A DNA stretch of 64,000 bases from Rhizobiales bacterium Y(2018). GTDB taxonomy: Bacteria > Pseudomonadota > Alphaproteobacteria > Rhizobiales > Aestuariivirgaceae. Under the pieces are notes generated by a model. The model was given only the letters and a program-made list of their open reading frames with translations, made no database searches and was not told where the DNA came from. Of the stretch, positions 1 to 64,000 are shown in pieces. A program made the translations under genes and the position numbers. Positions within the stretch are counted from its first letter, which is position 1. Each line of letters opens with the position of its first letter. The DNA lies in assembly GCA_005502925.1 (NCBI GenBank), contig SCPD01000013.1, positions 124,001-188,000 on the forward strand, written 5' to 3'.

Positions 1-1
1 C

Positions 2-484
2 AAGACCGGCGACACGATCGTCAAGGTCGGCGCCGACGAGATCAGCGATCCGCGTGACCTCGCCAAGAAGGTGGCCCGCTACGCGCCCGGCAAGTCGGTC
101 GATGTGACGATCATGCGCAACGGCAAGAGCATGGTCGTTCCGGTCGAGCTCGGCAAGATGCCCGGCGAGAAGCAGGAATTGGCCAGCGCCGACACCGCCT
201 CTCCCGAGCGTGGCCTGGCCGAGCTCGGCGTGCGCCTGGCGCCCGCCGAGGACGGCGCCGGGGTCAAGGTGATCGACGTGAAGCCGGGCAGTGCGGCGGA
301 AGACCGCGGCATCCGCGCCGGCGACGTGATCCTCGAAGTGGCCGGCAAGGAAGTCCATGAGCCCTCCGACGTCAAGGCCGCACTCCAGGCCGCGGCGAAG
401 AGCTCGAGCAAGCAGGTTGTGATGCTGATCCGGTCGGGGGACAATCAGCGTTTCATCGCTTTGCCGGGCGCCGGCAAGGGCTGA
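2..484 (+). CDS. Do/DegP-family serine endoprotease, C-terminal part (partial)
   Basis: Only the last 160 codons are present; the gene enters from the left edge in frame 2 and stops with TGA at 482-484. What remains are PDZ-type domains. The end of PDZ1 shows TGDTIVKVGADEISD. A complete second PDZ follows, with GVRLAP, then VKPGSAAEDRGIRAGDVIL and a terminal beta strand. This is the C-terminal architecture of periplasmic HtrA/DegP proteases, which degrade or refold misfolded envelope proteins. The catalytic domain (His-Asp-Ser) lies outside the window, so activity cannot be judged. It precedes a two-component pair in the same direction, an order common in Rhizobiales. Family assignment is firm; the exact paralogue (DegP or DegQ) is not decidable. 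Confidence 0.85.
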   Translation, partial: KTGDTIVKVGADEISDPRDLAKKVARYAPGKSVDVTIMRNGKSMVVPVELGKMPGEKQELASADTASPERGLAELGVRLAPAEDGAGVKVIDVKPGSAAEDRGIRAGDVILEVAGKEVHEPSDVKAALQAAAKSSSKQVVMLIRSGDNQRFIALPGAGKG

Positions 485-556
485 GTTGAGTTAGCGTCTC
501 GTGCGATGCTTGAGTGTCACACTCTCTCCCCCCGCTCCCGTGTGACATTCCAGGTG

Positions 557-585
557 GCGGAGACAGGGTTAACCCCTGTCTCCGC
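557..585. terminator. Perfect 12-bp stem-loop between degP-like gene and response regulator
   Basis: GCGGAGACAGGG at 557-568 pairs perfectly with CCCTGTCTCCGC at 574-585 across the loop TTAAC. There is no T-run after it, so it is not a canonical intrinsic terminator. It could end or attenuate the protease transcript, stabilise a 3' end, or be an operator for the regulator just downstream. Its symmetry is directly visible; its role is inferred. Confidence 0.5.
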
Positions 586-639
586 TCCCCAAGACCGAGG
601 AAATGAAAGCAGAGAGGGGCTTTTCCTGAGGATAAAGTC

Positions 640-1374
640 ATGCAAGTGATGACCAACAGCAACTCCAAGCCAACCACACCCGGCAATGATCTGGAAACCA
701 TGCGCATCCTGGTGATCGAGGATGATCGAGAAGCCGCCACCTGGCTCCTGAAAGGGCTGGCCGAGAGCGGTCATGTCGCCGACCACGCCGCCGACGGCGA
801 GGAGGGCTTGGCTTTGGCGCGCGAGCGGGTCCACGACGTTCTGATCGTCGACCGCATGCTGCCCAAGCTCGACGGTCTCTCCATCATCCAGACCTTGCGC
901 GCCGAAGGCGTCACCGCGCCGGTCCTGATCCTGAGCGCGCTCGGCGATGTCGACGAGCGGGTCAAGGGCCTCAGAGCCGGCGGCGACGACTATCTCGCCA
1001 AGCCTTACGCCTTTTCCGAGCTGCTCGCCCGCATCGAGGGCCTGTCGCGCCGCCGCCACCAGGAGCCGCAGCAGACCAAGCTCAAGGCCGCCGATCTCGA
1101 AATGGATCTCCTGACCCGCACGGTGGTGCGGTCGGGCCGGCCGATCATCCTGCAGCCGCGTGAATTCAAGCTGCTCGAATATCTCATGCGCAATGCCGGC
1201 CATGTGGTGACGCGCACCATGCTGCTGGAGAATGTCTGGGATTATCATTTCGATCCGCAGACCAATGTCATCGACGTCCATGTGTCGCGCCTGCGCGGCA
1301 AGATCGACAAGGGCTTCGACGAGCCGATCCTGCAGACGGTGCGTGGTGCCGGTTACATGATCCGATTGGCATAG
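640..1374 (+). CDS. OmpR-family two-component response regulator
   Basis: A 244-residue DNA-binding response regulator. The receiver domain begins after a short leader at MRILVIEDD; the phospho-acceptor is Asp71 in VLIVDRMLPK, and the conserved Lys is in LAKPYAF. The C-terminal half is a winged-helix OmpR/PhoB domain (LQPREFKLLEYLMRN, VIDVHVSRLRGKID, VRGAGYMI). The start at 640 is favoured by GAGGA at 628-632; an internal ATG at 700 would trim the leader to the domain edge. The next gene is a histidine kinase on the same strand 34 bases on, almost certainly the cognate sensor. The stimulus is unknown, but adjacency to an envelope protease suggests envelope stress (inference). Confidence 0.93.
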   Translation: MQVMTNSNSKPTTPGNDLETMRILVIEDDREAATWLLKGLAESGHVADHAADGEEGLALARERVHDVLIVDRMLPKLDGLSIIQTLRAEGVTAPVLILSALGDVDERVKGLRAGGDDYLAKPYAFSELLARIEGLSRRRHQEPQQTKLKAADLEMDLLTRTVVRSGRPIILQPREFKLLEYLMRNAGHVVTRTMLLENVWDYHFDPQTNVIDVHVSRLRGKIDKGFDEPILQTVRGAGYMIRLA

Positions 1375-1408
1375 TGCGACGGGAGCCCTTGCGCGCTATC
1401 ATGACCCC

Positions 1409-2827
1409 ATGAGCCCGCCGCACCAGTCTTCCAATCATTCGAGCTATTGGAAGCTATTCCATACGTCGACCTTCAGGCTGTCGGCCGTCTATCTGATCGT
1501 CTTCATCCTGTCGGTGGGGGCGATCCTCGCTTACATCTACTGGAACACGGCGGGACTTCTCGAGCGCCAGACCGACGAGACGATCCGCGCCGAGGTGCAG
1601 GGCCTCGCCGACCAGTACCGCATCCGCGGCCTCGACGGCGTCCTCGACACGGTGCGCCGGCGCTCGAGCGACGAATCGGGCTCGATCTATTTGCTCACCA
1701 CGCCGGAAGGCGTGCGCATGGCGGGCAACCTCGTCTCCGTCCCGGACGAAATCGCCATCGAGGATTCGGGCTGGACCGAATTCCCCTTCAATGTGAAGAC
1801 CAGCACCGGCACCGAGCCGCACCGGGCGCGCGCCTATTACACCGAGCTTCCCGGCGAGAATGTCCTGGTGGTCGGCCGCGATATCGAGGACATGCGGCAA
1901 TTCGCGACCATCATCCGCAACACGCTCATCACCGGCACGCTGATCGCGCTCGTGCTCGGCATCGGCGGCGGCCTGCTGACGAGCCGCAACTTCCTGCGCC
2001 GGGTCGACGCCATCACCGACGCCAGCCGCTCGATCATGCGGGGTGATCTTTCTGGCCGCATGCCGGTGCAGGGCACCGGCGACGAGCTCGACCGCCTGGC
2101 GTCCTCGCTCAACCAGATGCTCGACCAGATCGAGCGGCTGATGCGCGGCATGCAGGAGGTGTCGAGCAATGTGGCGCATGACTTGCGCACGCCTTTGACC
2201 CGCATCAAGGCGCGCGCCGAATCGGCCCTGCGCTCGGGCGCCGAGGGCGACTTCAAGGCGGCGCTCGAGCAGACGATCGATGAATCCGACCGCCTGCTGC
2301 AGACCTTCACCGCGCTGCTGTCGATCGCCAAGGCGGAATCGGGCCAGTCGCGCGAGGGCCTGCAGCCGGTCGATGCCGCCGTCATCCTCAACGAGGTGGC
2401 GGAGCTCTATGAGCCTTTCGCCGAGGACCAGGGCGGCAGCCTCAAGACCGATATTTCGGGCGAGCTCAATGTGCGCGCCAATCGCCAGCTGCTCGCCCAG
2501 GCGATCAGCAATCTCGTCGACAACGCGCTCAAATATGGCGAGTCGCCGGCCAGCGGTTTTCCGGAAATCCGTGTCACCGGCGGTATCGTGGGCGACGATG
2601 CGGTGATCACCGTCAGCGACCGCGGCCGCGGTGTCGCGCCCGAGGACCGCCAGCATGTGCTGGAGCGCTTCGTCCGCCTCGATGAAAGCCGTTCCAGGCC
2701 CGGCAACGGGCTGGGCTTGAGCCTCGTCGCCGGCGTCATGAAGCTGCATGACGGACGGGTGCTGCTGGAAGACAACGGACCCGGCCTCAAGGTCAAGCTG
2801 GTTCTGCCGCGGCTTCAGGCGGCTTAA
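1409..2827 (+). CDS. HAMP-domain sensor histidine kinase
   Basis: A 472-residue inner-membrane sensor kinase. TM1 is near residues 23-45 (LSAVYLIVFILSVGAILAYI) and TM2 near 168-190 (ITGTLIALVLGIGGG). They bracket a periplasmic sensor domain of about 120 residues. A HAMP linker follows, then the HisKA box VAHDLRTPLTRI with phospho-acceptor His257. The HATPase domain has N-box NLVDNALKYGE, G1 DRGRGV and G2 NGLGLSL. It is transcribed with the preceding OmpR-type regulator, so the two form a cis-encoded pair. The ligand cannot be read from the sequence. Length and architecture are normal for the family. Confidence 0.93.
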   Translation: MSPPHQSSNHSSYWKLFHTSTFRLSAVYLIVFILSVGAILAYIYWNTAGLLERQTDETIRAEVQGLADQYRIRGLDGVLDTVRRRSSDESGSIYLLTTPEGVRMAGNLVSVPDEIAIEDSGWTEFPFNVKTSTGTEPHRARAYYTELPGENVLVVGRDIEDMRQFATIIRNTLITGTLIALVLGIGGGLLTSRNFLRRVDAITDASRSIMRGDLSGRMPVQGTGDELDRLASSLNQMLDQIERLMRGMQEVSSNVAHDLRTPLTRIKARAESALRSGAEGDFKAALEQTIDESDRLLQTFTALLSIAKAESGQSREGLQPVDAAVILNEVAELYEPFAEDQGGSLKTDISGELNVRANRQLLAQAISNLVDNALKYGESPASGFPEIRVTGGIVGDDAVITVSDRGRGVAPEDRQHVLERFVRLDESRSRPGNGLGLSLVAGVMKLHDGRVLLEDNGPGLKVKLVLPRLQAA

Positions 2828-2889
2828 GCCTTTACTTCTCGCTGAAACCCTCTAGAAAGCGCCTCCCCGCGAAAAAGGAGGAGGTGAAG

Positions 2890-3681
2890 ATGGAGCGCAG
2901 CGACGTTGCGAAACATTGGGAAACCAATGCCGAAACCTGGACCCGTCATGCCCGCGCCGGCTACGACGTCTATCGCGACATCCTGAACACGCCGGCCTTT
3001 CTGGCAATGCTGCCGGATATCGACGGCCTCATCGGTCTCGACGTCGCCTGCGGCGAGGGCTCCAATACACGCGAGCTCGCCAGGTGCGGTGCGAAGATGC
3101 AGGCGATCGACATCGCGCCGACCTTCATCCGCCATGCGCAGGAAGTCGAGGCCAAGGATCCGCTCGGTATCAATTTCCAGTACGGCGACGGCATGGACAT
3201 TCCCTTCGCCGATCAGAGCTTCGATTTCGCCACGTCGTTCATGGCGCTGATGGATATGCCGGACCAGGGCAGGGTGCTCGGCGAGATCGCGCGTGTGCTG
3301 CGTCCCGGTGGATTCCTGCAATTCTCCATCCTGCATCCCTGCTTCGTGCCGCCTTACCGCAAGACCTTGCGCGAGCCGGACGGGACGGTGCGCGCCGTCG
3401 AGGTGGCCGGCTATTTCGACGCCATCGACGGCGAGGTCGAGCGCTGGTGGTTCTCTTCCGCCCCCAAGGAGGAGCGCGATAAGGTCGAGGCTTTTTCGGT
3501 GCCGCGTTTTCACCGCACCTTGAGCCAGTGGGTGAGCTTCATCCGCGGCGCCGGCCTGACGATCGAGGAACTGGGCGAGCCCACAGCCGATCACGAAACC
3601 GCCGCCGCTTTTCCGACCGTGGCCGATACCCGTGTCACCCCGATCTTCCTGCACTTTCGGGTGCGGAAACCGGTTCAATAG
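2890..3681 (+). CDS. Class I SAM-dependent methyltransferase
   Basis: A protein of about 263 residues with a Rossmann methyltransferase core (Methyltransf_11/25 type). Motif I is GLDVACGEGSNTREL near residue 48, acidic motif II is MQAIDIAP, and a later LRPGGFLQFS strand is typical of these enzymes. The substrate is not identifiable. ATG 2890 is preferred over GTG 2884 because the purine-rich AGGAGGAGG at 2876-2884 is then correctly spaced. It stands between the two-component pair and glnE, 83 bases before the latter, with a GC-rich hairpin in that gap. Confidence 0.85.
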   Translation: MERSDVAKHWETNAETWTRHARAGYDVYRDILNTPAFLAMLPDIDGLIGLDVACGEGSNTRELARCGAKMQAIDIAPTFIRHAQEVEAKDPLGINFQYGDGMDIPFADQSFDFATSFMALMDMPDQGRVLGEIARVLRPGGFLQFSILHPCFVPPYRKTLREPDGTVRAVEVAGYFDAIDGEVERWWFSSAPKEERDKVEAFSVPRFHRTLSQWVSFIRGAGLTIEELGEPTADHETAAAFPTVADTRVTPIFLHFRVRKPVQ

Positions 3682-3688
3682 ACCTTCT

Positions 3689-3716
3689 CCCCTCTCCCTC
3701 TTCGAGGGGCGAGGGG
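3689..3716. repeat. GC-rich TTCG-loop hairpin, REP-like or terminator
   Basis: CCCCTCTCCCT and AGGGGCGAGGGG (3705-3716) form a stem with about 10 paired positions around a TTCG-containing loop. It lies just after the methyltransferase stop. The sequence style matches dispersed rhizobial palindromes rather than a Rho-independent terminator, since no T-run follows. Confidence 0.45.
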
Positions 3717-3764
3717 AATGCGCAAATAGCTGCACATGTGATTGCTCTGCGCTAGAAGGGCTCC

Positions 3765-6641
3765 ATGACCGATGCCCTCGCCGTTCTTCCCCCGCCTTTG
3801 GACCTGGACACTGTCGACCGCGCCTGGATGGATCTGCGTGGGACGGGGACCGATCTGGCGACATTCGAGGCGAAGCGGCCGCTCGTCGATGCGGTTTTCG
3901 GCGGCTCGCCTTTCCTGCGCGATCTCGTTCTGCGCGATAGTGATTTCGCCGGCCGCATCCTGGTGACCGATCCGGACCGCATGCTGGCCGAGCTCATCGA
4001 CGGCCTCGGGGCCGAGGTCGCGGATGAGCCGGAGATGCGCCGGCTCTTGCGCAAGACGAGGGGGCGCGCCGCGCTCACCATTGCGCTCGCCGATCTGAGC
4101 GGTGTCTGGTCGCTCGATCAGGTGACCGACGCCTTGACCCGCTTTGCCGAGGCGATGCTCAACGCCGCGGTCGAGTGGCTCCTCGCCGATCAGCGCCGTG
4201 CCGGCAAGCTTCTCTCGGCGACCGGCGAAGAGTCGAGCTACACCATTCTCGGCATGGGCAAGTTCGGCGCCCATGAGCTCAATTATTCGAGCGATATCGA
4301 TCTCATCGTTCTCTACGACCCGCAGACGGCGCGGCTTGCCGAGGGAGTCGATCCGTCGACCTTCTTCGTGCGCATCACCAAAAGGCTGGTGGTGCTGCTC
4401 CAGGACGTCACCGAGGACGGCTATGCCTTCCGCGTCGATCTGAGATTGAGGCCCGATCCCCGCGCGACCCAGATCGCCATCTCGATCGAGGCGGCGGCGA
4501 TCTATTACGAGAATATGGGCCAGAACTGGGAGCGGGCCGCGATGATCAAGGCGCGCCCCGTCGCCGGCGATCTGGCGCTCGGCACCGAATTCCTTGAGCG
4601 GCTCCTTCCCTATATCTGGCGCAAATATCTCGATTTCGCGGCGATCGCCGACGTGCAGTCGCTCAAGCGCCAGATCCACGCGGTCAAAGGCCATGGCACG
4701 ATCGCGGTGCTCGGCCACAACATCAAGCTCGGCCGCGGCGGCATCCGCGAGATCGAGTTCTTCGTGCAGACCCAGCAGCTCATCGCCGGCGGGCGTAACC
4801 GCAAGCTGCGCGGCAGGCGTACCATCGACATGCTTGGCCAACTCGCCGAAGCGAAATGGATCTCGCCCGAGGCGGCGCGCGAGCTGAGCGAGGCCTATCG
4901 CTATCTGCGCACCATCGAGCATCGCATCCAGATGGTCGCCGACGAGCAGACCCATACGCTGCCCGAGGATGAAGAGGCCTTTGCCCGCCTGGCGCGTTTT
5001 TCCGGCTACGCCGACGCGGCTGCCTTCGAGGCGGAGCTGCGCGCCACATTCGAATTGGTGCAGGGCCATTATGCGGCGCTCTTCAAGGATGCCGAGGACC
5101 TCGGCACCGAAGGCGGCAGCCTCGTCTTCACCGGCGGCGAGGACGATCCCGAGACACTCGAGACCTTGATCGGCATGGGCTTCAAGCGGGCGAGCGAGAT
5201 CGCCGCGATGATCCGGAGCTGGCATTTCGGCCGCTATTCGGCGACGCGCAGCGCCAGGGCCCGCGAGCTTCTGACCGAGATCATGCCGGCGCTCCTCACC
5301 TCGCTCGCCAAAAGCGGCGATGCCGACCAGGCCTTCATCGCCTTCGACCGCTTCCTTGCCGGCCTGCCGGCGGGCGTCCAGCTCTTCTCGCTGCTCAAAT
5401 CCAATCCCGGCCTGCTCGATCTCATCGGCACCATTCTCGGCACCGCGCCGCGTCTCGCCCAGGAATTGAGCCATCGCCCCAAGGTGCTCGACGCGGTGCT
5501 CGATCCGGGCTTCTTCGGCGCGCTGCCCAGGGCACCTGAGATCGCGAGCCTTGTTGCCGCGGCGACACCGCCCGGAACGCCGATCGATGAGGCGATCGAC
5601 CGGGTGCGCGTCGTCGCCAAGGAGCAGGCCTTCCGCATCGGCGTGCGCATCCTCTCGGAAACCGTGAGTGCGGCGGAAGCGGGCGGCGCCTTCTCCGATC
5701 TGGCTGACGTCGTACTGAGCCGCCTCCATGAGGCGGTGACCGCCGACATGATCGAGCGCCATGGCCTTGTGCCCGGCGGGCGCAGCGCCATCATCGCGAT
5801 GGGCAAGCTCGGCGGACGCGAGATGACGGCGGGCTCCGACCTCGATCTCATCTTGATCTTCGACCATGACAAGGACGCGGAGACCTCGGACGGCGCCCGC
5901 CCGCTCGCCGCCGGGCAATATTTCGCGCGCCTCACCCAGCGGTTCATTTCCGCCGTCACGGCGCCGACCGCCGAAGGCGTTCTTTATGAAGTGGACATGC
6001 GGCTGCGGCCCTCCGGCAACAAAGGGCCGGTGGCGACGAGCCTCGTGAGCTTCACCGACTATCACCGCAACCAGGCCTGGACCTGGGAAGGCCTCGCTTT
6101 GACCCGGGCGCGCGTCGTGGCGGGCGATCCGGGTCTCGCCGAGGAGCTGAAGGGAGCGATCGCCGAAGCCCTGTCGCGGCCGCGCGACGGCCTCAAGATC
6201 CTCACCGATGTGGTCGACATGCGCCGCATGATGCTCAAGGAGAATCCGCCTGATGGCCTGTGGGACATCAAGCGGACGCCGGGCGGCCTGGTCGATATCG
6301 AATTCATCGCCCAGTATCTCCAGATCACCCATGCCCATGAGACACCGAAGGTTCTCGCCGTCACCACCTTGCGGGCGCTCGAGCGCCTCGTGCAGGCGGG
6401 CTTCCTCAGCGAGGCGGACGGCAGCCGGCTCAAGGCGGCCTGTCTCGTCTATCAGCGCCTGACCCAGGTGTTGCGCCTCTGCGTCACCGGCCCCTATGAC
6501 CCGAAGCAGGTGCCGGCGGGACTCAACCGGCTGGTCGCTTCGGCCTCGGCCATGCCCGACATCGCCTCCGCCGAAGCGCTCATCACCGAGACGCAAGCCC
6601 AGGTGGCGGAACTGTTTTCCCGCCTCGTCGGGCCTTTGTGA
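3765..6641 (+). CDS. glnE: Bifunctional glutamine synthetase adenylyltransferase/adenylyl-removing enzyme
   Basis: 958 residues, the full length for GlnE. It adenylylates glutamine synthetase (switching it off) and removes AMP again under control of PII. Two nucleotidyltransferase halves are visible. The N-terminal deadenylylase has GMGKFGAHELNYSSDIDLIV starting at residue 163. The C-terminal adenylyltransferase has AMGKLGGREMTAGSDLDLIL starting near residue 678. Each carries the GxDxD metal-binding pair. GlnE helical linkers (IREIEFFVQTQQLIAGG; GGLVDIEFIAQYLQ) follow both halves. It acts in the cytoplasm in nitrogen control, which suits a genome with extensive purine-nitrogen catabolism. No damage is visible. 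Confidence 0.97.
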   Translation: MTDALAVLPPPLDLDTVDRAWMDLRGTGTDLATFEAKRPLVDAVFGGSPFLRDLVLRDSDFAGRILVTDPDRMLAELIDGLGAEVADEPEMRRLLRKTRGRAALTIALADLSGVWSLDQVTDALTRFAEAMLNAAVEWLLADQRRAGKLLSATGEESSYTILGMGKFGAHELNYSSDIDLIVLYDPQTARLAEGVDPSTFFVRITKRLVVLLQDVTEDGYAFRVDLRLRPDPRATQIAISIEAAAIYYENMGQNWERAAMIKARPVAGDLALGTEFLERLLPYIWRKYLDFAAIADVQSLKRQIHAVKGHGTIAVLGHNIKLGRGGIREIEFFVQTQQLIAGGRNRKLRGRRTIDMLGQLAEAKWISPEAARELSEAYRYLRTIEHRIQMVADEQTHTLPEDEEAFARLARFSGYADAAAFEAELRATFELVQGHYAALFKDAEDLGTEGGSLVFTGGEDDPETLETLIGMGFKRASEIAAMIRSWHFGRYSATRSARARELLTEIMPALLTSLAKSGDADQAFIAFDRFLAGLPAGVQLFSLLKSNPGLLDLIGTILGTAPRLAQELSHRPKVLDAVLDPGFFGALPRAPEIASLVAAATPPGTPIDEAIDRVRVVAKEQAFRIGVRILSETVSAAEAGGAFSDLADVVLSRLHEAVTADMIERHGLVPGGRSAIIAMGKLGGREMTAGSDLDLILIFDHDKDAETSDGARPLAAGQYFARLTQRFISAVTAPTAEGVLYEVDMRLRPSGNKGPVATSLVSFTDYHRNQAWTWEGLALTRARVVAGDPGLAEELKGAIAEALSRPRDGLKILTDVVDMRRMMLKENPPDGLWDIKRTPGGLVDIEFIAQYLQITHAHETPKVLAVTTLRALERLVQAGFLSEADGSRLKAACLVYQRLTQVLRLCVTGPYDPKQVPAGLNRLVASASAMPDIASAEALITETQAQVAELFSRLVGPL

Positions 6642-6731
6642 AATTCCTGTAAGAATCTCGCGACGGAAGTCTGCCGGGTGTTCCGTCTTTGTTTCGGGAG
6701 CTGATTCCCAGGAAAATAGTGGAGACCTGAA

Positions 6732-7181
6732 ATGACGACGAACGCAACTTCCGTTGCGGCGATGGCCGCGCTCATCCTGATGGGAGCCGCAGGAGCGGCT
6801 TTGGCAACCGAGCCGACCTTGCCCCGGGGCGAGCGCGCCTTCCAGCGCCTCGATGCCGACAGTGACGGCAAGGTATCGGTGAACGAGCTGAAACCCAAGG
6901 CCGTCAAGCGTTTCCTGCGCCTCGACGACGATCAGAACGGCACCGTGACCGCGGCCGAGATCGATACCTGGCTGAAGCGCGGCCTCGAGCGGCGCAAGGA
7001 GCGCATGCTGGGCCGGCTCGACCAGAACAAGGATGGCAGCGTGACACGCGATGAGGTTGACGCCTATATCGATGCTCTGTTCAATGGCGCCGATGGCGAC
7101 AAGGATGGCAGCCTGACGCTGGCGGAGATTCGCGAGAACTCCCAGAAGCGGTCGAGGCAGCGCGACGCCAGGAGCAATTGA
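6732..7181 (+). CDS. Exported EF-hand calcium-binding protein
   Basis: 149 residues starting with a Sec-type signal (hydrophobic AAMAALILMGAAGAALA, cleavage near residue 25-27). Four EF-hand-like loops follow: DADSDGKVSVNE, DDDQNGTVTAAE, DQNKDGSVTRDE and DGDKDGSLTLAE. Each has the Asp-rich DxDxDG pattern expected to bind calcium. The protein is therefore a probable periplasmic calcium sensor or buffer. It precedes an ECF sigma gene by 58 bases on the same strand, suggesting a shared regulatory unit. Function beyond calcium binding is not known. Confidence 0.85.
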   Translation: MTTNATSVAAMAALILMGAAGAALATEPTLPRGERAFQRLDADSDGKVSVNELKPKAVKRFLRLDDDQNGTVTAAEIDTWLKRGLERRKERMLGRLDQNKDGSVTRDEVDAYIDALFNGADGDKDGSLTLAEIRENSQKRSRQRDARSN

Positions 7182-7239
7182 GGATGAGCCGGCGCCGCAT
7201 CGGAAATGCGGGCCTTGCCAAAGGAAGCGACCGGGAGAC

Positions 7240-7839
7240 GTGTCGGCACGCAACACCGAGAATGACCTGTCCGGCGACCCGGACAGCACGCTCCTTGCTG
7301 CCGCTGCCGGCGGCGATGAGAAGGCATTCGCCGGCCTCGTCGAACGGCATTACGACCTAGTGCACCGCGTGGTCTGGCGGGTGACGTCAGGCCACGCGGA
7401 CAGCGCCGATATCGTCCAGGACGCCTTTCTGAAGCTGTGGAACAATCCGGGCCAGGTGCGCCAGGGGGGCGCCTTGCGCGGCTGGCTGATCCGGGTGGCG
7501 ACCAACCTCGCCATCGACCGGGCGCGGCGCAAGCAAGGCTCCAATATCGACGACCAGCCCGAAATCGAGGCTTCCGGTCCTGACGCCCTGGACCAGGTCC
7601 TGGGCGACCGGTCGGCCCGCGCCATAGAATCTGCTCTGGCCCGTCTGCCGGAGCGACAGCGTTTGGCCCTCTCGCTCGTCTATTATGAGAATATGAGTAA
7701 TATCGAGGCCGCCGCCTCCATGGAGATCAGCGTCGAAGCCATCGAGAGCCTGCTGGCCCGGGGCCGGCGGGCCTTGAAGGGCGATCTTAAGGACCGGTGG
7801 CGGGACCTGCTTGCCGATATCGGCGAGATGAGCCAATGA
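7240..7839 (+). CDS. ECF (sigma-70 family, group 4) RNA polymerase sigma factor
   Basis: 199 residues with sigma region 2 (FAGLVERHYDLVHRVVWRV, DIVQDAFLKLWNN) near residues 28-70. Region 4 (LPERQRLALSLVYYENMSN, then a recognition helix) lies near residues 130-185. Regions 1 and 3 are absent, as in ECF sigmas. The start is GTG 7240; no in-frame ATG gives a full region 2. The two following genes are a membrane-anchored small protein and a Spy/CnrX-like membrane protein with minimal spacing. This is the usual sigma/anti-sigma/sensor arrangement of metal or envelope stress ECF systems. The regulon cannot be seen. Confidence 0.92.
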   Translation: MSARNTENDLSGDPDSTLLAAAAGGDEKAFAGLVERHYDLVHRVVWRVTSGHADSADIVQDAFLKLWNNPGQVRQGGALRGWLIRVATNLAIDRARRKQGSNIDDQPEIEASGPDALDQVLGDRSARAIESALARLPERQRLALSLVYYENMSNIEAAASMEISVEAIESLLARGRRALKGDLKDRWRDLLADIGEMSQ

Positions 7840-7849
7840 GGAGGCTCTG

Positions 7850-8305
7850 ATGGACGCGATGAGGACGAGACTGGCAGAAGTTCTGGCCGCCTATGGCGCG
7901 GACCCGGCCCGCTGGCCTGCTTCCGAACGCGACCGGCTGCAGCCCTTGCTGGACAAGGAGCCCGGGCTCCTGGCCGAGGCGTCCGAGATCGACCGGGTGC
8001 TGGCCAAGGCCGTTCCCCCGGCGCCCTCTGCCCAGGGCAAGGCCCAGCTCCTCGCCCGGATCGCGCAGGAGAAGCCGAAGGTTAACGTCGTTCCCTTCGA
8101 GCCTGCCCGGGCCAGGCCCCGACCGTCGATCTGGTCCTGGGGCACCGCGGCGGCGCTCGCCGCCTCCTTCGCCTTCGGCATCTTCCTGGGCGGCAACACG
8201 AATTTCGGCAATTTCCGTTCCGACAGCGACGTGGTCGAGATCGACGACCCGATCGTGCTGACCGGCATCGACGACGCGCCCGACCTCCTGGAAGGGGGCG
8301 GTTGA
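7850..8305 (+). CDS. Small membrane-anchored protein, probable anti-sigma partner
   Basis: 151 residues. A cytosolic N-terminal segment (LAAYGADPARWPASERDRL) is followed by one transmembrane helix near residues 95-115 (WSWGTAAALAASFAFGIFLGG) and a short acidic periplasmic tail. This layout is common for the gene next to ECF sigmas in Alphaproteobacteria, and it lies 10 bases after the sigma stop. No zinc-binding anti-sigma motif (HxxxCxxC) is present. The anti-sigma role is therefore inferred from position and topology, not motif. The stop codon overlaps the next gene's ATG by one base, implying translational coupling. Confidence 0.72.
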   Translation: MDAMRTRLAEVLAAYGADPARWPASERDRLQPLLDKEPGLLAEASEIDRVLAKAVPPAPSAQGKAQLLARIAQEKPKVNVVPFEPARARPRPSIWSWGTAAALAASFAFGIFLGGNTNFGNFRSDSDVVEIDDPIVLTGIDDAPDLLEGGG

Positions 8306-8847
8306 TGACGGCGCCGGTCGACACGCCGCAGAAAGGTCGCTTCGCCAACTGGCCGCATTGGACGATGTTCCTGCTCGTCGCTTCGCTGGCGATCAATCTC
8401 CTGATCGCCGGCGCCATCGGCATGCGGTATTTTTCGCCTGAGCGGATGGAGCGCTGGAGCGGGGCAAGCTTCACCCAGCTGTTGCCGCGCGGCTTCCTCT
8501 CTGATCTGCCGGAGGAGCGCCGCCGCGAATTCCTCGACCTGCTCAAGAGCCGGCGCGAAGCCTTCCGCCAGTCGCGTCAGGAGATGACCGCCGCCGCCCA
8601 GCGTTTCGCTGACGCGCTCGAGCGCAATCCTTATGACGAGGCCGAGGCCAATAAGGCGATCGACGACTTCACCAGGCTCAGCACCGCGCTGGTCGACAGC
8701 GGCACGCTGGTGACGCGGCAGGTCGTCGAGAAGCTCACCCCCGAGGAGCGCGGGCTTCTCGCCAAGGCCGTGCGCGACCGCCTGGAGCGCATGCAGCAGC
8801 GCCGCAAGAAGTGGCAGGACAAGAACAGCCAGGACGACGCGGACTGA
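8305..8847 (+). CDS. Periplasmic heavy-metal sensor / Spy-CnrX-like protein
   Basis: About 180 residues. One N-terminal TM helix (residues 20-40, MFLLVASLAINLLIAGAIG) anchors a long helical periplasmic domain. That domain has a DLPEERRREFLDLL repeat and an LTPEERGLLAKAV motif typical of the CnrX/CpxP/Spy superfamily. CnrX-type proteins sense metals and signal to an ECF sigma through a membrane anti-sigma, matching the gene order here. The ATG at 8305 overlaps the preceding TGA. The metal ligands of CnrX are not clearly conserved, so a general chaperone or envelope sensor is equally possible. Confidence 0.75.
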   Translation: MTAPVDTPQKGRFANWPHWTMFLLVASLAINLLIAGAIGMRYFSPERMERWSGASFTQLLPRGFLSDLPEERRREFLDLLKSRREAFRQSRQEMTAAAQRFADALERNPYDEAEANKAIDDFTRLSTALVDSGTLVTRQVVEKLTPEERGLLAKAVRDRLERMQQRRKKWQDKNSQDDAD

Positions 8848-9435
8848 GTCGGGGCCTCGGTCAGGCGGCGGCGGATACAGGCGGTTTACAGGCGGATACA
8901 GGGAATTACAGGGAAATTTCGCGAAATTTCTTTGTCGGTCCAGATTTTTCAACGGGTTAGCGCGGCCGTAGGCTCAACCAGCAGGGAATTTCGTCCACTC
9001 AGAGTGCTCGCGCATGGCTATGTGCTCCTGCGGGCATGTCGGCACCGTGAAGTGTTTTTAACCTGCAATAGAACGCCACCGCCCAAATAGGGAAGAGGTG
9101 TGGGACGGTCGAGAGGCCGGGCTTCCGCTTCACCCCGTTTCCTGCTACAGCGCCGCGCCTTGAGAGCAGTGGCGCATCAGAGGTTTCGTTTTGCCGTCGT
9201 AAGGACCGGTCTCATCTGGTTTCACCCTTCAGCCTGGATGGCTAAGCCGTCCGGGGCTGCAATTGTTCACGGGTGGCGGCTTGGGACCGGTCTGGCTTTG
9301 TCAGAATGCGCCGGGGCCATGTCTGCCCCGTTGTCTCGAGCTCTCATCTTTCCTTAGCAACCGCCACACCGCGCCCGCGAAGGGCATCTCACGCTGCCGT
9401 CCTGGTGAACTTCCTTTTCGGAAGTCCAAGACGAC
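8848..9435. other. 588-bp intergenic region with short direct repeats and an 18-bp palindrome
   Basis: The left part holds tandem imperfect copies of GGCGGATACAGG / GGCGGTTTACAGG (about 8867-8911). The perfect palindrome GAAATTTCGCGAAATTTC follows at 8913-8930. The rest shows no convincing ORF; several frames are open but lack ribosome binding sites and family resemblance. The right end should contain the promoter of the DUF1062 gene, but no consensus stands out. Confidence 0.5.
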
Positions 9436-10014
9436 ATGTGCAATTCTACCGTGGTCCGGTGGACCATCACGCCGCTTATTCCTCCCAGGCCCTGGATCGC
9501 CTGTGGCGGCTGCGGAACCCTCAAGCCCTTCCAGTCGAGCGGCAAGGTCAGGCTCAACGCCAATGGCAAACGGCTCGATGCCTGGCTCATCTATAAATGC
9601 ATCGATTGCGCCCGAAGCTGGAACCGGCCGCTGTTCGAGCGCCGGACGCTGAACGAGATCGATCCGGCGGTGCTGGAGGCGGCGCATTTCAGCACGCCGG
9701 ACTGGGTGCGGGCGCAGGAGTTCGATATCGACGGCCTGCGCCGGCACGCCCAACGTGTCGACGAGTTCGGCGAGGCCGATATCGATAAGCGGGATGTCGG
9801 CGAAGGTGCGATGCCGGGCCAGATCGTCATCAAGCTAGATGTCACCCTGCCGACCAGCCTCAGGCTCGACCGGCTTCTCGCTGGCGAGCTGGGGCTGTCA
9901 CGCTCGAAGCTGCAGTCTTTGCATGAGGAGGGGCGGCTGGTGATCGAGCCCGACCGTAAGGATGTTCTGCGGCGGCGGGTCAGGAGCGGGATGCAGGTGA
10001 GGCTGATGCGTTAG
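9436..10014 (+). CDS. DUF1062 zinc-ribbon protein with S4-like C-terminus
   Basis: 192 residues matching the DUF1062 family by its opening (VRWTITPLIPPRPWIACGGC) and the segment RLDAWLIYKCIDCARSWNRP. Cys23/Cys26 and Cys55/Cys58 form two CxxC knuckles that should bind zinc. Residues 142-190 (LRLDRLLAGELGLSRSKLQS, then GRLVI and RRRVRSGMQVRL) resemble an S4 RNA-binding fold, as found in pseudouridine synthases and RpsD. That would suggest an RNA-binding or translation-linked role (inference). It is followed by palindromic repeat B1 and convergent genes. Confidence 0.82.
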   Translation: MCNSTVVRWTITPLIPPRPWIACGGCGTLKPFQSSGKVRLNANGKRLDAWLIYKCIDCARSWNRPLFERRTLNEIDPAVLEAAHFSTPDWVRAQEFDIDGLRRHAQRVDEFGEADIDKRDVGEGAMPGQIVIKLDVTLPTSLRLDRLLAGELGLSRSKLQSLHEEGRLVIEPDRKDVLRRRVRSGMQVRLMR

Positions 10015-10027
10015 GACGAGATAGTTT

Positions 10028-10142
10028 CCTCACCCTGAGGTGCCCGGCGAAGCCGGGCCTCGAAGGGCATGTTTCAGCACTCTCGCTCTATGCTGATGGA
10101 TGCATCGAGGGCCGCTTCGCGGCCACCTCAGCATGAGGGGTG
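10028..10142. repeat. Palindromic intergenic element, family B copy 1
   Basis: Begins CCTCACCCTGAGGTGCCCGG, contains the hairpin GCCCGGCGAAGCCGGGC, and ends CACCTCAGCATGAGGGG. Its ends are imperfect inverted repeats. A second copy of the same composition lies at 60878-60991. Both are intergenic, about 113 bp, and vary in the middle, as expected for a rhizobial BIME-like element. Confidence 0.8.
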
Positions 10143-10160
10143 TTGGGAGGGGGCGTGTTC

Positions 10161-10724
10161 TTAAGGCAGCTCGACCGTGACATTCGGCCAGCGCTCGTGC
10201 CATTTCTTTTCCGCGATGCGCGCCGTGTAGGCCGCTTTGCGGACGCGGCCGCGTGGCGTGGGGCGGATAGCCATCGCGAACAAATCTTCGAGCCCATAAG
10301 GCGCGATGATCTCGAAACGGTCTTCCGCATCGATCCGCACCGCGACACAGGTCGGTGTCTCGAGCCAGAAGCGCAGCGCATCGGCGGTCGAGCCATAGGG
10401 AGCGTCGCCATTGCGGATATGCATGCGCGCCTGGTTGCGCACGCTCCAGGGCAGGGAAGGTTCTATTTCCCGCAGCCGTTTTTCGATTTCTGCTTCGCGC
10501 TCGGTGCGCCGATCAGCGGTGTCGAAATACAAGACGTCGATGTCGTCGACGGCGGAAGCGACCGTGAAGTCCGAAAGCGCATCCCAAACGGCCGCGCGGA
10601 TAAAGCCGGCGCCGATGGCGCAGTCCGGCAAGTCGAGCGAGCGCAGGATGGCGAGGGCCCGCATGCGCAACGGCGCTTGCCGGAGGATCATCTCCAGGCG
10701 TTGACGGAGATCACCTTCGGGCAC
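10161..10724 (-). CDS. Nucleotidyltransferase family protein (NTP_transf_6 type)
   Basis: 187 residues, resembling PF06042 proteins. It starts with a helical DLRQRLEMILRQAPLRMRAL, then the strand LPDCAIGAGFIRAAVWD and the carboxylate motif VDDIDVLYFD (degenerate metal site of the pol-beta fold). A C-terminal PNVTVELP tail completes the family pattern. The biochemical substrate of this family is unknown. GTG 10724 is the first start after the upstream kinase's stop; ATG 10691 is an alternative. It lies 5 bases after the PAS kinase, so they are probably cotranscribed. Confidence 0.82.
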   Translation of the reverse strand: MPEGDLRQRLEMILRQAPLRMRALAILRSLDLPDCAIGAGFIRAAVWDALSDFTVASAVDDIDVLYFDTADRRTEREAEIEKRLREIEPSLPWSVRNQARMHIRNGDAPYGSTADALRFWLETPTCVAVRIDAEDRFEIIAPYGLEDLFAMAIRPTPRGRVRKAAYTARIAEKKWHERWPNVTVELP

Positions 10725-10729
10725 GGGAG

Positions 10730-13087
10730 CTAGGCAGCGGCGGAGTGGGCGGGCTTCGCCGCGGCGGCCGGCAGGCGGACGGTGACGGTGGTGCCCTTGC
10801 CGGCTTCGCTGTCGATCGAGAGCGAGCCGCCATGCAGCTCGACCAGCGACTTGGAGATGGCGAGGCCGAGGCCGGAGCCGCCTTTGGTCTTGGTGAACTG
10901 GTTCTCGACCTGCTCGAAGGGCCGGCCGAGCTTCTCGATGTCCTTGGGCGGGATGCCGATGCCGGTATCGGCGATCGAGATCACCGCATTCTCGCCTTCG
11001 AGCCGCGCGGTCAGCGTCACGCGCCCACCTTCCGGCGTGAACTTCACCGCATTGGCGGTGAGGTTGATGAGGATCTGCTTGACGGCGCGGGTGTCGACAT
11101 TGGCCTTGAGCTTCTTCGGCGCCTTGCACAGGATCTCGACCTTGCTCTCCTGGGCGCGCGCCTCGACGAGCCGCAGCGTCTCATGGACGATCTCGGAGAG
11201 ATCGACCGCCTGCAATTCGAGCTTGAGGCGGCCGGCCTCGATCTTCGACATGTCGAGAATGTCCGAGATGACGTCGAGCAGGAACTGGCCGCTCTTATGG
11301 ATGTCGCGGGCATATTCGATGTATTTGCCGGCACCGACGGGACCGAACATCTGGTTCTCCATCACCTGGCTGAAGCCGATGATGGCGTTGAGCGGCGTCC
11401 TGAGCTCATGGCTCATATTGGCGAGGAATTCCGACTTGGAGCGGCTGGCGGCCTCGGCCCTGGTCTTCTCACGCGAATATTTATCGGCGAGGTCGGCGAG
11501 GCGCTGCGACTGCTGCTCGGCGAGGAGGCGTTCCTTCTGCAGGTCGCGCACCGTCATCATCAATTCACGCTCGGAAAGGAGGAGCCGCTCCTCCTGCTGC
11601 TTGAGCGGGGTGATGTCGGTGCCGACCGAAACGAAGCCGCCATCCTTGGTGCGCCGCTCGTTGATCTGCAGCCAGCGGCCGTCGCCGAGCTGCACTTCGA
11701 AAGTGTTGCCTTCGCTCGTGTCGCGGCTGTGGATCGGCATGCGCTGGCGAACCGCCGGCTCCTTGGCGGTCTTGGCGACGAGCTCATAGGGCGTGCCCGG
11801 CTGGCAGACGCTGGCGGGCAGGGAATGGAACTGCTGGTATTTGGTATTGCACAGGACGAGGCGGTTCTCGGAGTCCCACAGGACGAAGGCTTCCGAGATG
11901 TTCTCGATGGCGTCCTTGAGACGGAGCTCGGCTTCCTGGTTGAGCCGGTCGGCGAGCTTCTGCGCGGTGATGTCGATGACGATGCCGACGAGATGCGGCG
12001 ATTCTTCTTCCGGCGCATGCGACAGCTCGGCGCGGGCCCGGAGCCACACCCAGTTGCCGTCGACATGGCGCATGCGGAATTCGTGATCGAAGACGGTTTT
12101 CTGGCCGGTGAGCAGGGCTTCGACGACTTCCTCGAGCTGTGCGTCCTCGGGGTGGATACGCTCGGCGACATCGCCGAAATTGAGGAACTCGCCGGTCTCC
12201 TCGAGGCCCAGAATGTCATACATGGATTTCGACCAGAAGATCCGGCCGCGCGAGATGTCCCAGTCCCACAGGCCGCAATGGCCGCGGTCGAGCGCCTTGT
12301 CGAGCCGCTCGGTGGCGACGGTGAGCGTGCGGTCGGCTTCCGACGCCTTGGCCGCCTGCCAGTGGAAGGCGCCGCCCAGCATCATGAGGACGAGGAAGGT
12401 GACGGCGAACAACACGCTCACCTGCATCACGCTGTCCTTCCAGGCGCGCATGACGTCGGCGCGCTTCTGGATGACGAGCAGGCTGCCGGGCAGGGGCGCC
12501 AGATCGCTCATGCCGACATAGGCTTCCTCGCCGGTGGCGAGCTGGAGGCGCGCCATTTCGGTGTCGTTGATATTGATTTCGGTGATGAAACGATTGGAGA
12601 GCACATCGCCGATCGTCTGGCCGGCGATCGAGGCGTCCGACAGCGAGCTGACGGTGATGACGCCCGCCGCATTCACATAAGCGAAGATGCGGCCCTCGCG
12701 CTGCGCTTCCGGCAGCAGGGCGGCATCGAGCTCTTCCTGGGTGAAGGGTTTCGGCGTGTAGCCCGACTGGAGCTGGGTGCGCGCCGCCTGTTTGATGTGC
12801 TGGGCGGCGGCGGTGGCATAAAGCAGGGTTTGGCGGTTCTGCTCGGCGAGGTGGGTCGTCCGGCTCTGCGTCAGCTGCAGGAAGAGGGCGAGCGCCAGGG
12901 TAACGAGGAAGAGCGAGACGAGGACGGTGATGAGAATGCGGAGCGAGCGTTCACCAATGGTAACCCGGGCCCAGCCGGGCAAGGGCAGGCGGAGCACCCG
13001 CTCCTTGAAGAAAAGTCCGCCCAATTGTGCTCTGCTGCTCAACTTATCGCCCCCTGCGTGGCGCACATTCAACGGGAATCCCAGCAC
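10730..13087 (-). CDS. PAS-domain sensor histidine kinase (PleC/DivJ-like core)
   Basis: 785 residues. TM1 is near residues 46-70 (ILITVLVSLFLVTLALALFL) and TM2 near 228-248, flanking an extracytoplasmic sensor. The first PAS is near 270-390 (LWDWDISRGRIFWSKSMYDI), with a PAC segment HVDGNWVWLRARAE. A second PAS is near 400-500 (LWDSENRLVLCNTKYQQFHS), followed by a coiled linker. HisKA follows, with His560 in FLANMSHELRTPLNAIIGFS, a signature shared with PleC-type kinases. The HATPase motifs are NLTANAVKFTPEGG, DTGIGIPP and GSGLGLAIS. No receiver domain is fused and no regulator lies nearby. GTG 13087 is the longest start; several downstream GTG codons are possible. Confidence 0.9.
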   Translation of the reverse strand: MLGFPLNVRHAGGDKLSSRAQLGGLFFKERVLRLPLPGWARVTIGERSLRILITVLVSLFLVTLALALFLQLTQSRTTHLAEQNRQTLLYATAAAQHIKQAARTQLQSGYTPKPFTQEELDAALLPEAQREGRIFAYVNAAGVITVSSLSDASIAGQTIGDVLSNRFITEININDTEMARLQLATGEEAYVGMSDLAPLPGSLLVIQKRADVMRAWKDSVMQVSVLFAVTFLVLMMLGGAFHWQAAKASEADRTLTVATERLDKALDRGHCGLWDWDISRGRIFWSKSMYDILGLEETGEFLNFGDVAERIHPEDAQLEEVVEALLTGQKTVFDHEFRMRHVDGNWVWLRARAELSHAPEEESPHLVGIVIDITAQKLADRLNQEAELRLKDAIENISEAFVLWDSENRLVLCNTKYQQFHSLPASVCQPGTPYELVAKTAKEPAVRQRMPIHSRDTSEGNTFEVQLGDGRWLQINERRTKDGGFVSVGTDITPLKQQEERLLLSERELMMTVRDLQKERLLAEQQSQRLADLADKYSREKTRAEAASRSKSEFLANMSHELRTPLNAIIGFSQVMENQMFGPVGAGKYIEYARDIHKSGQFLLDVISDILDMSKIEAGRLKLELQAVDLSEIVHETLRLVEARAQESKVEILCKAPKKLKANVDTRAVKQILINLTANAVKFTPEGGRVTLTARLEGENAVISIADTGIGIPPKDIEKLGRPFEQVENQFTKTKGGSGLGLAISKSLVELHGGSLSIDSEAGKGTTVTVRLPAAAAKPAHSAAA

Positions 13088-13557
13088 CCCCTAAACAACC
13101 AACAACCTCACGAATCACCGCCTATTGATTCGCATGTGCAATGATTTGTCCAGCCGGAAACCGGGCCTCCCATCATGCAGGGGGAAGGAGCGTTTTTAGG
13201 GCGGTTTTCGAGCCGCCAGGTGGCTGACCGGGAGTCATTTGGGCAGGATTTGCGCAGACCGATCCGGAATGGAATGTCAACTCTTGTGGGCCCTTAAGAG
13301 GCGGCAGGTGAGCAGGGAGTCTTGGAAGTGAAGTGTTAGGGCGCTCTCAATTGTTTTCCCTCTCCGGCGCGCAGCGTGGGGAAAAGGTGTCCGACAGGCG
13401 GCTAAGAGCTCTTTGATGAGGGCGATTGAAGGCGCCTCACGCAAACATCCTATTTATTGTCAGGCTCAATAAGCCCAATCGCATTTGACTGTCTAATAGA
13501 AGATTGGGTCTGAAACTATATTCGGGTCGGTCAGCAATATCGAAGGCAGACACGACC
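13088..13557. other. 470-bp divergent intergenic region
   Basis: Separates the minus-strand PAS kinase from the plus-strand hydrolase cluster, so it should hold both promoters. It contains a GGGCGGTTTTCGAGCCGCC hairpin near 13199-13217. A REP-like stretch (TTTTCCCTCTCC ... GGGGAAAAGG) lies near 13353-13388. No ORF with a ribosome binding site was found. Base composition becomes less GC-rich from about 13430. Confidence 0.45.
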
Positions 13558-14649
13558 TTGACATTTGACAGGCATCTCAAGCACGCAGCACCCTCGTTGT
13601 TACTCGCCGCGAGCATCGTTGCGTCCACCGTGGCGATGGCCCAGCAAACGATTGGGCAGGAGCCTTTGATCATCCAGGAGCAGGGTAGTTTCGCTGTCGG
13701 CGGGACGGTGGTGAGCAGTCCCGGAATCTACAATAACAATAAGCCGACCGCCGAAGGGCAGAGTCTCCACGGAGACCATCTCTATGCCTTTTATCAAGTC
13801 CCGCAGAATCCAAAGTCATTGCCTGTCGTCATGCTGCACGGCGCGTTCCAGTCGGCGCGTAGCTGGGAGACGACGTCGGACGGGCGGGAGGGCTTCCAGA
13901 ACATCTTTCTGCGCCGCGGCTTCCCGGTCTATCTCGTCGATCAGCCGCGTCGTGGCCGGGCCGGCAACAGTACCGTAGCCGCGACGATCGATCCCGTGCC
14001 CAATGATCAGCTATTCTTCGACCAGTTCAGGATCGGCACATGGCCGGAGTACTTCGACGGCGTGCAGTTCGACCGCAATCCGGAAACGCTGAATCAGTTC
14101 TTTCGCTCCGTAACGCCCAATACCGGACCTTACGATGCCGGCATCATTTCCAGCGCGATGGCTGCGCTCTTCGAGAAGACAGGTCCCGGCATCCTGTTCA
14201 CACATTCGCAGGCTGGCGGGCCGGGCTGGCTGACAGCCATCAAGAGCGAGAACGTCAAGGCAATCGTTTCATTCGAGCCGGGCAGCGGCTTCGTCTTCCC
14301 AGAGGGTGAGCTTCCCCAGGAGATGCCGAGCGCGGCCGGCACGTTGAAGCCCGAGGCGGTGCCGACGGCAGACTTTCAGAAGCTCACCCGTATCCCGGTC
14401 GTCATCTATTACGGTGACAATATTCCCGCCAAACCGACCGAACGCCGGGGCGAAGACAATTGGCGCGTGCGGCTGGCCATGGCGAAGCTATGGGTCGAGG
14501 CGATCAACAAGCACGGCGGCGATGCCCAGCTGGCGCATCTTCCCGAGATCGGCATTCGCGGCAATACCCACTTTCCCTTCTCGGACCTCAACAATGTCGA
14601 GATCGCGGATCAGGTGTCGAAGTTCCTCGCCGAAAAGAAACTCGAGTAA
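13558..14649 (+). CDS. Exported alpha/beta-hydrolase (esterase-like)
   Basis: About 363 residues from TTG 13558. That start gives a clean Sec signal (basic TFDRHLKH, hydrophobic LLLAASIVASTVA, cleavage at AMA-QQ). TTG 13504 would add 18 residues. The mature part has the oxyanion/His-Gly segment VVMLHGAFQSARSW, a DQPRRGRAG turn and the nucleophile elbow THSQAGG with Ser217. A likely catalytic His is in RGNTHFPFSD near the C-terminus. Substrate unknown. It opens a run of six exported or membrane proteins on one strand. Neither start has a strong Shine-Dalgarno sequence, and codon usage looks less GC-biased than the core genes. Confidence 0.82.
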   Translation: MTFDRHLKHAAPSLLLAASIVASTVAMAQQTIGQEPLIIQEQGSFAVGGTVVSSPGIYNNNKPTAEGQSLHGDHLYAFYQVPQNPKSLPVVMLHGAFQSARSWETTSDGREGFQNIFLRRGFPVYLVDQPRRGRAGNSTVAATIDPVPNDQLFFDQFRIGTWPEYFDGVQFDRNPETLNQFFRSVTPNTGPYDAGIISSAMAALFEKTGPGILFTHSQAGGPGWLTAIKSENVKAIVSFEPGSGFVFPEGELPQEMPSAAGTLKPEAVPTADFQKLTRIPVVIYYGDNIPAKPTERRGEDNWRVRLAMAKLWVEAINKHGGDAQLAHLPEIGIRGNTHFPFSDLNNVEIADQVSKFLAEKKLE

Positions 14650-14716
14650 CCCGCCGGCGGGGCCTCTCGCGAAGGCCTGCGAACCGTCATTCGCAAGGAA
14701 GAGAAAGGAGACCGAA

Positions 14717-15829
14717 ATGACCAACGAAGTCATCGACAAAGGACGGCGCGAGTTCCTCGGAGCCTCCGCGCTTGTCTTCTCGGGTGTACTGTTAGGAGTT
14801 CCAGCAATGACCAGTGCCGCCGCTGTCGCAGCCGACTACAAGCAGAATCCCTTTACGCTGGTATATGCCGGCGCGATCACGAGAAACGAGCCGGGCAAGG
14901 TCAATATCCACCCGGTCAAGTACAAGCTCCACGGCCTGGATATCGTCGCTAACGTCTACACGCCGGCGAACTACGATCCGAGCCAGAAATATCCTGCGAT
15001 CGTCGTCGCGCACCCGAATGGCGGGATAAAGGAACAGGTCGCGGGCCTGTATGCCCAGCATCTGGCGGAACAGGGCTACATCACGATTACCGCGGACGCT
15101 GCGTATCAAGGCGGCAGCGGTGGCGCGCCGCGGAGCGTGGACAAGCCCGCCTTCCGTATCGAGGATATCCACGGCATGGCCGACTTCATCACCCGCTATC
15201 CGGGCGTCGATGCCGCGCGTCTGGGCCTGCTCGGCATCTGCGGTGGCGGCGGATACGCGCTGGCCGCGGCGAAAGCCGACAAGCGCTTCAAGTCGATCGC
15301 GACGCTGAGCATGTTCAACTCGGGTCGGGTTCGCCGCAATGGCTTCGCGGATTCGCAACAGGGCACGATTCAGGAGCGCTTGCGGCAGGTTTCGGCCGCC
15401 CGCGCCCAGGAAATGGCCGGCGGCGAAATTCTCTATGCGGGTGATGCCAATCTGACCGATGAGCAGATCGCCGCACTGCCGTTCGAGATGTATCGACAGG
15501 GGTACGAGTATTACTGGAAGACGCACGCGCACCCCAACTCGACCTTCAAATACACCATGAGCAGCCTGCTGGACCTGATGCGTTGGGATGCCACCGATCA
15601 GATCGAACTGATCGATCAGCCGCTGCTGATGATAGCGGGCAGCAAAGCCGACAGCCTGTACATGACCGAGGAGGCCTTCCCCAAGGCAACCGGGACGAAG
15701 GACAAGGAGCTGTTCAGGATCGAGGGCGCAACTCATATCGAAACCTACTGGGTTCCTGAATATGTGGATGCCGCGATGGGCAAGCTCACACCGTTTTACG
15801 CCCGGACGCTTGTTTTCGACCGCTCATAG
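14717..15829 (+). CDS. Tat-exported dienelactone-hydrolase-like alpha/beta hydrolase
   Basis: 370 residues, preceded by AAAGGAG at 14704-14710. The N-terminus has a twin-arginine signal (GRREFLGASAL with Arg10-Arg11), implying folded export to the periplasm. The hydrolase domain shows PAIVVAHPNGG and then GLLGICGGGGYALA. The nucleophile is Cys175, not Ser, as in dienelactone hydrolase. A catalytic Asp is plausible in MIAGSKADSLYM, and His in RIEGATHIETY. Related proteins are usually labelled alpha/beta hydrolase or dienelactone hydrolase; the true substrate is unknown. It lies 67 bases after another exported hydrolase. Confidence 0.85.
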   Translation: MTNEVIDKGRREFLGASALVFSGVLLGVPAMTSAAAVAADYKQNPFTLVYAGAITRNEPGKVNIHPVKYKLHGLDIVANVYTPANYDPSQKYPAIVVAHPNGGIKEQVAGLYAQHLAEQGYITITADAAYQGGSGGAPRSVDKPAFRIEDIHGMADFITRYPGVDAARLGLLGICGGGGYALAAAKADKRFKSIATLSMFNSGRVRRNGFADSQQGTIQERLRQVSAARAQEMAGGEILYAGDANLTDEQIAALPFEMYRQGYEYYWKTHAHPNSTFKYTMSSLLDLMRWDATDQIELIDQPLLMIAGSKADSLYMTEEAFPKATGTKDKELFRIEGATHIETYWVPEYVDAAMGKLTPFYARTLVFDRS

Positions 15830-15865
15830 CCCGTCGACCCCACATCTTTCCCGATGGAGTATCCC

Positions 15866-16285
15866 ATGAAAGTCTTCAGCAATATGTCGCTCCTGGTTCT
15901 GATGTTGGGCACCATGGCGGTCCCCGCCTCTGCCCAGGATCAGACACCCGCCGCGTCCGATGCGACGGCAACGCAGCAGCAATCGCGTGCGCAGCAACTG
16001 ATGGGCGCCATCGCGCCGAAGCTCGCGGACCTGACGGACGATGTGCTCTACGCCGATATCTGGGAGCGGCCGCAACTCTCCAAGCGTGACCGCAGCCTCG
16101 TGACGGTGGCAGCCCTTATTGCGCTCAACCGGCCAGACCAGCTTCGCTCTCATCTCAATCTGGCCCGCCAGAACGGCGTGACGGAGGAGGAACTGGTCGA
16201 GACCATCACCCACATGGCCTTCTATTCGGGCTGGCCCAACGCGGTGTCGGCCGTCGCGGTCGCCAAGGACGTCTTCAAGAGATGA
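15866..16285 (+). CDS. Exported carboxymuconolactone-decarboxylase-family protein
   Basis: 139 residues. ATG 15866 is chosen over 15854 because GGAG at 15856-15859 is then well placed and the leader is an ideal Sec signal (SLLVLMLGTMAVPASAQ). The mature domain carries the CMD fold: LSKRDRSLVTVAALIALNRP, LRSHLNLARQNGVTEEELVE and MAFYSGWPNAVSAV. It lacks the CxxC of AhpD peroxidases and so resembles the gamma-carboxymuconolactone decarboxylase branch. Periplasmic location is unusual for that enzyme but recurs in this type of hydrolase/cupin cluster. Function not established. Confidence 0.85.
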   Translation: MKVFSNMSLLVLMLGTMAVPASAQDQTPAASDATATQQQSRAQQLMGAIAPKLADLTDDVLYADIWERPQLSKRDRSLVTVAALIALNRPDQLRSHLNLARQNGVTEEELVETITHMAFYSGWPNAVSAVAVAKDVFKR

Positions 16286-16289
16286 CGTT

Positions 16290-16392
16290 AGAGCGCCGGG
16301 CGTTCCGCTGGAATCGCCGCGGCGCTCTATCTCTTTGTTTTTACGCATCGGTATGCCCGAAAACCGCACGCACTTTTCGGGCCGATGCTCTA
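16290..16392. repeat. Rhizobial-type intergenic repeat with two stems
   Basis: AGAGCGCC (16290-16297) pairs with GGCGCTCT (16321-16328). CCCGAAAA (16356-16363) pairs with TTTTCGGG (16374-16381). The element ends with GATGCTCTAG. It lies between the CMD-like gene and the cupin gene, so the operon is interrupted by a structured element that might reduce or stabilise readthrough. Confidence 0.6.
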
Positions 16393-16425
16393 GCGCGTCA
16401 AACAGCGAAACGACAAAGGAACGCA

Positions 16426-16896
16426 ATGAACCTCGCCGCCATGACAATCGCCTCACTTGTTTTCGCCGCTTCGATGGCTTCTGCTCAGTCCGACCAGGCG
16501 ATCACGGTGACGCGCGCCGGTTCGCAGCCGTCCACTTCAGGTGCGGCCGAGAATTTCACCGGGTCCGTTCGTGTCGACGCGCGCTTCAAGGGAAGCGGGG
16601 AGGCTCGCATAAGCGGTGGCACCGTCACCTTCGAGCCGGGAGCGCGGACCGCATGGCATAGCCATCCGCTCGGTCAGACGCTGATCGTCACGGCGGGTGT
16701 CGGCCGCGTACAGCATTGGGATGGTCCCGCTCAGGAGATACGGCCCGGCGACATCGTCTGGATCCCGCCCGGCGTGAAGCATTGGCATGGCGCGAGCGCC
16801 ACAATAGGGATGAGCCATATCGCTATCGCCGAAGCGCCCGACGGTAAGGCCGTCGAATGGATGGAGCAGGTTTCGGCCGAGCAGTACCGGCATTGA
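16426..16896 (+). CDS. Exported small cupin-domain protein
   Basis: 156 residues from ATG 16426, which has AAAGGA at 16415-16420. The leader [19 protein letters not shown] is a Sec signal. The cupin barrel is complete: motif 1 is [13 protein letters not shown] (metal ligands His78, His80 and Gln84) and motif 2 is [17 protein letters not shown] (His119). It matches single-domain cupins often found beside carboxymuconolactone-decarboxylase-like proteins. It may bind a divalent metal and act as a small isomerase or dioxygenase, but the reaction is unknown. Periplasmic location is inferred from the signal. Confidence 0.85.
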
Positions 16897-16930
16897 GGCA
16901 TCTCCCCCAGAACTCAGATCGAGCATTTTC

Positions 16931-17413
16931 ATGAGTAAGTTTGCCTATCTTCTTGTGTCGGGTGCCTTGGCAGCCTGCGCCGCTTCCGTTGCCGGTTGGC
17001 AGGTCCATGCGGAAGCCAACCGCGTTCAGTTTCCCGACCTCGATGCGCTGGTGCACTACACGACGGTCAGGCGTGGCGATGTGACGGAACACATCATGAC
17101 CACGCCTGCGGCCATGGCGGCCGTGAAGAACGGCCGCCCGATCCCGGCCGGCACGCATTTCGTGCTGGCCGATCATCGTGACGGGAAACTCTATCGGTAC
17201 TTCGTCATGGAGAAAGGCGAGGGGTTCGGCGCGGAGTATGACGAGGCCCGCCGCACTGCCGACTGGCAGTTCCAATGGTTCTGGCCGGACAAGTCGATCA
17301 ACATCGACGAGAACACGGCGCGTTGCCAGTCGTGTCATCGCGGCCAGGAGGACAGCGATTATCTCTATACCGCCTATCGCATTCCCCGCTTCGACGGCAC
17401 GCCGGTCGAGTAA
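16931..17413 (+). CDS. Cytochrome P460-family haem protein
   Basis: 160 residues. An N-terminal signal or anchor (FAYLLVSGALAACAASVAGW) is followed by a P460 beta-fold (RRGDVTEHIMTTPAAMAAVK, GTHFVLADHRDGKLYRYFVM). The single haem-c motif CQSCH is at Cys132-His136 near the C-terminus. P460 proteins are periplasmic c-haem enzymes, some of which oxidise hydroxylamine or handle nitric oxide. The Lys cross-link that defines true P460 cannot be verified from sequence alone. It begins 34 bases after the cupin gene and is followed by a membrane protein with conserved histidines. Confidence 0.8.
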   Translation: MSKFAYLLVSGALAACAASVAGWQVHAEANRVQFPDLDALVHYTTVRRGDVTEHIMTTPAAMAAVKNGRPIPAGTHFVLADHRDGKLYRYFVMEKGEGFGAEYDEARRTADWQFQWFWPDKSINIDENTARCQSCHRGQEDSDYLYTAYRIPRFDGTPVE

Positions 17414-17424
17414 GCCCGGAGGCC

Positions 17425-18144
17425 GTGCGCTTGAGCCCCGTTTTCCTTTCCCGGCTGATATTCGATTTCATGGCCGCCGGACTGCTGCTGTTCGGCCTGT
17501 CCTATTGGTGGCTCGGCAACATCGCTCATGAGCTGGCAGGATGCGCCATGTTCCTTCTGGTCATTGCGCACAACATCTTCAATCGCCGCTGGTATGGCGC
17601 AATTCCTAAAGCACGGCGTGAGGCGCGCGGACGATTAAACATGGCCGTGACGGTTCTGCTGCTCGCAGCGATGCTGGTATTGCTCGTGACCAGCGTGCTC
17701 ATTTCCCAGGCGCTGTCGGGCATCATGTCGGCCTATGGCGGATTTACGGCGCGGCAGATCCATGCTCTCGCGGCATACTGGGTCCTGGTGATCGTGTCCA
17801 TCCATCTGGGTCTGCGCTGGCCGATGATTATGGGCGTGGCGCGCAAGCTCATCGGCATTGCACAACCCAACATCCTGCGGACGCGGGCGCTCCGGGTGAT
17901 CGCCGTCCTTGTCGCGGTTCATGGCGTCTGGAGCTCGTTCGTGCTGGCCGTTGGGACGAAACTCTCCATGCGGACGACGCTCGACTGGTGGAATTTCGAG
18001 GAATCGGTCGCGGGCTTCTTCGTGCATTGCGTCGCGGTCGCCGGTCTCTACATGTTCCTGACCTATCATGCCATGACCTGGATTCACGACGGGAAACGCA
18101 AGAATATCGACAATAGCGCGCATCGGGTACAGTCCAACGGCTGA
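17425..18144 (+). CDS. DUF4405-type membrane protein (cytochrome b-like)
   Basis: About 239 residues with about five hydrophobic helices (LIFDFMAAGLLLFGLSYWWL; AGCAMFLLVIAHNIF; VTVLLLAAMLVLLVTSVLI; IHALAAYWVLVIVSIHLGLRW; VHCVAVAGLYMFLTYHAM). Histidines within helices (AHNIF, IHLGL, VHGVW) suggest b-type haem ligation, as proposed for DUF4405 proteins. It starts only 11 bases after the P460 stop. GTG 17425 and TTG 17431 compete; GGAGG at 17418-17422 fits TTG better by spacing. It could be the membrane electron partner of the P460 cytochrome (inference from position). Confidence 0.75.
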   Translation: MRLSPVFLSRLIFDFMAAGLLLFGLSYWWLGNIAHELAGCAMFLLVIAHNIFNRRWYGAIPKARREARGRLNMAVTVLLLAAMLVLLVTSVLISQALSGIMSAYGGFTARQIHALAAYWVLVIVSIHLGLRWPMIMGVARKLIGIAQPNILRTRALRVIAVLVAVHGVWSSFVLAVGTKLSMRTTLDWWNFEESVAGFFVHCVAVAGLYMFLTYHAMTWIHDGKRKNIDNSAHRVQSNG

Positions 18145-18166
18145 ATAGCTGCCGGGGAGCAACGGA

Positions 18167-19495
18167 ATGGCAGATTTGATGCGCTTGGACCCTCACCAAT
18201 CCTTCGCCGCGGAGGACGCCCTCGCTGATGCTGAACGCAAGGGATTTCGGCTCGCGGTCATCGGCCGAAGCTGCGCCTTCGTTGCCTTCGCCTTCTTCTA
18301 CCTGGGGACCTTCAAATATCCAAACAACGTTGCCGTGGCCGCATTACTCCTGGCGACCGCGGCAATCGGCCTGATTCCGCTGTGGCTTGTAGGCAGCCGA
18401 TATGAGCGTATCTCTCGCTTCGCCCTGTTTACCTTCGATGCGGCGATTGCCAGCGCCGCGCTTGCTTTCGTACCGCTCAGCAGCGGCGGTGACATTCCTC
18501 AGAATCTCGTCTTTCTCTCCAGCCGCACCGAATATTACTACGTCATCGTAGCGACCGCCATTCTGTCGCTGTCGCCGGCGCTGGTCACGTGGACCGGGCT
18601 ATGTTCCGTGCTCGGTCTCACCGGAGCCACGGCCTGGATCATGTCGGGCATGGAGCGTGTCGTCACGCCCGGAGCTCTGCCGCCTTCGCCCTCGCGCGAG
18701 GATGTCCTGGCCGTGCTCCTCAGTCCCGACTTCCTTGGCATTCCAGTCCGCGTGACCGAGGCAGTTGTGATCGCGCTTGTGACATGCATCGCAGCGCTCG
18801 CTGTCCACCGGGCGCGCAATGTGGTCCGCGCAAATGCCGCCGCCGAGGCCGAGCGCAGCCGGATCCAGCAGATTTTCGGCCGCTATGTCCCGCCGCAGGT
18901 GGCCGAGCAGCTGATCGCGGCGGGGCAACTGGCGCCCCAGCAGCGCACAGCGAGCATCCTCTTCGCCGATATCGAAGGCTTCACCCGCCTGTCGGAAGCC
19001 TTGCCACCTGCGCATGTGATCGGCATGCTCAACAGCTTTTTCAGCGCAGCGACTTCGATTGTCGACGCGCGGGGCGGGGTCGTCGTGAACTATATTGGCG
19101 ATGCATTGATCGCAGCCTTCAACGCACCGCTTCCCGCCGAAGACCATCCGGCGCGGGCGGTTGCCGCCGCTCGCGATCTTCTTTCTCTCGTTTCCGGACG
19201 CGAGTTCGACGGTCACCAGCTCCGTTTACGGATCGGCATAGCCACCGGGCCGGTGGCCGCTGGCACCGTCGGGGGCGAGGATCGCCACACCTACACGCTC
19301 TATGGCGACACCGCGAATTTGGCGCAGCGGCTCGAAGGGTTGAACAAGGAGTTTGAAACCGCCTGCCTGATCAGCGGGCCTACTTTCCAGGCGGCGCGTT
19401 CGAGCTGCGGTGATGCGGTTGCCAAGGGGCCGGTGCAGGTGCGCGGACGCGAAAGCACGGTCGAGGTTTTCGCCCTTGCCGGGCAGTCACGATAA
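18167..19495 (+). CDS. Membrane class III adenylate/guanylate cyclase
   Basis: 442 residues. The N-terminal half has five to six transmembrane helices, beginning with SCAFVAFAFFYLGTF and ending with VIALVTCIAALAVHRA. A short helical linker (IQQIFGRYVPPQVAEQLI) leads to a class III catalytic domain. Metal-binding Asp268 is in SILFADIEGFTRLSE and Asp312 in VVNYIGDALIAAFNAP. A purine-recognition and transition-state segment lies in EDRHTYTLYGDTANLAQRLE. It should make cAMP, though cGMP specificity cannot be excluded. It begins 22 bases after the DUF4405 gene and may be cotranscribed with the exported cassette. Confidence 0.88.
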   Translation: MADLMRLDPHQSFAAEDALADAERKGFRLAVIGRSCAFVAFAFFYLGTFKYPNNVAVAALLLATAAIGLIPLWLVGSRYERISRFALFTFDAAIASAALAFVPLSSGGDIPQNLVFLSSRTEYYYVIVATAILSLSPALVTWTGLCSVLGLTGATAWIMSGMERVVTPGALPPSPSREDVLAVLLSPDFLGIPVRVTEAVVIALVTCIAALAVHRARNVVRANAAAEAERSRIQQIFGRYVPPQVAEQLIAAGQLAPQQRTASILFADIEGFTRLSEALPPAHVIGMLNSFFSAATSIVDARGGVVVNYIGDALIAAFNAPLPAEDHPARAVAAARDLLSLVSGREFDGHQLRLRIGIATGPVAAGTVGGEDRHTYTLYGDTANLAQRLEGLNKEFETACLISGPTFQAARSSCGDAVAKGPVQVRGRESTVEVFALAGQSR

Positions 19496-19513
19496 AGCGC
19501 TGCCGCAGGCCCG

Positions 19514-20410
19514 TCAGGTCCCGCGACAGCGGAGCTTTTCGATGAGCAGCGTCAGCGCGGGCGATGAATGCCGGCGGCTGGGATAATAGAGGTGATAGCC
19601 GGGAAAGTAGGGGCACCAATCCTCCAGAACGCGTATCAGCCGACCCGCGTCAATATGGGGGAGGGCCTGATCTTCGGGGATATAGGCGACGCCGAGGCCG
19701 TCCACTGCTGAATTCAGTCTCATGCTGAGGCTGTTGAAGACGAGCTGTCCTTCTCCGCGCACCTTGACCTCGCGCCCGTCCTTCTCGAGGCCCCAGGGAA
19801 ACAGCCCGCCATAGGTCGGGAGCCGCGAATTGATGCATTTGTGCGCGGTAAGGTCCTGCGGGGTTTCCGGGCGTGGATGCCTCTCGAAATAAGCCGGCGA
19901 CGCGACGACGGCCATGCGCATATCCGGGCCGATGCGCACGGCGATCATATCTTTCGCGACCTGTTCGCCCATGCGGACCCCGGCGTCGAATCCTTCGGCG
20001 ACAATGTCGGTCAGGCCGTAATCGACGATGACTTCGACCTGGATGTCCGGATAATCAGGAAGGAACCGTTTGAGGGCGGGCTGCAGGGCAGCGATCGCGG
20101 CATGTTCGCCGGCGGTAATGCGGACCGTGCCGGCCGGCTTTTCCCGGAGCTCGCGCAATGTCGCCAATTCAGCCTCGATTTCCGCAAATCTCGGCATGAT
20201 GGTCTGCAGGAGACGTTCGCCGGCGTTGGTAGGCGCAACGCTGCGTGTCGTGCGCGCCAGCAGGCGCAAGCCGATACGCTCCTCGAGCGCGCGTATGGTC
20301 AGGCTCAGCGTCGATTGCGAGATGCCGAGCTTGGCGGCCGCCCTGGTAAAGCTCCGCTCCTGAGCGACCACTGCAAACACGGCGAGATCGTTAAAATTCT
20401 CGTTCGGCAT
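19514..20410 (-). CDS. LysR-family transcriptional regulator
   Basis: 298 residues. The N-terminal winged helix-turn-helix (FTRAAAKLGISQSTLSLTIR) is followed by a LysR effector-binding domain (AGTVRITAGEHAAIAALQPA, GVRMGEQVAKDMIAV). It resembles regulators of the DmlR/YafC branch. It is divergent from an exported esterase gene starting 105 bases away. The gap contains TTATTG-N7-CAATAA, directly in front of its own start codon and a good autoregulatory site. It may also control the convergent exported cluster, but that is speculation. Confidence 0.92.
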   Translation of the reverse strand: MPNENFNDLAVFAVVAQERSFTRAAAKLGISQSTLSLTIRALEERIGLRLLARTTRSVAPTNAGERLLQTIMPRFAEIEAELATLRELREKPAGTVRITAGEHAAIAALQPALKRFLPDYPDIQVEVIVDYGLTDIVAEGFDAGVRMGEQVAKDMIAVRIGPDMRMAVVASPAYFERHPRPETPQDLTAHKCINSRLPTYGGLFPWGLEKDGREVKVRGEGQLVFNSLSMRLNSAVDGLGVAYIPEDQALPHIDAGRLIRVLEDWCPYFPGYHLYYPSRRHSSPALTLLIEKLRCRGT

Positions 20411-20429
20411 TTATTGCCCTGACCAATAA
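20411..20429. promoter_or_regulatory. LysR-type box between regulator and esterase
   Basis: TTATTG (20411-20416) and CAATAA (20424-20429) form a perfect 6-bp inverted repeat with a 7-bp spacer and satisfy the T-N11-A rule of LysR sites. It abuts the start codon of the minus-strand LysR gene and lies about 87 bases upstream of the esterase ATG. Binding is predicted, not shown. Confidence 0.55.
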
Positions 20430-20515
20430 GAACATGCCGATTATAGCTGCTAATGGAATACCGGTGAAAGGCCTATGTTGTATTCCCATCAGCGCAAAGT
20501 TGAGGAACGTCGCAA

Positions 20516-21526
20516 ATGGGCGCCTTTCTATTGCCTTCAGCCTGCCTGGCAGCGTCACTGTTGCTGACCTCCATCGTCGTCGAAGCCGGAGAGGCTGAAT
20601 CGGCGCATCCGCACGAAGGAAGAGCCGGTCACCTGAATGCCGACAACAGCATTGGAGACCTCCTGAACCATCCGGCATTCAGAGGATATTCCCGCCTTCT
20701 GATGCCGCGGAGCGACCGCGCTTACGATGAAGGCATGCGATTGGCCGAGATTGGCACGCTCCTTCCCTATCATAGCCATGTCGATCCCCAGACAGTCGTC
20801 GCCGGTTTGAATCGCATGATCGATGATGTGAATGACGGCAGGCCGGTTTTCTATGATTTCCAAACCGAAGCGCAGAAGCGAAGCGATCCGGCAAAAGAAC
20901 AGAGGGGGTTGTTTTTCTTTCGCGGAAAGCCGGGAGCGCCCTTCGCAATCATATCGCCCGGCGGCGGGTTTTCCTATGTCGGGTCTGTCCACGAGGGATT
21001 TCCCTATGCCGGGGAAATCAGCGGCCAAGGATACAATGCTTTCGTCCTTAAATATCGCACGGGTCTTGGCGGCGCGGCTGCCACGGAGGATCTCGCCGCG
21101 GCGATCTCCTACATTTACCGGAACGCGGAAACGCTGGCGGTCGATCGGCGGGACTACTCGCTATGGGGCAGTTCGGCAGGCGCCAGGATGGCTGCGGCGA
21201 TCGGGTCGCATGGCGTCATGGCTTTTGGCGGCGACGACCTTCCAAAGCCCGCCACCGTCGTGATGGCCTATACCGCCCACTCGGACACTTCGTCCGATGA
21301 GCCGCCCACCTTCGTCGTTGTCGGTGATCAGGACCGGATATCTCCCCCAGACGCGATGGAACGGCGTGTGGCGATCTTGCGACAGGCCGGCACGGAGGTG
21401 GAATACCGCAGATACGAACAGCTTGATCACGGCTTTGGAGCGGGCATTGGCACTCGTGCCGAGGGATGGATTGCCGATGCCGTTCGGTTCTGGCAAAAAT
21501 TCATCAGGAACAGCCGCGCGCGGTAA
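20516..21526 (+). CDS. Exported alpha/beta-hydrolase (esterase/lipase fold)
   Basis: 336 residues, with GAGGAA 8 bases before ATG. The leader FLLPSACLAASLLLTSIVVEAGEA is a Sec signal. The catalytic domain has an oxyanion segment SPGGGFSYVGS (HGG-like) and the elbow WGSSAGA with Ser220. An Asp is in VVGDQDRISPPD and a His in YEQLDHGFGAG. This arrangement matches the hormone-sensitive-lipase/BD-FAE-like group. It is divergent from the LysR gene and probably its target. The substrate is unknown; with the two hydrolases at 13.6 and 14.7 kb it makes three exported hydrolases in 8 kb. Confidence 0.85.
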   Translation: MGAFLLPSACLAASLLLTSIVVEAGEAESAHPHEGRAGHLNADNSIGDLLNHPAFRGYSRLLMPRSDRAYDEGMRLAEIGTLLPYHSHVDPQTVVAGLNRMIDDVNDGRPVFYDFQTEAQKRSDPAKEQRGLFFFRGKPGAPFAIISPGGGFSYVGSVHEGFPYAGEISGQGYNAFVLKYRTGLGGAAATEDLAAAISYIYRNAETLAVDRRDYSLWGSSAGARMAAAIGSHGVMAFGGDDLPKPATVVMAYTAHSDTSSDEPPTFVVVGDQDRISPPDAMERRVAILRQAGTEVEYRRYEQLDHGFGAGIGTRAEGWIADAVRFWQKFIRNSRAR

Positions 21527-21765
21527 GCGCGAGTGATCATGGGTGAGGCCCGAACCTCTTACCGCCCCAGTCCCAGGTATGCGCTCGAGCTGCGCCTTGG
21601 CCAGCGCCCGGCGCAACTGCGGAAGGATGGCGGGCCCACGAGGCAGTTCAGCTCGTGTTCAGTTCGAGTCCGTCAGGTTTTACAGCCTGATGGCACGGAG
21701 GATACCGCCAGGCGGAACTATGCCAATCGGGTGCGCCCCTTCCTTGTGCTTCGTGGAGGAAAGAG
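21527..21765. pseudogene. Intergenic stretch containing a relic of the pepN 3' end
   Basis: 21582-21614 matches 24459-24491 inside intact pepN at 32 of 33 positions. It encodes RRALAKAQLERI on the minus strand, exactly as in the PepN C-terminus. Weaker similarity (CTGCGGA) continues to about 21623 after a gap. The rest of the stretch has no ORF that I can support. This is a short decayed duplication, not a gene. Confidence 0.65.
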
Positions 21766-22173
21766 ATGGTCTCTTGGGTATTCGGCTCGCGATATTTGAG
21801 AGTACTTATGTGTCTGCTGATGCTGTTGGGAGCAACCGAGCCCTCTCTCGCGGCAACCGCCCCTCAGGCAAATCAGGACAACTCGGTCCTTGTCTGGCTC
21901 GACAAGCGCCACCCGATCGTCAAGCTGGCGCTCACGGCGATGAGCGCCAGGGGCTATGACACGTCACCCTACAGGCAGGTCCTGTTCCGGAAAACGGAGG
22001 CGCATTATTTTCTGACCTTCTATCCATCCTGGGCGCGCAACGCGAAGAGGGGGCCGCTGCTCGAAGTGGTTGTTGAAATCCGCAGCGGGAAGGTGATCTC
22101 GGTAAAACTGGGGCCCGGGCTGTCTGCGCAGCAACCTGTCGAGAGCATGTTACCTGGAATCCCTGTCCGCTGA
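21766..22173 (+). CDS. Small secreted protein of unknown function
   Basis: 135 residues. GGAGGAA at 21755-21761 precedes ATG 21766, an excellent start. A signal peptide (LRVLMCLLMLLGATEPSLAA) is followed by about 105 residues, with VLVWLDKRHPIVKLALTAMS and a beta-rich C-terminus (LLEVVVEIRSGKVISVKLGP). No family was recognised. The strand pattern is reminiscent of small PepSY-like periplasmic proteins, but the similarity is too weak to assign. It lies between the pepN relic and transposase debris, so it may be part of an acquired patch. Confidence 0.65.
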   Translation: MVSWVFGSRYLRVLMCLLMLLGATEPSLAATAPQANQDNSVLVWLDKRHPIVKLALTAMSARGYDTSPYRQVLFRKTEAHYFLTFYPSWARNAKRGPLLEVVVEIRSGKVISVKLGPGLSAQQPVESMLPGIPVR

Positions 22174-22413
22174 CTTGGCTGCCCACCAGAGTATAACGTG
22201 GACTAGTGCAAATGGCATGAACAAGATGCCAGTTCGTTCGGCCGAGACAGCCAGGCTGGAATCATGTGCGCCTCCAAAAGCAAGAGCCGTGACCGCGCAT
22301 ATGTAAGGCATAAGATGCGCAAGCTTGCTTTTCCCCCAAAAGACTTCGAGCCATCCGAAAGCAAGTGCGGCGCCTGTGAAAGAGAAGAGGACTCCAAGAT
22401 CGCTTGTGCTCAC
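22150..22413 (-). CDS. Hypothetical small membrane protein
   Basis: 87 codons from a GTG, with three hydrophobic stretches (LFSFTGAALAFGWLEVFW; LMPYICAVTALAFGG; ILFMPFALVHVILWWAA). It overlaps the 3' end of the preceding plus-strand gene tail to tail by 24 bases. It begins within four bases of the truncated transposase's stop. There is no clear ribosome binding site and no family match, so it may be a chance or remnant frame. The membrane-like composition is the main argument for keeping it. Confidence 0.35.
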   Translation of the reverse strand: MSTSDLGVLFSFTGAALAFGWLEVFWGKSKLAHLMPYICAVTALAFGGAHDSSLAVSAERTGILFMPFALVHVILWWAAKSADRDSR

Positions 22414-22541
22414 TTACGCGTCACACCCAAATCGCGCGCCACAGGCAAAACGCCCTCTCCAAGCTCGACCCGCTTGATGGCCTTCAGTTTGAACGCAACC
22501 GGGTACTGCCCGCTCTTCGATTTGCTACTTCTCTTCAGCAC
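22410..22541 (-). pseudogene. Truncated transposase, N-terminal helix-turn-helix fragment
   Basis: On the minus strand AAGGAGG and then GTG at 22541 open 43 codons, reading LKRSSKSKSGQYPVAFKLKA, IKRVELGEGVLPVARDLGVT and RK before a stop. This is the typical N-terminus of an IS3-type OrfA transposase (FKLKAIKRV ... VARDLGV). The remainder of the insertion sequence is gone, so it is a dead fragment. The 30-bp repeat at 22595-22624 lies just upstream and may mark the former end of the element. Confidence 0.7.
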
Positions 22542-22594
22542 AGGTTATCCTCCTTGGATTACCTGTAACCGAAATTACCGTGTCTCATTCAAGG

Positions 22595-22624
22595 GGTGCA
22601 GTCCAGCACCGTCACCGTAATTCC
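22595..22624. repeat. 30-bp direct repeat, copy 1
   Basis: Identical at 29 of 30 positions to 23484-23513, same orientation. The sequence starts GGTGCAGTCCAGCACCGTCA and ends CCGTAATTCC. The two copies bracket the double-CXXCG gene, giving an 919-bp unit. Confidence 0.85.
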
Positions 22625-22807
22625 TATGTGAGTGCTACATGTTTAAGCGACATATTGCGCAGATATGAAACGAGGGTAAGATTCATACGGTCGTCACGAT
22701 CGAAATCCACCGGGCTTTCGCGTGGGGCATGAAAATCCTTGATGATTTCGCAGGCTATGCGGGTTGTCTCCGATGCTGGCCGAACTGGTGAGGCTTTCCG
22801 ACGGACT

Positions 22808-23455
22808 ATGACATTCTTTGTTCTCCAAAACCCGAAAGCTGACAGCGGCGATGCCGTGAGCGATTTCTTGCCAATTGACGGCGCGCCGATCGGCGACGCG
22901 CCTCGGTGCGATGTCTGCGGCAAGTATGTCGGCATGTGCCCGCTGCTTCCTCCGGTACGGATAGAACTGGATGGCTGGGGTTCATCTTGGGGCGATATCG
23001 CGTTCGGCCCAGGCGATCAGGTGCTGATCTCCCAGAGGCTTAAGGAAGCTGTTGCAGAAGCCGGTCTCAATGGTTTCACATCGCTGGATCTTGCGGAGGT
23101 CGTGAAAGTCAGGCGACGTCGGAAGTCGCTCAGTGGCAATCCACCAGACTATTGGCTGGCGGCCGTTGTGCGGAGCAAGGCCATGCTCGAAGAGGGCGCA
23201 TCTGGCCTGGAACGAGATGTTGGGGGTGTCTGCTCGACCTGTGGCCTCGGCGGTGTAATCAAGCGAGTTCGCCGAGTCGTCCTCCAACCTGACACGTGGT
23301 CAGGCGAGGACATATTCTTCGCGCGTGGCCTGCCTGGTACGATTTTGACGTCTGAACGGTTCAAGTCCTTATGCAATGCCTTGGGAATTGCCAACTGCTC
23401 GCTTGTCGGCGCAGAGACGTTTGGCTTCGACCATTATCCGCAAGACTTTCGGTGA
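22808..23455 (+). CDS. Double-CXXCG motif protein, SitI6/Gmx_para_CXXCG-like
   Basis: About 215 residues from ATG 22808; TTG 22739 would add 23 residues that do not look like the family. The first motif is PRCDVCGKYVGMCPLLPPV, followed by WGDIAFGPGDQVLISQRLKE and the basic VVKVRRRRKS. The second motif is GVCSTCGLGG, and the end has IFFARGLPGTILTSERFKS. This matches the double-CXXCG family first noted as a paralogous family in Myxococcus, some members of which are SitI6 immunity proteins against Sit lipoprotein toxins. No toxin partner is visible nearby, so it looks like an orphan. It is flanked by direct repeats and transposase debris, and horizontal acquisition is likely. Confidence 0.72.
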   Translation: MTFFVLQNPKADSGDAVSDFLPIDGAPIGDAPRCDVCGKYVGMCPLLPPVRIELDGWGSSWGDIAFGPGDQVLISQRLKEAVAEAGLNGFTSLDLAEVVKVRRRRKSLSGNPPDYWLAAVVRSKAMLEEGASGLERDVGGVCSTCGLGGVIKRVRRVVLQPDTWSGEDIFFARGLPGTILTSERFKSLCNALGIANCSLVGAETFGFDHYPQDFR

Positions 23456-23483
23456 TAGTGCATTCAGCTATGTGCGCTGCTCC

Positions 23484-23513
23484 GGTGCAGTCCAGCACTG
23501 TCACCGTAATTCC
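23484..23513. repeat. 30-bp direct repeat, copy 2
   Basis: Second copy of the repeat at 22595-22624, differing at one position (T instead of C). It lies 28 bases after the stop of the double-CXXCG gene. Confidence 0.85.
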
Positions 23514-23529
23514 ACAATATTGCGTGTGA

Positions 23530-23817
23530 TTATAGGATGATGAGTGATGTTATTATCACGGCGAACTGCATTGCTATTGCGAGAAGGCTGAAAGGCCATT
23601 GCCGTGCGACAACCGCAACAAGGAAGAGTCCAAGTACAATTCCATGGTAGCTCACAAAATGATTTGCCGTCGTATAGAAATAGCTGCCGACTTCCGTCCC
23701 AAACCTGTAGCTATTCACATCCGAAGAATAGCTTAGGAGTTCAAGAGAGCTAAGTAACGCCGGCATCGCTCCCGCTACGATGAGGGCGACCACAGCAATA
23801 TTTGCGCGTGTCTGCAC
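23530..23817 (-). CDS. Hypothetical small membrane protein
   Basis: 95 codons starting GTG at 23817. GAGGCG is six bases before the start, and it begins about 9 bases after the oxidoreductase stop on the same strand, which supports a real gene. Three hydrophobic helices are visible: IAVVALIVAGAMPALLSSLE, YHGIVLGLFLVAVVA and LLAIAMQFAVIITSLIIL. No family was recognised. It is clearly less GC-rich than its surroundings, consistent with the acquired character of the 21.5-23.8 kb patch. Confidence 0.5.
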   Translation of the reverse strand: MQTRANIAVVALIVAGAMPALLSSLELLSYSSDVNSYRFGTEVGSYFYTTANHFVSYHGIVLGLFLVAVVARQWPFSLLAIAMQFAVIITSLIIL

Positions 23818-23826
23818 CGGAACGCC

Positions 23827-24390
23827 TCAATATTCCGACGCGATGAGCTGGATATCCGTCAGGATCTTCGCCACCGCGTCGTCGCCTTCCAGCGCGCCGT
23901 ACAGGACCTCGAAGCGCAGATCGGCGACGCCGCAGTAGTCGAGAATGCCGGTTTTCAGCTGGACCTCAATCGCCTTGTCATAGCCGCGTTTGCGGTACGA
24001 CTCCCTATCGCTGCCCGCAATGCCGATCATCCAGGCCCGCCGGTTCGGAAAGGTCTTGCCGCCATAGGCCCAACCATGATTCCAGACGCGGTCGACCCAG
24101 CCTTTCAGCACCGCTGGCATCGACCACCACCAGATCGGAAAGATCATCACGGTCGCGTCGTTCCGCTCGATGCGCCGCATCTCGTCCCGCACGGCGGGCG
24201 AATATTCCTTGTCGGGACCGGACCAGTTGGGTTCATCGACTTCCCGCAGGACCGGATCGAAGCCCTCGGCCACCAGATCCGCCACTTCGACCTCGTGACC
24301 GGACACCTTGATCCGGGTGGCAAAGAGATTGGCTGCGCTGGTCGTAAGGGAGTCCGTCCTCGGATGCGCGACGACCAGCAACGTCTTCAT
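23827..24390 (-). CDS. NAD(P)H oxidoreductase, flavodoxin-like quinone reductase
   Basis: 187 residues. The N-terminal KTLLVVAHPRTDSLTTSAAN is the flavodoxin_2 opening and binds FMN/FAD phosphate. DATVMIFPIWWWSMPAVLKG and WVDRVWNHGWAYGG are the hallmark loops of the MdaB/KefF/NQO1-like group. It should reduce quinones or similar electrophiles using NAD(P)H in the cytoplasm. Its ATG follows the pepN stop with one base between, so translation is probably coupled. Substrate specificity is not evident. Confidence 0.9.
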   Translation of the reverse strand: MKTLLVVAHPRTDSLTTSAANLFATRIKVSGHEVEVADLVAEGFDPVLREVDEPNWSGPDKEYSPAVRDEMRRIERNDATVMIFPIWWWSMPAVLKGWVDRVWNHGWAYGGKTFPNRRAWMIGIAGSDRESYRKRGYDKAIEVQLKTGILDYCGVADLRFEVLYGALEGDDAVAKILTDIQLIASEY

Positions 24391-24391
24391 G

Positions 24392-27034
24392 TCACCGCCC
24401 CAGCGACTTCGACACGATCTCAAACAGGTCACGCGACAACCCTGTCGTCGCCAGGATCCGCTCGAGCTGCGCCTTAGCCAGCGCCCGGCGCTTTTCTTCG
24501 AGCGTTCCCCAGCTGCGGAAAGCGATGGCCATCCGGGCCGAGACTTGCGGATTCTTCGGGTCGAGGGCCAGGATCGTGTCGGCGAGGATGGCGTAGCCTT
24601 CGCCGTCCTCGGCATGGAAGGCGAAGGGATTGGCCATCGACAGGACGCCGACGAGGCTTCTCACCCGGTTGGGATTGGCGAGGGTGAAGTCGGGATGCCG
24701 CATCAATTCGCGCACCCGCGCGGGTGTGCTGGCCAGTGGGGCGGAGGCCTGCAGCGCGAACCATTTGTCGACCAGGAGATGATCGCCCTTATGGCGGTCA
24801 TGGAAGGCGGCAATTGCCGCCTCGCGTTCCGGTCCTTCGAGCGTGACCAGAGTGGAGAGGGCGCCGATCTCGTCGGTCATGTTGGTGGCTTGCGCCAGCT
24901 GCTCGCTCGCGAGCTCGATGCCGAGCGCCGCGTTGCCGCCGGCCAGCGCCTGCAGCACCGCATAACGTAAAGACCGCCGCCCGGTTTCGTCCGGGTCGGG
25001 CCGGAAGGCGCCTCGGCTTTCGGTCTTCCGCCACAGATCGAGCAGCACATCCTTGAGGCCTTGGCCGATCTCGGCGCGCAGCGCGTCGCGCGCTTCATGG
25101 ATGGCGCCCGGATCGATATCGCGGCCGATCAGTGTGGCGATCTCCTGTTCGCCCGGAAGCCCCAGCATTAGCGCCTTGAAGGCATCATCGAGCCGGCTGT
25201 CGGTGAGGACGGCGCGCAAGGCGTCGATGAATGATTTTGTATCGGCCGTGGGCGTCGCGCCTGAGAGACGGGCGCGGATCAGCGCATGCGCGGCCCGTTG
25301 CGCGGCTTCCCAGCGGTTGAAGGTGTCGCCGTCATTCTTCATCAGGAACAGCTGCTCGGGGATCTGGGCGGTGTTCTTGATGCGGATCGGCGCCGAGAAG
25401 CCCCGATTGAGCGACAGCACCGGCTTCTTCGCCACATTGCGGAAACGGAAGGTCTTCTTTGTCTCGTTGAGCTCAATCAGCGGTTCATTGAGCACGCCCA
25501 CGCCGTCGAGATCGAGCGGCATGTCGCGGCCGTCGGGCCCGACGAGCCCGATGCCGAGGGGGATCGGTACCGGCTTCTTGTCGGCCTGGCCGGGCGTGGC
25601 GGGCGTCGCCTGCTCGAGAGTCAGCTCGTAGGTCCTGGCCGCCTCGTTGTAGATCTCGGCGACGGTGACCTCCGGCGTGCCGGCCTGCTCATACCAGGTG
25701 AAGAACTGATCGAAATTCCGTCCCGAGGCGTCCGCCATGCAGCGCACGAAATCCTCGACCGTCGCCGCCTCGCCGTCATGGCGCTCGAAATAGAGATCCA
25801 TCGCCTTGCGAAAGGCTTGCGGGCCGATCAGCGTCTGCATCATACGGCAGAGCTCGGCGCCTTTTTCATAGACGGTGGCGGTGTAGAAGTTGTTGATCTC
25901 GATATAGGAGGTGGGCCTGACCGGATGGGCGAGCGGGCCGCCATCTTCCGGAAACTGGTCGGCGCGCAGCCGCTTCACATCGGCGATGCGTTTCACCGCG
26001 CGCGAACGGATGTCGGACGTGAATTCCTGGTCGCGGAAGACGGTGAGGCCTTCCTTCAGGCAGAGCTGGAACCAGTCGCGGCAGGTGATGCGGTTGCCGG
26101 TCCAGTTGTGGAAATATTCATGCGCGATGATGCTTTCGATATTGATGTAATCGACATCGGTCGCGGTTTCGGGCAGCGCCAATATGTATTTGTCGTTGAA
26201 GACATTGAGGCCCTTGTTCTCCATGGCGCCCATATTGAAGTCGGACACGGCGACGATCATGAAGATGTCGAGATCATATTCGAGGCCGAAGCGTTCCTCG
26301 TCCCAGCGCATCGAGGTCTTGAGCGCCTCCATGGCGAAACCGCAGCGATCCTCCTTGCCGTTCTCGACATAGATGCGCAGCTCGACCTTGCGGCCGGATT
26401 TGGTGACATAGACGTCGCGCGCCAAAGCGAGATTGCCGGCGACCAGCGCGAAGAGATAGGTCGGCTTCGGATGGGGATCGTCCCATTCGGCGAAATGGAG
26501 ATCGCTGCCCGGGATGGGGCCGCTCGCCCCCGGATTGCCGTTGGAGAGCAGCACCGGACAGGCGGCTTGCGGCCCCTCGATGCGCACTCTGTAGCGCGCC
26601 ATCACATCGGGACGGTCATAGAAATAAGTGATGCGCCGGAAGCCCTCCGCCTCGCATTGGGTGCAGAAGACATTGCTGGAGATGTAAAGGCCGGACAGCT
26701 CGCTATTGGCCTTCGGGTTGCAGATCGTGACGATCTCCAGGGTGAAGGGGCGTTGCGGCACCTCGGTGATGGTGAGGTGGGTGGCGGTCACCGCGTAACG
26801 GGAGGGATCGAGCGGCTCGCCGTCGAGGCGTACCGATTTGAGCTCCAGCCGCTCGCCGTCGAGGACGAGCGGCGCCCCCTTCTGCCCCGCCGCCATATTG
26901 GGACGGAATTCGAGCCTTGAGGAGACTTCCGTCGCCTCGGGTTCCAGGACGAAGCGCAGAAAAACCTCGCCGGCCAGATAGGGAACCGGCTGGTAGTCCT
27001 TCAAATAAACGGTCTGCGGGCTTACATTGTTCAT
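24392..27034 (-). CDS. pepN: Aminopeptidase N (M1 family)
   Basis: 880 residues, the full length for bacterial PepN. The exopeptidase motif is VSDFNMGAMENKGLN. The zinc site is HEYFHNW with His305, Glu306 and His309, and the third ligand Glu328 is in LCLKEGLTVFRDQEF. An Ig-like domain and a long alpha-helical C-terminal domain follow. It removes N-terminal residues from peptides in the cytoplasm. The last part of the C-terminal coding region is the source of the short relic at 21.58 kb, but this copy is intact. It is transcribed toward the oxidoreductase gene. Confidence 0.97.
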   Translation of the reverse strand: MNNVSPQTVYLKDYQPVPYLAGEVFLRFVLEPEATEVSSRLEFRPNMAAGQKGAPLVLDGERLELKSVRLDGEPLDPSRYAVTATHLTITEVPQRPFTLEIVTICNPKANSELSGLYISSNVFCTQCEAEGFRRITYFYDRPDVMARYRVRIEGPQAACPVLLSNGNPGASGPIPGSDLHFAEWDDPHPKPTYLFALVAGNLALARDVYVTKSGRKVELRIYVENGKEDRCGFAMEALKTSMRWDEERFGLEYDLDIFMIVAVSDFNMGAMENKGLNVFNDKYILALPETATDVDYINIESIIAHEYFHNWTGNRITCRDWFQLCLKEGLTVFRDQEFTSDIRSRAVKRIADVKRLRADQFPEDGGPLAHPVRPTSYIEINNFYTATVYEKGAELCRMMQTLIGPQAFRKAMDLYFERHDGEAATVEDFVRCMADASGRNFDQFFTWYEQAGTPEVTVAEIYNEAARTYELTLEQATPATPGQADKKPVPIPLGIGLVGPDGRDMPLDLDGVGVLNEPLIELNETKKTFRFRNVAKKPVLSLNRGFSAPIRIKNTAQIPEQLFLMKNDGDTFNRWEAAQRAAHALIRARLSGATPTADTKSFIDALRAVLTDSRLDDAFKALMLGLPGEQEIATLIGRDIDPGAIHEARDALRAEIGQGLKDVLLDLWRKTESRGAFRPDPDETGRRSLRYAVLQALAGGNAALGIELASEQLAQATNMTDEIGALSTLVTLEGPEREAAIAAFHDRHKGDHLLVDKWFALQASAPLASTPARVRELMRHPDFTLANPNRVRSLVGVLSMANPFAFHAEDGEGYAILADTILALDPKNPQVSARMAIAFRSWGTLEEKRRALAKAQLERILATTGLSRDLFEIVSKSLGR

Positions 27035-27076
27035 GTGCTATAGTGATCCGGGGGACTAGGAGAAAAAGAGACCCAT

Positions 27077-27562
27077 ATGAGCCGGGCTTTCGTCAAAGAG
27101 CAAGACGGGCAAGATACCCCTGAGGAACTGCCGGAACATCCGATCAGTCCCAATCCCAATTTCGTGACGCCGCGCGGTCTGGCGCTGATCGACGATGAGA
27201 TCGACGCGGCGCGCAAGATTCTGGCGCATGCCCAGCATGAGACCGACCGGGCCGGCATCGCGCGGGCCTCGCGCGATCTGCGCTATTGGACGCAGCGCCG
27301 GTCGACCGCGCAGCTGGTCGAGCCGCCCAAGACTGCGACGAAAGTCGCCTTCGGAACGAGGGTGACGGTGAAGCGCGACGACGGGCGCGAGCAGAGCTTC
27401 GCGATCGTCGGTGAGGACGAGGCCGATCTCGAAAAGGGTTTCATCGCCTATACGGTGCCGATCGCGCGCGCCTTGCTCGGGCTCGAGGTCGGCGAAGAGG
27501 CCGAGCTGCCCGGCGGCCGTGGCGAAGTGATTGGTCTAAAATCGATCGGCGCGGAAGGCTGA
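27077..27562 (+). CDS. GreA/GreB-family transcription elongation factor-like protein
   Basis: 161 residues. A predicted helical hairpin (TPRGLALIDDEIDAARKILA ... RASRDLRYWTQRR) precedes a C-terminal FKBP-like GreA/B domain (VAFGTRVTVKRDDGREQSF, IVGEDEAD, YTVPIARALLGLEVGEEAE). It resembles GreB-like factors that stimulate RNA cleavage in backtracked polymerase. The N-terminal coiled coil looks shorter and more variable than in canonical GreA, so it may be a paralogue with altered activity. It is divergent from pepN (43 bases between starts). Its last 27 bases overlap the 3' end of the convergent oxidoreductase gene. Confidence 0.83.
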   Translation: MSRAFVKEQDGQDTPEELPEHPISPNPNFVTPRGLALIDDEIDAARKILAHAQHETDRAGIARASRDLRYWTQRRSTAQLVEPPKTATKVAFGTRVTVKRDDGREQSFAIVGEDEADLEKGFIAYTVPIARALLGLEVGEEAELPGGRGEVIGLKSIGAEG

Positions 27563-28786
27563 GAGATCGATATTGCTGGGTGTGTCGCTCAGCATCTCGC
27601 TCAAGAGACGTCCCGTCGTGGGGCCCCAGGTGAGGCCCATATGGCTGTGGCCGAAGCCGTACCAGACATTGCCGAGCTTGCGGGACGGGCCGATGACCGG
27701 AATGCCGTCGGGCGTGCCGGGCCGGCGGCCCATCCAGCGCGACACGTTCTCGTCGATCGGCCGGAGATTGGGCAGGCAGCGTTTGGTGAAGCGCCACAGG
27801 ATGTCGGCGCGGTTCCAGTTGGGCGGCGCATCGAGGCCGGCGAATTCATCGGTGCCGGCGAGGCGCAGGCCCACATCCATGGGTGTGGTCGCCATCGGCG
27901 AGGCGGCATAGGTGAAGGAGCGGCCGAGGGTGACGCCGGGATCTGGGATCACCAGGTGATAGCCGCGCTCGGCTTCGAGCAGCACCTTGTCGCCGAATTG
28001 CGTGGCGAAACTCTTCGAATAGGCGCCGGCACAGATGACCAGCCGGTCGAGCGGCCGCTCGCCCGCGGCTTTGAGGCGGACTTTTGCAGCGCGGCCGGCC
28101 TCCTGCGTCACTTCGAGAACCTCATCGAGCAGGATCTCGCCGCCATTGCGCGTGAATTCCTCCGCGATGGCCGTCACCACGGTCTTCGGATTGCGCACAT
28201 AATACCAGCCGCCGTGAAAGGCGCCGCAGGCGAAGTCGCGCGCCATGTCGGGCTCGATCTCGGTGATCTCGGCCGCGGTGAGCCGCTTCATGTCATAGCC
28301 ATGCTCGCGCTTGACGCGCCGCTCCGTCTCTTCCGCCTGATATTGCGCCTCGGTGTCATAGAGGCGCAGCGAATCCTTCTTGACCAGGAGGTCGCTCGCT
28401 TTGGCGGCCTTGAGCAGGGTCTCGAAATCGCTGACGACACGCAGGCCGAGCGCGGCGCGCGCTGCGGTGATCTTGCGCACCCGGTCGGGCAGCGCATTGC
28501 GCCCCGCCGCCAGGAACCACGGCAGCGCCTGGGGCAGATAGGACCAGCGGATGGTGAGGGGGCCCAAGGGATCGAGCAGCCAGCCCGGGATCTTGAGCAG
28601 GACGCGCGGATGGATGGTGGGGGTGACTTCGCAGAAGGCGACGCCGCCGGCATTGCCGAAGGAGCAGCCATCGCCCGGCGCCACCCGGTCGATCACGGTG
28701 ACCTTGTGGCCGGCGCGCTGCAGGAAGGTGGCGGTCGAGATGCCGATGATGCCGGCGCCGATGATGGTGACGTGGGTAGGGGCCAT
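27536..28786 (-). CDS. D-amino acid dehydrogenase-like FAD-dependent oxidoreductase
   Basis: About 416 residues from ATG 28786; an upstream ATG at 28828 adds 14 residues without domain support. The FAD-binding Rossmann motif THVTIIGAGIIGISTATFLQ opens the protein, and the DAO fold continues through RLVICAGAYSKSFA. The end has GRRPGTPDGIPVIGPSRKLG and FGHSHMGLTWGPTTG. These features match the DadA group of membrane-associated D-amino acid dehydrogenases, which oxidise D-amino acids to 2-oxo acids and ammonia. DadA itself cannot be separated from near relatives. The 3' end overlaps the Gre-like gene. Confidence 0.88.
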   Translation of the reverse strand: MAPTHVTIIGAGIIGISTATFLQRAGHKVTVIDRVAPGDGCSFGNAGGVAFCEVTPTIHPRVLLKIPGWLLDPLGPLTIRWSYLPQALPWFLAAGRNALPDRVRKITAARAALGLRVVSDFETLLKAAKASDLLVKKDSLRLYDTEAQYQAEETERRVKREHGYDMKRLTAAEITEIEPDMARDFACGAFHGGWYYVRNPKTVVTAIAEEFTRNGGEILLDEVLEVTQEAGRAAKVRLKAAGERPLDRLVICAGAYSKSFATQFGDKVLLEAERGYHLVIPDPGVTLGRSFTYAASPMATTPMDVGLRLAGTDEFAGLDAPPNWNRADILWRFTKRCLPNLRPIDENVSRWMGRRPGTPDGIPVIGPSRKLGNVWYGFGHSHMGLTWGPTTGRLLSEMLSDTPSNIDLSAFRADRF

Positions 28787-28871
28787 GGATGGATCACTCG
28801 CGGGGCGGGGGCCTGTACTTCGAGCCATTTGAGGCCTGCGTCAAGGCTGATAGAAGTCGCAAGGCCTCAAT

Positions 28872-29087
28872 GGTTTTCCCCTTCTCCCGCAAGCGGGAGA
28901 AGGTGGCCGAAGGCCGGATGAGGGTGCGCCGCGTGATGAATTCTCCGATTGCTTGAGATATCTATTCTCAGCTTGGCAAGACGGCATCTGGTTCTTCTCG
29001 CGCTTTCGGATAGACTGCCGCAAGATTGACCAACACCCTCATCCGCCCTTCGGGCACCTTCTCCCGCAAGCGGGAGAAGGGGAAACC
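28872..29087. repeat. Inverted-pair palindromic element A1
   Basis: Left arm 28872-28926 contains the hairpin CTTCTCCCGCAAGCGGGAGAAG, then GGCCGAAGGCC and GATGAGGGTG. Right arm 29034-29087 is nearly its reverse complement, so the unit has inverted termini of about 54 bp around a 107-bp variable core. Closely related units lie at 34671-34864 and 40077-40283. It is intergenic between the DadA-like gene and uraH. Confidence 0.9.
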
Positions 29088-29113
29088 AGCGGGCACTCCG
29101 GGAGACGACACGC

Positions 29114-29464
29114 ATGGGGCGTTTGACGACGCATATATTGGACACCGCGCTCGGCCGGCCGGCCAAGGGCTTGAAGATCGAGCTGTGGTCGCTGGGCGAG
29201 GGGCCGTCCTTGCTCAAGACGGTGGTAAGCAACCAGGATGGCCGCGTCGATGCACCTTTGCTCGATGGCGAGGAGCTGAGGCTCGGCCAGTATGAGTTGC
29301 GCTTCCATGCCGGCGCCTATCTCAAGGAGACCGGCGCGCCGTTGAGCGAGCCGCCTTTCCTCGATGTGATTCCGATACGTTTCGGCATCGCCAACAAGGC
29401 CGAGCATTATCACGTGCCGCTGCTGCTTTCGCCCTATGGCTATTCGACCTATCGCGGCAGCTAA
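29114..29464 (+). CDS. uraH: 5-hydroxyisourate hydrolase (transthyretin-like)
   Basis: 116 residues, the family's usual length. It carries the signature N-terminus [20 protein letters not shown], the internal [12 protein letters not shown] and the diagnostic C-terminal YRGS. The enzyme opens 5-hydroxyisourate to OHCU, the second step of urate degradation. It heads the purine catabolic island and is followed 6 bases later by a LysR regulator. The element A1 repeat sits just upstream and may carry or insulate its promoter. Confidence 0.96.
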
Positions 29465-29470
29465 GAGGCC

Positions 29471-30394
29471 ATGCGCCCCGATTCGCTGCTGACCACCGGC
29501 TACCGCTATTTCGCGGCGGTGGCGGAAGCGGGATCGGTGCGCGGCGCCTCGCTCACCCTGAATGTCGCGGCCTCGGCGATAAGCCGGCAGATCATTCTCC
29601 TCGAGCGGCAGTTCAATTTCGCGCTGTTCGAACGGCGCGGCCGCAGCCTGAAACTGTCGGCGGCAGGTGAGATCCTGCTGGCCGGCCTCAAGACCGCCAT
29701 GCAGGGCCATGAGACGACGCTCGATCATCTCGATGCGTTGCGTGGATTGAAGCGCGGCCGTATCCGCATCGCCACCGTCGAAAGCATATCGGTCTCGGCC
29801 TTGCCCGATCTCCTGGCGCGTTTTGCCGCCGACCATCCGGGCATCGAGATCACCGTGACGGTGGCAGGCTCCGACGCGGTGACCGACCTGGTGCGCAGCC
29901 ATGACGCCGATATCGGCTTCACCTTCAACCCGGCGACGCTCGACGGGCTGGACGTGCGGCTCACCCGCGACATGCCGCTCGGCGCCGTGATGCGGCGCGA
30001 CCATCCGCTGGCGCGCGAGCGCAAGCTGCTGTTCGCCCATTGCCTCGATTATCCGGTGGCCTGGCCGGCCAAGGGCCTGAGCCTCAGGGCCATTCTCGAC
30101 AAGCTGCTGGGTGCGGCGAAGAAGCCGCCGCCCAATGCCATCGAATGCAACTCGCTGCGGCTGATGGCGGCGCTGGCGAGGCGCGGCCGCTGCATCGCCT
30201 TCCAGACGCCGATCGGCATCGAGCAGGAGATCGCCGACGGCACGCTCATCTTCGTGCCGCTGGCCAACCGCCGCATTCCGCCCGACCGGCTGACCATCGT
30301 ACACCGGCCGGGAAGTGCGGCGGGCCTCGCCGCCGGCGCCTTTCTGGATATCGCGGTTCGCCACTTCGCCGGCAGCGGGAAGGTGCGAAAATAG
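29471..30394 (+). CDS. LysR-family regulator of the purine catabolic cluster
   Basis: 307 residues. The helix-turn-helix is near the N-terminus (LNVAASAISRQIILLERQFN), followed by a LysR effector domain (GRIRIATVESISVSALPDL, HDADIGFTFNPATL). It lies between uraH and xdhA in the same direction, 6 bases after uraH, so it is probably cotranscribed with uraH. It likely controls the xdh genes 80 bases downstream; the effector may be a purine or urate (inference from position). Confidence 0.9.
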   Translation: MRPDSLLTTGYRYFAAVAEAGSVRGASLTLNVAASAISRQIILLERQFNFALFERRGRSLKLSAAGEILLAGLKTAMQGHETTLDHLDALRGLKRGRIRIATVESISVSALPDLLARFAADHPGIEITVTVAGSDAVTDLVRSHDADIGFTFNPATLDGLDVRLTRDMPLGAVMRRDHPLARERKLLFAHCLDYPVAWPAKGLSLRAILDKLLGAAKKPPPNAIECNSLRLMAALARRGRCIAFQTPIGIEQEIADGTLIFVPLANRRIPPDRLTIVHRPGSAAGLAAGAFLDIAVRHFAGSGKVRK

Positions 30395-30474
30395 CGCACA
30401 GCCTGTAATGTTTATTATCCTTTTTCGTACACGGCCTGGGTGCTACTTTATTCGGGGACATTGTAGGAATTCCA

Positions 30475-31953
30475 ATGACGGCGCGGAATAGGATCAGATT
30501 TCTTCGCCGCGGTGAGGTCGTCGAGCTCACCGCCATGGCGCCTATGCGCACCTTGCTCGATTATCTTCGTCTCGAAGAGGCGTCGCGCGGCACCAAGGAA
30601 GGCTGCGGCGAAGGCGATTGCGGCGCCTGCACGGTGAGCCTCGGATCGCTCAAAGAGGGCCGCCTCGTCTATGAGCCGGTCAATGCCTGTATCCTGCTTC
30701 TGGGCCAGGTCGACGGCAAGGAGGTGGTGACCGTCGATGACCTGTCGCAAGGCGGCCGGTTGCATCCGATCCAGCAAGCGATGGTCGACAGCCACGGCTC
30801 GCAATGCGGCTTCTGCACGCCGGGTTTCGTGATGAGCCTGTTCGCGCTCTACCAGTCGGGCGTCGCGGCGGACCGCCAGGTCGTCGTCGATCAGCTGGCC
30901 GGCAATCTCTGCCGCTGCACCGGCTATCGCCCGATCGTCGAAGCGGCACTCGCGAGCTGTACCGGCCGGCCGGACGATGCCTGGTCGAAGGCGCGCAGCG
31001 AAACCGAGAGGGCGTTGGCCGGGTTGGACGACGGCAGCGACCTCTTCATCGGCGACGACACGCGCTTCTTCGCCGCCCCCGCGCGCGATGAGGCGCTGGC
31101 GCAACTGACCGAAAAACATCCCGATGCGGTGCTGCTGTCGGGCGCCACTGATGTCGGCCTGTGGATCACCAAGCAATTGCGTGAGATCGGCAAGATCATT
31201 CATCTGGGCCGTATGCGCTCACTGCGCCGGGTGGAGGAGACGGCCGATGCCGTGACGCTCGGCGCCGCGGTGACCTATGCCGAGGCCGAGCGCGGGCTGG
31301 GGGCCATCGATCCCGATCTCGCCGAGCTTCTGCGCCGCATCGGCTCCAAGCAGGTGCGCGCGTCCGGGACCGTCGGCGGCAATATCGCCAATGGCTCGCC
31401 GATCGGCGACACGCCGCCGGCACTGATCGCACTCGGCAGTGAGCTCGAATTGCGCAAAGGCATGGCAACTCGGACGGTCGCGCTCGACGACTTCTTCATC
31501 GCCTATGGCAAGCAGGATCGGGCGCCTGGCGAGATCGTCGCCGCGGTCCGTGTTCCCAAGCTCAAGCGCGATGAGGCCTTCCGCTGCTACAAGATCACCA
31601 AACGTTTCGACCAGGATATTTCCTCGGTGCTCGGCGCCTTCAAATTTACGCTGGCCGGCCGCAGGATCGTATCGGCACGCATCGCTTATGGCGGCATGGC
31701 GGCGACGCCGAAGCGCGCGGCGAAGACAGAAGCCACCGTGGAGAACCTGTCGCTCGATGATGCGGCGGGCTGGGACAAAGCGGCCGACTGTCTGGCCGAG
31801 GATTTCCAGCCGATCGGTGATCATCGCGCCAGTGCCGATTATCGCGGGCAAACGGCGCGCGCGCTGCTCATCAAGGCGCTGACGGAGATCTCGGGCGAGG
31901 CGACACGCAATACAAGGGTGACCGGTGTCAGGGAGCTCGTCGATGCCGGCTGA
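30475..31953 (+). CDS. xdhA: Xanthine dehydrogenase small subunit (FeS/FAD)
   Basis: 492 residues. The plant-type [2Fe-2S] motif is CGEGDCGACTV and the second cluster is formed by CGFCTPGFVMS and CRCTGYRPI. A PCMH-type FAD-binding domain (LLSGATDVGLWITKQLREI, ASGTVGGNIANGSPIGDTPP) and a CO-dehydrogenase flavoprotein C-terminal domain follow. It transfers electrons from the molybdenum centre to NAD+. It overlaps xdhB by 11 bases, and the xdhA-xdhB-xdhC order is canonical. Confidence 0.96.
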   Translation: MTARNRIRFLRRGEVVELTAMAPMRTLLDYLRLEEASRGTKEGCGEGDCGACTVSLGSLKEGRLVYEPVNACILLLGQVDGKEVVTVDDLSQGGRLHPIQQAMVDSHGSQCGFCTPGFVMSLFALYQSGVAADRQVVVDQLAGNLCRCTGYRPIVEAALASCTGRPDDAWSKARSETERALAGLDDGSDLFIGDDTRFFAAPARDEALAQLTEKHPDAVLLSGATDVGLWITKQLREIGKIIHLGRMRSLRRVEETADAVTLGAAVTYAEAERGLGAIDPDLAELLRRIGSKQVRASGTVGGNIANGSPIGDTPPALIALGSELELRKGMATRTVALDDFFIAYGKQDRAPGEIVAAVRVPKLKRDEAFRCYKITKRFDQDISSVLGAFKFTLAGRRIVSARIAYGGMAATPKRAAKTEATVENLSLDDAAGWDKAADCLAEDFQPIGDHRASADYRGQTARALLIKALTEISGEATRNTRVTGVRELVDAG

Positions 31954-34255
31954 GGTCAAACATTTCACGACCGAGACGGTGGGCCTGGCGCTCGCCCATG
32001 ACAGCGCCGCGCTGCATGTCCAGGGCCGGGCCATCTATATCGATGATATGCGCGAGCCCGAAGGCACGCTGCATGTGGCGCCGGGTTACGCGGCCGACGG
32101 CGCCAAAGGCCGCATCACGCGGTGTGATCTCGATGCCGTGCGTAGCTATCCGGGCGTCGTCGCGGTGCTGACCGCTGCGGATATTCCGGGTGTCAATGAT
32201 TGCAGCCCGGCGATGGGCGACGACCCGATCTTCGCGGAGGGTGAGATCCTGTTCCACGGCCAGGTCGTCTTCGCGGTGGTGGCCGAGACACATGATCAGG
32301 CGCGCCGCGCGGTGAGGCGCGCCAAGATCGAGATCGCCGAGGATCGCGCCGCCATCACCGTCGAGGATGCGCTGGAGCAGGGCACGCCGGACGTGCTGCC
32401 GCCTTACGAGTTCCGCCGTGGTGAGCCCGAAAAAAGGATTGCAGCCGCGAAGATGCGCCTCTCCGACAGTTTCCATGTCGGCGGCCAGGAGCATTTCTAT
32501 CTCGAGGGTCAGGTGGCTTTCGCCATGCCGGAGGAAGCGGGCGGCATGATTGTCCATTCCTCGACCCAGCATCCCAGCGAAGTGCAGCATTGCGTCGCCA
32601 AGATGCTGGGCGTGGCGGATGCCTTCGTCACTTGCGAATGCCGGCGCATGGGCGGCGGCTTCGGCGGCAAGGAAAGCCAGGCGGCGCAATGGGCGGCACT
32701 CGCAGCACTTGGCGCCCAGGTGACCGGCCGGCCGGTAAAATGCCGTCTCGACCGCGACGACGACATGATCATGACCGGCAAGCGCCATGACATGCGTATC
32801 GATTACGATGCCGCTTTCGACAAAACCGGCCGCCTGACGGCGGTCGATGCGAGCCTCCTGTCGCGCTGCGGCTACTCCGCCGATCTTTCGCTCGGCGTCA
32901 ATGACCGTGCGATGTTCCATTCCGACAATGCCTATTATTATCCGGCGGTCAGCATCGAATCGCGCCGCTTGCGCACCAATACCGTGTCGAACACCGCCTT
33001 TCGCGGCTTCGGCGGCCCGCAGGGCATGATGCTGGCCGAGCGCATGATGGACACCATCGCGCATCGCCTGGCGCTCGACCCGCTCGATGTGCGCAAGCGC
33101 AATTTCTATGGGCCGAAGCGTGACCGCACGCCTTACGGCATGAAGGTCACCGACAACATCATCGCCGAGGTTGTGGCCGAGCTCGAAAAGACCAGCGATT
33201 ATTATGCGCGCCGGGAAGCGATCCGGGATTTCAACGCCAAGAACCGCATTCTCAAAAAGGGCCTGGCGCTGACGCCGGTCAAATTCGGCATCTCCTTCAC
33301 GCTGATCCATCTCAACCAGGCGGGCGCCCTCGTCCATCTTTATACCGACGGCTCGGTGCATCTGAACCATGGCGGCACCGAGATGGGGCAGGGGCTCTAT
33401 ATCAAGGTCGCGCAAGTGGTGGCCGAGGAATTCGGCATCACGCCGGATCGCGTGAAGATCACCGCCACCACGACCGGCAAGGTGCCCAACACCTCGCCGA
33501 CCGCTGCCTCGTCGGGCTCCGATCTCAACGGCATGGCGGCCAAGGAAGCGGCGTCCCAGATCAAGAGGCGGCTCATCGCTTTCGCCGAGCGTGAATGGCA
33601 GGTCGCTCCGGATCAGATCCGCTTCGAGAAGGGCCGGGTGATCATCGCCAATCAGAGCATGAGCCTCGGTGAGCTGGCCAAGCGCGCGCATCAGGCGCGC
33701 ATCCAATTGTCGGCGACGGGTTTCTATGCGACGCCCAACATCACCTGGAACCGCGACAAGGTGAAGGGCAAGCCGTTCTTCTATTTCGCCTATGGCGCTT
33801 CCTGCTCGGAAGTGACCATCGATACGCTGACCGGCGAGATGCGGGTCGACCGCGTCGACATTCTTCATGATGTCGGGCGCTCGCTCAACCCGGCGATCGA
33901 TATGGGCCAGATCGAAGGCGGCTTCGTCCAGGGCATGGGCTGGCTCACCACCGAGGAGCTGGTCTTCGACAGGCAAGGCCGTTTGCGCACCCATGCGCCC
34001 TCGACCTATAAGATCCCGTGTGCCTCCGACGTGCCGGCGGATTTCCGCGTGAAGCTGTTCGCCTCGCCCGGCAACCCGGCCAATACAATCTACCGCTCGA
34101 AGGCGGTGGGCGAGCCGCCCTTGATGCTGGCGCTGTCGGTGTTTTCGGCGATCACCGATGCGATCGCCGCACTCAAGCCCGGAACGGCGCCGCCTCTGGA
34201 GGCGCCGGCGACACCGGAGGCGATTTTGAAGGCGGTAAAGGCGATGTCCGCATGA
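31943..34255 (+). CDS. xdhB: Xanthine dehydrogenase molybdopterin-binding subunit
   Basis: About 770 residues from ATG 31943, which has GGGAG at 31931-31935; a GTG at 31925 is less well supported. The large subunit motifs are present: the molybdopterin-binding RMGGGFGGKESQ, FRGFGGPQGM, and the catalytic-site GGTEMGQGLYIKVAQ. A late GQIEGGFVQGMGW follows, and the conserved Glu of the active site lies in SKAVGEPPLMLA. With XdhA it oxidises hypoxanthine and xanthine to urate. Its stop overlaps the xdhC start (ATGA). Confidence 0.95.
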   Translation: MPAEVKHFTTETVGLALAHDSAALHVQGRAIYIDDMREPEGTLHVAPGYAADGAKGRITRCDLDAVRSYPGVVAVLTAADIPGVNDCSPAMGDDPIFAEGEILFHGQVVFAVVAETHDQARRAVRRAKIEIAEDRAAITVEDALEQGTPDVLPPYEFRRGEPEKRIAAAKMRLSDSFHVGGQEHFYLEGQVAFAMPEEAGGMIVHSSTQHPSEVQHCVAKMLGVADAFVTCECRRMGGGFGGKESQAAQWAALAALGAQVTGRPVKCRLDRDDDMIMTGKRHDMRIDYDAAFDKTGRLTAVDASLLSRCGYSADLSLGVNDRAMFHSDNAYYYPAVSIESRRLRTNTVSNTAFRGFGGPQGMMLAERMMDTIAHRLALDPLDVRKRNFYGPKRDRTPYGMKVTDNIIAEVVAELEKTSDYYARREAIRDFNAKNRILKKGLALTPVKFGISFTLIHLNQAGALVHLYTDGSVHLNHGGTEMGQGLYIKVAQVVAEEFGITPDRVKITATTTGKVPNTSPTAASSGSDLNGMAAKEAASQIKRRLIAFAEREWQVAPDQIRFEKGRVIIANQSMSLGELAKRAHQARIQLSATGFYATPNITWNRDKVKGKPFFYFAYGASCSEVTIDTLTGEMRVDRVDILHDVGRSLNPAIDMGQIEGGFVQGMGWLTTEELVFDRQGRLRTHAPSTYKIPCASDVPADFRVKLFASPGNPANTIYRSKAVGEPPLMLALSVFSAITDAIAALKPGTAPPLEAPATPEAILKAVKAMSA

Positions 34256-35444
34256 AGGTCTGGGCTCACATAGCGAAATCGCTCGAAGCTGGTGAGCCCT
34301 GCGCCATGGTGTCGGTCTATCGTGTCGAGGGTTCCGCCCCGCGCGAGGAGGGCGCCCGGCTCATCCTGACGCCGCGCGGTTTCCACGGCACGATCGGCGG
34401 CGGCGCGCTCGAATGGCGGGCCTTGGCTGAAGCGCAGAAGTTGATGAAGTCCGGCCGCGCGATGTCGGTGAGCCGTCATGCGCTGGGGCCGGAGCTCGGC
34501 CAATGCTGCGGTGGCCGGGTGGAATTGCTGACCGAAGTTTTCGATAGATCGGCGCTCGCCCAGATCAGGGAACTCGCGGCGGCGGAAGCGGCAGGAGCGT
34601 TCAAGACCGCCGGCCGGCTGGAAAAGGATCATGTCGAGAGAAGCATAGAGCCTCAGAACTCCTCCTCATTCCCCTTCTCCCGCCTGCGGGAGAAGGTGCC
34701 CGATAGGGCGGATGAGGGTGTTGGTTCAGCTTGCGACGGCTCTTCAAGAGAACAAGATCGCGAAGCTTCGACACTTCCCACGCCTGCGTTCTCTACAGAA
34801 GCTGAGAGAGCACCCTCATCCGGCCTTCGGCCACCTTCTCCCGCCTGCGGGAGAAGGGGAAACCAGGAGAGAGCGTCCGAAAGCAGAACCTTGATCGAAT
34901 CCTTCGGCGAAACACAGCGGCCACTATATCTTTATGGCGCGGGCCATGTCGGCCGCGCGCTGGTCCTGGCGCTGGCGCCCTTACCTTTCGCGATCCGCTG
35001 GATCGACCCGCGGCCCGATTCGTTCCCTGCCGCTCTGCCGGCCAATGTCACCCCGGTCGAGGCGCGTGATCCCTTGGCCGAGCTCGACGCGGCGCCCCGG
35101 GATACTTTCCTCCTGGTCATGACCCACAGTCACGCGCTGGATCTCGCGATCGTCGACAAGGCGCTGCGGGACGATCGCTTTCCCTATGTCGGGCTCATCG
35201 GCAGCGCCAGCAAAAGGGCGCGTTTCCTGAGCCGCTTGCGCCAGGCGGGTGTCCCCGATGCGGGTTTTGCCGCCTTCAAATGCCCGATCGGTGTCGCCGG
35301 CATCACCTCCAAGGAACCCGCGATCATCGCCGCCGCCACCGTGGCCGAGCTTCTGGAACGGGATGAGATGTTGAGAACCGGGCGAATTCCTGGCTTTCAG
35401 GCCCGAACACCCTCTAGAATGGCTGCAAAAAAGGGCCAGGGCGG

Positions 35445-35448
<4 letters not shown>
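34252..35448 (+). CDS. xdhC: Xanthine dehydrogenase accessory protein XdhC carrying an in-frame palindromic-element insertion
   Basis: 398 residues. The N-terminal XdhC/CoxI domain (MVSVYRVEGSAPREEGARLI, FHGTIGGGALEW, GPELGQCCGGRVELL) spans about residues 15-115. The C-terminal Rossmann domain (PLYLYGAGHVGRALVLALAP, VGLIGSASKRARF, GITSKEPAIIAAA) spans about 222-380. XdhC inserts sulfurated molybdenum cofactor into XdhB. Between the domains, residues about 140-205 ([16 protein letters not shown] ... [13 protein letters not shown]) are translated from repeat element A2. This keeps the reading frame open and probably adds a disordered linker. Whether the protein still works is unknown. The stop overlaps the next gene's GTG by 4 bases. 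Confidence 0.9.
34671..34864. repeat. Inverted-pair palindromic element A2 inside xdhC
   Basis: Left arm 34671-34720 (CTTCTCCCGCCTGCGGGAGAAG hairpin, then GATGAGGGTG). Right arm 34811-34864 is its near reverse complement, with a core of about 90 bp. Same family as A1 and A3 but located within a coding sequence. The frame through it is open without a stop. Confidence 0.92.
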
Positions 35449-36981
<1,533 letters not shown>

Positions 36982-36998
<17 letters not shown>

Positions 36999-38067
36999 GA
37001 AACGCGCCGAGCGCTCCACCCGCATGGCGCTCCTGTCGCCGGTCATCGCCATCGCGCTGACGCTGATCACGGGTGCTGTGCTTTTCGCCATCCGCGGCAT
37101 CGAGCCCTTGCATGGGCTTTATGTCTATTTCGTCGAGCCCTTGACCCAGATGTGGTCGGTCGAGCAGCTGATCGTGAAGGCGACGCCCTTGGTGCTGATC
37201 GGCGTCGGCCTCGCCGTCTGCTACACCGCCAATGTGTGGAACATCGGCGCCGAGGGCCAGTTCACCATGGGCGCCATATTGGGCGGCATGATCCCGGTGC
37301 TGTTCCCGGCCTGGCAGTCGCCATTGACGCTCATCACCATGCTGCTCTTCGGCATATTGGGCGGCATGGCCTGGGCGGCGATCCCGGCGCTCCTCAAGAC
37401 GCGTTTCAACGCCAATGAGATCCTGACCTCGCTGATGCTGGTCTATGTGGCGCAGTTGCTGCTCGACTGGCTGGTGCGCGGCCCCTGGCGCGACCCGCAG
37501 GGCTTCAACTTCCCCAAGACGATCACCTTTGACGGCTGGCAGTTGTTGCCGATGCTGTCGGGCTCCATCCATCTCGGCGTGTTGTTCGCGCTCGCCGCCG
37601 CCCTCGTTCTCGCTTTCGTGATGGCGCGCATGCTGAAGGGCTTCGAGATCCGCGTCAGCGGCAATGCGCCGCGCGCCGGACGTTTCGCCGGCTTCTCGCG
37701 CCCGCGCACGATCATGTTCTGCTTCCTGCTGTCGGGTGGTCTCGCCGGTCTTGCCGGCATCACCGAAGTGGCGAGCGTGGTGGCGCAATTGCAGCCGCAG
37801 ATCTCGCCGGGTTATGGCTTCACCGCCATCATCGTCGCGTTCTTGGGCCGGCTCAATCCGATCGGCGCGATCTTCGCCGGCCTGATGCTGGCGCTGAGCT
37901 ATCTGGGCGGTGAGGCGGCGCAGGTGACGCTCGGCCTGTCGGATCGTATCGCCAAGGTATTCCAGGGCATCTTGCTGTTCTACATCCTCGCCTGCGACAC
38001 GCTCATCCTCTATCGCTTCCGCTGGCTGAAGACGCAAGTCTCAGCTGCGGTCCAGCCGGCGGAGTGA
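36982..38067 (+). CDS. BMP-type ABC transporter permease
   Basis: 361 residues of a BPD_transp_2 permease. Several transmembrane helices are evident, with the family motifs YTANVWNIGAEGQFTMGAIL, KTRFNANEILTSLMLVY and VASVVAQLQPQISPGYGFTA. It is homologous to the first permease of guanosine/purine-nucleoside importers. It overlaps the ATPase gene by 17 bases, and its stop is 5 bases before the preferred start of the second permease. Membrane location is certain; substrate is inferred. Confidence 0.92.
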
Positions 38068-38072
38068 AGGAT

Positions 38073-38948
38073 ATGGATGCCACCACCGCCGTCTTTCTTA
38101 CCATCGTCACCGCCGCGACACCCTTGCTGCTGGCGGCACTCGGCGAGTTGGTGACCGAGCGCTCTGGCGTTCTCAATCTCGGCGTCGAGGGCATGATGGT
38201 GATGGGGGCGGTCGCGGGCTTCGGCGCCGGCTTCCTCTCCGGCAATCCCTATATCGGCATTTTCGCGGCGATCCTCGCCGGCATGGCGATGGCGCTGCTC
38301 TTCGGCCTCCTCACCTTGACGCTGGTGACCAACCAGGTGGCGACGGGGCTGTCGCTGACACTGCTCGGCCTCGGCCTGTCGGGTCTTCTGGGCGAGTCCT
38401 TCGTGGGCGAGCCCGGCGTACGGCTCCCCAAATGGCTGGGCATCGACATATTGATCCCGGTCTCCTTCATCCTGGTGGCTGCCGTATCCTATGTGCTGTT
38501 CCGCACCAAGATCGGTCTCGTCATCCGTGCCGTCGGCGACAGCCACGCTTCAGCGCATGCGCTGGGCTATCGCGTCACCTTGGTGCGTTATGCCTGCGTG
38601 CTGTTCGGCGGCGCCTGCTCGGGCCTGGCCGGCGGCTATCTCTCGCTCGCTTATACGCCGCAATGGGTGGAGAACATGACGGCAGGTCGCGGCTGGATCG
38701 CGCTGGCGCTGGTCGTCTTCTCGTCCTGGCTGCCCTGGCGCTTGGTGGTGGGCGCCTATCTCTTCGGCGCCATTTCCATTCTGGCTTACACGGTGCAGAC
38801 CTTCGCGCTCGGTATCCCGTCGCAGCTCTTGCTGAGCCTGCCTTATATTGCCACCATATTGGCCCTCGTCCTGATTTCGGCGAGCCGGCGGCTGACGCGC
38901 AGCAATGCGCCGGCCTGTCTCGGGCAGCCATTCGTGCCTGATCGATGA
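38073..38948 (+). CDS. BMP-type ABC transporter permease, second subunit
   Basis: About 291 residues, a BPD_transp_2 protein of the shorter class. Motifs include LLLAALGELVTERSGVLNLG, VEGMMVMGAVAGF, VTNQVATGLSLTLLGLGLSG and YTPQWVENMTAGRGWIALAL. It pairs with the preceding permease. ATG 38073 has GGAG at 38061-38064, 8 bases upstream; GTG 38064 overlapping the previous stop is an alternative. The substrate-binding protein follows after 33 bases. Confidence 0.92.
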   Translation: MDATTAVFLTIVTAATPLLLAALGELVTERSGVLNLGVEGMMVMGAVAGFGAGFLSGNPYIGIFAAILAGMAMALLFGLLTLTLVTNQVATGLSLTLLGLGLSGLLGESFVGEPGVRLPKWLGIDILIPVSFILVAAVSYVLFRTKIGLVIRAVGDSHASAHALGYRVTLVRYACVLFGGACSGLAGGYLSLAYTPQWVENMTAGRGWIALALVVFSSWLPWRLVVGAYLFGAISILAYTVQTFALGIPSQLLLSLPYIATILALVLISASRRLTRSNAPACLGQPFVPDR

Positions 38949-38981
38949 ACCGCAAATGCTACAGGTAGTAAGGAGAACCAC

Positions 38982-40052
38982 ATGAAGAAACTGATGATGA
39001 GTGCCGCGGTTTTGGCCGTGGCGCTGGGCATGTCGGCGGCCTCCGCCTCGGCCCAGGAGAAGCTCAAGGCCTGCTGGCTCTATGTCGGCGCCATCGGCGA
39101 TTTCGGCTGGACCTATCAGCACAATCAGGGCCGCCTCGCGGTCGAGAAGGAGCTCGGCGACAAGGTGCAGACGGTGTTCGTCGAAAACGTGCCAGAAGCG
39201 GATTCCGAGCGCGCCATCGAACGCTTGGCGCGCGACGGCTGCGCCATCGTCTTCACCACCTCTTTCGGCTTCATGGAGCCGACGCTGAAAGTGGCGAAGA
39301 AATTTCCCGACGTGAAATTCGAACATGCGACCGGTTTCAAGACCGCGCCGAATGTCACCACCTACAATGCCAAGTTCCATGAAGGCCGTTATGTGATCGG
39401 CCAGATCGCCGCCAAGATGTCGAAGTCGGGCGTCGCGGGTTATATCGTCTCGGTGCCGATCCCCGAAGTCATCTCCGGCATCAACGCCTTCATGCTGGGC
39501 GCCCAGACGGTCAATCCCGATTTCAAGGTGAAGATCGTCTGGATCAACTCCTGGTATGACCCGGGCAAGGAAGCCGACGCCGCCAAGGTGCTGTTCAGCC
39601 AGGGTGCCGACATCATCGTGCAGCACACCGACTCGACGGCGCCGCTGCAGGTCGCCGAGGAGCAGGGCAAGCACGGCTTCGGCCAGGCGTCCGACATGAT
39701 CAAATTCGCCCCCAAGGCGCAATATACGGCGATCGTCGATGACTGGGCGCCCTATTATGTCCGCCGCGTCAAGGACGTGCTGGGCGGCACCTGGAAGTCG
39801 CAGTCCTCCTGGGACGGCATGGCCGAAGGCACGGTCCATATGGCGCCCTTCACCAACCTGCCGGACGACGTCGTGAAAGCGGCCACCGAAGCCATGGATG
39901 CGATCAAGAGCGGCAAGCTCCATCCCTTCACCGGCCCGATCACCAAGCAGGACGGCTCGACCATCGGCGAAGCCGGCAAGCCGCTCGGCGACGGCGACAT
40001 TCTCGGGATGAACTGGTTCGTCAAAGGCGTAGACGACAAGCTGCCACAGTAA
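38982..40052 (+). CDS. BMP-family substrate-binding protein (PnrA-like)
   Basis: 356 residues with a Sec signal (KLMMSAAVLAVALGMSAASA, cleavage at ASA-QE) and no lipobox. The mature protein is a BMP/PnrA periplasmic binding fold: YVGAIGDFGWTYQHNQGRL, IFTTSFGFMEPTLKVAKKFP, KFEHATGF and HTDSTAPLQVAEEQGKHGF. This family binds purine nucleosides in several bacteria. It completes the ATPase/permease/permease/SBP operon directly downstream of xdhABC. Element A3 follows its stop. Confidence 0.93.
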   Translation: MKKLMMSAAVLAVALGMSAASASAQEKLKACWLYVGAIGDFGWTYQHNQGRLAVEKELGDKVQTVFVENVPEADSERAIERLARDGCAIVFTTSFGFMEPTLKVAKKFPDVKFEHATGFKTAPNVTTYNAKFHEGRYVIGQIAAKMSKSGVAGYIVSVPIPEVISGINAFMLGAQTVNPDFKVKIVWINSWYDPGKEADAAKVLFSQGADIIVQHTDSTAPLQVAEEQGKHGFGQASDMIKFAPKAQYTAIVDDWAPYYVRRVKDVLGGTWKSQSSWDGMAEGTVHMAPFTNLPDDVVKAATEAMDAIKSGKLHPFTGPITKQDGSTIGEAGKPLGDGDILGMNWFVKGVDDKLPQ

Positions 40053-40076
40053 GCTTGCTTAGTCTGTAACAACAAT

Positions 40077-40283
40077 TCCCCCTCTCCCGCCCTGCGGGAG
40101 AGGGTGGCCGAAGGCCGGGTGAGGGTGTGGCTCAACTGCTTGGTACCAGGTTTGATGTTCCGAAGGCGCATACCGCGCCGGCCCGACTGCAATCGAATTC
40201 AATCAACTTTGACTATCGCTCGGATGAACCGACACCCTCATCCGCCCTTCGGGCACCTTCTCCCGCAAGCGGGAGAAGGGGGA
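40077..40283. repeat. Inverted-pair palindromic element A3
   Basis: Left arm about 40077-40127 (CCTCTCCCGCCCTGCGGGAGAG hairpin, GGCCGAAGGCC, GAGGGTG). Right arm 40233-40283 (CACCCTCATCCGCCC ... TTCTCCCGCAAGCGGGAGAA). Core about 105 bp. It is intergenic between the ABC binding protein and puuD, and so separates two parts of the purine island. Confidence 0.9.
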
Positions 40284-40303
40284 AGTCCGGCTGAGAACAC
40301 TCC

Positions 40304-41485
40304 ATGCTCGATCCTTTCATCGCCGACTGGCTCAATCTGCTGCTGCGCTGGGCGCATATGATCGCCGGCATTGCGTGGATCGGCACATCCTTCTATTTCG
40401 TGGCGCTTGATTTTTCGCTGAAGCGCCGCGCTGGATTGCCCGCCGGCGTCTATGGCGAGGCCTGGGAAGTGCATGGCGGCGGCTTCTATCATGTGCAGAA
40501 ATATTCGGTGGCGCCCGCCGACATGCCGCCCGACCTCATCTGGTTCAAATGGGAGGCCTATCTCACCTGGGTGACCGGCTTCCTGCTGCTCATCGTCCAG
40601 TTCTACTTCAATGCCACGACCTTCCTGATCGATCCTTCGGTTTTGGTCCTGACGCCCTGGCAGGCGATCGCGATCTCAACTGTGAGCCTCGCCGCCGGCT
40701 GGTTCATCTATGATGGTCTCTGCCGATCGCCGCTCGTGCATCGCCCCGGCCTTCTGGCGCTCGCCGTCTTCGCGCTGATCCTCATCGCCGCTTACGGCTT
40801 CACGCATGTCTTTTCGGGACGCGGCGCGCTGATCCATATCGGCGCCTTCATCGGCACCATGATGGCGGCCAATGTCTTCGCCGTGATCATTCCCAATCAG
40901 AAGAAGATCACCGCGGCGCTGTTGCGCGGCGAGGCGCCCGATCCGAAATTCGGCATCACCGGCAAGCAGCGCTCGCTGCACAACACCTATCTGACCTTGC
41001 CGGTTTTGCTGATGATGATCAGCAACCACTATCCGATGATCACCAATCACCCGCAGGCCTGGCTGCTGGTCGGGCTGATCGTCATCGGCGGCGCGTCCTT
41101 GCGCCATTTCCTGGTGCGCCATGAAGTGGGCGACGACATCGCGGAAATCGCCTGGACCTTGCCCGTCATCTTCGGCGCGCTCGCCGCCGCTTTGTGGCTT
41201 ACCGAGCCGAAAGTGAGGATCGGCGAAGGCCTCGTCGTCTCCGACCAGGAGGTCCAGGCCATCACGGTCAAGCACTGCACCATGTGCCATGCGGTGAAGC
41301 CCACCCATGCGGGCTTCAAGGAGGCGCCCAAGGGCGTGGCACTCGAGACGCTCGACGAATTGCGCCGTTATGCCACGCAGATCGAGGCCCAGGCGGTGCG
41401 CAACAAATCCATGCCGATTGGCAACGAGACCGGCATGACCGATGAGGACCGCGCCAAATTGGGCGCCTGGATATCCGCGCAATGA
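40304..41485 (+). CDS. puuD: Urate hydroxylase PuuD (membrane, cytochrome c-linked)
   Basis: 393 residues. Seven to eight hydrophobic helices carry conserved histidines (LLRWAHMIAGIAWIGTSFYF, EVHGGGFYHVQKY, LHNTYLTLPVLLMMISNHYP). A C-terminal cytochrome c domain has CTMCH at Cys325-His329. PuuD converts urate to 5-hydroxyisourate in the membrane and passes electrons to the respiratory chain, replacing soluble uricase. It is followed by uraD with an ATGA overlap. Full length and all recognisable motifs are intact. Confidence 0.95.
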   Translation: MLDPFIADWLNLLLRWAHMIAGIAWIGTSFYFVALDFSLKRRAGLPAGVYGEAWEVHGGGFYHVQKYSVAPADMPPDLIWFKWEAYLTWVTGFLLLIVQFYFNATTFLIDPSVLVLTPWQAIAISTVSLAAGWFIYDGLCRSPLVHRPGLLALAVFALILIAAYGFTHVFSGRGALIHIGAFIGTMMAANVFAVIIPNQKKITAALLRGEAPDPKFGITGKQRSLHNTYLTLPVLLMMISNHYPMITNHPQAWLLVGLIVIGGASLRHFLVRHEVGDDIAEIAWTLPVIFGALAAALWLTEPKVRIGEGLVVSDQEVQAITVKHCTMCHAVKPTHAGFKEAPKGVALETLDELRRYATQIEAQAVRNKSMPIGNETGMTDEDRAKLGAWISAQ

Positions 41486-41979
41486 CCGCGCTCGACGATA
41501 TCAACATCATGCCGCTCTACGCGTTCTTAGGGGCTTTCGGCGACGTGGCCGAGCATTCGCCCTGGGTGGCGGAAGGCGCCTGGGAGAGGCGCCCCTTCGC
41601 CACGCGTGACGATGTCGTCACCGCTTTCGCGGCGGTGATGCGCGCCGCTCCCCAAGCGGCGCAACGGGCTCTCATCCGCGCCCATCCCGATCTCGCGACC
41701 AAAGCGAAGCTCACCCAGGATTCGTCCAGCGAGCAGGCAGGTGTCGGGCTCGACCGGCTGACACCGGACGAATTCGCCCGCTTCACCAGGCTCAACGACG
41801 CCTACAAAGCGCGCTTCGGCTTCCCTTTCATCTTCGCCGTGAAGGGCGCGACCAAGGGTCAGATTCTCCAGGCCTTCGAAGAGCGCCTTGGCAACAGCGC
41901 TGAAGTGGAATTCGAGACCGCTCTGACACAGATTGCCCGTATCTTCCGCTTCCGCCTCGAAGACAGGATATCGGCATGA
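41482..41979 (+). CDS. uraD: OHCU decarboxylase
   Basis: 165 residues, the family length. Motifs include FGDVAEHSPWVAEGAWERRP, a conserved LIRAHPDLATKAKL containing the catalytic His, LTQDSSSEQAGVGLDRLTPD and FPFIFAVKGATKGQIL. It converts 2-oxo-4-hydroxy-4-carboxy-5-ureidoimidazoline to (S)-allantoin. It overlaps puuD at its start and guaD at its end by 4 bases each, indicating one transcript with coupled translation. Confidence 0.96.
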   Translation: MTALDDINIMPLYAFLGAFGDVAEHSPWVAEGAWERRPFATRDDVVTAFAAVMRAAPQAAQRALIRAHPDLATKAKLTQDSSSEQAGVGLDRLTPDEFARFTRLNDAYKARFGFPFIFAVKGATKGQILQAFEERLGNSAEVEFETALTQIARIFRFRLEDRISA

Positions 41980-43265
41980 CCCGCATCATCACCGGCGCGG
42001 TGCTGACCTTCGGCGCGACCGCCGCCGATTACCTGCATGAGCCGCAAGGCGCCGTGGTGATCGGGGATGACGGGCACATTCTGTGGCGCGGCGCCCGCGC
42101 GGCGCTGCCGGACGCCTGGCGCGCGGCACCGGTCGACGATTATGGCGGCTGCCTGATCCTGCCCGGCTTCATCGACGCCCATATTCACTTCCCGCAATAT
42201 CGCATGCTGGCCGCGCCGGGTAAGGATCTGCTCGACTGGCTCAACCGCTTCACCTTCCCGGAGGAATCGCGTTACGGCGATGCGGCTTACGCTGCGGCGG
42301 CGGCCGAAAAATTCCTCGACCGTCTCGTCACCAACGGCACCACCTCGGCGATGGTCTTCTCCTCGGTGCATAAATCCTGTGCCGAGGCGCTGTTCGCTGC
42401 CGCCGAAAAGCGACGCATGGCGGTGATGACCGGCAAGACCATGATGGACCGCGATGTGCCGCAGGCGGTGCGCGACACGCCGGAGGAGGGGGCTCGCGAC
42501 AGCGAGGCGCTTTACCAGAAATGGCACCGCCGCGATCGTCTGCGTTATGTCGTCTCGCCGCGTTTCGCCGTGACCTCCTCGGAAGCGCAATTGCGTATCT
42601 CAGGAGAGCTGATGCAGTCGCTGACCGATGCGCTCATGCAGACGCATCTCTCCGAGAGTATCGGCGAAGTCGCGCGGATCCGTGCGCTCTATCCCAACGA
42701 CAAGGACTATACCGACGTCTATGACCGTTTCGGCCTGTTGAGCGACCGCAGCCTCTTCGCCCATGGCGTCCATCTCTCCGAGCGTGAATGTGCACGTTTG
42801 TCGGAGACGGGTTCGATCGTCGCCCATTGCCCGACCTCGAACATGTTCTTAGGCTCAGGCCTGATGAGCATGGGCCATCTCGGCAAACCGGAACGCCCGG
42901 TCAGGCTGGCGCTCGGCACGGATGTCGGCGGCGGCACCAGCTATTCGATGCTCGCCACCTTGGGTGCCGCCTATAAGGTACAGATGCTGTCGGGCTACCG
43001 TCCGACCGCCTTCGAGCTGTTCCACCTGGCGACGCGCGGCAATGCGGAGAGGCTGCGTCTCGCCGATGAGGTGGGATCGCTCGATGAAGGCAAATGGGCG
43101 GATATGGTGGTGATCGATCCCCAGGCGACAGATGTCCTGGCGAGCCGCCAGGAGCTTTCGCAGTCGCTCGAGGATATGCTGTTTGCCTTGGCGATCCTGG
43201 GCGATGACCGCGCCATCCGCGCGACCTATATCGCCGGGCGCAGGATTCATGAAAGAAGTGAGTGA
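41976..43265 (+). CDS. guaD: Guanine deaminase
   Basis: 429 residues of the amidohydrolase superfamily. The zinc-binding PGFIDAHIHFPQYRM, the guanine deaminase signature LLDWLNRFTFPEESRYGDAA, MQTHLSESIGEV, SLFAHGVHLSERECARL and GTDVGGGTSYSML are all present. It deaminates guanine to xanthine, feeding xanthine dehydrogenase. The overlap with uraD and a 1-base gap to the next gene place it in the urate operon. Confidence 0.95.
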   Translation: MTRIITGAVLTFGATAADYLHEPQGAVVIGDDGHILWRGARAALPDAWRAAPVDDYGGCLILPGFIDAHIHFPQYRMLAAPGKDLLDWLNRFTFPEESRYGDAAYAAAAAEKFLDRLVTNGTTSAMVFSSVHKSCAEALFAAAEKRRMAVMTGKTMMDRDVPQAVRDTPEEGARDSEALYQKWHRRDRLRYVVSPRFAVTSSEAQLRISGELMQSLTDALMQTHLSESIGEVARIRALYPNDKDYTDVYDRFGLLSDRSLFAHGVHLSERECARLSETGSIVAHCPTSNMFLGSGLMSMGHLGKPERPVRLALGTDVGGGTSYSMLATLGAAYKVQMLSGYRPTAFELFHLATRGNAERLRLADEVGSLDEGKWADMVVIDPQATDVLASRQELSQSLEDMLFALAILGDDRAIRATYIAGRRIHERSE

Positions 43266-43266
43266 C

Positions 43267-44181
43267 ATGACCAATCTCTATCCCCGCGACATGAAAGGTT
43301 ATGGCCGCGCCATTCCCGATCCGAAATGGCCGGGCGGCGCCAATGTGGCCGTGCAGTTCGTGCTCAATTATGAAGAGGGCGGCGAGAATTGTGTTCTCCA
43401 TGGCGATGCCGCATCGGAAGCCTTCCTCTCCGAGATCGTCGGCGCCCAGGCCTGGCCGGGCCAGCGCCATTGGAACATGGAATCGATCTATGAATATGGC
43501 GCGCGCGCCGGCTTCTGGCGGCTGTGGCGCATGTTCACTGGCCGGAAAATTCCGCTCACCATCTATGGCGTCGCGACGGCGCTGCAGCGTTCGCCCGAGC
43601 AGACCCAGGCGATGCAGGAGGCCGATTGGGAGATCGCCAGCCACGGCCTCAAATGGATCGAATACAAGGATTACGCAGAAGCCGACGAACGCACCCATCT
43701 GATGGAGGCGATCCGCATCCACAAGGAAGTCACCGGCGAGCGCCCGCTCGGCTGGTATACCGGGCGCTGCTCGGTCAATACGACGCGGCTGGTGATGGAG
43801 GAGGGCGGCTTCCTCTATTCCTCCGATGCCTACGCCGATGACCTGCCCTATTGGGTCGAGCGGCCGCAGGGTGGCCAGCATCTCATCATTCCCTATACGC
43901 TCGATGCCAATGATATGCGCTTCGCCACATCGCAGGGTTTCAACAGCGGCGACCAGTTCTATTCCTATCTGAAGGACAGCTTCGATTGTCTCTATGAAGA
44001 GGGCCGCCGCGGCTCGCCGAAGATGATGTCGGTGGGCCTGCATTGCCGCCTGATCGGGAGGCCGGGGCGCGCGCTGGCACTCGAGCGTTTCCTCGATTAC
44101 GTGCAAACCCATGACAAAGTCTGGGTGCCGCGCCGCATCGATATTGCGCGCCACTGGCACGAGCAGTTTCCACCCTCATGA
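43267..44181 (+). CDS. puuE: Allantoinase PuuE (polysaccharide-deacetylase-type)
   Basis: 304 residues from ATG 43267; longer frames upstream run through guaD in another frame. It has PDPKWPGGANVAVQFVLNYE, GENCVLHGD, WNMESIYEYGARAGFWRLWR and WYTGRCSVNTTRLVMEEGGF. These are typical of PuuE, a metal-independent allantoinase related to polysaccharide deacetylases. It hydrolyses allantoin to allantoate. It follows guaD by one base. A transposase gene begins 11 bases after it, the only interruption of the purine order. Confidence 0.94.
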   Translation: MTNLYPRDMKGYGRAIPDPKWPGGANVAVQFVLNYEEGGENCVLHGDAASEAFLSEIVGAQAWPGQRHWNMESIYEYGARAGFWRLWRMFTGRKIPLTIYGVATALQRSPEQTQAMQEADWEIASHGLKWIEYKDYAEADERTHLMEAIRIHKEVTGERPLGWYTGRCSVNTTRLVMEEGGFLYSSDAYADDLPYWVERPQGGQHLIIPYTLDANDMRFATSQGFNSGDQFYSYLKDSFDCLYEEGRRGSPKMMSVGLHCRLIGRPGRALALERFLDYVQTHDKVWVPRRIDIARHWHEQFPPS

Positions 44182-44192
44182 CCGGCGCTTGA

Positions 44193-44765
44193 ATGGCCAG
44201 GCTCGCCCGCATCGTCATCCCGGATGTGCCGCATCACGTGGTGCAGCGGGCGCGGCCGGGCCTGAAGCTCTTCAGCGACGACGGCGACTATGCCGAATAT
44301 GGCGACATGCTCACGCGCAATCTCAGAGGCGCCAGGCTCGTCTCGGCCTGCCTGATGCCGGATCACGTGCATCTGATCGCCATTCCCTCGACCAGCTATG
44401 CGCTCGCCCGCATGCTGGGCGAGACGCGCCGGCTCTATGCCCGCTACAAGGGGCTGGGCGCGCAAGGCCTGTGGCGCGGACGTTATCTCTCCTGCCCGCT
44501 CGATGCGGCGCATGCCAGGGCGGCGCTCGCTTATCTGAGCTTCAATCCGGTGCGCGCCGGGCTGGTGGGGGCGCCATCGGAATGGAAGTGGTTTTTAGGC
44601 GACCGGGATTTCGACGCCCCCGCCGATGACCGGCAGATGCAGGTGATCCGCGCCGCGACGCGCACCGGCCGCCCCGCCGGCGATGCCGACTTCTATGCGA
44701 GGGTCGAATATGAGCTCGGCCGCTCGCTCACGCCCAAGAAACGCGGCCGTAAGGCGCGCTGGTGA
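44193..44765 (+). CDS. REP-associated-type tyrosine transposase (IS200-like Y1, RAYT)
   Basis: 190 residues. The N-terminus RLARIVIPDVPHHVVQRARP, the HUH motif LMPDHVHLIA, and the helix with the probable nucleophile Tyr (RRLYARYKGLG) followed by LWRGRYLSCPLD match the TnpA_REP family. So does AALAYLSFNPVRAGLV. These single-stranded DNA transposases are domesticated and act on REP palindromes in some genomes. It lies between puuE and allA, is intact, and no REP flanks it directly. It is the only transposase of any completeness here, so it is a candidate mobiliser of the element A family (inference). Confidence 0.87.
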   Translation: MARLARIVIPDVPHHVVQRARPGLKLFSDDGDYAEYGDMLTRNLRGARLVSACLMPDHVHLIAIPSTSYALARMLGETRRLYARYKGLGAQGLWRGRYLSCPLDAAHARAALAYLSFNPVRAGLVGAPSEWKWFLGDRDFDAPADDRQMQVIRAATRTGRPAGDADFYARVEYELGRSLTPKKRGRKARW

Positions 44766-45257
44766 TCAGAGCTTGAGAATTGCCGCCTCCGGCAGCGTCA
44801 CTTCCTCGAGATTATTGCCCGGTCCCTTGCGGTCAACGACCAGGAAGTCGCTGTCGGCATCGAGGATGAGCAGCGGGAAGTGCCAGGCATTGCGGGCATA
44901 GTTGATGCCCTGCCGGCCGGTGGCGCGGAAGGCGCGGAGCGTCTTGGCGCTGGGCGGCACATCGGCTTCCGCAACGACAATGAGCCAGTCGCGATTCTGG
45001 AGGGGATAGAAGGCCTGGCTGCCGAGCGGGTGGCGCTCGACGAAGGTGATCGCGAACGGAAAAGCGCGCGGCTGGCTGCGGAACAAGCTGACGATGGTTT
45101 CACCGCCTTCCGTACCGGTATCGATTCGCGCCAGATCGTGGAAGCGTTCGGTGAAGCCCTGATTGATCGGATAGTGATGCGCATCCGCCATCTCGATGAC
45201 ATCGCCGAAGGACGCGAAGGCAGAACGGGTGAGGGGTTCTATTTTGAGACTCGTCAT
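44766..45257 (-). CDS. allA: Ureidoglycolate lyase
   Basis: 163 residues, the family size. The cupin-like AllA motifs are present: IEPLTRSAFASFGDVIEMAD, FPFAITFVERHPLGSQAFYP, WLIVVAEADVP and GINYARNAWHFPLLILDADS. It cleaves (S)-ureidoglycolate to glyoxylate and urea. It is convergent with the transposase gene, with stops adjacent. The preceding step (allantoate to ureidoglycolate) is not encoded in the window. Confidence 0.95.
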   Translation of the reverse strand: MTSLKIEPLTRSAFASFGDVIEMADAHHYPINQGFTERFHDLARIDTGTEGGETIVSLFRSQPRAFPFAITFVERHPLGSQAFYPLQNRDWLIVVAEADVPPSAKTLRAFRATGRQGINYARNAWHFPLLILDADSDFLVVDRKGPGNNLEEVTLPEAAILKL

Positions 45258-45609
45258 GGTCGCACGTTAACCTCTAACGCTGGGAAAGCAAATCGGGTTC
45301 TCGCAAGGACAGAACGTTCATAAACTGTGGCCGACATGCAACGAACATCGCCACGGCAATTGAAATTCGCGCTGCCCGAAATTTCGGCATATGCCTGGTC
45401 ACTATCAGCAAGTGCTTGAAAGAATTGAGAGCGACTGTCGATGTGGTCAGAATGTGACGAGGTGACGTTACGCGTGCCACGAAATTGTCGTTAGTCCTCG
45501 CACAGTTGTGATGATATCAAATTAGGTGGGTTGGGGAACCGATGGGCGCCCTGAGGGACGGGCGGCGCTGTGGATTCATCGTTCACCAATCGAGGGGAAG
45601 ACTAAAGTA
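45258..45609. other. 352-bp divergent promoter region
   Basis: Separates allA (minus) from the export lipoprotein gene (plus). It is distinctly less GC-rich than the flanks, with TGTGATGATATCAAATTAGG near 45505-45526 as a plausible promoter core. The GAGGTGACG repeats near 45455-45472 have no assigned role. No coding sequence is supported. Confidence 0.4.
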
Positions 45610-46758
45610 ATGCGTCCAAAAAATTCCGTGGTCCTGTCGGCCATGCTCACCGTTGCGTTGACCGGCTGTTCGGCGTTGCCGAGTGAAGGCCCACAAAGCA
45701 AGCAGATCGAGAAAGCCTATCTCGAGAAGAACACCGCCGGTTTCTCCCTGGTCAATGTCAGCCGTCCCGTCGCCGAATATCTGTCGCGTCATGGTGGCCA
45801 GAGCTTCGGCGACCGTTTCGGCAAGGGCAAGCCGATGCGTGCCGAGACGATTGGCCCCGGCGACGTCTTGTCTGTCACCATCTGGGAGGCGGATCAGACC
45901 GGCGTCTTCGCCAGCACCAACACCGCCGATCGCGGCTCCATTCCCGACATCGAAGTGAGCAGCAGGGGCACGATCACCATCCCCTATGCCGGCACCATCA
46001 AGGCGGCCGGCCGCACGCCGCAGAGCTTAGGCGCGGCCATCACCAAGGCGCTCGAAGCCAAGGCGGTCGAGCCGCAGGTGCATGTCGCGCGCAAGGAGAA
46101 GGTCGCGTCCGTCGTCACCGTGACGGGTGGCGTCGGCAAGGCCGGCCTTTATCCCTTGAGCCTGCGCGGTGATTCACTGCTCGACGTCATCGCCGGCTCC
46201 GGCGGCTCGTCCTATCCACCCTATGAGACGGTGGTGAACATAACGCGGCGCGGCGAGATCGCGACCTCTTATCTCGATCACGTCATCGAGACGCCGGCCG
46301 ACAATATCTATATGCGTCCGGGCGATCAGATCAGCATCGAACGCAAGCCCAGAACCTATACGGCTTTCGGCGCCGTCGAGCGCAAGGGCAATCTCGAATT
46401 CGGCGCCGGCAATCTCAATCTGCTCGAAGCGGTCGGCAAGGCCTCGGGTCTCTCCGATATCCGTGCCGATGCTTCGGGCGTGTTCCTGTTCCGCTTCGAG
46501 AAGCGCTCGGTGGCGGAACGCTTCGCCAGCGAGCCGGTGACGGCGTCGGGTGGCCAGGTGCCGGTGATCTACCGGCTCAATCTCAAGGACCCGAACCAGT
46601 ATTTCTTCGCCCAGTCGATCGCCATGCAGGACCGCGACGTGATCTATGTGGCCGACGCCTCGACCGTGTCGCTGCAGAAGTTCTTAGGCCTTCTGGGCGC
46701 GGCGATATCACCGCCAGGAGCGGCGGTGCGCACGGTGACGACCGTGAATGCATTGTGA
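45610..46758 (+). CDS. Polysaccharide export outer-membrane lipoprotein (Wza/OPX family)
   Basis: About 382 residues from ATG 45610; a frame from 45526 would bury the lipoprotein signal. The signal ends in LTVALTGC with a lipid-anchor Cys (lipobox LTGC). The Poly_export domain (RAETIGPGDVLSVTIWEADQ, RGTITIPYAGTIKAAGRTP) is followed by SLBB-type segments (VVTVTGGVGKAGLYPL; TAFGAVERKGNLEF). OPX proteins form outer-membrane channels for capsule or exopolysaccharide. No polymerase or Wzc-like kinase is adjacent, so it is an isolated member here. Confidence 0.9.
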   Translation: MRPKNSVVLSAMLTVALTGCSALPSEGPQSKQIEKAYLEKNTAGFSLVNVSRPVAEYLSRHGGQSFGDRFGKGKPMRAETIGPGDVLSVTIWEADQTGVFASTNTADRGSIPDIEVSSRGTITIPYAGTIKAAGRTPQSLGAAITKALEAKAVEPQVHVARKEKVASVVTVTGGVGKAGLYPLSLRGDSLLDVIAGSGGSSYPPYETVVNITRRGEIATSYLDHVIETPADNIYMRPGDQISIERKPRTYTAFGAVERKGNLEFGAGNLNLLEAVGKASGLSDIRADASGVFLFRFEKRSVAERFASEPVTASGGQVPVIYRLNLKDPNQYFFAQSIAMQDRDVIYVADASTVSLQKFLGLLGAAISPPGAAVRTVTTVNAL

Positions 46759-47550
46759 TCAGGACCTGACCTTGAGAAGGGTGCTGAACGTCGGATAGAG
46801 ATGCGGATTGCTCACCAGGACTTCGTTGCCCTCGGTGAGCCCGTCCCCGCTCAGAAAGTCACTCACGCGTCCGCCGGCTTCCTTGACGATGCAGAGGCCG
46901 GCGGCGACGTCCCAGGCATTGATATGGGATTCCCAATAGCCCTCGAGCCGGCCGTCGGCGGTGAAGGCGAGGCCAAGCGCGCCTGAGCCGAGGCGGCTAT
47001 ATTCGCAATGGGCTTCGAGCAGCACCTTGACCGCATCGGCATGCGGCGCCGGCGGGCGGCGATAGCTGTAGCCGATGCCGAGCCGCGACTCTTCCAGCGA
47101 CTTCGCCTGGCTGACTTCGATTTTCCGGCCGTTGAGCGTGGCGCCCATGCCGCGCCGCGCCGCATAGAGCTCTTCCGTCACCGGATTATAGATCACCCCG
47201 ATCACGAATTCGCCGTTGCAGAGAAGGCCGAGCGATACGCACCAGAGCGGAATGCCGCGCAGAAAATTGGCGGTGCCGTCGATCGGGTCGATGATCCAGA
47301 CCGCCTTGGCCGGGGTATTCTTGGCGCCGCGCTCTTCGCCCACGAAGCCGTCTTCCGGAAAGAGCCGCTGCAGCGTGCCGACGATCCTGTCCTCGCAGGC
47401 GCGATCGGCCTCGCTCACCAGATCCTGCGTGCCTTTGCGCTCGATATCGAGCTCCGAGCGCCGGTGATAGGCCTCCGCCGCCAGCCGCCCCGCATCGCGC
47501 GCCACGCTTTGCGCTGCCCAAAACCTGATCTCGATCTCACTCGCGTCCAC
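46759..47550 (-). CDS. Inositol-monophosphatase-family phosphatase
   Basis: About 263 residues. The GTG start at 47550 has AGGAGG five bases upstream. Motif A is GEERG and the metal site IIDPIDGTANFLRGIP; motif B is INAWDVAAGLCIVKEAGG. The N-terminal DLVSEADRACEDRIVGTL completes the Li+-sensitive Mg2+-dependent phosphatase pattern. Substrates in this family include inositol phosphates, histidinol phosphate and 3'-phosphoadenosine phosphates, which cannot be distinguished here. It is convergent with the export lipoprotein gene, the stops being adjacent. Confidence 0.9.
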   Translation of the reverse strand: MDASEIEIRFWAAQSVARDAGRLAAEAYHRRSELDIERKGTQDLVSEADRACEDRIVGTLQRLFPEDGFVGEERGAKNTPAKAVWIIDPIDGTANFLRGIPLWCVSLGLLCNGEFVIGVIYNPVTEELYAARRGMGATLNGRKIEVSQAKSLEESRLGIGYSYRRPPAPHADAVKVLLEAHCEYSRLGSGALGLAFTADGRLEGYWESHINAWDVAAGLCIVKEAGGRVSDFLSGDGLTEGNEVLVSNPHLYPTFSTLLKVRS

Positions 47551-47676
47551 AGGACCTCCTGATTTTTTGACTAGCCAAGGCTTTCCCCTTGGTCCAAGCT
47601 TGTCACACAACTGTCATAATTCATCAAAGGCAGCCGGCTCCAGGAAGTGGAGCAAACGGCAACTGGGGAGGAATGT

Positions 47677-48708
47677 ATGAAGTTATCAGCCAGAAGTCTT
47701 GTCGCGTCTATTGCCGCGTTCGCCGCCTTGGCCTTGTCCACGGGTGCCCGCGCCGAGGGCAATCTCACCGTCTATTGCTCGGTCCAGGAGGAATGGTGCC
47801 AGCTGATGGTGAACGAGTTCCAGAAGGCCACCGGCATTACCGTCGCCATGACCCGCAAGAGCTCGGGCGAAACCTTCGCGCAGGTGAAGGCGGAAGCGGC
47901 GAATCCCAAGGGCGACATCTGGTGGGGCGGCACCGGCGACCCGCATCTCCAGGCGGCCGAGGAAGGGCTCACCGAGGAATATGATTCACCCAAGCTGGCG
48001 GAGCTTCACGACTGGGCCGTCAAGCAGCACGTGACGGCGAAAAAACGCACGGTCGGCATTTATCTCGGCGCCCTGGGCTATGGCTACAATACCGAGCTCC
48101 TCGAGCAGAAGAAGCTCGAAGCGCCCAAATGCTGGGCCGATCTGATCAAGCCGGAATTCAAGGGCGAGGTGCAGGTCGCCAATCCCAATTCCTCCGGCAC
48201 GGCCTATACGTTCATCGCCACTTTGGTGCAGATCATGGGCGAGGAGGAGGCTTTCAAATATCTGAAGGCGCTGGCCGAAAACATCAATCAATATACGAAA
48301 TCGGGCGCCGCCCCGGCGCAGGCCGCGGCGCGCGGCGAGACCTTGATCGGCATCGCCTTCCAGCACGACGTCGTGACGCCGAGCATCACCTCCAACGCGC
48401 CGATCAAGAACGTGTCGCCTTGCGAGGGAACCGGCTTCGAGATTGGCTCGATGAGCATCATCAAGGGCGCGCCCAATATCGAGAACGCCAAGAAATGGTA
48501 TGACTGGGCGCTGACACCCGACGCGCAGAAGCTCGGCGCGCAGGCCAATTCCTATCAGAACCCGTCCAACAAGGCGGCGCCGATCCCCGAGCAGGCGCCC
48601 AAAATGGCCGACATCAAGCTGATCGATTATGACTTCGCCAAATTCGGTTCATCGGCGGAGCGCAAGCGCCTGCTGAGCCGCTGGGACAAGGAAATCGGCG
48701 CGAAATAG
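47677..48708 (+). CDS. ABC transporter substrate-binding protein, iron/FbpA type
   Basis: About 343 residues from ATG 47677, which has GGGGAGGAA upstream. The signal LVASIAAFAALALSTGARAE is Sec type with no lipobox. The mature domain is class-F: NLTVYCSVQEEWCQLMVNEF, PKGDIWWGGTGDPHLQAAE, GIYLGALGYGYNTELLE and PNSSGTAYTFIATL. It resembles AfuA/FbpA-like ferric or 2-aminoethylphosphonate/putrescine binders. The tyrosine pattern for iron is not clear, so the ligand is undecided. It begins a three-gene importer operon. Confidence 0.88.
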   Translation: MKLSARSLVASIAAFAALALSTGARAEGNLTVYCSVQEEWCQLMVNEFQKATGITVAMTRKSSGETFAQVKAEAANPKGDIWWGGTGDPHLQAAEEGLTEEYDSPKLAELHDWAVKQHVTAKKRTVGIYLGALGYGYNTELLEQKKLEAPKCWADLIKPEFKGEVQVANPNSSGTAYTFIATLVQIMGEEEAFKYLKALAENINQYTKSGAAPAQAAARGETLIGIAFQHDVVTPSITSNAPIKNVSPCEGTGFEIGSMSIIKGAPNIENAKKWYDWALTPDAQKLGAQANSYQNPSNKAAPIPEQAPKMADIKLIDYDFAKFGSSAERKRLLSRWDKEIGAK

Positions 48709-48714
48709 CTGACA

Positions 48715-48748
48715 GGGAGGGCCGGCGGAACTGACCGCCGGCCCTCCC
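48715..48748. promoter_or_regulatory. Perfect 14-bp intra-operon hairpin
   Basis: GGGAGGGCCGGCGG (48715-48728) pairs exactly with CCGCCGGCCCTCCC (48735-48748) across AACTGA. It lies between the stop of the substrate-binding gene and the permease ATG, without a T-run. Such hairpins stabilise the upstream mRNA and give more binding protein than permease. That role is inferred from position. Confidence 0.7.
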
Positions 48749-48757
48749 GCGCTCGCC

Positions 48758-50932
48758 ATGCCCGCGCTCACCCGGCAATCGCGTTTCATCCTGCAGATCG
48801 TCATCGTCGCCGCTCTCGGCTTCGTGGCGCTGCCCTGGTACGGCATCGCCAATGGCTTCTGGTCCTTCACCTGGCTTGGCGCGCCGACCGAAGCGGCCAA
48901 TGCGTCGGGCATTCTCCAGGCGCTGCTGCACGGGCGCATCTGGCTCTGGCCGCTGCCGCTTCTGTTGATCATCGCCTTGATCGACGTCTGGCGCGGCCCG
49001 CACGCGCGCGTCATCGCCTGGTGTGGCGGATTGGGGCTCGCTTATCTGCTGCTTCAGGGTTTCGCGATCGGCCTCAAGGGCTGGAATATCGCCGCATTCG
49101 AAGGTCTGTTCGGACCAGTGGCGCCGCAAATGGGGCTCGGCGGTGGCGCTTTCATCGTCGGCAGCGCCTTCCTCCTTTTGCTGTCGGCCGGCCTGGCGCT
49201 CAAGGGCTTCATGCGTGGCGATGTCTTCCTCGTCTCCTCCATCGCCGCCGTCGTCGCTTCGATCGGGCTCTTCGTATTTTATCCGGTGGCGCTGATCCTC
49301 ATCGAAGCGGCGCGCGACGCCGACGGCGCCTATGGCGTGGGCGCTCTCATCGGGCGGCTTCTCAATCCGGATATCTGGGCCGTCACCTGGAACAGCCTGC
49401 TCCTCGCCATCGTGGTCGGGCTGCTCACGACCTTGCTCGGCCTGGGCTTTGCGCTTCTCCACAAGCGCACCCAGTTCCGCGCCAAAGGGCTGCTCCGGCT
49501 GCTCGCGATATTGCCCATCATCACGCCGCCCTTCGTGATTGGCCTCGGCATCATCCTGCTCTTCGGGCGCAATGGCATCGCCACCTGGATGATGAGCGAA
49601 TTCCTCGGCATTCCGCCGAGCCGCTGGATCTACGGGTTCTTCGGCCTCGTCCTGGTGCAGACACTGGCCTTCACGCCGATCGCCTATCTGGTGCTGATTG
49701 GCGTAGTCGATGGCATCAGCCCGTCGATGGAAGAGGCGGCGCGTACTTTGCGGGCGGACCGTTGGCGTACCTTCAAGACCGTGACCTGGCCCTTGATGCG
49801 GCCCGGCATCGCCAATGCGTTCCTCATCGGCTTTGTCGAAAGCCTCGCCGATTTCGGCAATCCGCTGGTGCTTGGCGGCAATTTCGACGTGCTCTCGACC
49901 GACATCTTCTTCGCCATCGTCGGGTCCCAGAACGATCCGGGCCATGCCTCGGCGCTGTCGATAGCGCTTCTGTTCCTCACTCTGTCCGCCTTCGTCCTGC
50001 AGCGGCAATGGATCGGCAAGAAGGTCTATACGACGATTTCCGGCAAGGGCGATTCCGGCCTGCCGGCGCCTCTGCCCGATGGCGTGAGACGGCTCGTCTA
50101 TTGGACGACGGTGCCCTGGCTCGCTTTCACGATCCTGCTTTACGGCATCATCCTAGTCGGCGGCTTCGTGAAGTCGCTCGGCATCGACAACCGGCCGACG
50201 CTTCAGCATTACATCACAGCTTTCGGCATCGATTGGACCGATCACAGCATCCTGTGGAGCGGCCGCGCCTGGCCATCCTTCTTCATTACAGTTGAGCTCG
50301 CGGCCATCGCCGCCCCTATCACCGCGATCATCGGCCTTCTTACCGCTTATCTCCTCAACCGTCAGCGCTTCATCGGCCAGTCGGCATTCGAATTCATCAC
50401 CATGCTGAGCTTCGCCATTCCGGGCACCGTGATCGGCGTGAGCTATATCCTCGCCTTCAATGTGCCGCCGATCGAATTGACCGGCACCGGCCTGATCCTC
50501 ATCATCTGCTTCGTCTTCCGCAACATGCCGGTGTCGATCCGCGCCGGCCTCGCCACCATGGCGCAGATCGACAAGAGTCTCGATGAATGCTCCCTGATGC
50601 TGCGCCATGGCAGCTTCGCCACCATAAGGCGCGTCGTGCTGCCCTTGCTCAGACCCGCCATCGTCGCGTCGCTGGTCTATGCTTTCGTGCGCGCCATCAC
50701 CTCGGTGAGCGCCGTCATCTTCCTGGTCAGTGCGCAATATAACCTCGCCACCGCCTATATTGTCGGGCGGGTCGAGGTCTCGGACTTTGGTGTCGCCATC
50801 GCCTATAGCTCGGTGCTCATCGTCTTCATGCTGCTGGTGATCGGGGTGATCCAATTGGGCGTGGGTGAGAGCCGCCGCGCCGCGCGGCGTGCGGTGCCGG
50901 CCGCTTTGGGAATGGGAGGCGCTACGACATGA
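48758..50932 (+). CDS. Iron-type ABC transporter permease, fused two-domain form
   Basis: 724 residues. The N-terminal extension of about 180 residues has several hydrophobic helices (FILQIVIVAALGFVALPWYG; WLWPLPLLLIIALIDVW). It is followed by two BPD_transp_1 domains. The first contains EEAARTLRADRWRTFKTVTW and GIANAFLIGFVESLADFGNP. The second contains the EAA-like SLDECSLMLRHGSFATIRR with LRPAIVASLVYAFVRAITSV. FbpB-type fused permeases are usually about 500-570 residues, so the length is unusual. It overlaps the ATPase gene by 4 bases. Confidence 0.9.
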   Translation: MPALTRQSRFILQIVIVAALGFVALPWYGIANGFWSFTWLGAPTEAANASGILQALLHGRIWLWPLPLLLIIALIDVWRGPHARVIAWCGGLGLAYLLLQGFAIGLKGWNIAAFEGLFGPVAPQMGLGGGAFIVGSAFLLLLSAGLALKGFMRGDVFLVSSIAAVVASIGLFVFYPVALILIEAARDADGAYGVGALIGRLLNPDIWAVTWNSLLLAIVVGLLTTLLGLGFALLHKRTQFRAKGLLRLLAILPIITPPFVIGLGIILLFGRNGIATWMMSEFLGIPPSRWIYGFFGLVLVQTLAFTPIAYLVLIGVVDGISPSMEEAARTLRADRWRTFKTVTWPLMRPGIANAFLIGFVESLADFGNPLVLGGNFDVLSTDIFFAIVGSQNDPGHASALSIALLFLTLSAFVLQRQWIGKKVYTTISGKGDSGLPAPLPDGVRRLVYWTTVPWLAFTILLYGIILVGGFVKSLGIDNRPTLQHYITAFGIDWTDHSILWSGRAWPSFFITVELAAIAAPITAIIGLLTAYLLNRQRFIGQSAFEFITMLSFAIPGTVIGVSYILAFNVPPIELTGTGLILIICFVFRNMPVSIRAGLATMAQIDKSLDECSLMLRHGSFATIRRVVLPLLRPAIVASLVYAFVRAITSVSAVIFLVSAQYNLATAYIVGRVEVSDFGVAIAYSSVLIVFMLLVIGVIQLGVGESRRAARRAVPAALGMGGATT

Positions 50933-51999
50933 GCATCGAAGGCCGCTCGGCGGCGGTCAAACTCGAAGCCGTCACCAAGAAATTCGGCGCCGTGGCGGCG
51001 GTCGACACTGTCGATCTGCTGATCGAGCCGGGCACGCTGGTTACCTTGCTCGGGCCCTCGGGCTGCGGCAAGACCACGACCTTGCGGATGATCGCCGGGC
51101 TCGAGGCGCCGAGCTCCGGCCGCGTCGTCATCGGCGGGAAGGATGTCACGCTGCTGCCGCCCAATGAGCGCGATGTCAGCATGGTGTTCCAGTCCTACGC
51201 ACTGTTCCCGCATATGACCGTGATGGAAAACGTCTCCTATGGCTTGCGCGAATCCGAGCTGTCGCGCGCCGCGCAAAAGGCCAAAGCGCGTGAAGGCCTG
51301 GCGCTGGTGGGCCTCGCCGGTTATGACGAGCGCCTGCCGTCGGAACTGTCGGGCGGCCAGCAGCAGCGCGTCGCGGTGGCGCGCGCCCTTGTTCTCGAGC
51401 CGCAGGTTTTGCTCTTCGACGAGCCTTTGTCCAATCTCGACGCGAAATTGCGGCGCAAGATGCGCGAGGATATTCGCGAGATCCAGCTCAAGCTCGGTCT
51501 CACCGCTGTTTATGTGACGCATGACCAGGAAGAGGCGCTCGCCGTCTCCGACAAGATCGTGGTGATGAACAAGGGCCGCATCGCCCAGCAAGGCACGCCT
51601 GCTGATCTCTATGAGCGCCCGGCGGACGCTTTCGTCGCGGATTTCATCGGCAGCGCCAATCTCGTGCCGGCCGAGATCGTCGCGCGCGACCAGGGGCATG
51701 TCACGGTGGCGCTGGGCCTGGCGAAGCTCGTGCTGCGCAACACCGGCATCGCCGGCGACAAGGTCTTTTTGGTCATCCGGCCGAGCGGTGTGACGCTGGA
51801 CGGCGAGGCCGGCAAGACGGGAACATTGCCGGCAAAGGTGGCGCGCGCCACCTATCTGGGCTCGCATTGGGAATATACGCTCGAGGCCGCCGGCCAGCCG
51901 ATCTTCGTGACCCAGCCGGTCGGCAAACGTTTCGCCGCCGGCACGCATGTCCAGATGGAGCTCGATACGAGCCAGCTGGCTTTGGTCGCGCGTCCGTAA
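50929..51999 (+). CDS. ABC transporter ATP-binding protein (FbpC/PotA type)
   Basis: 356 residues. Walker A LLGPSGCGKTTTLRM, Q-loop VFQSYALFPHMTVMENV, signature LSGGQQQRVAVARAL, Walker B VLLFDEPLSNLDAKLRR and H-loop YVTHDQEEALAVSD are complete. A TOBE domain follows (FLVIRPSGVTLDGEAGKT). It energises the preceding fused permease. The substrate is unresolved, as for the binding protein. Confidence 0.94.
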   Translation: MSIEGRSAAVKLEAVTKKFGAVAAVDTVDLLIEPGTLVTLLGPSGCGKTTTLRMIAGLEAPSSGRVVIGGKDVTLLPPNERDVSMVFQSYALFPHMTVMENVSYGLRESELSRAAQKAKAREGLALVGLAGYDERLPSELSGGQQQRVAVARALVLEPQVLLFDEPLSNLDAKLRRKMREDIREIQLKLGLTAVYVTHDQEEALAVSDKIVVMNKGRIAQQGTPADLYERPADAFVADFIGSANLVPAEIVARDQGHVTVALGLAKLVLRNTGIAGDKVFLVIRPSGVTLDGEAGKTGTLPAKVARATYLGSHWEYTLEAAGQPIFVTQPVGKRFAAGTHVQMELDTSQLALVARP

Positions 52000-52161
52000 C
52001 ACATAATCTTCCGTAGGGTTATGTCGCGTCGATTCAATCCAGAATGGCGTTCGTGATGCCCGCTGTGGTTGAATTAAAACGGATCATCTGATTTTTCGTT
52101 GACCCCGTATCCGGCCCGGGCCTATTCCTGAACGATCTCTGGGGCACGACTGGGCGACACT

Positions 52162-55100
52162 ATGAAATCGAAGAACCTTTTCCGCCGTCATCTGGCTGTG
52201 ACGACGATTCTCACCGTTGCGCCGTTCTTCGGTTATGGCCGCCAGGCCTATGCCGCTTGCGATCCGACGGCGCCGGGTTCTTCGACGATCCTGTGCAGCG
52301 GCGCCAATGCGGCGACCGTCACGATCATCAATGTCGACAACGCCAATGTCTCGACCGCGCCCGGCTTCGGTGTCGATGCGCCCGGAGATGGCGTCCATAT
52401 CAACGGCTTTGGCCATATCCAGTTCACCGACACCAATGCCTCGACGATCAAGGGTGGAACGGGCGCCGGCATCATCGCCTATTCGCAAGGCGGTGCTGGC
52501 GGGAAGCCGGCGGCAATCACGATCTCGACCAATGGAGACGTGACCGGTGGGCGCAATGGCATCAAGGCCATGAATTATGGCGGCGGTGATATCTCGATCA
52601 CCGCCGATGGTAAGGTCACGGCGACCAATGGCGATGGCATCTACGCCTATAATGCCGGCACCGACGGGCGGGTGACCGTCACCACCGGTGCGGGAAGCGA
52701 AATCACCGGCAACAATGACGGCATCGACGTCCGTGATTTCGGCGGCGGCGACACGGAGATCATCGCCAATGGCAAGGTCACCGGAACACTTGGCGATGGC
52801 ATCGTCGCGCATAATACGCCCGAGGGCGGCAATCTGACCATCACCACGGGTGTGGGAAGCGAAGTCGGCGGCGGCGACCGCGGCATCGAAGCCAATAATT
52901 TCGGTCTCGGCAGCGATCTCAGTATCACAGTCGATGGCGTGGTCACCGGAAAAGATGGCGTGTTTGCCGTCAATTCGCAGTTCAGCCGGAACCTGACGAT
53001 CACCGTGGGCGCGGATAGCGAGATAGAGGGAACCAGTCGCGGCATCAGAGCCGAGAACAATGGCACCGGCGATCTCCTGATCACCGTCGCCGGCCGCGTC
53101 ACGGGCCAATCCAGCACCGCCGTTCGTGCGGTAAACTCTGGGAATAGCAACAATATAACGATCGTCACGGCCGTTGGGAGTGAGATCGTCGCGATGATGG
53201 ACGAAGATTACAACGGGGGTAACGGGCTTTCCGCCTCGAACTATGGCCGCGGCAACCTCGACATCACGGTCAACGGCGATGTCACGAGCGAGCGTCATCA
53301 TGGCATATACGCGTTCAACTATTATGGCAGCGGTGACCTCAAGATCACCGTCGGCGCCGAGAGCACGGTCAGGGCCGACTATAACGGCATCGATGCCACC
53401 AATTTCGGCACCGGCAATCTCGACATCGCCGTCGATGGCACGGTCATCTCGGAGTACGGACTCGCCGGCGTTGTCGCCCTCAACTGGAGCACAGAGGGCG
53501 GCGACTTGACCGTCGCGACCGGCGCGGGCAGCGTCATTAGCGCAAATCACCGCGGCATCATGGCCAAGGATTATGGCGCGGGTAGCCTCAACGTCTTTGT
53601 CAATGGCGAGGTCACGGGCCGCGATTCTGGCAGTGGTATCTACACCGAGAATTTTCGCGGTGGTGAAACGAATATCGTTATCGGTACCCCGGGACTGGTG
53701 CAGGGCGCCTATGCCGGGATCGAGGCGTCATCCGGCTCGGGTCAAGCGATCGCGATCACGAATTTCGGCACGGTGCGCAACATTTCCGGCGCGGCCGGGG
53801 ATCTCGCCATTAAGACGATCGATGGCCGCACGACGCTCGCCAATAACGGCCGCATCATCGGCAGGGTCGTGTTCGGTACATATGACGACGTGTTCAGCAA
53901 CAATGGAAGCTGGACGGTCGGCGCGGGGGATGATGAAGACGACATCACGACATTTGGCGACGGCGACGATACGCTGAACAACCGTGGCATCCTGATCACC
54001 GCCTCTGATGCGGAAAGTGACGAGACGACCACCATCGAAGCACTCGAAACCTTCAATAATGCCGGCGCGATTTCCCTCTCGGACGGCGCTGCCGGTGACA
54101 GGCTCGATATCGCTGGCGACGTGCTCTTCAACGGTATGGGCGGCAGGCTCGTGGTCGACGCCGAACTGAATGAGGTTGGCACAGCGGACAGGCTGGTCAT
54201 CAACGGCACGCTCGCCGGCGTGACCAAGGTCTCCGTCAAGGCGGTTGGCGCCATGGGGACGAACAGCGAAGGCATCACCGTGGTCGAGGTCAATGGCGAT
54301 TCCAGCAACGGCGACATCACGCTGGACGAAGGCTCGCGCAATATGGGCCTCTTCGCCTGGGGTATGCGGCGCAATGCCGAGGACAGCGACCTGTTCGAAC
54401 TCTACAGCTCGGGCCTCGGCGCCGGCGCTTATGAATTCGCTGGCGGCTTCACCGCCGCGCAGGATGTCTGGTTCCAATCGCTGGGCACGTTGCAGCAGCG
54501 CCAGGCGGATCTGCGCGCGACGATCGCCGGAATGCAGGTGACGCCGGTCGCCGATTTCAGCGAGCCGGTGGCGCCGACCGTGGCGGGACGTGCAATGCCG
54601 GGCTTCTGGTTCAAGGCGCTCGGCGCCTATCTCGAACGCGATGCCGAGGAGAATGGGGTCACGCTCGACCGCCGCCAGACGATCATTGGCGGCCTCGCCG
54701 GTCTCGATGTCGGCATGGACCTCGAAGGTCCGGGCGAGACGGCGCTGTTTGGCATTTTCGGCGGTTATCTGACCTCCGATCTCAAATTCAAGTCGACGAA
54801 CAGCAAATGGGGTTATGAAGGCCCGAGCATCGGCGCCTATGCGACCTATCTGAACCAGGCCTTCTATGCCGATCTAACGGTGAAGGCGGATTTCCTGTCG
54901 ATCGACATCGACGCCGATGATCTGGCGCCAAGCACCGGCGAGGCCGATACCAAGGGCTTCAATCTCGGCGGCCAGATCGATGCCGGCTACAAGATCGGCC
55001 TCGATCATGGCCTCTTCGTCGAGCCGCAAGCCTCGCTGACGGTTCTTCACACCGAGATCGACGATATCGACGACATATTGGGCGGCGCGGTCGAATTCGA

Positions 55101-55419
55101 CGATGAGACGAGCGTCAGAGGCCGGCTCGGCGCGCGCCTTGGCTATGAATTCACCGACAGCGCTGCGTTGGTCTATTCGTCCGACATGACCGCGAGCGTC
55201 TGGCAGGAATTCAATGGCAGCAATGGTGCCACGATCCTGGCGCCCGACTTCGCGGCGGCCGGTGTGTCGGACGACACGATCGGAACTTTCGGTGACCTGT
55301 CGGTCGGTTTCAGCGTGACGAGCCCTGAAGGCTGGTCGAGCTTCCTGCGCGGGAATTGGCAATTCGCCGAGGATTTCGACGCGCTGAGCGCCAGTGCCGG
55401 GCTGCGCTACGCATGGTAA
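52162..55419 (+). CDS. Large autotransporter (type V secretion, adhesin-like)
   Basis: 1085 residues. The N-terminal signal peptide is TTILTVAPFFGYGRQAYAAC. The passenger (about residues 40-580) is made of tandem motifs of roughly 35-40 residues, in the pattern GSEITGNNDGIDVRDFGGGD and ITVDGVVTGKDGVFAVN, predicting a right-handed beta helix. A linker with QQRQADLRATIAG precedes a C-terminal autotransporter beta-barrel of about 270 residues (FGIFGGYLTSDLKFKSTNSK, EPQASLTVLHTEID). The barrel ends in the aromatic residue Trp (LRYAW), as required for BAM recognition. The target is unknown. It is followed directly by a toxin-antitoxin pair. Confidence 0.88.
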   Translation: MKSKNLFRRHLAVTTILTVAPFFGYGRQAYAACDPTAPGSSTILCSGANAATVTIINVDNANVSTAPGFGVDAPGDGVHINGFGHIQFTDTNASTIKGGTGAGIIAYSQGGAGGKPAAITISTNGDVTGGRNGIKAMNYGGGDISITADGKVTATNGDGIYAYNAGTDGRVTVTTGAGSEITGNNDGIDVRDFGGGDTEIIANGKVTGTLGDGIVAHNTPEGGNLTITTGVGSEVGGGDRGIEANNFGLGSDLSITVDGVVTGKDGVFAVNSQFSRNLTITVGADSEIEGTSRGIRAENNGTGDLLITVAGRVTGQSSTAVRAVNSGNSNNITIVTAVGSEIVAMMDEDYNGGNGLSASNYGRGNLDITVNGDVTSERHHGIYAFNYYGSGDLKITVGAESTVRADYNGIDATNFGTGNLDIAVDGTVISEYGLAGVVALNWSTEGGDLTVATGAGSVISANHRGIMAKDYGAGSLNVFVNGEVTGRDSGSGIYTENFRGGETNIVIGTPGLVQGAYAGIEASSGSGQAIAITNFGTVRNISGAAGDLAIKTIDGRTTLANNGRIIGRVVFGTYDDVFSNNGSWTVGAGDDEDDITTFGDGDDTLNNRGILITASDAESDETTTIEALETFNNAGAISLSDGAAGDRLDIAGDVLFNGMGGRLVVDAELNEVGTADRLVINGTLAGVTKVSVKAVGAMGTNSEGITVVEVNGDSSNGDITLDEGSRNMGLFAWGMRRNAEDSDLFELYSSGLGAGAYEFAGGFTAAQDVWFQSLGTLQQRQADLRATIAGMQVTPVADFSEPVAPTVAGRAMPGFWFKALGAYLERDAEENGVTLDRRQTIIGGLAGLDVGMDLEGPGETALFGIFGGYLTSDLKFKSTNSKWGYEGPSIGAYATYLNQAFYADLTVKADFLSIDIDADDLAPSTGEADTKGFNLGGQIDAGYKIGLDHGLFVEPQASLTVLHTEIDDIDDILGGAVEFDDETSVRGRLGARLGYEFTDSAALVYSSDMTASVWQEFNGSNGATILAPDFAAAGVSDDTIGTFGDLSVGFSVTSPEGWSSFLRGNWQFAEDFDALSASAGLRYAW

Positions 55420-55426
55420 CTGCCTG

Positions 55427-55470
55427 TTGACATGGGCGACTTGGATATACTATGTTTAATGTATATCCAA
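55427..55470 (+). promoter_or_regulatory. vapBC promoter with perfect 10-bp inverted repeat operator
   Basis: The -35-like TTGACA is at 55427-55432 and a -10-like TATGTT at 55451-55456, with an 18-bp spacer. TTGGATATAC (55441-55450) and GTATATCCAA (55461-55470) are exact inverted repeats flanking that -10 region. The right arm abuts AGGAGG before the antitoxin GTG. This geometry suits autorepression by the antitoxin or the toxin-antitoxin complex. Confidence 0.75.
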
Positions 55471-55480
55471 GGAGGCAGTT

Positions 55481-55711
55481 GTGCAGGTCGCAAAATGGGG
55501 AAATAGCCTGGCGGTCAGGCTGCCCGCCGCCGTCGTCGAAGCGCTCGAGCTGAAGGAAGGTGACGAGATCGAGATCCATGTCGCCGGAAGCCGTTCATTC
55601 GGCGTAGAACGCGATCGCAGACGGGATCTGGCGTTGGAGCGCATCCGCGCTCTCCGCAAGACGCTTCCGCCGGGATGGCGATTTGATCGAGAGGATGCGA
55701 ACAGTCGATGA
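55481..55711 (+). CDS. AbrB/MazE-type antitoxin
   Basis: 76 residues with GTG start and AAGGAGG at 55469-55475. The SpoVT/AbrB swapped-hairpin N-terminus is evident (QVAKWGNSLAVRLPAAVVEA, LELKEGDEIEIHVAG). The C-terminal tail (LALERIRALRKTLPPGWRFD) probably neutralises the toxin. The stop overlaps the toxin start (ATGA). DNA binding to the upstream palindrome is the expected autoregulation. Antitoxins of this group are often named VapB. Confidence 0.9.
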   Translation: MQVAKWGNSLAVRLPAAVVEALELKEGDEIEIHVAGSRSFGVERDRRRDLALERIRALRKTLPPGWRFDREDANSR

Positions 55712-56121
55712 GTTCTTCCGCGCGGGAGTTCGTCGACACCAATATCGTCGTCTATGCCTTCACTGTCGATCTGCGCGCCGAGAAGGCCCTGGCGCTTCTC
55801 GGCAAGGGATGCATGATCAGCGTCCAGGTCCTGAACGAGTTCGCCAATGTTGCTCGACGCAAGCTTGGAATGAGTTGGGCCGAAGTCGACGATGCCTCGG
55901 CCTCGATTCGTACACTCTGCCCAACGATCCTGCCGCTGGACATCGATACCCACTTGTTGGCGATGGATATCGCCAAACGACACAAGCTCTCCGACTTCGA
56001 CGCTCTCGTCATCGCCGCCGCGTTACAGGGGGGGTGCGAGACGCTTTGGTCCGAGGACATGCATCACGGCCTCATGATCGAGGACCGCCTTCGGATATCG
56101 AATCCGTTCCACGCTCAATGA
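55708..56121 (+). CDS. PIN-domain toxin ribonuclease (VapC-like)
   Basis: 137 residues. PIN-domain acidic residues are visible in EFVDTNIVVYAF, at the conserved Glu of LNEFANVARRK, in KLSDFDALVIAAAL and in LWSEDMHHG. These four carboxylates bind Mg2+ in VapC ribonucleases, which cleave specific RNAs. It overlaps the antitoxin gene by 4 bases. All catalytic acids appear intact, so the toxin is probably active. The system is just downstream of the autotransporter gene. Confidence 0.92.
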   Translation: MSSSAREFVDTNIVVYAFTVDLRAEKALALLGKGCMISVQVLNEFANVARRKLGMSWAEVDDASASIRTLCPTILPLDIDTHLLAMDIAKRHKLSDFDALVIAAALQGGCETLWSEDMHHGLMIEDRLRISNPFHAQ

Positions 56122-56202
56122 ACGTAGCAGTGCTCTTCGCTCTCCCCGCTGAAGCGCTATCGGATTCACATATCTTCTGAAACGGGGCAAAGGCAGTGCG
56201 TC

Positions 56203-57990
56203 TCACGCAAACAGCTCCGTCTTCGCGAAACGCGTCACGTCGATGAGACCGATGTCGGAGATGCGCAGCTCGGGGATGACCACCAGCGCCAATAGCGAAT
56301 GCTGCATATAGGCGTTGTTGAGGCTGCAGCCGCATTGCCGCATCGCGTCGACCATCCGGCCGGCCTTCTCGGCGACGACCTCGGCGCGCTCGTCCGACAT
56401 GAGGCCGGCGATCGGCAGCTCGACCAGGGCGAGTACCTTGCCCTTGCTCACCACGACGATGCCGCCGCCCACTTCGCCGAGCTTGTTGGCGGCGATCGCC
56501 ATGTCGTCCTTGTTGGTGCCGACGACGATCATGTGGTGGCTGTCATGCGCGACGGTGCTCGCCACCGCACAGTCGGTGTCGTAGCCGAAGCCCGAGACGA
56601 AGCCGTTGGTCACCTGGCCGGTGGCGCGGTGGCGCTCGACCAGCGCGATCTGGCAGACATCCTGGGCGCGGTCCATCTCGACTAGGCCTTGAGTCACCGT
56701 GAGTGAGCGCTCCAGCGCCTTGGTCGGCGCCTGGTTCTCGATGACCCCGATGACGCGGGCTTTCACCTGATTGGCGCCTTTGGGGGCCTCGATGTCAAAG
56801 TCCTTGGCCGTCAGCTTACGGCCCATCTTCACTGTGTCGCGCGCCGAGGCCGGATAGGCATGGGCCGGGATATCGGCGGTGAGTTTGCCGTTCTCAGCCA
56901 GCACCTTGCCATGGGCGATGACCATCTCGACTGGAAGCGCCACGAGATCGGATGTGAGGATGAGATCGGCACGCCGTCCAGGCGTGATCGAACCCAGTTC
57001 ACGCTCCAGGCCGAAATGCTGCGCCGTGTTGAGCGTCGCCATCTGGATGGCGGTGATGGGCTTCAAGCCTTGCGCGATGGCATGGCGGACCACGCGGTTC
57101 ATATGGCCGTCCTGGACGAGCGTGCCGGAATGGCTGTCGTCGGTGCACAGGATGAAATTGCGCGGGTCGATGCCGCGCTCGGTCACCGCCTTGATCTGGG
57201 CGGCGACGTCGTACCAGGCGGAGCCCAGCCGGAGCATGGCGCGCATGCCCTGGCGCACCCGGGCGATGGCGTCCTCGACGCGGGTGCCTTCATGATCATC
57301 GGCGGGGCCGCCTGCCACATAACCATGGAAGGGGAGGCCCAGATCGGGCGAGGCGTAGTGGCCGCCCACCGTCTTATGCGCGGCCTGGGTCGCGGCGATC
57401 TCGCCCAGCATCTTCTCGTCTTTGAAGGTGACGCCCGGAAAATTCATCATCTCGCCGAGGCCGATGATATTGGGCCACGCCATCGCTTCCCGCACTTCGG
57501 CGACACCTAAGGAAGCGCCGGCATTTTCGAGGCCGGGCGCGCTCGGCACGCAGCTCGGCATCTGCACGAGCACGTTGATCGGCAAGCCCGCGGCCTCGTC
57601 ATGCATCAGCTTGACGCCCGGCAGGCCCAGCACATTGGCGATCTCATGCGGATCGATGAACATCGTCGTGGTGCCATGCGGGATGACGGCACGGGCGAAT
57701 TCGGTCACCGTCACCATGCCGCTTTCGACATGCATGTGGCCGTCGCAGAGGCCGGGCACGAGATAGCGGCCATGTGCCTCGATGACCTTGGTCTGAGGGC
57801 CGATCGCATGTGAGGCGTCTGGTCCCACATAAGCGAAGCGCCCGTCGACGATGGCGATGTCGGTGTCGGGGATGATCTCGCCCGAATGCACATTCACCCA
57901 GCGGCCCTTGCGGATGACGGTGTCGGCGGGCGAGCGCCCCATCGCGACATCGATGAGCTTGGGGGCGGTGTCGAACCAGGTCTTGGGCAT
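56203..57990 (-). CDS. ade: Adenine deaminase, copy 1
   Basis: 595 residues of the bacterial adenine deaminase (Ade) family. The amidohydrolase metal motif is VPGLCDGHMHVESGMVTVTE. Later motifs are HGTTTMFIDPHEIANVLG, FILCTDDSHSGTLVQDGHMN and ITPGRRADLILTSDLVALP. The C-terminal Ade domain follows (SGFGYDTDCAVASTVAHDSH, HHMIVVGTNKDDMAIAANKL). It converts adenine to hypoxanthine and ammonia. It is clearly distinct from the second copy at 59-61 kb, being the canonical type. A LysR gene lies just upstream on the same strand. Confidence 0.95.
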   Translation of the reverse strand: MPKTWFDTAPKLIDVAMGRSPADTVIRKGRWVNVHSGEIIPDTDIAIVDGRFAYVGPDASHAIGPQTKVIEAHGRYLVPGLCDGHMHVESGMVTVTEFARAVIPHGTTTMFIDPHEIANVLGLPGVKLMHDEAAGLPINVLVQMPSCVPSAPGLENAGASLGVAEVREAMAWPNIIGLGEMMNFPGVTFKDEKMLGEIAATQAAHKTVGGHYASPDLGLPFHGYVAGGPADDHEGTRVEDAIARVRQGMRAMLRLGSAWYDVAAQIKAVTERGIDPRNFILCTDDSHSGTLVQDGHMNRVVRHAIAQGLKPITAIQMATLNTAQHFGLERELGSITPGRRADLILTSDLVALPVEMVIAHGKVLAENGKLTADIPAHAYPASARDTVKMGRKLTAKDFDIEAPKGANQVKARVIGVIENQAPTKALERSLTVTQGLVEMDRAQDVCQIALVERHRATGQVTNGFVSGFGYDTDCAVASTVAHDSHHMIVVGTNKDDMAIAANKLGEVGGGIVVVSKGKVLALVELPIAGLMSDERAEVVAEKAGRMVDAMRQCGCSLNNAYMQHSLLALVVIPELRISDIGLIDVTRFAKTELFA

Positions 57991-58012
57991 TATAAAGCGT
58001 GCTCCTCTTATA

Positions 58013-58969
58013 TTATTGGGCGCGGCGCGGTGGCGTGCTCACCACCTCGACGCAATAGCGCGGGACATAATGCTCGGCCCGCTGCTTGTAGAAGTCGATG
58101 CAGAAGGACTGGAAGGCGGCAAATTTACGCGACACATAACGCCGGCGCGGATAGAGCAGGTTGACGGAGACTTCCGGCGACCGCCATTGCGGCATCACCG
58201 GTTCGAGATGGCCGGTGGCGCATTCGATCTCGGTGAAGAAATCGGGCAGGTAAGCCAGGCCTTCGCCGGCCACCGCGAAATATTTGATCATCCAGTAGTC
58301 ATTGGCGACACAGCTTGCCGGCGGCAGGACGTCGATCGTTTCTTCGCCGTTCTTCAGGTGCCAGGATTGCAGGCCGGTCGGAATGCGGAAGGCGATGCCG
58401 CGGTGATCGTGCAGCTCGGCCGGGCTCTGGGGCCGGCCGTGTTTCTCGATGTAATCGGGGCTCGCATAGAGTCCGAAGGAAGCGCCGGTCAGCCGCTTGG
58501 CGATGTAATCGACATTGGAGGGCTCGCCCCAATAGAAGATGCCGTCGAAAGCCTGCTGGCGCTCGGGCGCGAAGAGATAGCCCGAGGAGAGGAAGATCAC
58601 GTCGATCTTCACTTGCGGAAAACGCTGGCGGAAGGCGAAGAGCAGCTCGGAGGTGAAGGAGGTGCCGAACTCGCCGGTCGAGCCGATGGTGAGCGTGCCG
58701 GCGATCTCCTGGCGCATGGCGGCGATGGCCGCTTCCGCCCCGTCGCAGCTCGCCTGGATGCGATAGGCATGGTCGAGGAATTCGGCCCCGGCATCGGTCA
58801 GGAACATGTCGCGCCCCTCGCGCACGAAGAGCGCGATGCCGAGCCGGTCCTCGAGCTGGCGGATCTTGTGGCTCAGCGTCGATTTGGGCAGCCGGTGCAA
58901 TTTGGCGGCATTCGACAAAGACCGCGCGTCGGCGACCTTGATGAAATAATCTATGGCCTCCAGGTCCAT
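58013..58969 (-). CDS. LysR-family regulator of the adenine deaminase locus
   Basis: 318 residues from ATG 58969. A TTG at 59002 would place the operator-like repeats inside the coding sequence and is unlikely. The N-terminal DNA-binding motif is AKLHRLPKSTLSHKIRQLED, and the effector domain begins IAGTLTIGSTGEFGTSFTS. It is divergent from the second adenine deaminase gene and 22 bases upstream of the first, so it probably controls both. Three TTGTCCAA-type half-sites lie at its own start. Confidence 0.88.
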   Translation of the reverse strand: MDLEAIDYFIKVADARSLSNAAKLHRLPKSTLSHKIRQLEDRLGIALFVREGRDMFLTDAGAEFLDHAYRIQASCDGAEAAIAAMRQEIAGTLTIGSTGEFGTSFTSELLFAFRQRFPQVKIDVIFLSSGYLFAPERQQAFDGIFYWGEPSNVDYIAKRLTGASFGLYASPDYIEKHGRPQSPAELHDHRGIAFRIPTGLQSWHLKNGEETIDVLPPASCVANDYWMIKYFAVAGEGLAYLPDFFTEIECATGHLEPVMPQWRSPEVSVNLLYPRRRYVSRKFAAFQSFCIDFYKQRAEHYVPRYCVEVVSTPPRRAQ

Positions 58970-58973
58970 CGGA

Positions 58974-59002
58974 TTGTCCAAAAAATTGGACGAATTGTCC
59001 AA
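58974..59002. promoter_or_regulatory. Operator of TTGTCCAA half-sites in the LysR/ade2 divergent region
   Basis: TTGTCCAA at 58974-58981, TTGGACGA (inverted, one mismatch) at 58986-58993, and TTGTCCAA at 58995-59002. The two direct copies are exactly 21 bp apart, two helical turns. The array sits 5 bases before the LysR start and 80-110 bases before the adenine deaminase start. Confidence 0.65.
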
Positions 59003-59081
59003 ATATTAGGTGTAATTCGCCAATTGCATGGACGAGCATAATACGGGAAAGTCGCCCTCAACAAGGGAGAAGGAGAGCATT

Positions 59082-60851
59082 TTGCCCGATATTCGCGATT
59101 TTATCCGTGCCGGCCGCGCCGAGCTGAAGGCCACCCTGATCATCAAAGGCGGCCAGCTGGTCAATGTGGCCTCGGACGAGATCTATCCGGCCGATATCGC
59201 GATCTATCACGACCGCATCGTCGCTGTGGGCGATGTGAAGATCTATGAGGGCAAGGACACGAAGATCATCGACGCCACGGGCTTCCATCTCTGCCCCGGT
59301 CTGATCGACGGCCATCTCCATGTCGAATGCTCGAAGATGTCGATCACCAGCTTCGCCAAGGCGGTGGTGCCGCTGGGCACGACCTCGATCGTCTCAGGCC
59401 TCGACCAGATCCTCGTCTCGGCGGGTGTCGCCGGCGCGCGCGAATTCCTCGACGAGGCGGCGTTGAGCCCGCTGAAAGTTTTCTGGGGCGCGCCGTGCAA
59501 GACACCCTATACGCTGCCCGTGTCCAATGTCGGGCATTACTTTGGCCCGGAAGATCACCTCGCGACCCATAGCTGGCCCGAATGCGTCGGCATCTGGGAG
59601 ACGGTGCGCGAATTCATCCAGGAAATGGACGACAAGGTCCTGACAGCCTTGGAGATCGCCGAGAAGAGCCGCCTGCCGGTGCTCGGCTGCGCGCCCATGG
59701 CGCGAGGCCAGAAGCTCAATTCCTATATGCAGAGCGGGGTGCGGGCCGACCACGAAAGCTACACCCATGACGAGATGCTGGAGAAATTGCGCAACGGCAT
59801 GTTTGTCGTCATCCGCGAATCCTCGATCTCGCATTTCCTCACCGAAAACCTGCGCCTCGTCACCGAGCTCGGCATCACGGCGACGCGCCGCATCTCCTTC
59901 TGCACCGACGATGTGGTGGCGAGCGACATCCTGAAGCGCGGCCATCTCGACAATATGGTGCGCATGGCGATTGCCATGGGCATTCCGCCTTTGACCGCCA
60001 TCCAGATGGCGACCATCAACGGCGCCGAGGCGCTGCGTATCGACCATAAGGTCGGACTGATCGCGCCCGGCCGCAGCGCCGACATTCTCTTCGTCAAGGA
60101 TATCAAGGATTTCCGTGTCGCCAAGGTGGTCGCCAAGGGCAAGCTCGTCGCCGAGCAGGGCCGCATGGTCGCCAAGCTCGATCCCCCGAAGCGCAGCGAC
60201 ACGCTGATGCGCACCTTCAAGGTCGATCCGGTCAAGCCGGAAGAGCTCGTGATACGTGGCAAAGGGACGGGCGAGAAGGCCAAGGTCCTCGCCATGGCGG
60301 TGTCACCCAACCAGATCTTCGTGCGCAAGCGCCGCGACGTGACGCTGAAGGCCAGGGACGGTATCATCCTCGCCGATCCGGCGCTGGACGTGCAATATGT
60401 GACGGTGGTCGAGCGTTACGGCCGCACCCATAACCGTCCGGTCGCATTCGTCTCCGGTTTCGGCCTCGAAACGGGGGCGCTTGCCACCTCGACGGCGCCC
60501 GACGACAATAATATCGTCTGTGTCGGAACCAACAAGGAGGACATGGCGGTCGCCATCAACCATATCATCGCCCATAATGGCGGCCAGGCGGTCGTGAGGG
60601 ACGGCAAGGTGACGGCCTTTTTGCCGCTGCCGATCGGCGGCATCGTCTCCGATCTGGAGCCTGAGGAAATGGCCGCGCGCGAGGAAGCTCTTGATGACGC
60701 GGCGCGGGCGCTGGGCTGCAAATTGCCGTGGCCGTTCATGTATATGTTCGTGCTGCAGATCACCGCCATTCCGGATTATGCGATCACCGATCTGGGCGCC
60801 ATCGACTGCATCGACCTGAAGGTGGTCGATCCGGTTCTGGCGCCGTTCTAG
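59082..60851 (+). CDS. Adenine deaminase-related amidohydrolase, copy 2
   Basis: About 589 residues from TTG 59082, which follows AAGGAGAG at 59070-59077; ATG 59028 lacks a Shine-Dalgarno sequence but cannot be excluded. Metal motif: CPGLIDGHLHVECSKMSITS; then PLGTTSIVSGLDQILVSAG, RRISFCTDDVVASDILKRGH, LIAPGRSADILFVK and SGFGLETGALATSTAPDDNN. It aligns along its full length with adenine deaminases but differs strongly from copy 1, so it is a divergent paralogue. It may use adenine or a related purine. It leads an operon with the second BMP-type importer. Confidence 0.88.
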   Translation: MPDIRDFIRAGRAELKATLIIKGGQLVNVASDEIYPADIAIYHDRIVAVGDVKIYEGKDTKIIDATGFHLCPGLIDGHLHVECSKMSITSFAKAVVPLGTTSIVSGLDQILVSAGVAGAREFLDEAALSPLKVFWGAPCKTPYTLPVSNVGHYFGPEDHLATHSWPECVGIWETVREFIQEMDDKVLTALEIAEKSRLPVLGCAPMARGQKLNSYMQSGVRADHESYTHDEMLEKLRNGMFVVIRESSISHFLTENLRLVTELGITATRRISFCTDDVVASDILKRGHLDNMVRMAIAMGIPPLTAIQMATINGAEALRIDHKVGLIAPGRSADILFVKDIKDFRVAKVVAKGKLVAEQGRMVAKLDPPKRSDTLMRTFKVDPVKPEELVIRGKGTGEKAKVLAMAVSPNQIFVRKRRDVTLKARDGIILADPALDVQYVTVVERYGRTHNRPVAFVSGFGLETGALATSTAPDDNNIVCVGTNKEDMAVAINHIIAHNGGQAVVRDGKVTAFLPLPIGGIVSDLEPEEMAAREEALDDAARALGCKLPWPFMYMFVLQITAIPDYAITDLGAIDCIDLKVVDPVLAPF

Positions 60852-60877
60852 AAAGCGATGAGGCAACTAATGCGTAA

Positions 60878-60991
60878 CCCTCACCCTGAGGTGCCCGCCG
60901 AAGGCGGGCCTCGAAGGGTGGCAAGCGGCAAGCTCTTTGTACCTGGATCATGCTTCGAGGCTCGCTATGCTCGCACCTCAGCATGAGGGTG
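60878..60991. repeat. Palindromic intergenic element, family B copy 2
   Basis: Begins CCCTCACCCTGAGGTGCCCG and ends CACCTCAGCATGAGGGTG, with a GCCCGCCGAAGGCGGGC hairpin inside. It matches the copy at 10028-10142. It separates the second adenine deaminase gene from the binding-protein gene. Confidence 0.8.
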
Positions 60992-61026
60992 TTTGATTGG
61001 CTAGACAACAAGGGAGGACAAAACAG

Positions 61027-62040
61027 ATGAAGAGACTATGGGCTGCTCTGGCGAGCATGGTGCTCGCTTTCGGCGTGATGACCTCGGCCGTCCTGGCCGA
61101 GAACCCGACCAAGCTCAAGATCGCCGGCATCCTGTCGGCCGGCAAGGAAGCGCCCTGGGAGACCTCCTTCGTCTCCTCGATGGACCGCATCATCGCCGCC
61201 AAGCCGCATGGCCTCGAGATCGAGGTGAACTACACCGAAAATGTCTATGACAATGCCGAGCAGGTCTTCCGCACCTATGCCGAGACCGGCGAATACGACA
61301 TCCTCTTCGGCGACACGGCCTATGCCGACGCCATCGAGAAGCTGAAGGACGAGTTCCCCAATATCATGTTCGTGATGTCGGGCTCCGGCAATCGCGGCAT
61401 GGGTGGCAATGCCTACTGGGTCTTCGTGCACGCGCATGAACCGGCCTTCGTGATGGGCCAGCTCGCGGGCTCGCTCACCAAGTCGAATGTCGTCGGCACC
61501 GTCTCGACCTTCCCGGCTGAGGACACCAACGACCAGATCAACGCCTTCTTCGCCGGCGCCAAGGAAGCCAATCCGGCGGTGAAGCAGAAGATCACCTATA
61601 TCCAGTCCTGGTACGACCCGGCCAAGTCGAACGAGGCCACCTCGGCGCAGATCGCCGCCGGCGCCGACATGATCTATCAGATGTCGGGCGCCTTCGAGGT
61701 CTGCGAGCAGAAGGAGATCGGCTGCTTCGGCAACTACGTCGACATGTCATCCTTCGCGCCGAAGTCGATCGTCGCCTCGGCCATCGTGAAATGGGATCCG
61801 CATATCAACTGGATCATCGGCGAATGGTGGAAGGTGAAGGCCGAAGGCGGCAAGTTCGACGCGCCGAAGGAGCCGAAATGGTTCTCCTGGAAGGACGGCT
61901 CCGGCGACATCGCGCTGAACAAGGCCTGGGCCAGCAAGATCCCGGCTGACGTCCAGAAGCTGGTCGACGACACGATCGCCGCCATCAAGAGCGGCGCCAA
62001 GACCGTCGCGCTCAATCTGAACGAAGTGAAGTCGGATTGA
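61027..62040 (+). CDS. BMP-family ABC substrate-binding protein, second locus
   Basis: About 337 residues from ATG 61027 with GGGAGG upstream. The signal LWAALASMVLAFGVMTSAVL is Sec type with cleavage near VLA-EN and no lipobox. The mature protein is a BMP/PnrA fold: KIAGILSAGKEAPWETSFVS, YDILFGDTAYADAIEKL, VGTVSTFPAEDTNDQINAFF and SWYDPAKSNEATSAQIAAGA. It probably binds a purine or nucleoside. It lies downstream of the divergent adenine deaminase gene and before an ATPase, so it is the binding component of the second importer. Confidence 0.92.
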   Translation: MKRLWAALASMVLAFGVMTSAVLAENPTKLKIAGILSAGKEAPWETSFVSSMDRIIAAKPHGLEIEVNYTENVYDNAEQVFRTYAETGEYDILFGDTAYADAIEKLKDEFPNIMFVMSGSGNRGMGGNAYWVFVHAHEPAFVMGQLAGSLTKSNVVGTVSTFPAEDTNDQINAFFAGAKEANPAVKQKITYIQSWYDPAKSNEATSAQIAAGADMIYQMSGAFEVCEQKEIGCFGNYVDMSSFAPKSIVASAIVKWDPHINWIIGEWWKVKAEGGKFDAPKEPKWFSWKDGSGDIALNKAWASKIPADVQKLVDDTIAAIKSGAKTVALNLNEVKSD

Positions 62041-62054
62041 TTGGTACTCCTCCA

Positions 62055-62142
62055 CTCGTCATGGCCGCCCTTGAGGCGGCCATCCAGTCCATCCGCATAG
62101 CGGCGAGGCTGGATGGCCGGGTCGGGGCCCGGCCATGACGAG
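62055..62142. repeat. Palindromic intergenic element, family C
   Basis: CTCGTCATGGCC (62055-62066) and GGCCATGACGAG (62131-62142) are perfect inverted ends of an 88-bp unit rich in GGCCGGG/CCCGGCC segments. This is a common alphaproteobacterial repeat style. It lies between the binding-protein and ATPase genes. Confidence 0.8.
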
Positions 62143-62169
62143 TTGGAAATCGGGCGAGGGGATATGATC

Positions 62170-63693
62170 ATGACCACCGCTCCCGCCACTCCCCGTCTTA
62201 CCGTCCGCCATCTCACCAAGCGGTTCGGCACGCTCATCGCCAATGACGATGTCTCGCTGTCCATCGCGGCCGGCGAACTGCATTGTCTCCTCGGCGAGAA
62301 TGGCGCCGGCAAATCGACTTTCTCCGCCTGCCTCTATGGTCTGCTTCAGCCTGAGGCGGGCGAAATCGCGATCGACGGCGTGAAGGTGGAGCTCACGAGC
62401 CCGGCCAAGGCCATCGCGTCCGGCATCGGCATGGTGCATCAGCATTTCGTGCTGGTGCCGAGCTTCACGGTGCTCGAGAATATCGTGGTCGGCACCGGCT
62501 CGGGCCCCCGCCTCGATATGACCGCCGCTCGCAGCCGCATTCTCGAGCTCAGCCGGCAATTCGGCCTCGAGATTACGCCCGGCCGCCTCGTCGCCGATCT
62601 GTCGGTGGGCGAGAAGCAATGGGTCGAGATCGTCAAGGCGCTTTATCTCGGCGCCAGGCTTCTGATTCTCGATGAGCCGACCGCGGTGCTCACCCCTCAG
62701 GAATCCGAGCGGCTCTTCGCCATCATTCAGCAGCTCAAAGCTTCTGGCATCGCCGTCATCCTCATCTCCCACAAGATGAACGAGGTGATGCGCTCCGACC
62801 GGGTCAGCGTGCTGCGCAAGGGCAGGCTCGTCGGAACGGTGACGACGAAGGATGTTACGCGCGACGACCTCACCATGATGATGGTCGGCCGGCCCGTCGC
62901 CCAGGTGCATGCGCGCAGCAAGCCTGGCGCTGGCGAGACGGCGCTGAGCTTCAAGGGCGTCTCGCTCGCCAAAGGCGGACGAACCCATCTCAAGAACGTC
63001 ACGCTCGACCTTGCGGCGGGCGAGATCATCGGCATCGCCGGCGTCGCCGGCAACGGCCAGGACGAATTGCTGGAGGCGGTGGCGGGGCTGGTCAGGCCCG
63101 ACAGCGGCAACATCCTGCTGCGCGGCGAGGACATCAGTGTCCTTTCCGTCCATGACATTGCGCGCCGTGGCGCTGGTTATGTGCCGAGCGACCGCTTCCG
63201 CGATGGTCTCGTGTCCGATTTCAGCATTGCCGAGAATCTCATCCTCGGCCAGCACTGGGACGAGCGCTGGCGCTCAGGGCCGTTCCTCGACGAGACGGCG
63301 ACGCGCCGGAGCGCGGAAACTGCGATCGCGTCCTATTCGGTCATGGCGAGCGGTCCCGACATGTTGTGCGGCAGGCTTTCCGGCGGCAATGCGCAGAAGG
63401 TGATCCTGGCGCGCGAATTCGCCAAAGCGCGCCATCTGCTTCTGTGCAACCAGCCGACGCGCGGCGTCGATATCGGCGTCATCGAATTCGTGCATGGCGA
63501 ATTGCTGCGCAAGCGCGAGGAGGGCTGCGCCATCCTGCTGGTCAGCGAGGAGCTTGAGGACATCTTCGCCTTGAGCGACCGCATCGCGGTGATGTTCCGG
63601 GGCGAGATCTTGGGTGTCTTCCCGCGCGACGAAGCCGATATCACTCGGATCGGCCCCTTGATGGCAGGCCACGCCCATGGGGCGGCGGCATGA
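62170..63693 (+). CDS. BMP-type ABC transporter ATP-binding protein, second locus
   Basis: About 507 residues. ATG 62170 has GAGGGG at 62156-62161, 8 bases upstream; ATG 62164 is an alternative. Two ABC domains are fused. The first has Walker A LGENGAGKSTFSA, signature DLSVGEKQWVE and Walker B LLILDEPTAVLTPQE. The second half has AGVAGNGQDELLEAVAG and LSGGNAQKVILAREFAK. Same architecture as the ATPase at 35.4 kb but clearly a different sequence. It precedes a permease with a 4-base overlap. Confidence 0.92.
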   Translation: MTTAPATPRLTVRHLTKRFGTLIANDDVSLSIAAGELHCLLGENGAGKSTFSACLYGLLQPEAGEIAIDGVKVELTSPAKAIASGIGMVHQHFVLVPSFTVLENIVVGTGSGPRLDMTAARSRILELSRQFGLEITPGRLVADLSVGEKQWVEIVKALYLGARLLILDEPTAVLTPQESERLFAIIQQLKASGIAVILISHKMNEVMRSDRVSVLRKGRLVGTVTTKDVTRDDLTMMMVGRPVAQVHARSKPGAGETALSFKGVSLAKGGRTHLKNVTLDLAAGEIIGIAGVAGNGQDELLEAVAGLVRPDSGNILLRGEDISVLSVHDIARRGAGYVPSDRFRDGLVSDFSIAENLILGQHWDERWRSGPFLDETATRRSAETAIASYSVMASGPDMLCGRLSGGNAQKVILAREFAKARHLLLCNQPTRGVDIGVIEFVHGELLRKREEGCAILLVSEELEDIFALSDRIAVMFRGEILGVFPRDEADITRIGPLMAGHAHGAAA

Positions 63694-64000
63694 TCGAACG
63701 GCTGGGCTTTCGCATCGAGCCGCGCAGCGAGACGACGGCCAAGGGCCGCGCGCTCGCCGTCGGCGTCGCGCTCGCCGCCTCGCTCGTTCTGTGCGCGCTT
63801 CTGTTCCTTGCCGTCGGCGTCAGCCCCTTCGCCGCCTTCCAGTCCCTGGCGCAGGGCGCCTTCGGTACCTGGCGCGCCGCGACCGAGACGCTGGTCAAGG
63901 CGACGCCTTTGATCTTCACCGGCCTTGCGACCGCGATCGCCTTTCGCGCCAGGCTGTGGAATATCGGCGCCGAGGGTCAGGTCTTTGCCGGCGCGATGTT
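63690..64000 (+). CDS. BMP-type ABC transporter permease, N-terminal part (partial)
   Basis: Only the first 103 codons are present. They show a short cytoplasmic segment (MIERLGFRIEPRSETTAKGR), a hydrophobic helix (ALAVGVALAASLVLCALLFL) and the family motif ATAIAFRARLWNIGAEGQVF. This matches the first permease of the BMP-type importers, like the gene at 36982-38067. The ATG overlaps the ATPase stop. The rest continues beyond the window. Confidence 0.88.
   Translation, partial: MIERLGFRIEPRSETTAKGRALAVGVALAASLVLCALLFLAVGVSPFAAFQSLAQGAFGTWRAATETLVKATPLIFTGLATAIAFRARLWNIGAEGQVFAGAM

Follow-up and report, generated by a model that had tools for sequence, protein, structure and literature searches.

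We asked how a palindromic repeat could come to lie, in frame, inside xdhC, and which enzyme might have moved it there. The gene belongs to the window, by which we mean the whole stretch of 64,000 nucleotides analysed here from the source genome (G000); the features are collected in Table 1. An earlier note on this DNA had described an element at 34671..34864 that is translated with no stop codon. This was borne out by alignment and by the repeats of the genome itself, and the ends had been placed correctly to within 3 nt. The xdhC frame is open across the element, with 218 codons upstream, counted back to the preceding stop, and 193 downstream. At its 5' end xdhC overlaps the stop codon of xdhB (ATGA), and at its 3' end the start codon of the following ORF (GTGA); because of these overlaps, a frameshift in xdhC would probably upset the operon too. 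The RNA of positions 34640-34890 folds with -137.6 kcal/mol, compared to a mean of -88.8 for 200 shuffled sequences (z -8.65), and the messenger should therefore bear a very strong hairpin that ribosomes have to cross. Rfam gave no family at threshold within the 64-kb window.

Table 1. Positions of xdhC, its palindromic element and the related copies in the window
Feature	Window position	Strand	Details
xdhC, molybdenum-cofactor chaperone	34252-35448	+	398 aa; no internal stops
XdhC_CoxI domain	34282-34461	+	residues 11-70
XdhC_C Rossmann domain	34924-35352	+	residues 225-367
Palindromic element, 'long-arm' subfamily, in frame within xdhC	34668-34865	+	198 bp; from genome repeats and alignment
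Left arm, two hairpins	34668-34720		CCTTCTCCCGC-CT-GCGGGAGAAGG and GCCCGATAGGGC
Element centre	34721-34810		90 nt
Right arm	34811-34862		inverted relative to the left arm
Whole stretch unmatched by the empty site of G002	34647-34891	+	245 nt in place of 26 nt
Second copy	28875-29085		same arms as the xdhC copy
Third copy	40076-40284		same arms as the xdhC copy

Does the insert harm the protein? Both XdhC domains are intact and under purifying selection despite it. The protein scores 265 bits with TIGR02964 (cut-off 161.6), and between G000 and its congener G003 the first 128 codons of xdhC have dN 0.045 and dS 0.305, the last 185 codons dN 0.015 and dS 0.288. AlphaFold2 modelled the 398 residues with a mean pLDDT of 80.3 and a pTM of 0.71 (29 sequences, the G003 protein being present twice and those of the congeners G001 and G002 left out). 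The pLDDT was at least 90 at 233 of the 398 residues, which make up most of both domains, and below 50 for nearly all of residues 137-208, which lie between these two confident domains. The peptide of the insert is thus predicted to be disordered. Moreover, the insertion site is a place of variable length anyway: among the 80 of 83 XdhC sequences that had both domain motifs (three sequences with no motif match lie outside these figures), the distance between the motifs ranged from 32 to 145 residues with a median of 85, and the G000 protein, with 138 residues, was the second longest of the 80. The xdhC repeat is a tolerated linker insertion, as the earlier note had proposed, and its reading of an in-frame, tolerated palindromic insertion is supported.

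A comparison with the Aestuariivirga congeners G001, G002 and G003 places the insertion more closely. The gene measures 1197 nt in G000, 1128 nt in G003, 978 nt in G002 and 984 nt in G001. The segment is missing from G001 and G002, and no homologue of the same length was seen among the relatives that lack the insert, all of which are shorter. Compared to G002, xdhC of G000 has gained a net 219 nt (73 codons); the earlier figure of about 65 residues placed the element rightly and was slightly short for the whole insertion. G003 carries a different insert at the same place, of a net 150 nt (50 codons) and of another subfamily: judged by the loops, both arms are of the long type in the G000 copy and of the short type in the G003 copy. 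No frameshift is apparent, as G003, a separate assembly, keeps the frame too. The left arm is read in a common frame in both genomes (EKVPDRADEG in each, frames compared by eye). The right arm is in another frame in G003, where it reads ALTRPSTTLSHPADGRGGK (by eye), which means that the outer frame has been kept and the peptide has not.

Two readings of the xdhC insert can be weighed on these data. According to the first, a single insertion in the ancestor of G000 and G003 was passed on vertically and has diverged in the ordinary way since. The same position in xdhC and the common frame of the left arms fit such a history, but the arms are long-type in G000 and short-type in G003 while the parts of the gene flanking them are 90-93% identical, and the 5-26 nt directly beside the element do not align between the two genomes; we consider it distinctly unlikely. 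The second reading, selection of the insert as a new functional segment of XdhC (for partner binding or regulation), is extremely unlikely. Its frame is kept in two genomes, but the peptide and the frame of the right arm differ between them, the insert is predicted to be disordered and the distance between the two motifs varies widely among XdhC sequences in any case. We found no evidence that the inserted peptide has acquired a function of its own. In the history that we favour, a copy would have come into this interdomain linker once the lineages of G001 and G002 had branched off. With its length (+219 nt) and its frame, it would have left xdhC and the overlapping operon downstream translatable and been retained for that reason, the ~73 added residues forming a disordered loop.

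The xdhC element belongs to a large family. The 198-bp tract matched its own genome in at least 40 places with 82-100% identity (E 2.4e-99 to 1.1e-46), a lower bound given that 40 of 133 candidates were scored; 39 of these matches were near full length and one ended at query position 170. A covariance model of one arm found at least 150 matches in G000 and 110 in G003. By loop pattern, 71 of the 72 G000 copies examined (5 of them single arms) have long-type arms (TCTCCCGC-NN-GCGGGAGA) and one was given neither type, while the 42 copies examined in G003 comprise 31 of the short type (with loops like CTCCCGTTGCGNAGCAATGGGAG) and 11 of the long type. Short arms are under-sampled in the G000 set, as its copies were picked by means of G000 arms and a model built on them; the short-arm motif, at up to 2 mismatches, occurs in 16, 56, 6 and 34 places in G000, G001, G002 and G003, respectively. 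The two further copies of the window, at 28.9 and 40.1 kb, had already been assigned to the family as intergenic, and this holds for their arms and, judged by eye from the sequence, for their position. With regard to genes, frames of at least 100 open codons on both sides were found, among the 72 and 42 copies, only for xdhC in both genomes and for L006 and L261. The latter two had no Pfam match, so that only the xdhC copy combines such frames with a recognised protein. This count refers to internal copies; those at gene ends with one long side (e.g. L005, L028 and L253) are outside it. Internal survival in frame is thus rare in this set, as expected if selection removes most intragenic insertions.

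The repeat is like a MITE in being short and present in many copies, with inverted terminal arms and without an enzyme gene of its own. No consistent target-site duplication could be recognised by eye in eight alignments, and up to ~60 nt beside the elements (more than 100 nt at two sites) were unaligned between genomes. The centres of several long-arm copies, that of the xdhC copy included, contain a short ORF of ~15 codons (MTKLQHFPRLRFYRS, a consensus made by eye), which varies among copies and is broken in some (by eye). Six G000 copies (L010, L014, L016, L020, L023 and L025) have ~100 nt of further flanking sequence in common, and a larger composite repeat therefore exists.

Repeats that are read as protein have been described before, and the xdhC insertion alone is an Aestuariivirga case of this known phenomenon. 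GTAG and CGTC repeats and MITEs occur within genes (PMC3733652, PMC2229807), and linkers and loops are named as tolerant places for repeats (PMC3733652). The earlier note had likened the element to the Rickettsia palindromic elements (RPE), which are likewise short palindromic repeats, both intergenic and intragenic, inserted in frame at tolerated places (PMC2229807, PMC3733652). The likeness holds for the effect and not for kinship: the host is Aestuariivirga and not Rickettsia, the copies here lack the CGTC end tag stated for the RPEs of R. conorii (PMC3733652), CGTC occurring within the terminal 30 nt of an arm in 22 copies out of 114, and full members that encode a nuclease are present here. 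Some large groups of palindromic repeats have no known mobilising enzyme, and the same paper states this for its CGTC repeats (PMC3733652).

Which enzyme could move the Aestuariivirga repeat? Some copies are ~495-530 bp long and contain, between the same arms, an ORF of ~124 codons with a Pfam match to DUF559 (118 bits), a gene that was beyond what the earlier reader could see. The repeat and this enzyme-encoding full element thus have their ends in common. Within the window, the left arm of the xdhC copy with 21 nt of its centre (34660-34741) is 90% identical over 84 nt to one end of a DUF559-carrying copy, and the right half of the second copy (28986-29085) is 87% identical to that same end over 101 nt. 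Because of these matching ends, the window copies are best read as internally deleted or otherwise non-autonomous. The genomes G000, G001, G002 and G003 have 7, 9, 6 and 3 DUF559 matches, respectively, and purifying selection acts on the nuclease ORFs (dN/dS 0.08-0.14 for the four of eight pairs with unsaturated dS). Furthermore, each main arm subfamily of the genus is paired with a DUF559 lineage of its own.

Among solved structures, the DUF559 profile matched 3hrl ('Endonuclease-Like Protein') with E 1.9e-38 and 3r3p ('Mobile intron protein'), which we take to be I-Bth0305I, with E 1.2e-5, compared to only E 0.26 for Vsr (1cw0). The PADLOC model of a homing endonuclease matched two of four DUF559 proteins (E 5e-6 and 3.4e-5). 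The PADLOC DpdF model matched all four at similar E-values (2.7e-6 to 3.9e-4), and short matches to nuclease models are therefore unspecific for homing enzymes.

We then counted inverted arms within 250 nt of DUF559 genes. In the four Aestuariivirga genomes they were present at 19 of the 20 loci tested; the genus has 25 DUF559 matches, all with loci, of which the fragments L283, L285, L286, L288 and L290 were left out, and L280 (profile positions 4-84 only) was kept and is the single miss. A class sample of 14 genomes from 14 other alphaproteobacterial families had arms at 13 of 22 loci, tested out of ~31 near full-length matches listed, those remaining being without a locus (the weak or partial L305-L310 were left out, and L315, cut by a contig end, was counted as a miss). 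A phylum sample of 13 genomes added 9 of 16 further loci, out of ~25 listed near full-length matches, the others again lacking a locus (L338-L346 left out; L349, also cut by a contig end, counted as a miss), and three of these nine are outside the class (G132, G170 and G176). Outside the genus, arms were therefore found at 22 of 38 loci tested in 27 proteobacterial genomes, with no detectable arms at 16, and overall at 41 of 58. The controls gave none: 0 of 395 random windows of XdhC loci, 0 of 87 other places within the loci of the class sample, and 0 of 256 non-nested ORFs of at least 100 aa in XdhC loci, including 0 of the 38 below 600 nt. The difference between 22/38 and 0/256 corresponds to p 3e-23, and that to 0/38 to p 3e-9, with loci taken as independent, which those of one genome are not.

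The arms could also be followed without reference to a particular gene. Among 34 of 57 genomes, picked by hand, the exact motif GGGAGAGGGNNGGGTGAGGG occurred in 7 of the 16 with a DUF559 match (two of these matches being partial) and in 1 of the 18 that had none (p 0.012). The contrast was weaker when one mismatch was allowed, with 8 of 16 versus 4 of 18. The reversed control pattern was found only in G069, in 9 places. In several genomes the motif places outnumber the DUF559 genes, as they should if some copies are non-autonomous; G062, for example, has 14 places at up to one mismatch and one DUF559 gene. The clear exception is G093, with 9 exact arm motifs but without any DUF559 match; the partner of its arms may have been lost or may be an unrelated one.

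Do the arms belong to the nuclease, or does it merely travel with them? Loci with more similar nucleases also have more similar arms (Mantel r 0.35; 0 of 2000 permutations; 40 of the 41 arm-bearing loci), and arms and nucleases are thus inherited together. Recognition of the arms does not follow from this, as plain joint inheritance alone would yield the same co-variation. DUF559 could accordingly be cargo, with the palindromes moved by another enzyme of the host or of a transposon and the nuclease kept for mismatch repair or defence. This would suit the 16 of 38 loci outside the genus that lack arms, and G093 with its arm motifs and no DUF559. It would also agree with work on Caulobacter, in which the DUF559 protein VsrA is proposed as a mismatch-repair endonuclease and is reported to bring about the DNA-damage response of a methyltransferase mutant (PMC12907096). 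On the other hand, arms stand at 41 of 58 DUF559 loci, and within the genus every main arm subfamily goes with a separate DUF559 lineage; we hold the cargo reading to be rather unlikely, though the most serious of those weighed here. As matching arms flank DUF559 genes, the repeat in xdhC probably derives from a DUF559 element and is itself non-autonomous. The account that we prefer, and think somewhat likelier than its opposite, is that this derivative entered the xdhC linker and that the family spreads in a homing-like manner.

The full members have the endonuclease gene between these arms, and on this account the xdhC tract would be a MITE-like member of the family. The DUF559 nuclease would cut at or near arm-type palindromes, and repair of the break would copy in another family member. 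Such cutting and copying would allow one slot, that in xdhC included, to hold different subfamilies in sister genomes. We more tentatively consider that these elements form a distinct class of bacterial mobile element, in which a Vsr-like DUF559 nuclease, its gene framed by arms that it recognises, cuts resident palindromes of its own and of related families, so that the element itself or its arms are copied in; this is a possibility to which we give a little less than even weight.

Sites of this kind exist. At least 13 sites carry an element in G000 as well as in G003, with homology of the two flanks within 150 nt (among the fetched copies; the pairs L207/L241, L023/L239, L024/L252 and winA/L259, with one flank or none, are outside this count). 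At 7 of the 13, xdhC included, the two genomes have different arm subfamilies between flanks that are ~86-98% identical, and at the other 6 they have the same arm type. At the site of the third window copy, G001, G002 and G003 (L319, L322 and L324) share, by eye, a palindrome of quite another family, CCCTCATGCTGAGGTGGCCGCG ... CACCTCAGGGTGAGGG. We also traced eight G003 sites in G000 and G002 (L232, L235 and L262 being judged by distance only). The L244 site is empty in G000 according to the alignment; by eye, G000 has at the L246 site a palindromic element of yet another, third kind, the L236 site has single palindromes of that third kind in G000 and G002, and the L253 and L255 sites have solo hairpins in G000. 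The different subfamilies at orthologous sites suggest that resident palindromes are re-occupied by break and copy, and we consider break-and-copy repair the most likely mechanism of the swaps. Such swaps could also arise without the nuclease, if dispersed copies undergo gene conversion or if elements insert independently where the site is permissive. At the site of the second window copy, G002 has the right half of the element only. The matching flanks of that site (28847-29107; L320 and L323) are ~1.7 kb apart in G003 and ~0.8 kb apart in G001, and the G003 locus L259 was ruled out as its counterpart, as it lies ~1.3 kb away.

REPINs consist of paired inverted palindromes and have non-autonomous copies, as the elements have here. 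Their likeness to the present family extends to RAYT, where fuller members have an enzyme gene between or beside the palindromes (PMC3733652). The enzyme here is different, however: DUF559 is related to Vsr and to EDxHD nucleases and is not a Y1 tyrosine transposase. It could nevertheless be argued that our elements are REP/REPIN-type repeats moved by a Y1 transposase (RAYT/TIRYT), given this REPIN-like architecture of two inverted palindromes without autonomy, and given that G000, G001 and G002 have one Y1_Tnp (PF01797) match apiece. Against this, G003 has its 110 arm matches and no Y1_Tnp match, the three Y1 loci (2.2-3.3 kb) each contain the arm core GGGAGA/TCTCCC as one isolated hexamer and no arm, and GTAG, the mark of GTAG REP/REPIN repeats at the palindrome end, is present in the terminal 30 nt of the arm in 2 of 114 copies. 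On these three grounds the Y1 transposase was rejected as the partner of the palindromes, and a Y1 origin of the elements is very unlikely.

The preferred DUF559 reading brings the family closer to EDxHD homing endonucleases such as I-Bth0305I, given the 3r3p match and sites that are re-occupied as expected of break and copy. It differs from them in that the gene lies between palindromic arms and not in an intron, and its product has one small domain of ~120 aa. The abundant intergenic repeats of rhizobia known as RIME (Rhizobium-specific intergenic mosaic elements) are another likeness, and the arms of one DUF559 locus (L347, in G163) look like RIME palindromes. Repeats of the RIME type are called of unknown function in PMC2573895. 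The GC clusters of yeast mitochondria (GC42) are also mobile palindromes that take different forms at the same homologous site, with putative co-conversion tracts of their flanks (PMC4478555); they differ in being 42-bp clusters without an enzyme gene inside, and they belong to an organelle and not to a bacterium. In the open-licence literature we recognised no description of a DUF559 gene inside a palindromic element, which is not proof of novelty, and found nothing of use on the sequence string GGGAGAGGG among the papers listed.

The larger point is that a partner has been found for the repeat, a DUF559 gene framed by matching palindromes, and this DUF559-framed family, rather than the xdhC element, is the part that deserves follow-up. 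As the arrangement recurs within the genus and also in 16 further families, from which genomes were examined, the question of the mobiliser is directly testable, and the partnership with the arms offers a role for DUF559 proteins. If these elements do form a distinct mobile class, palindrome sites between genes and, rarely, within them would be slots that change occupants one after another, and a dedicated enzyme could be assigned to many abundant palindromic repeats of proteobacteria for which no mobiliser is known.

Finally, some minor observations concern the individual loci. One DUF559 copy of G000 (L187, C5:28255-28748) gave two separate partial matches and therefore looks broken; the orthologous site in G003 (L241) has a 180-bp element without a DUF559 gene. 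The C-terminal tails of the DUF559 proteins of L303, L304, L312, L313 and L299 (e.g. SPQPSPRGER and SPNPLPQAGEG) resemble an arm read through as protein. The single Y1 gene (L153 in G001, L154 in G000 and L155 in G002) lies amid repeated TTTCGGTGACAGTGCATTNAAT-type copies in both orientations, which are dense in G002 (by eye), and these look like a separate repeat family of the tyrosine transposase.
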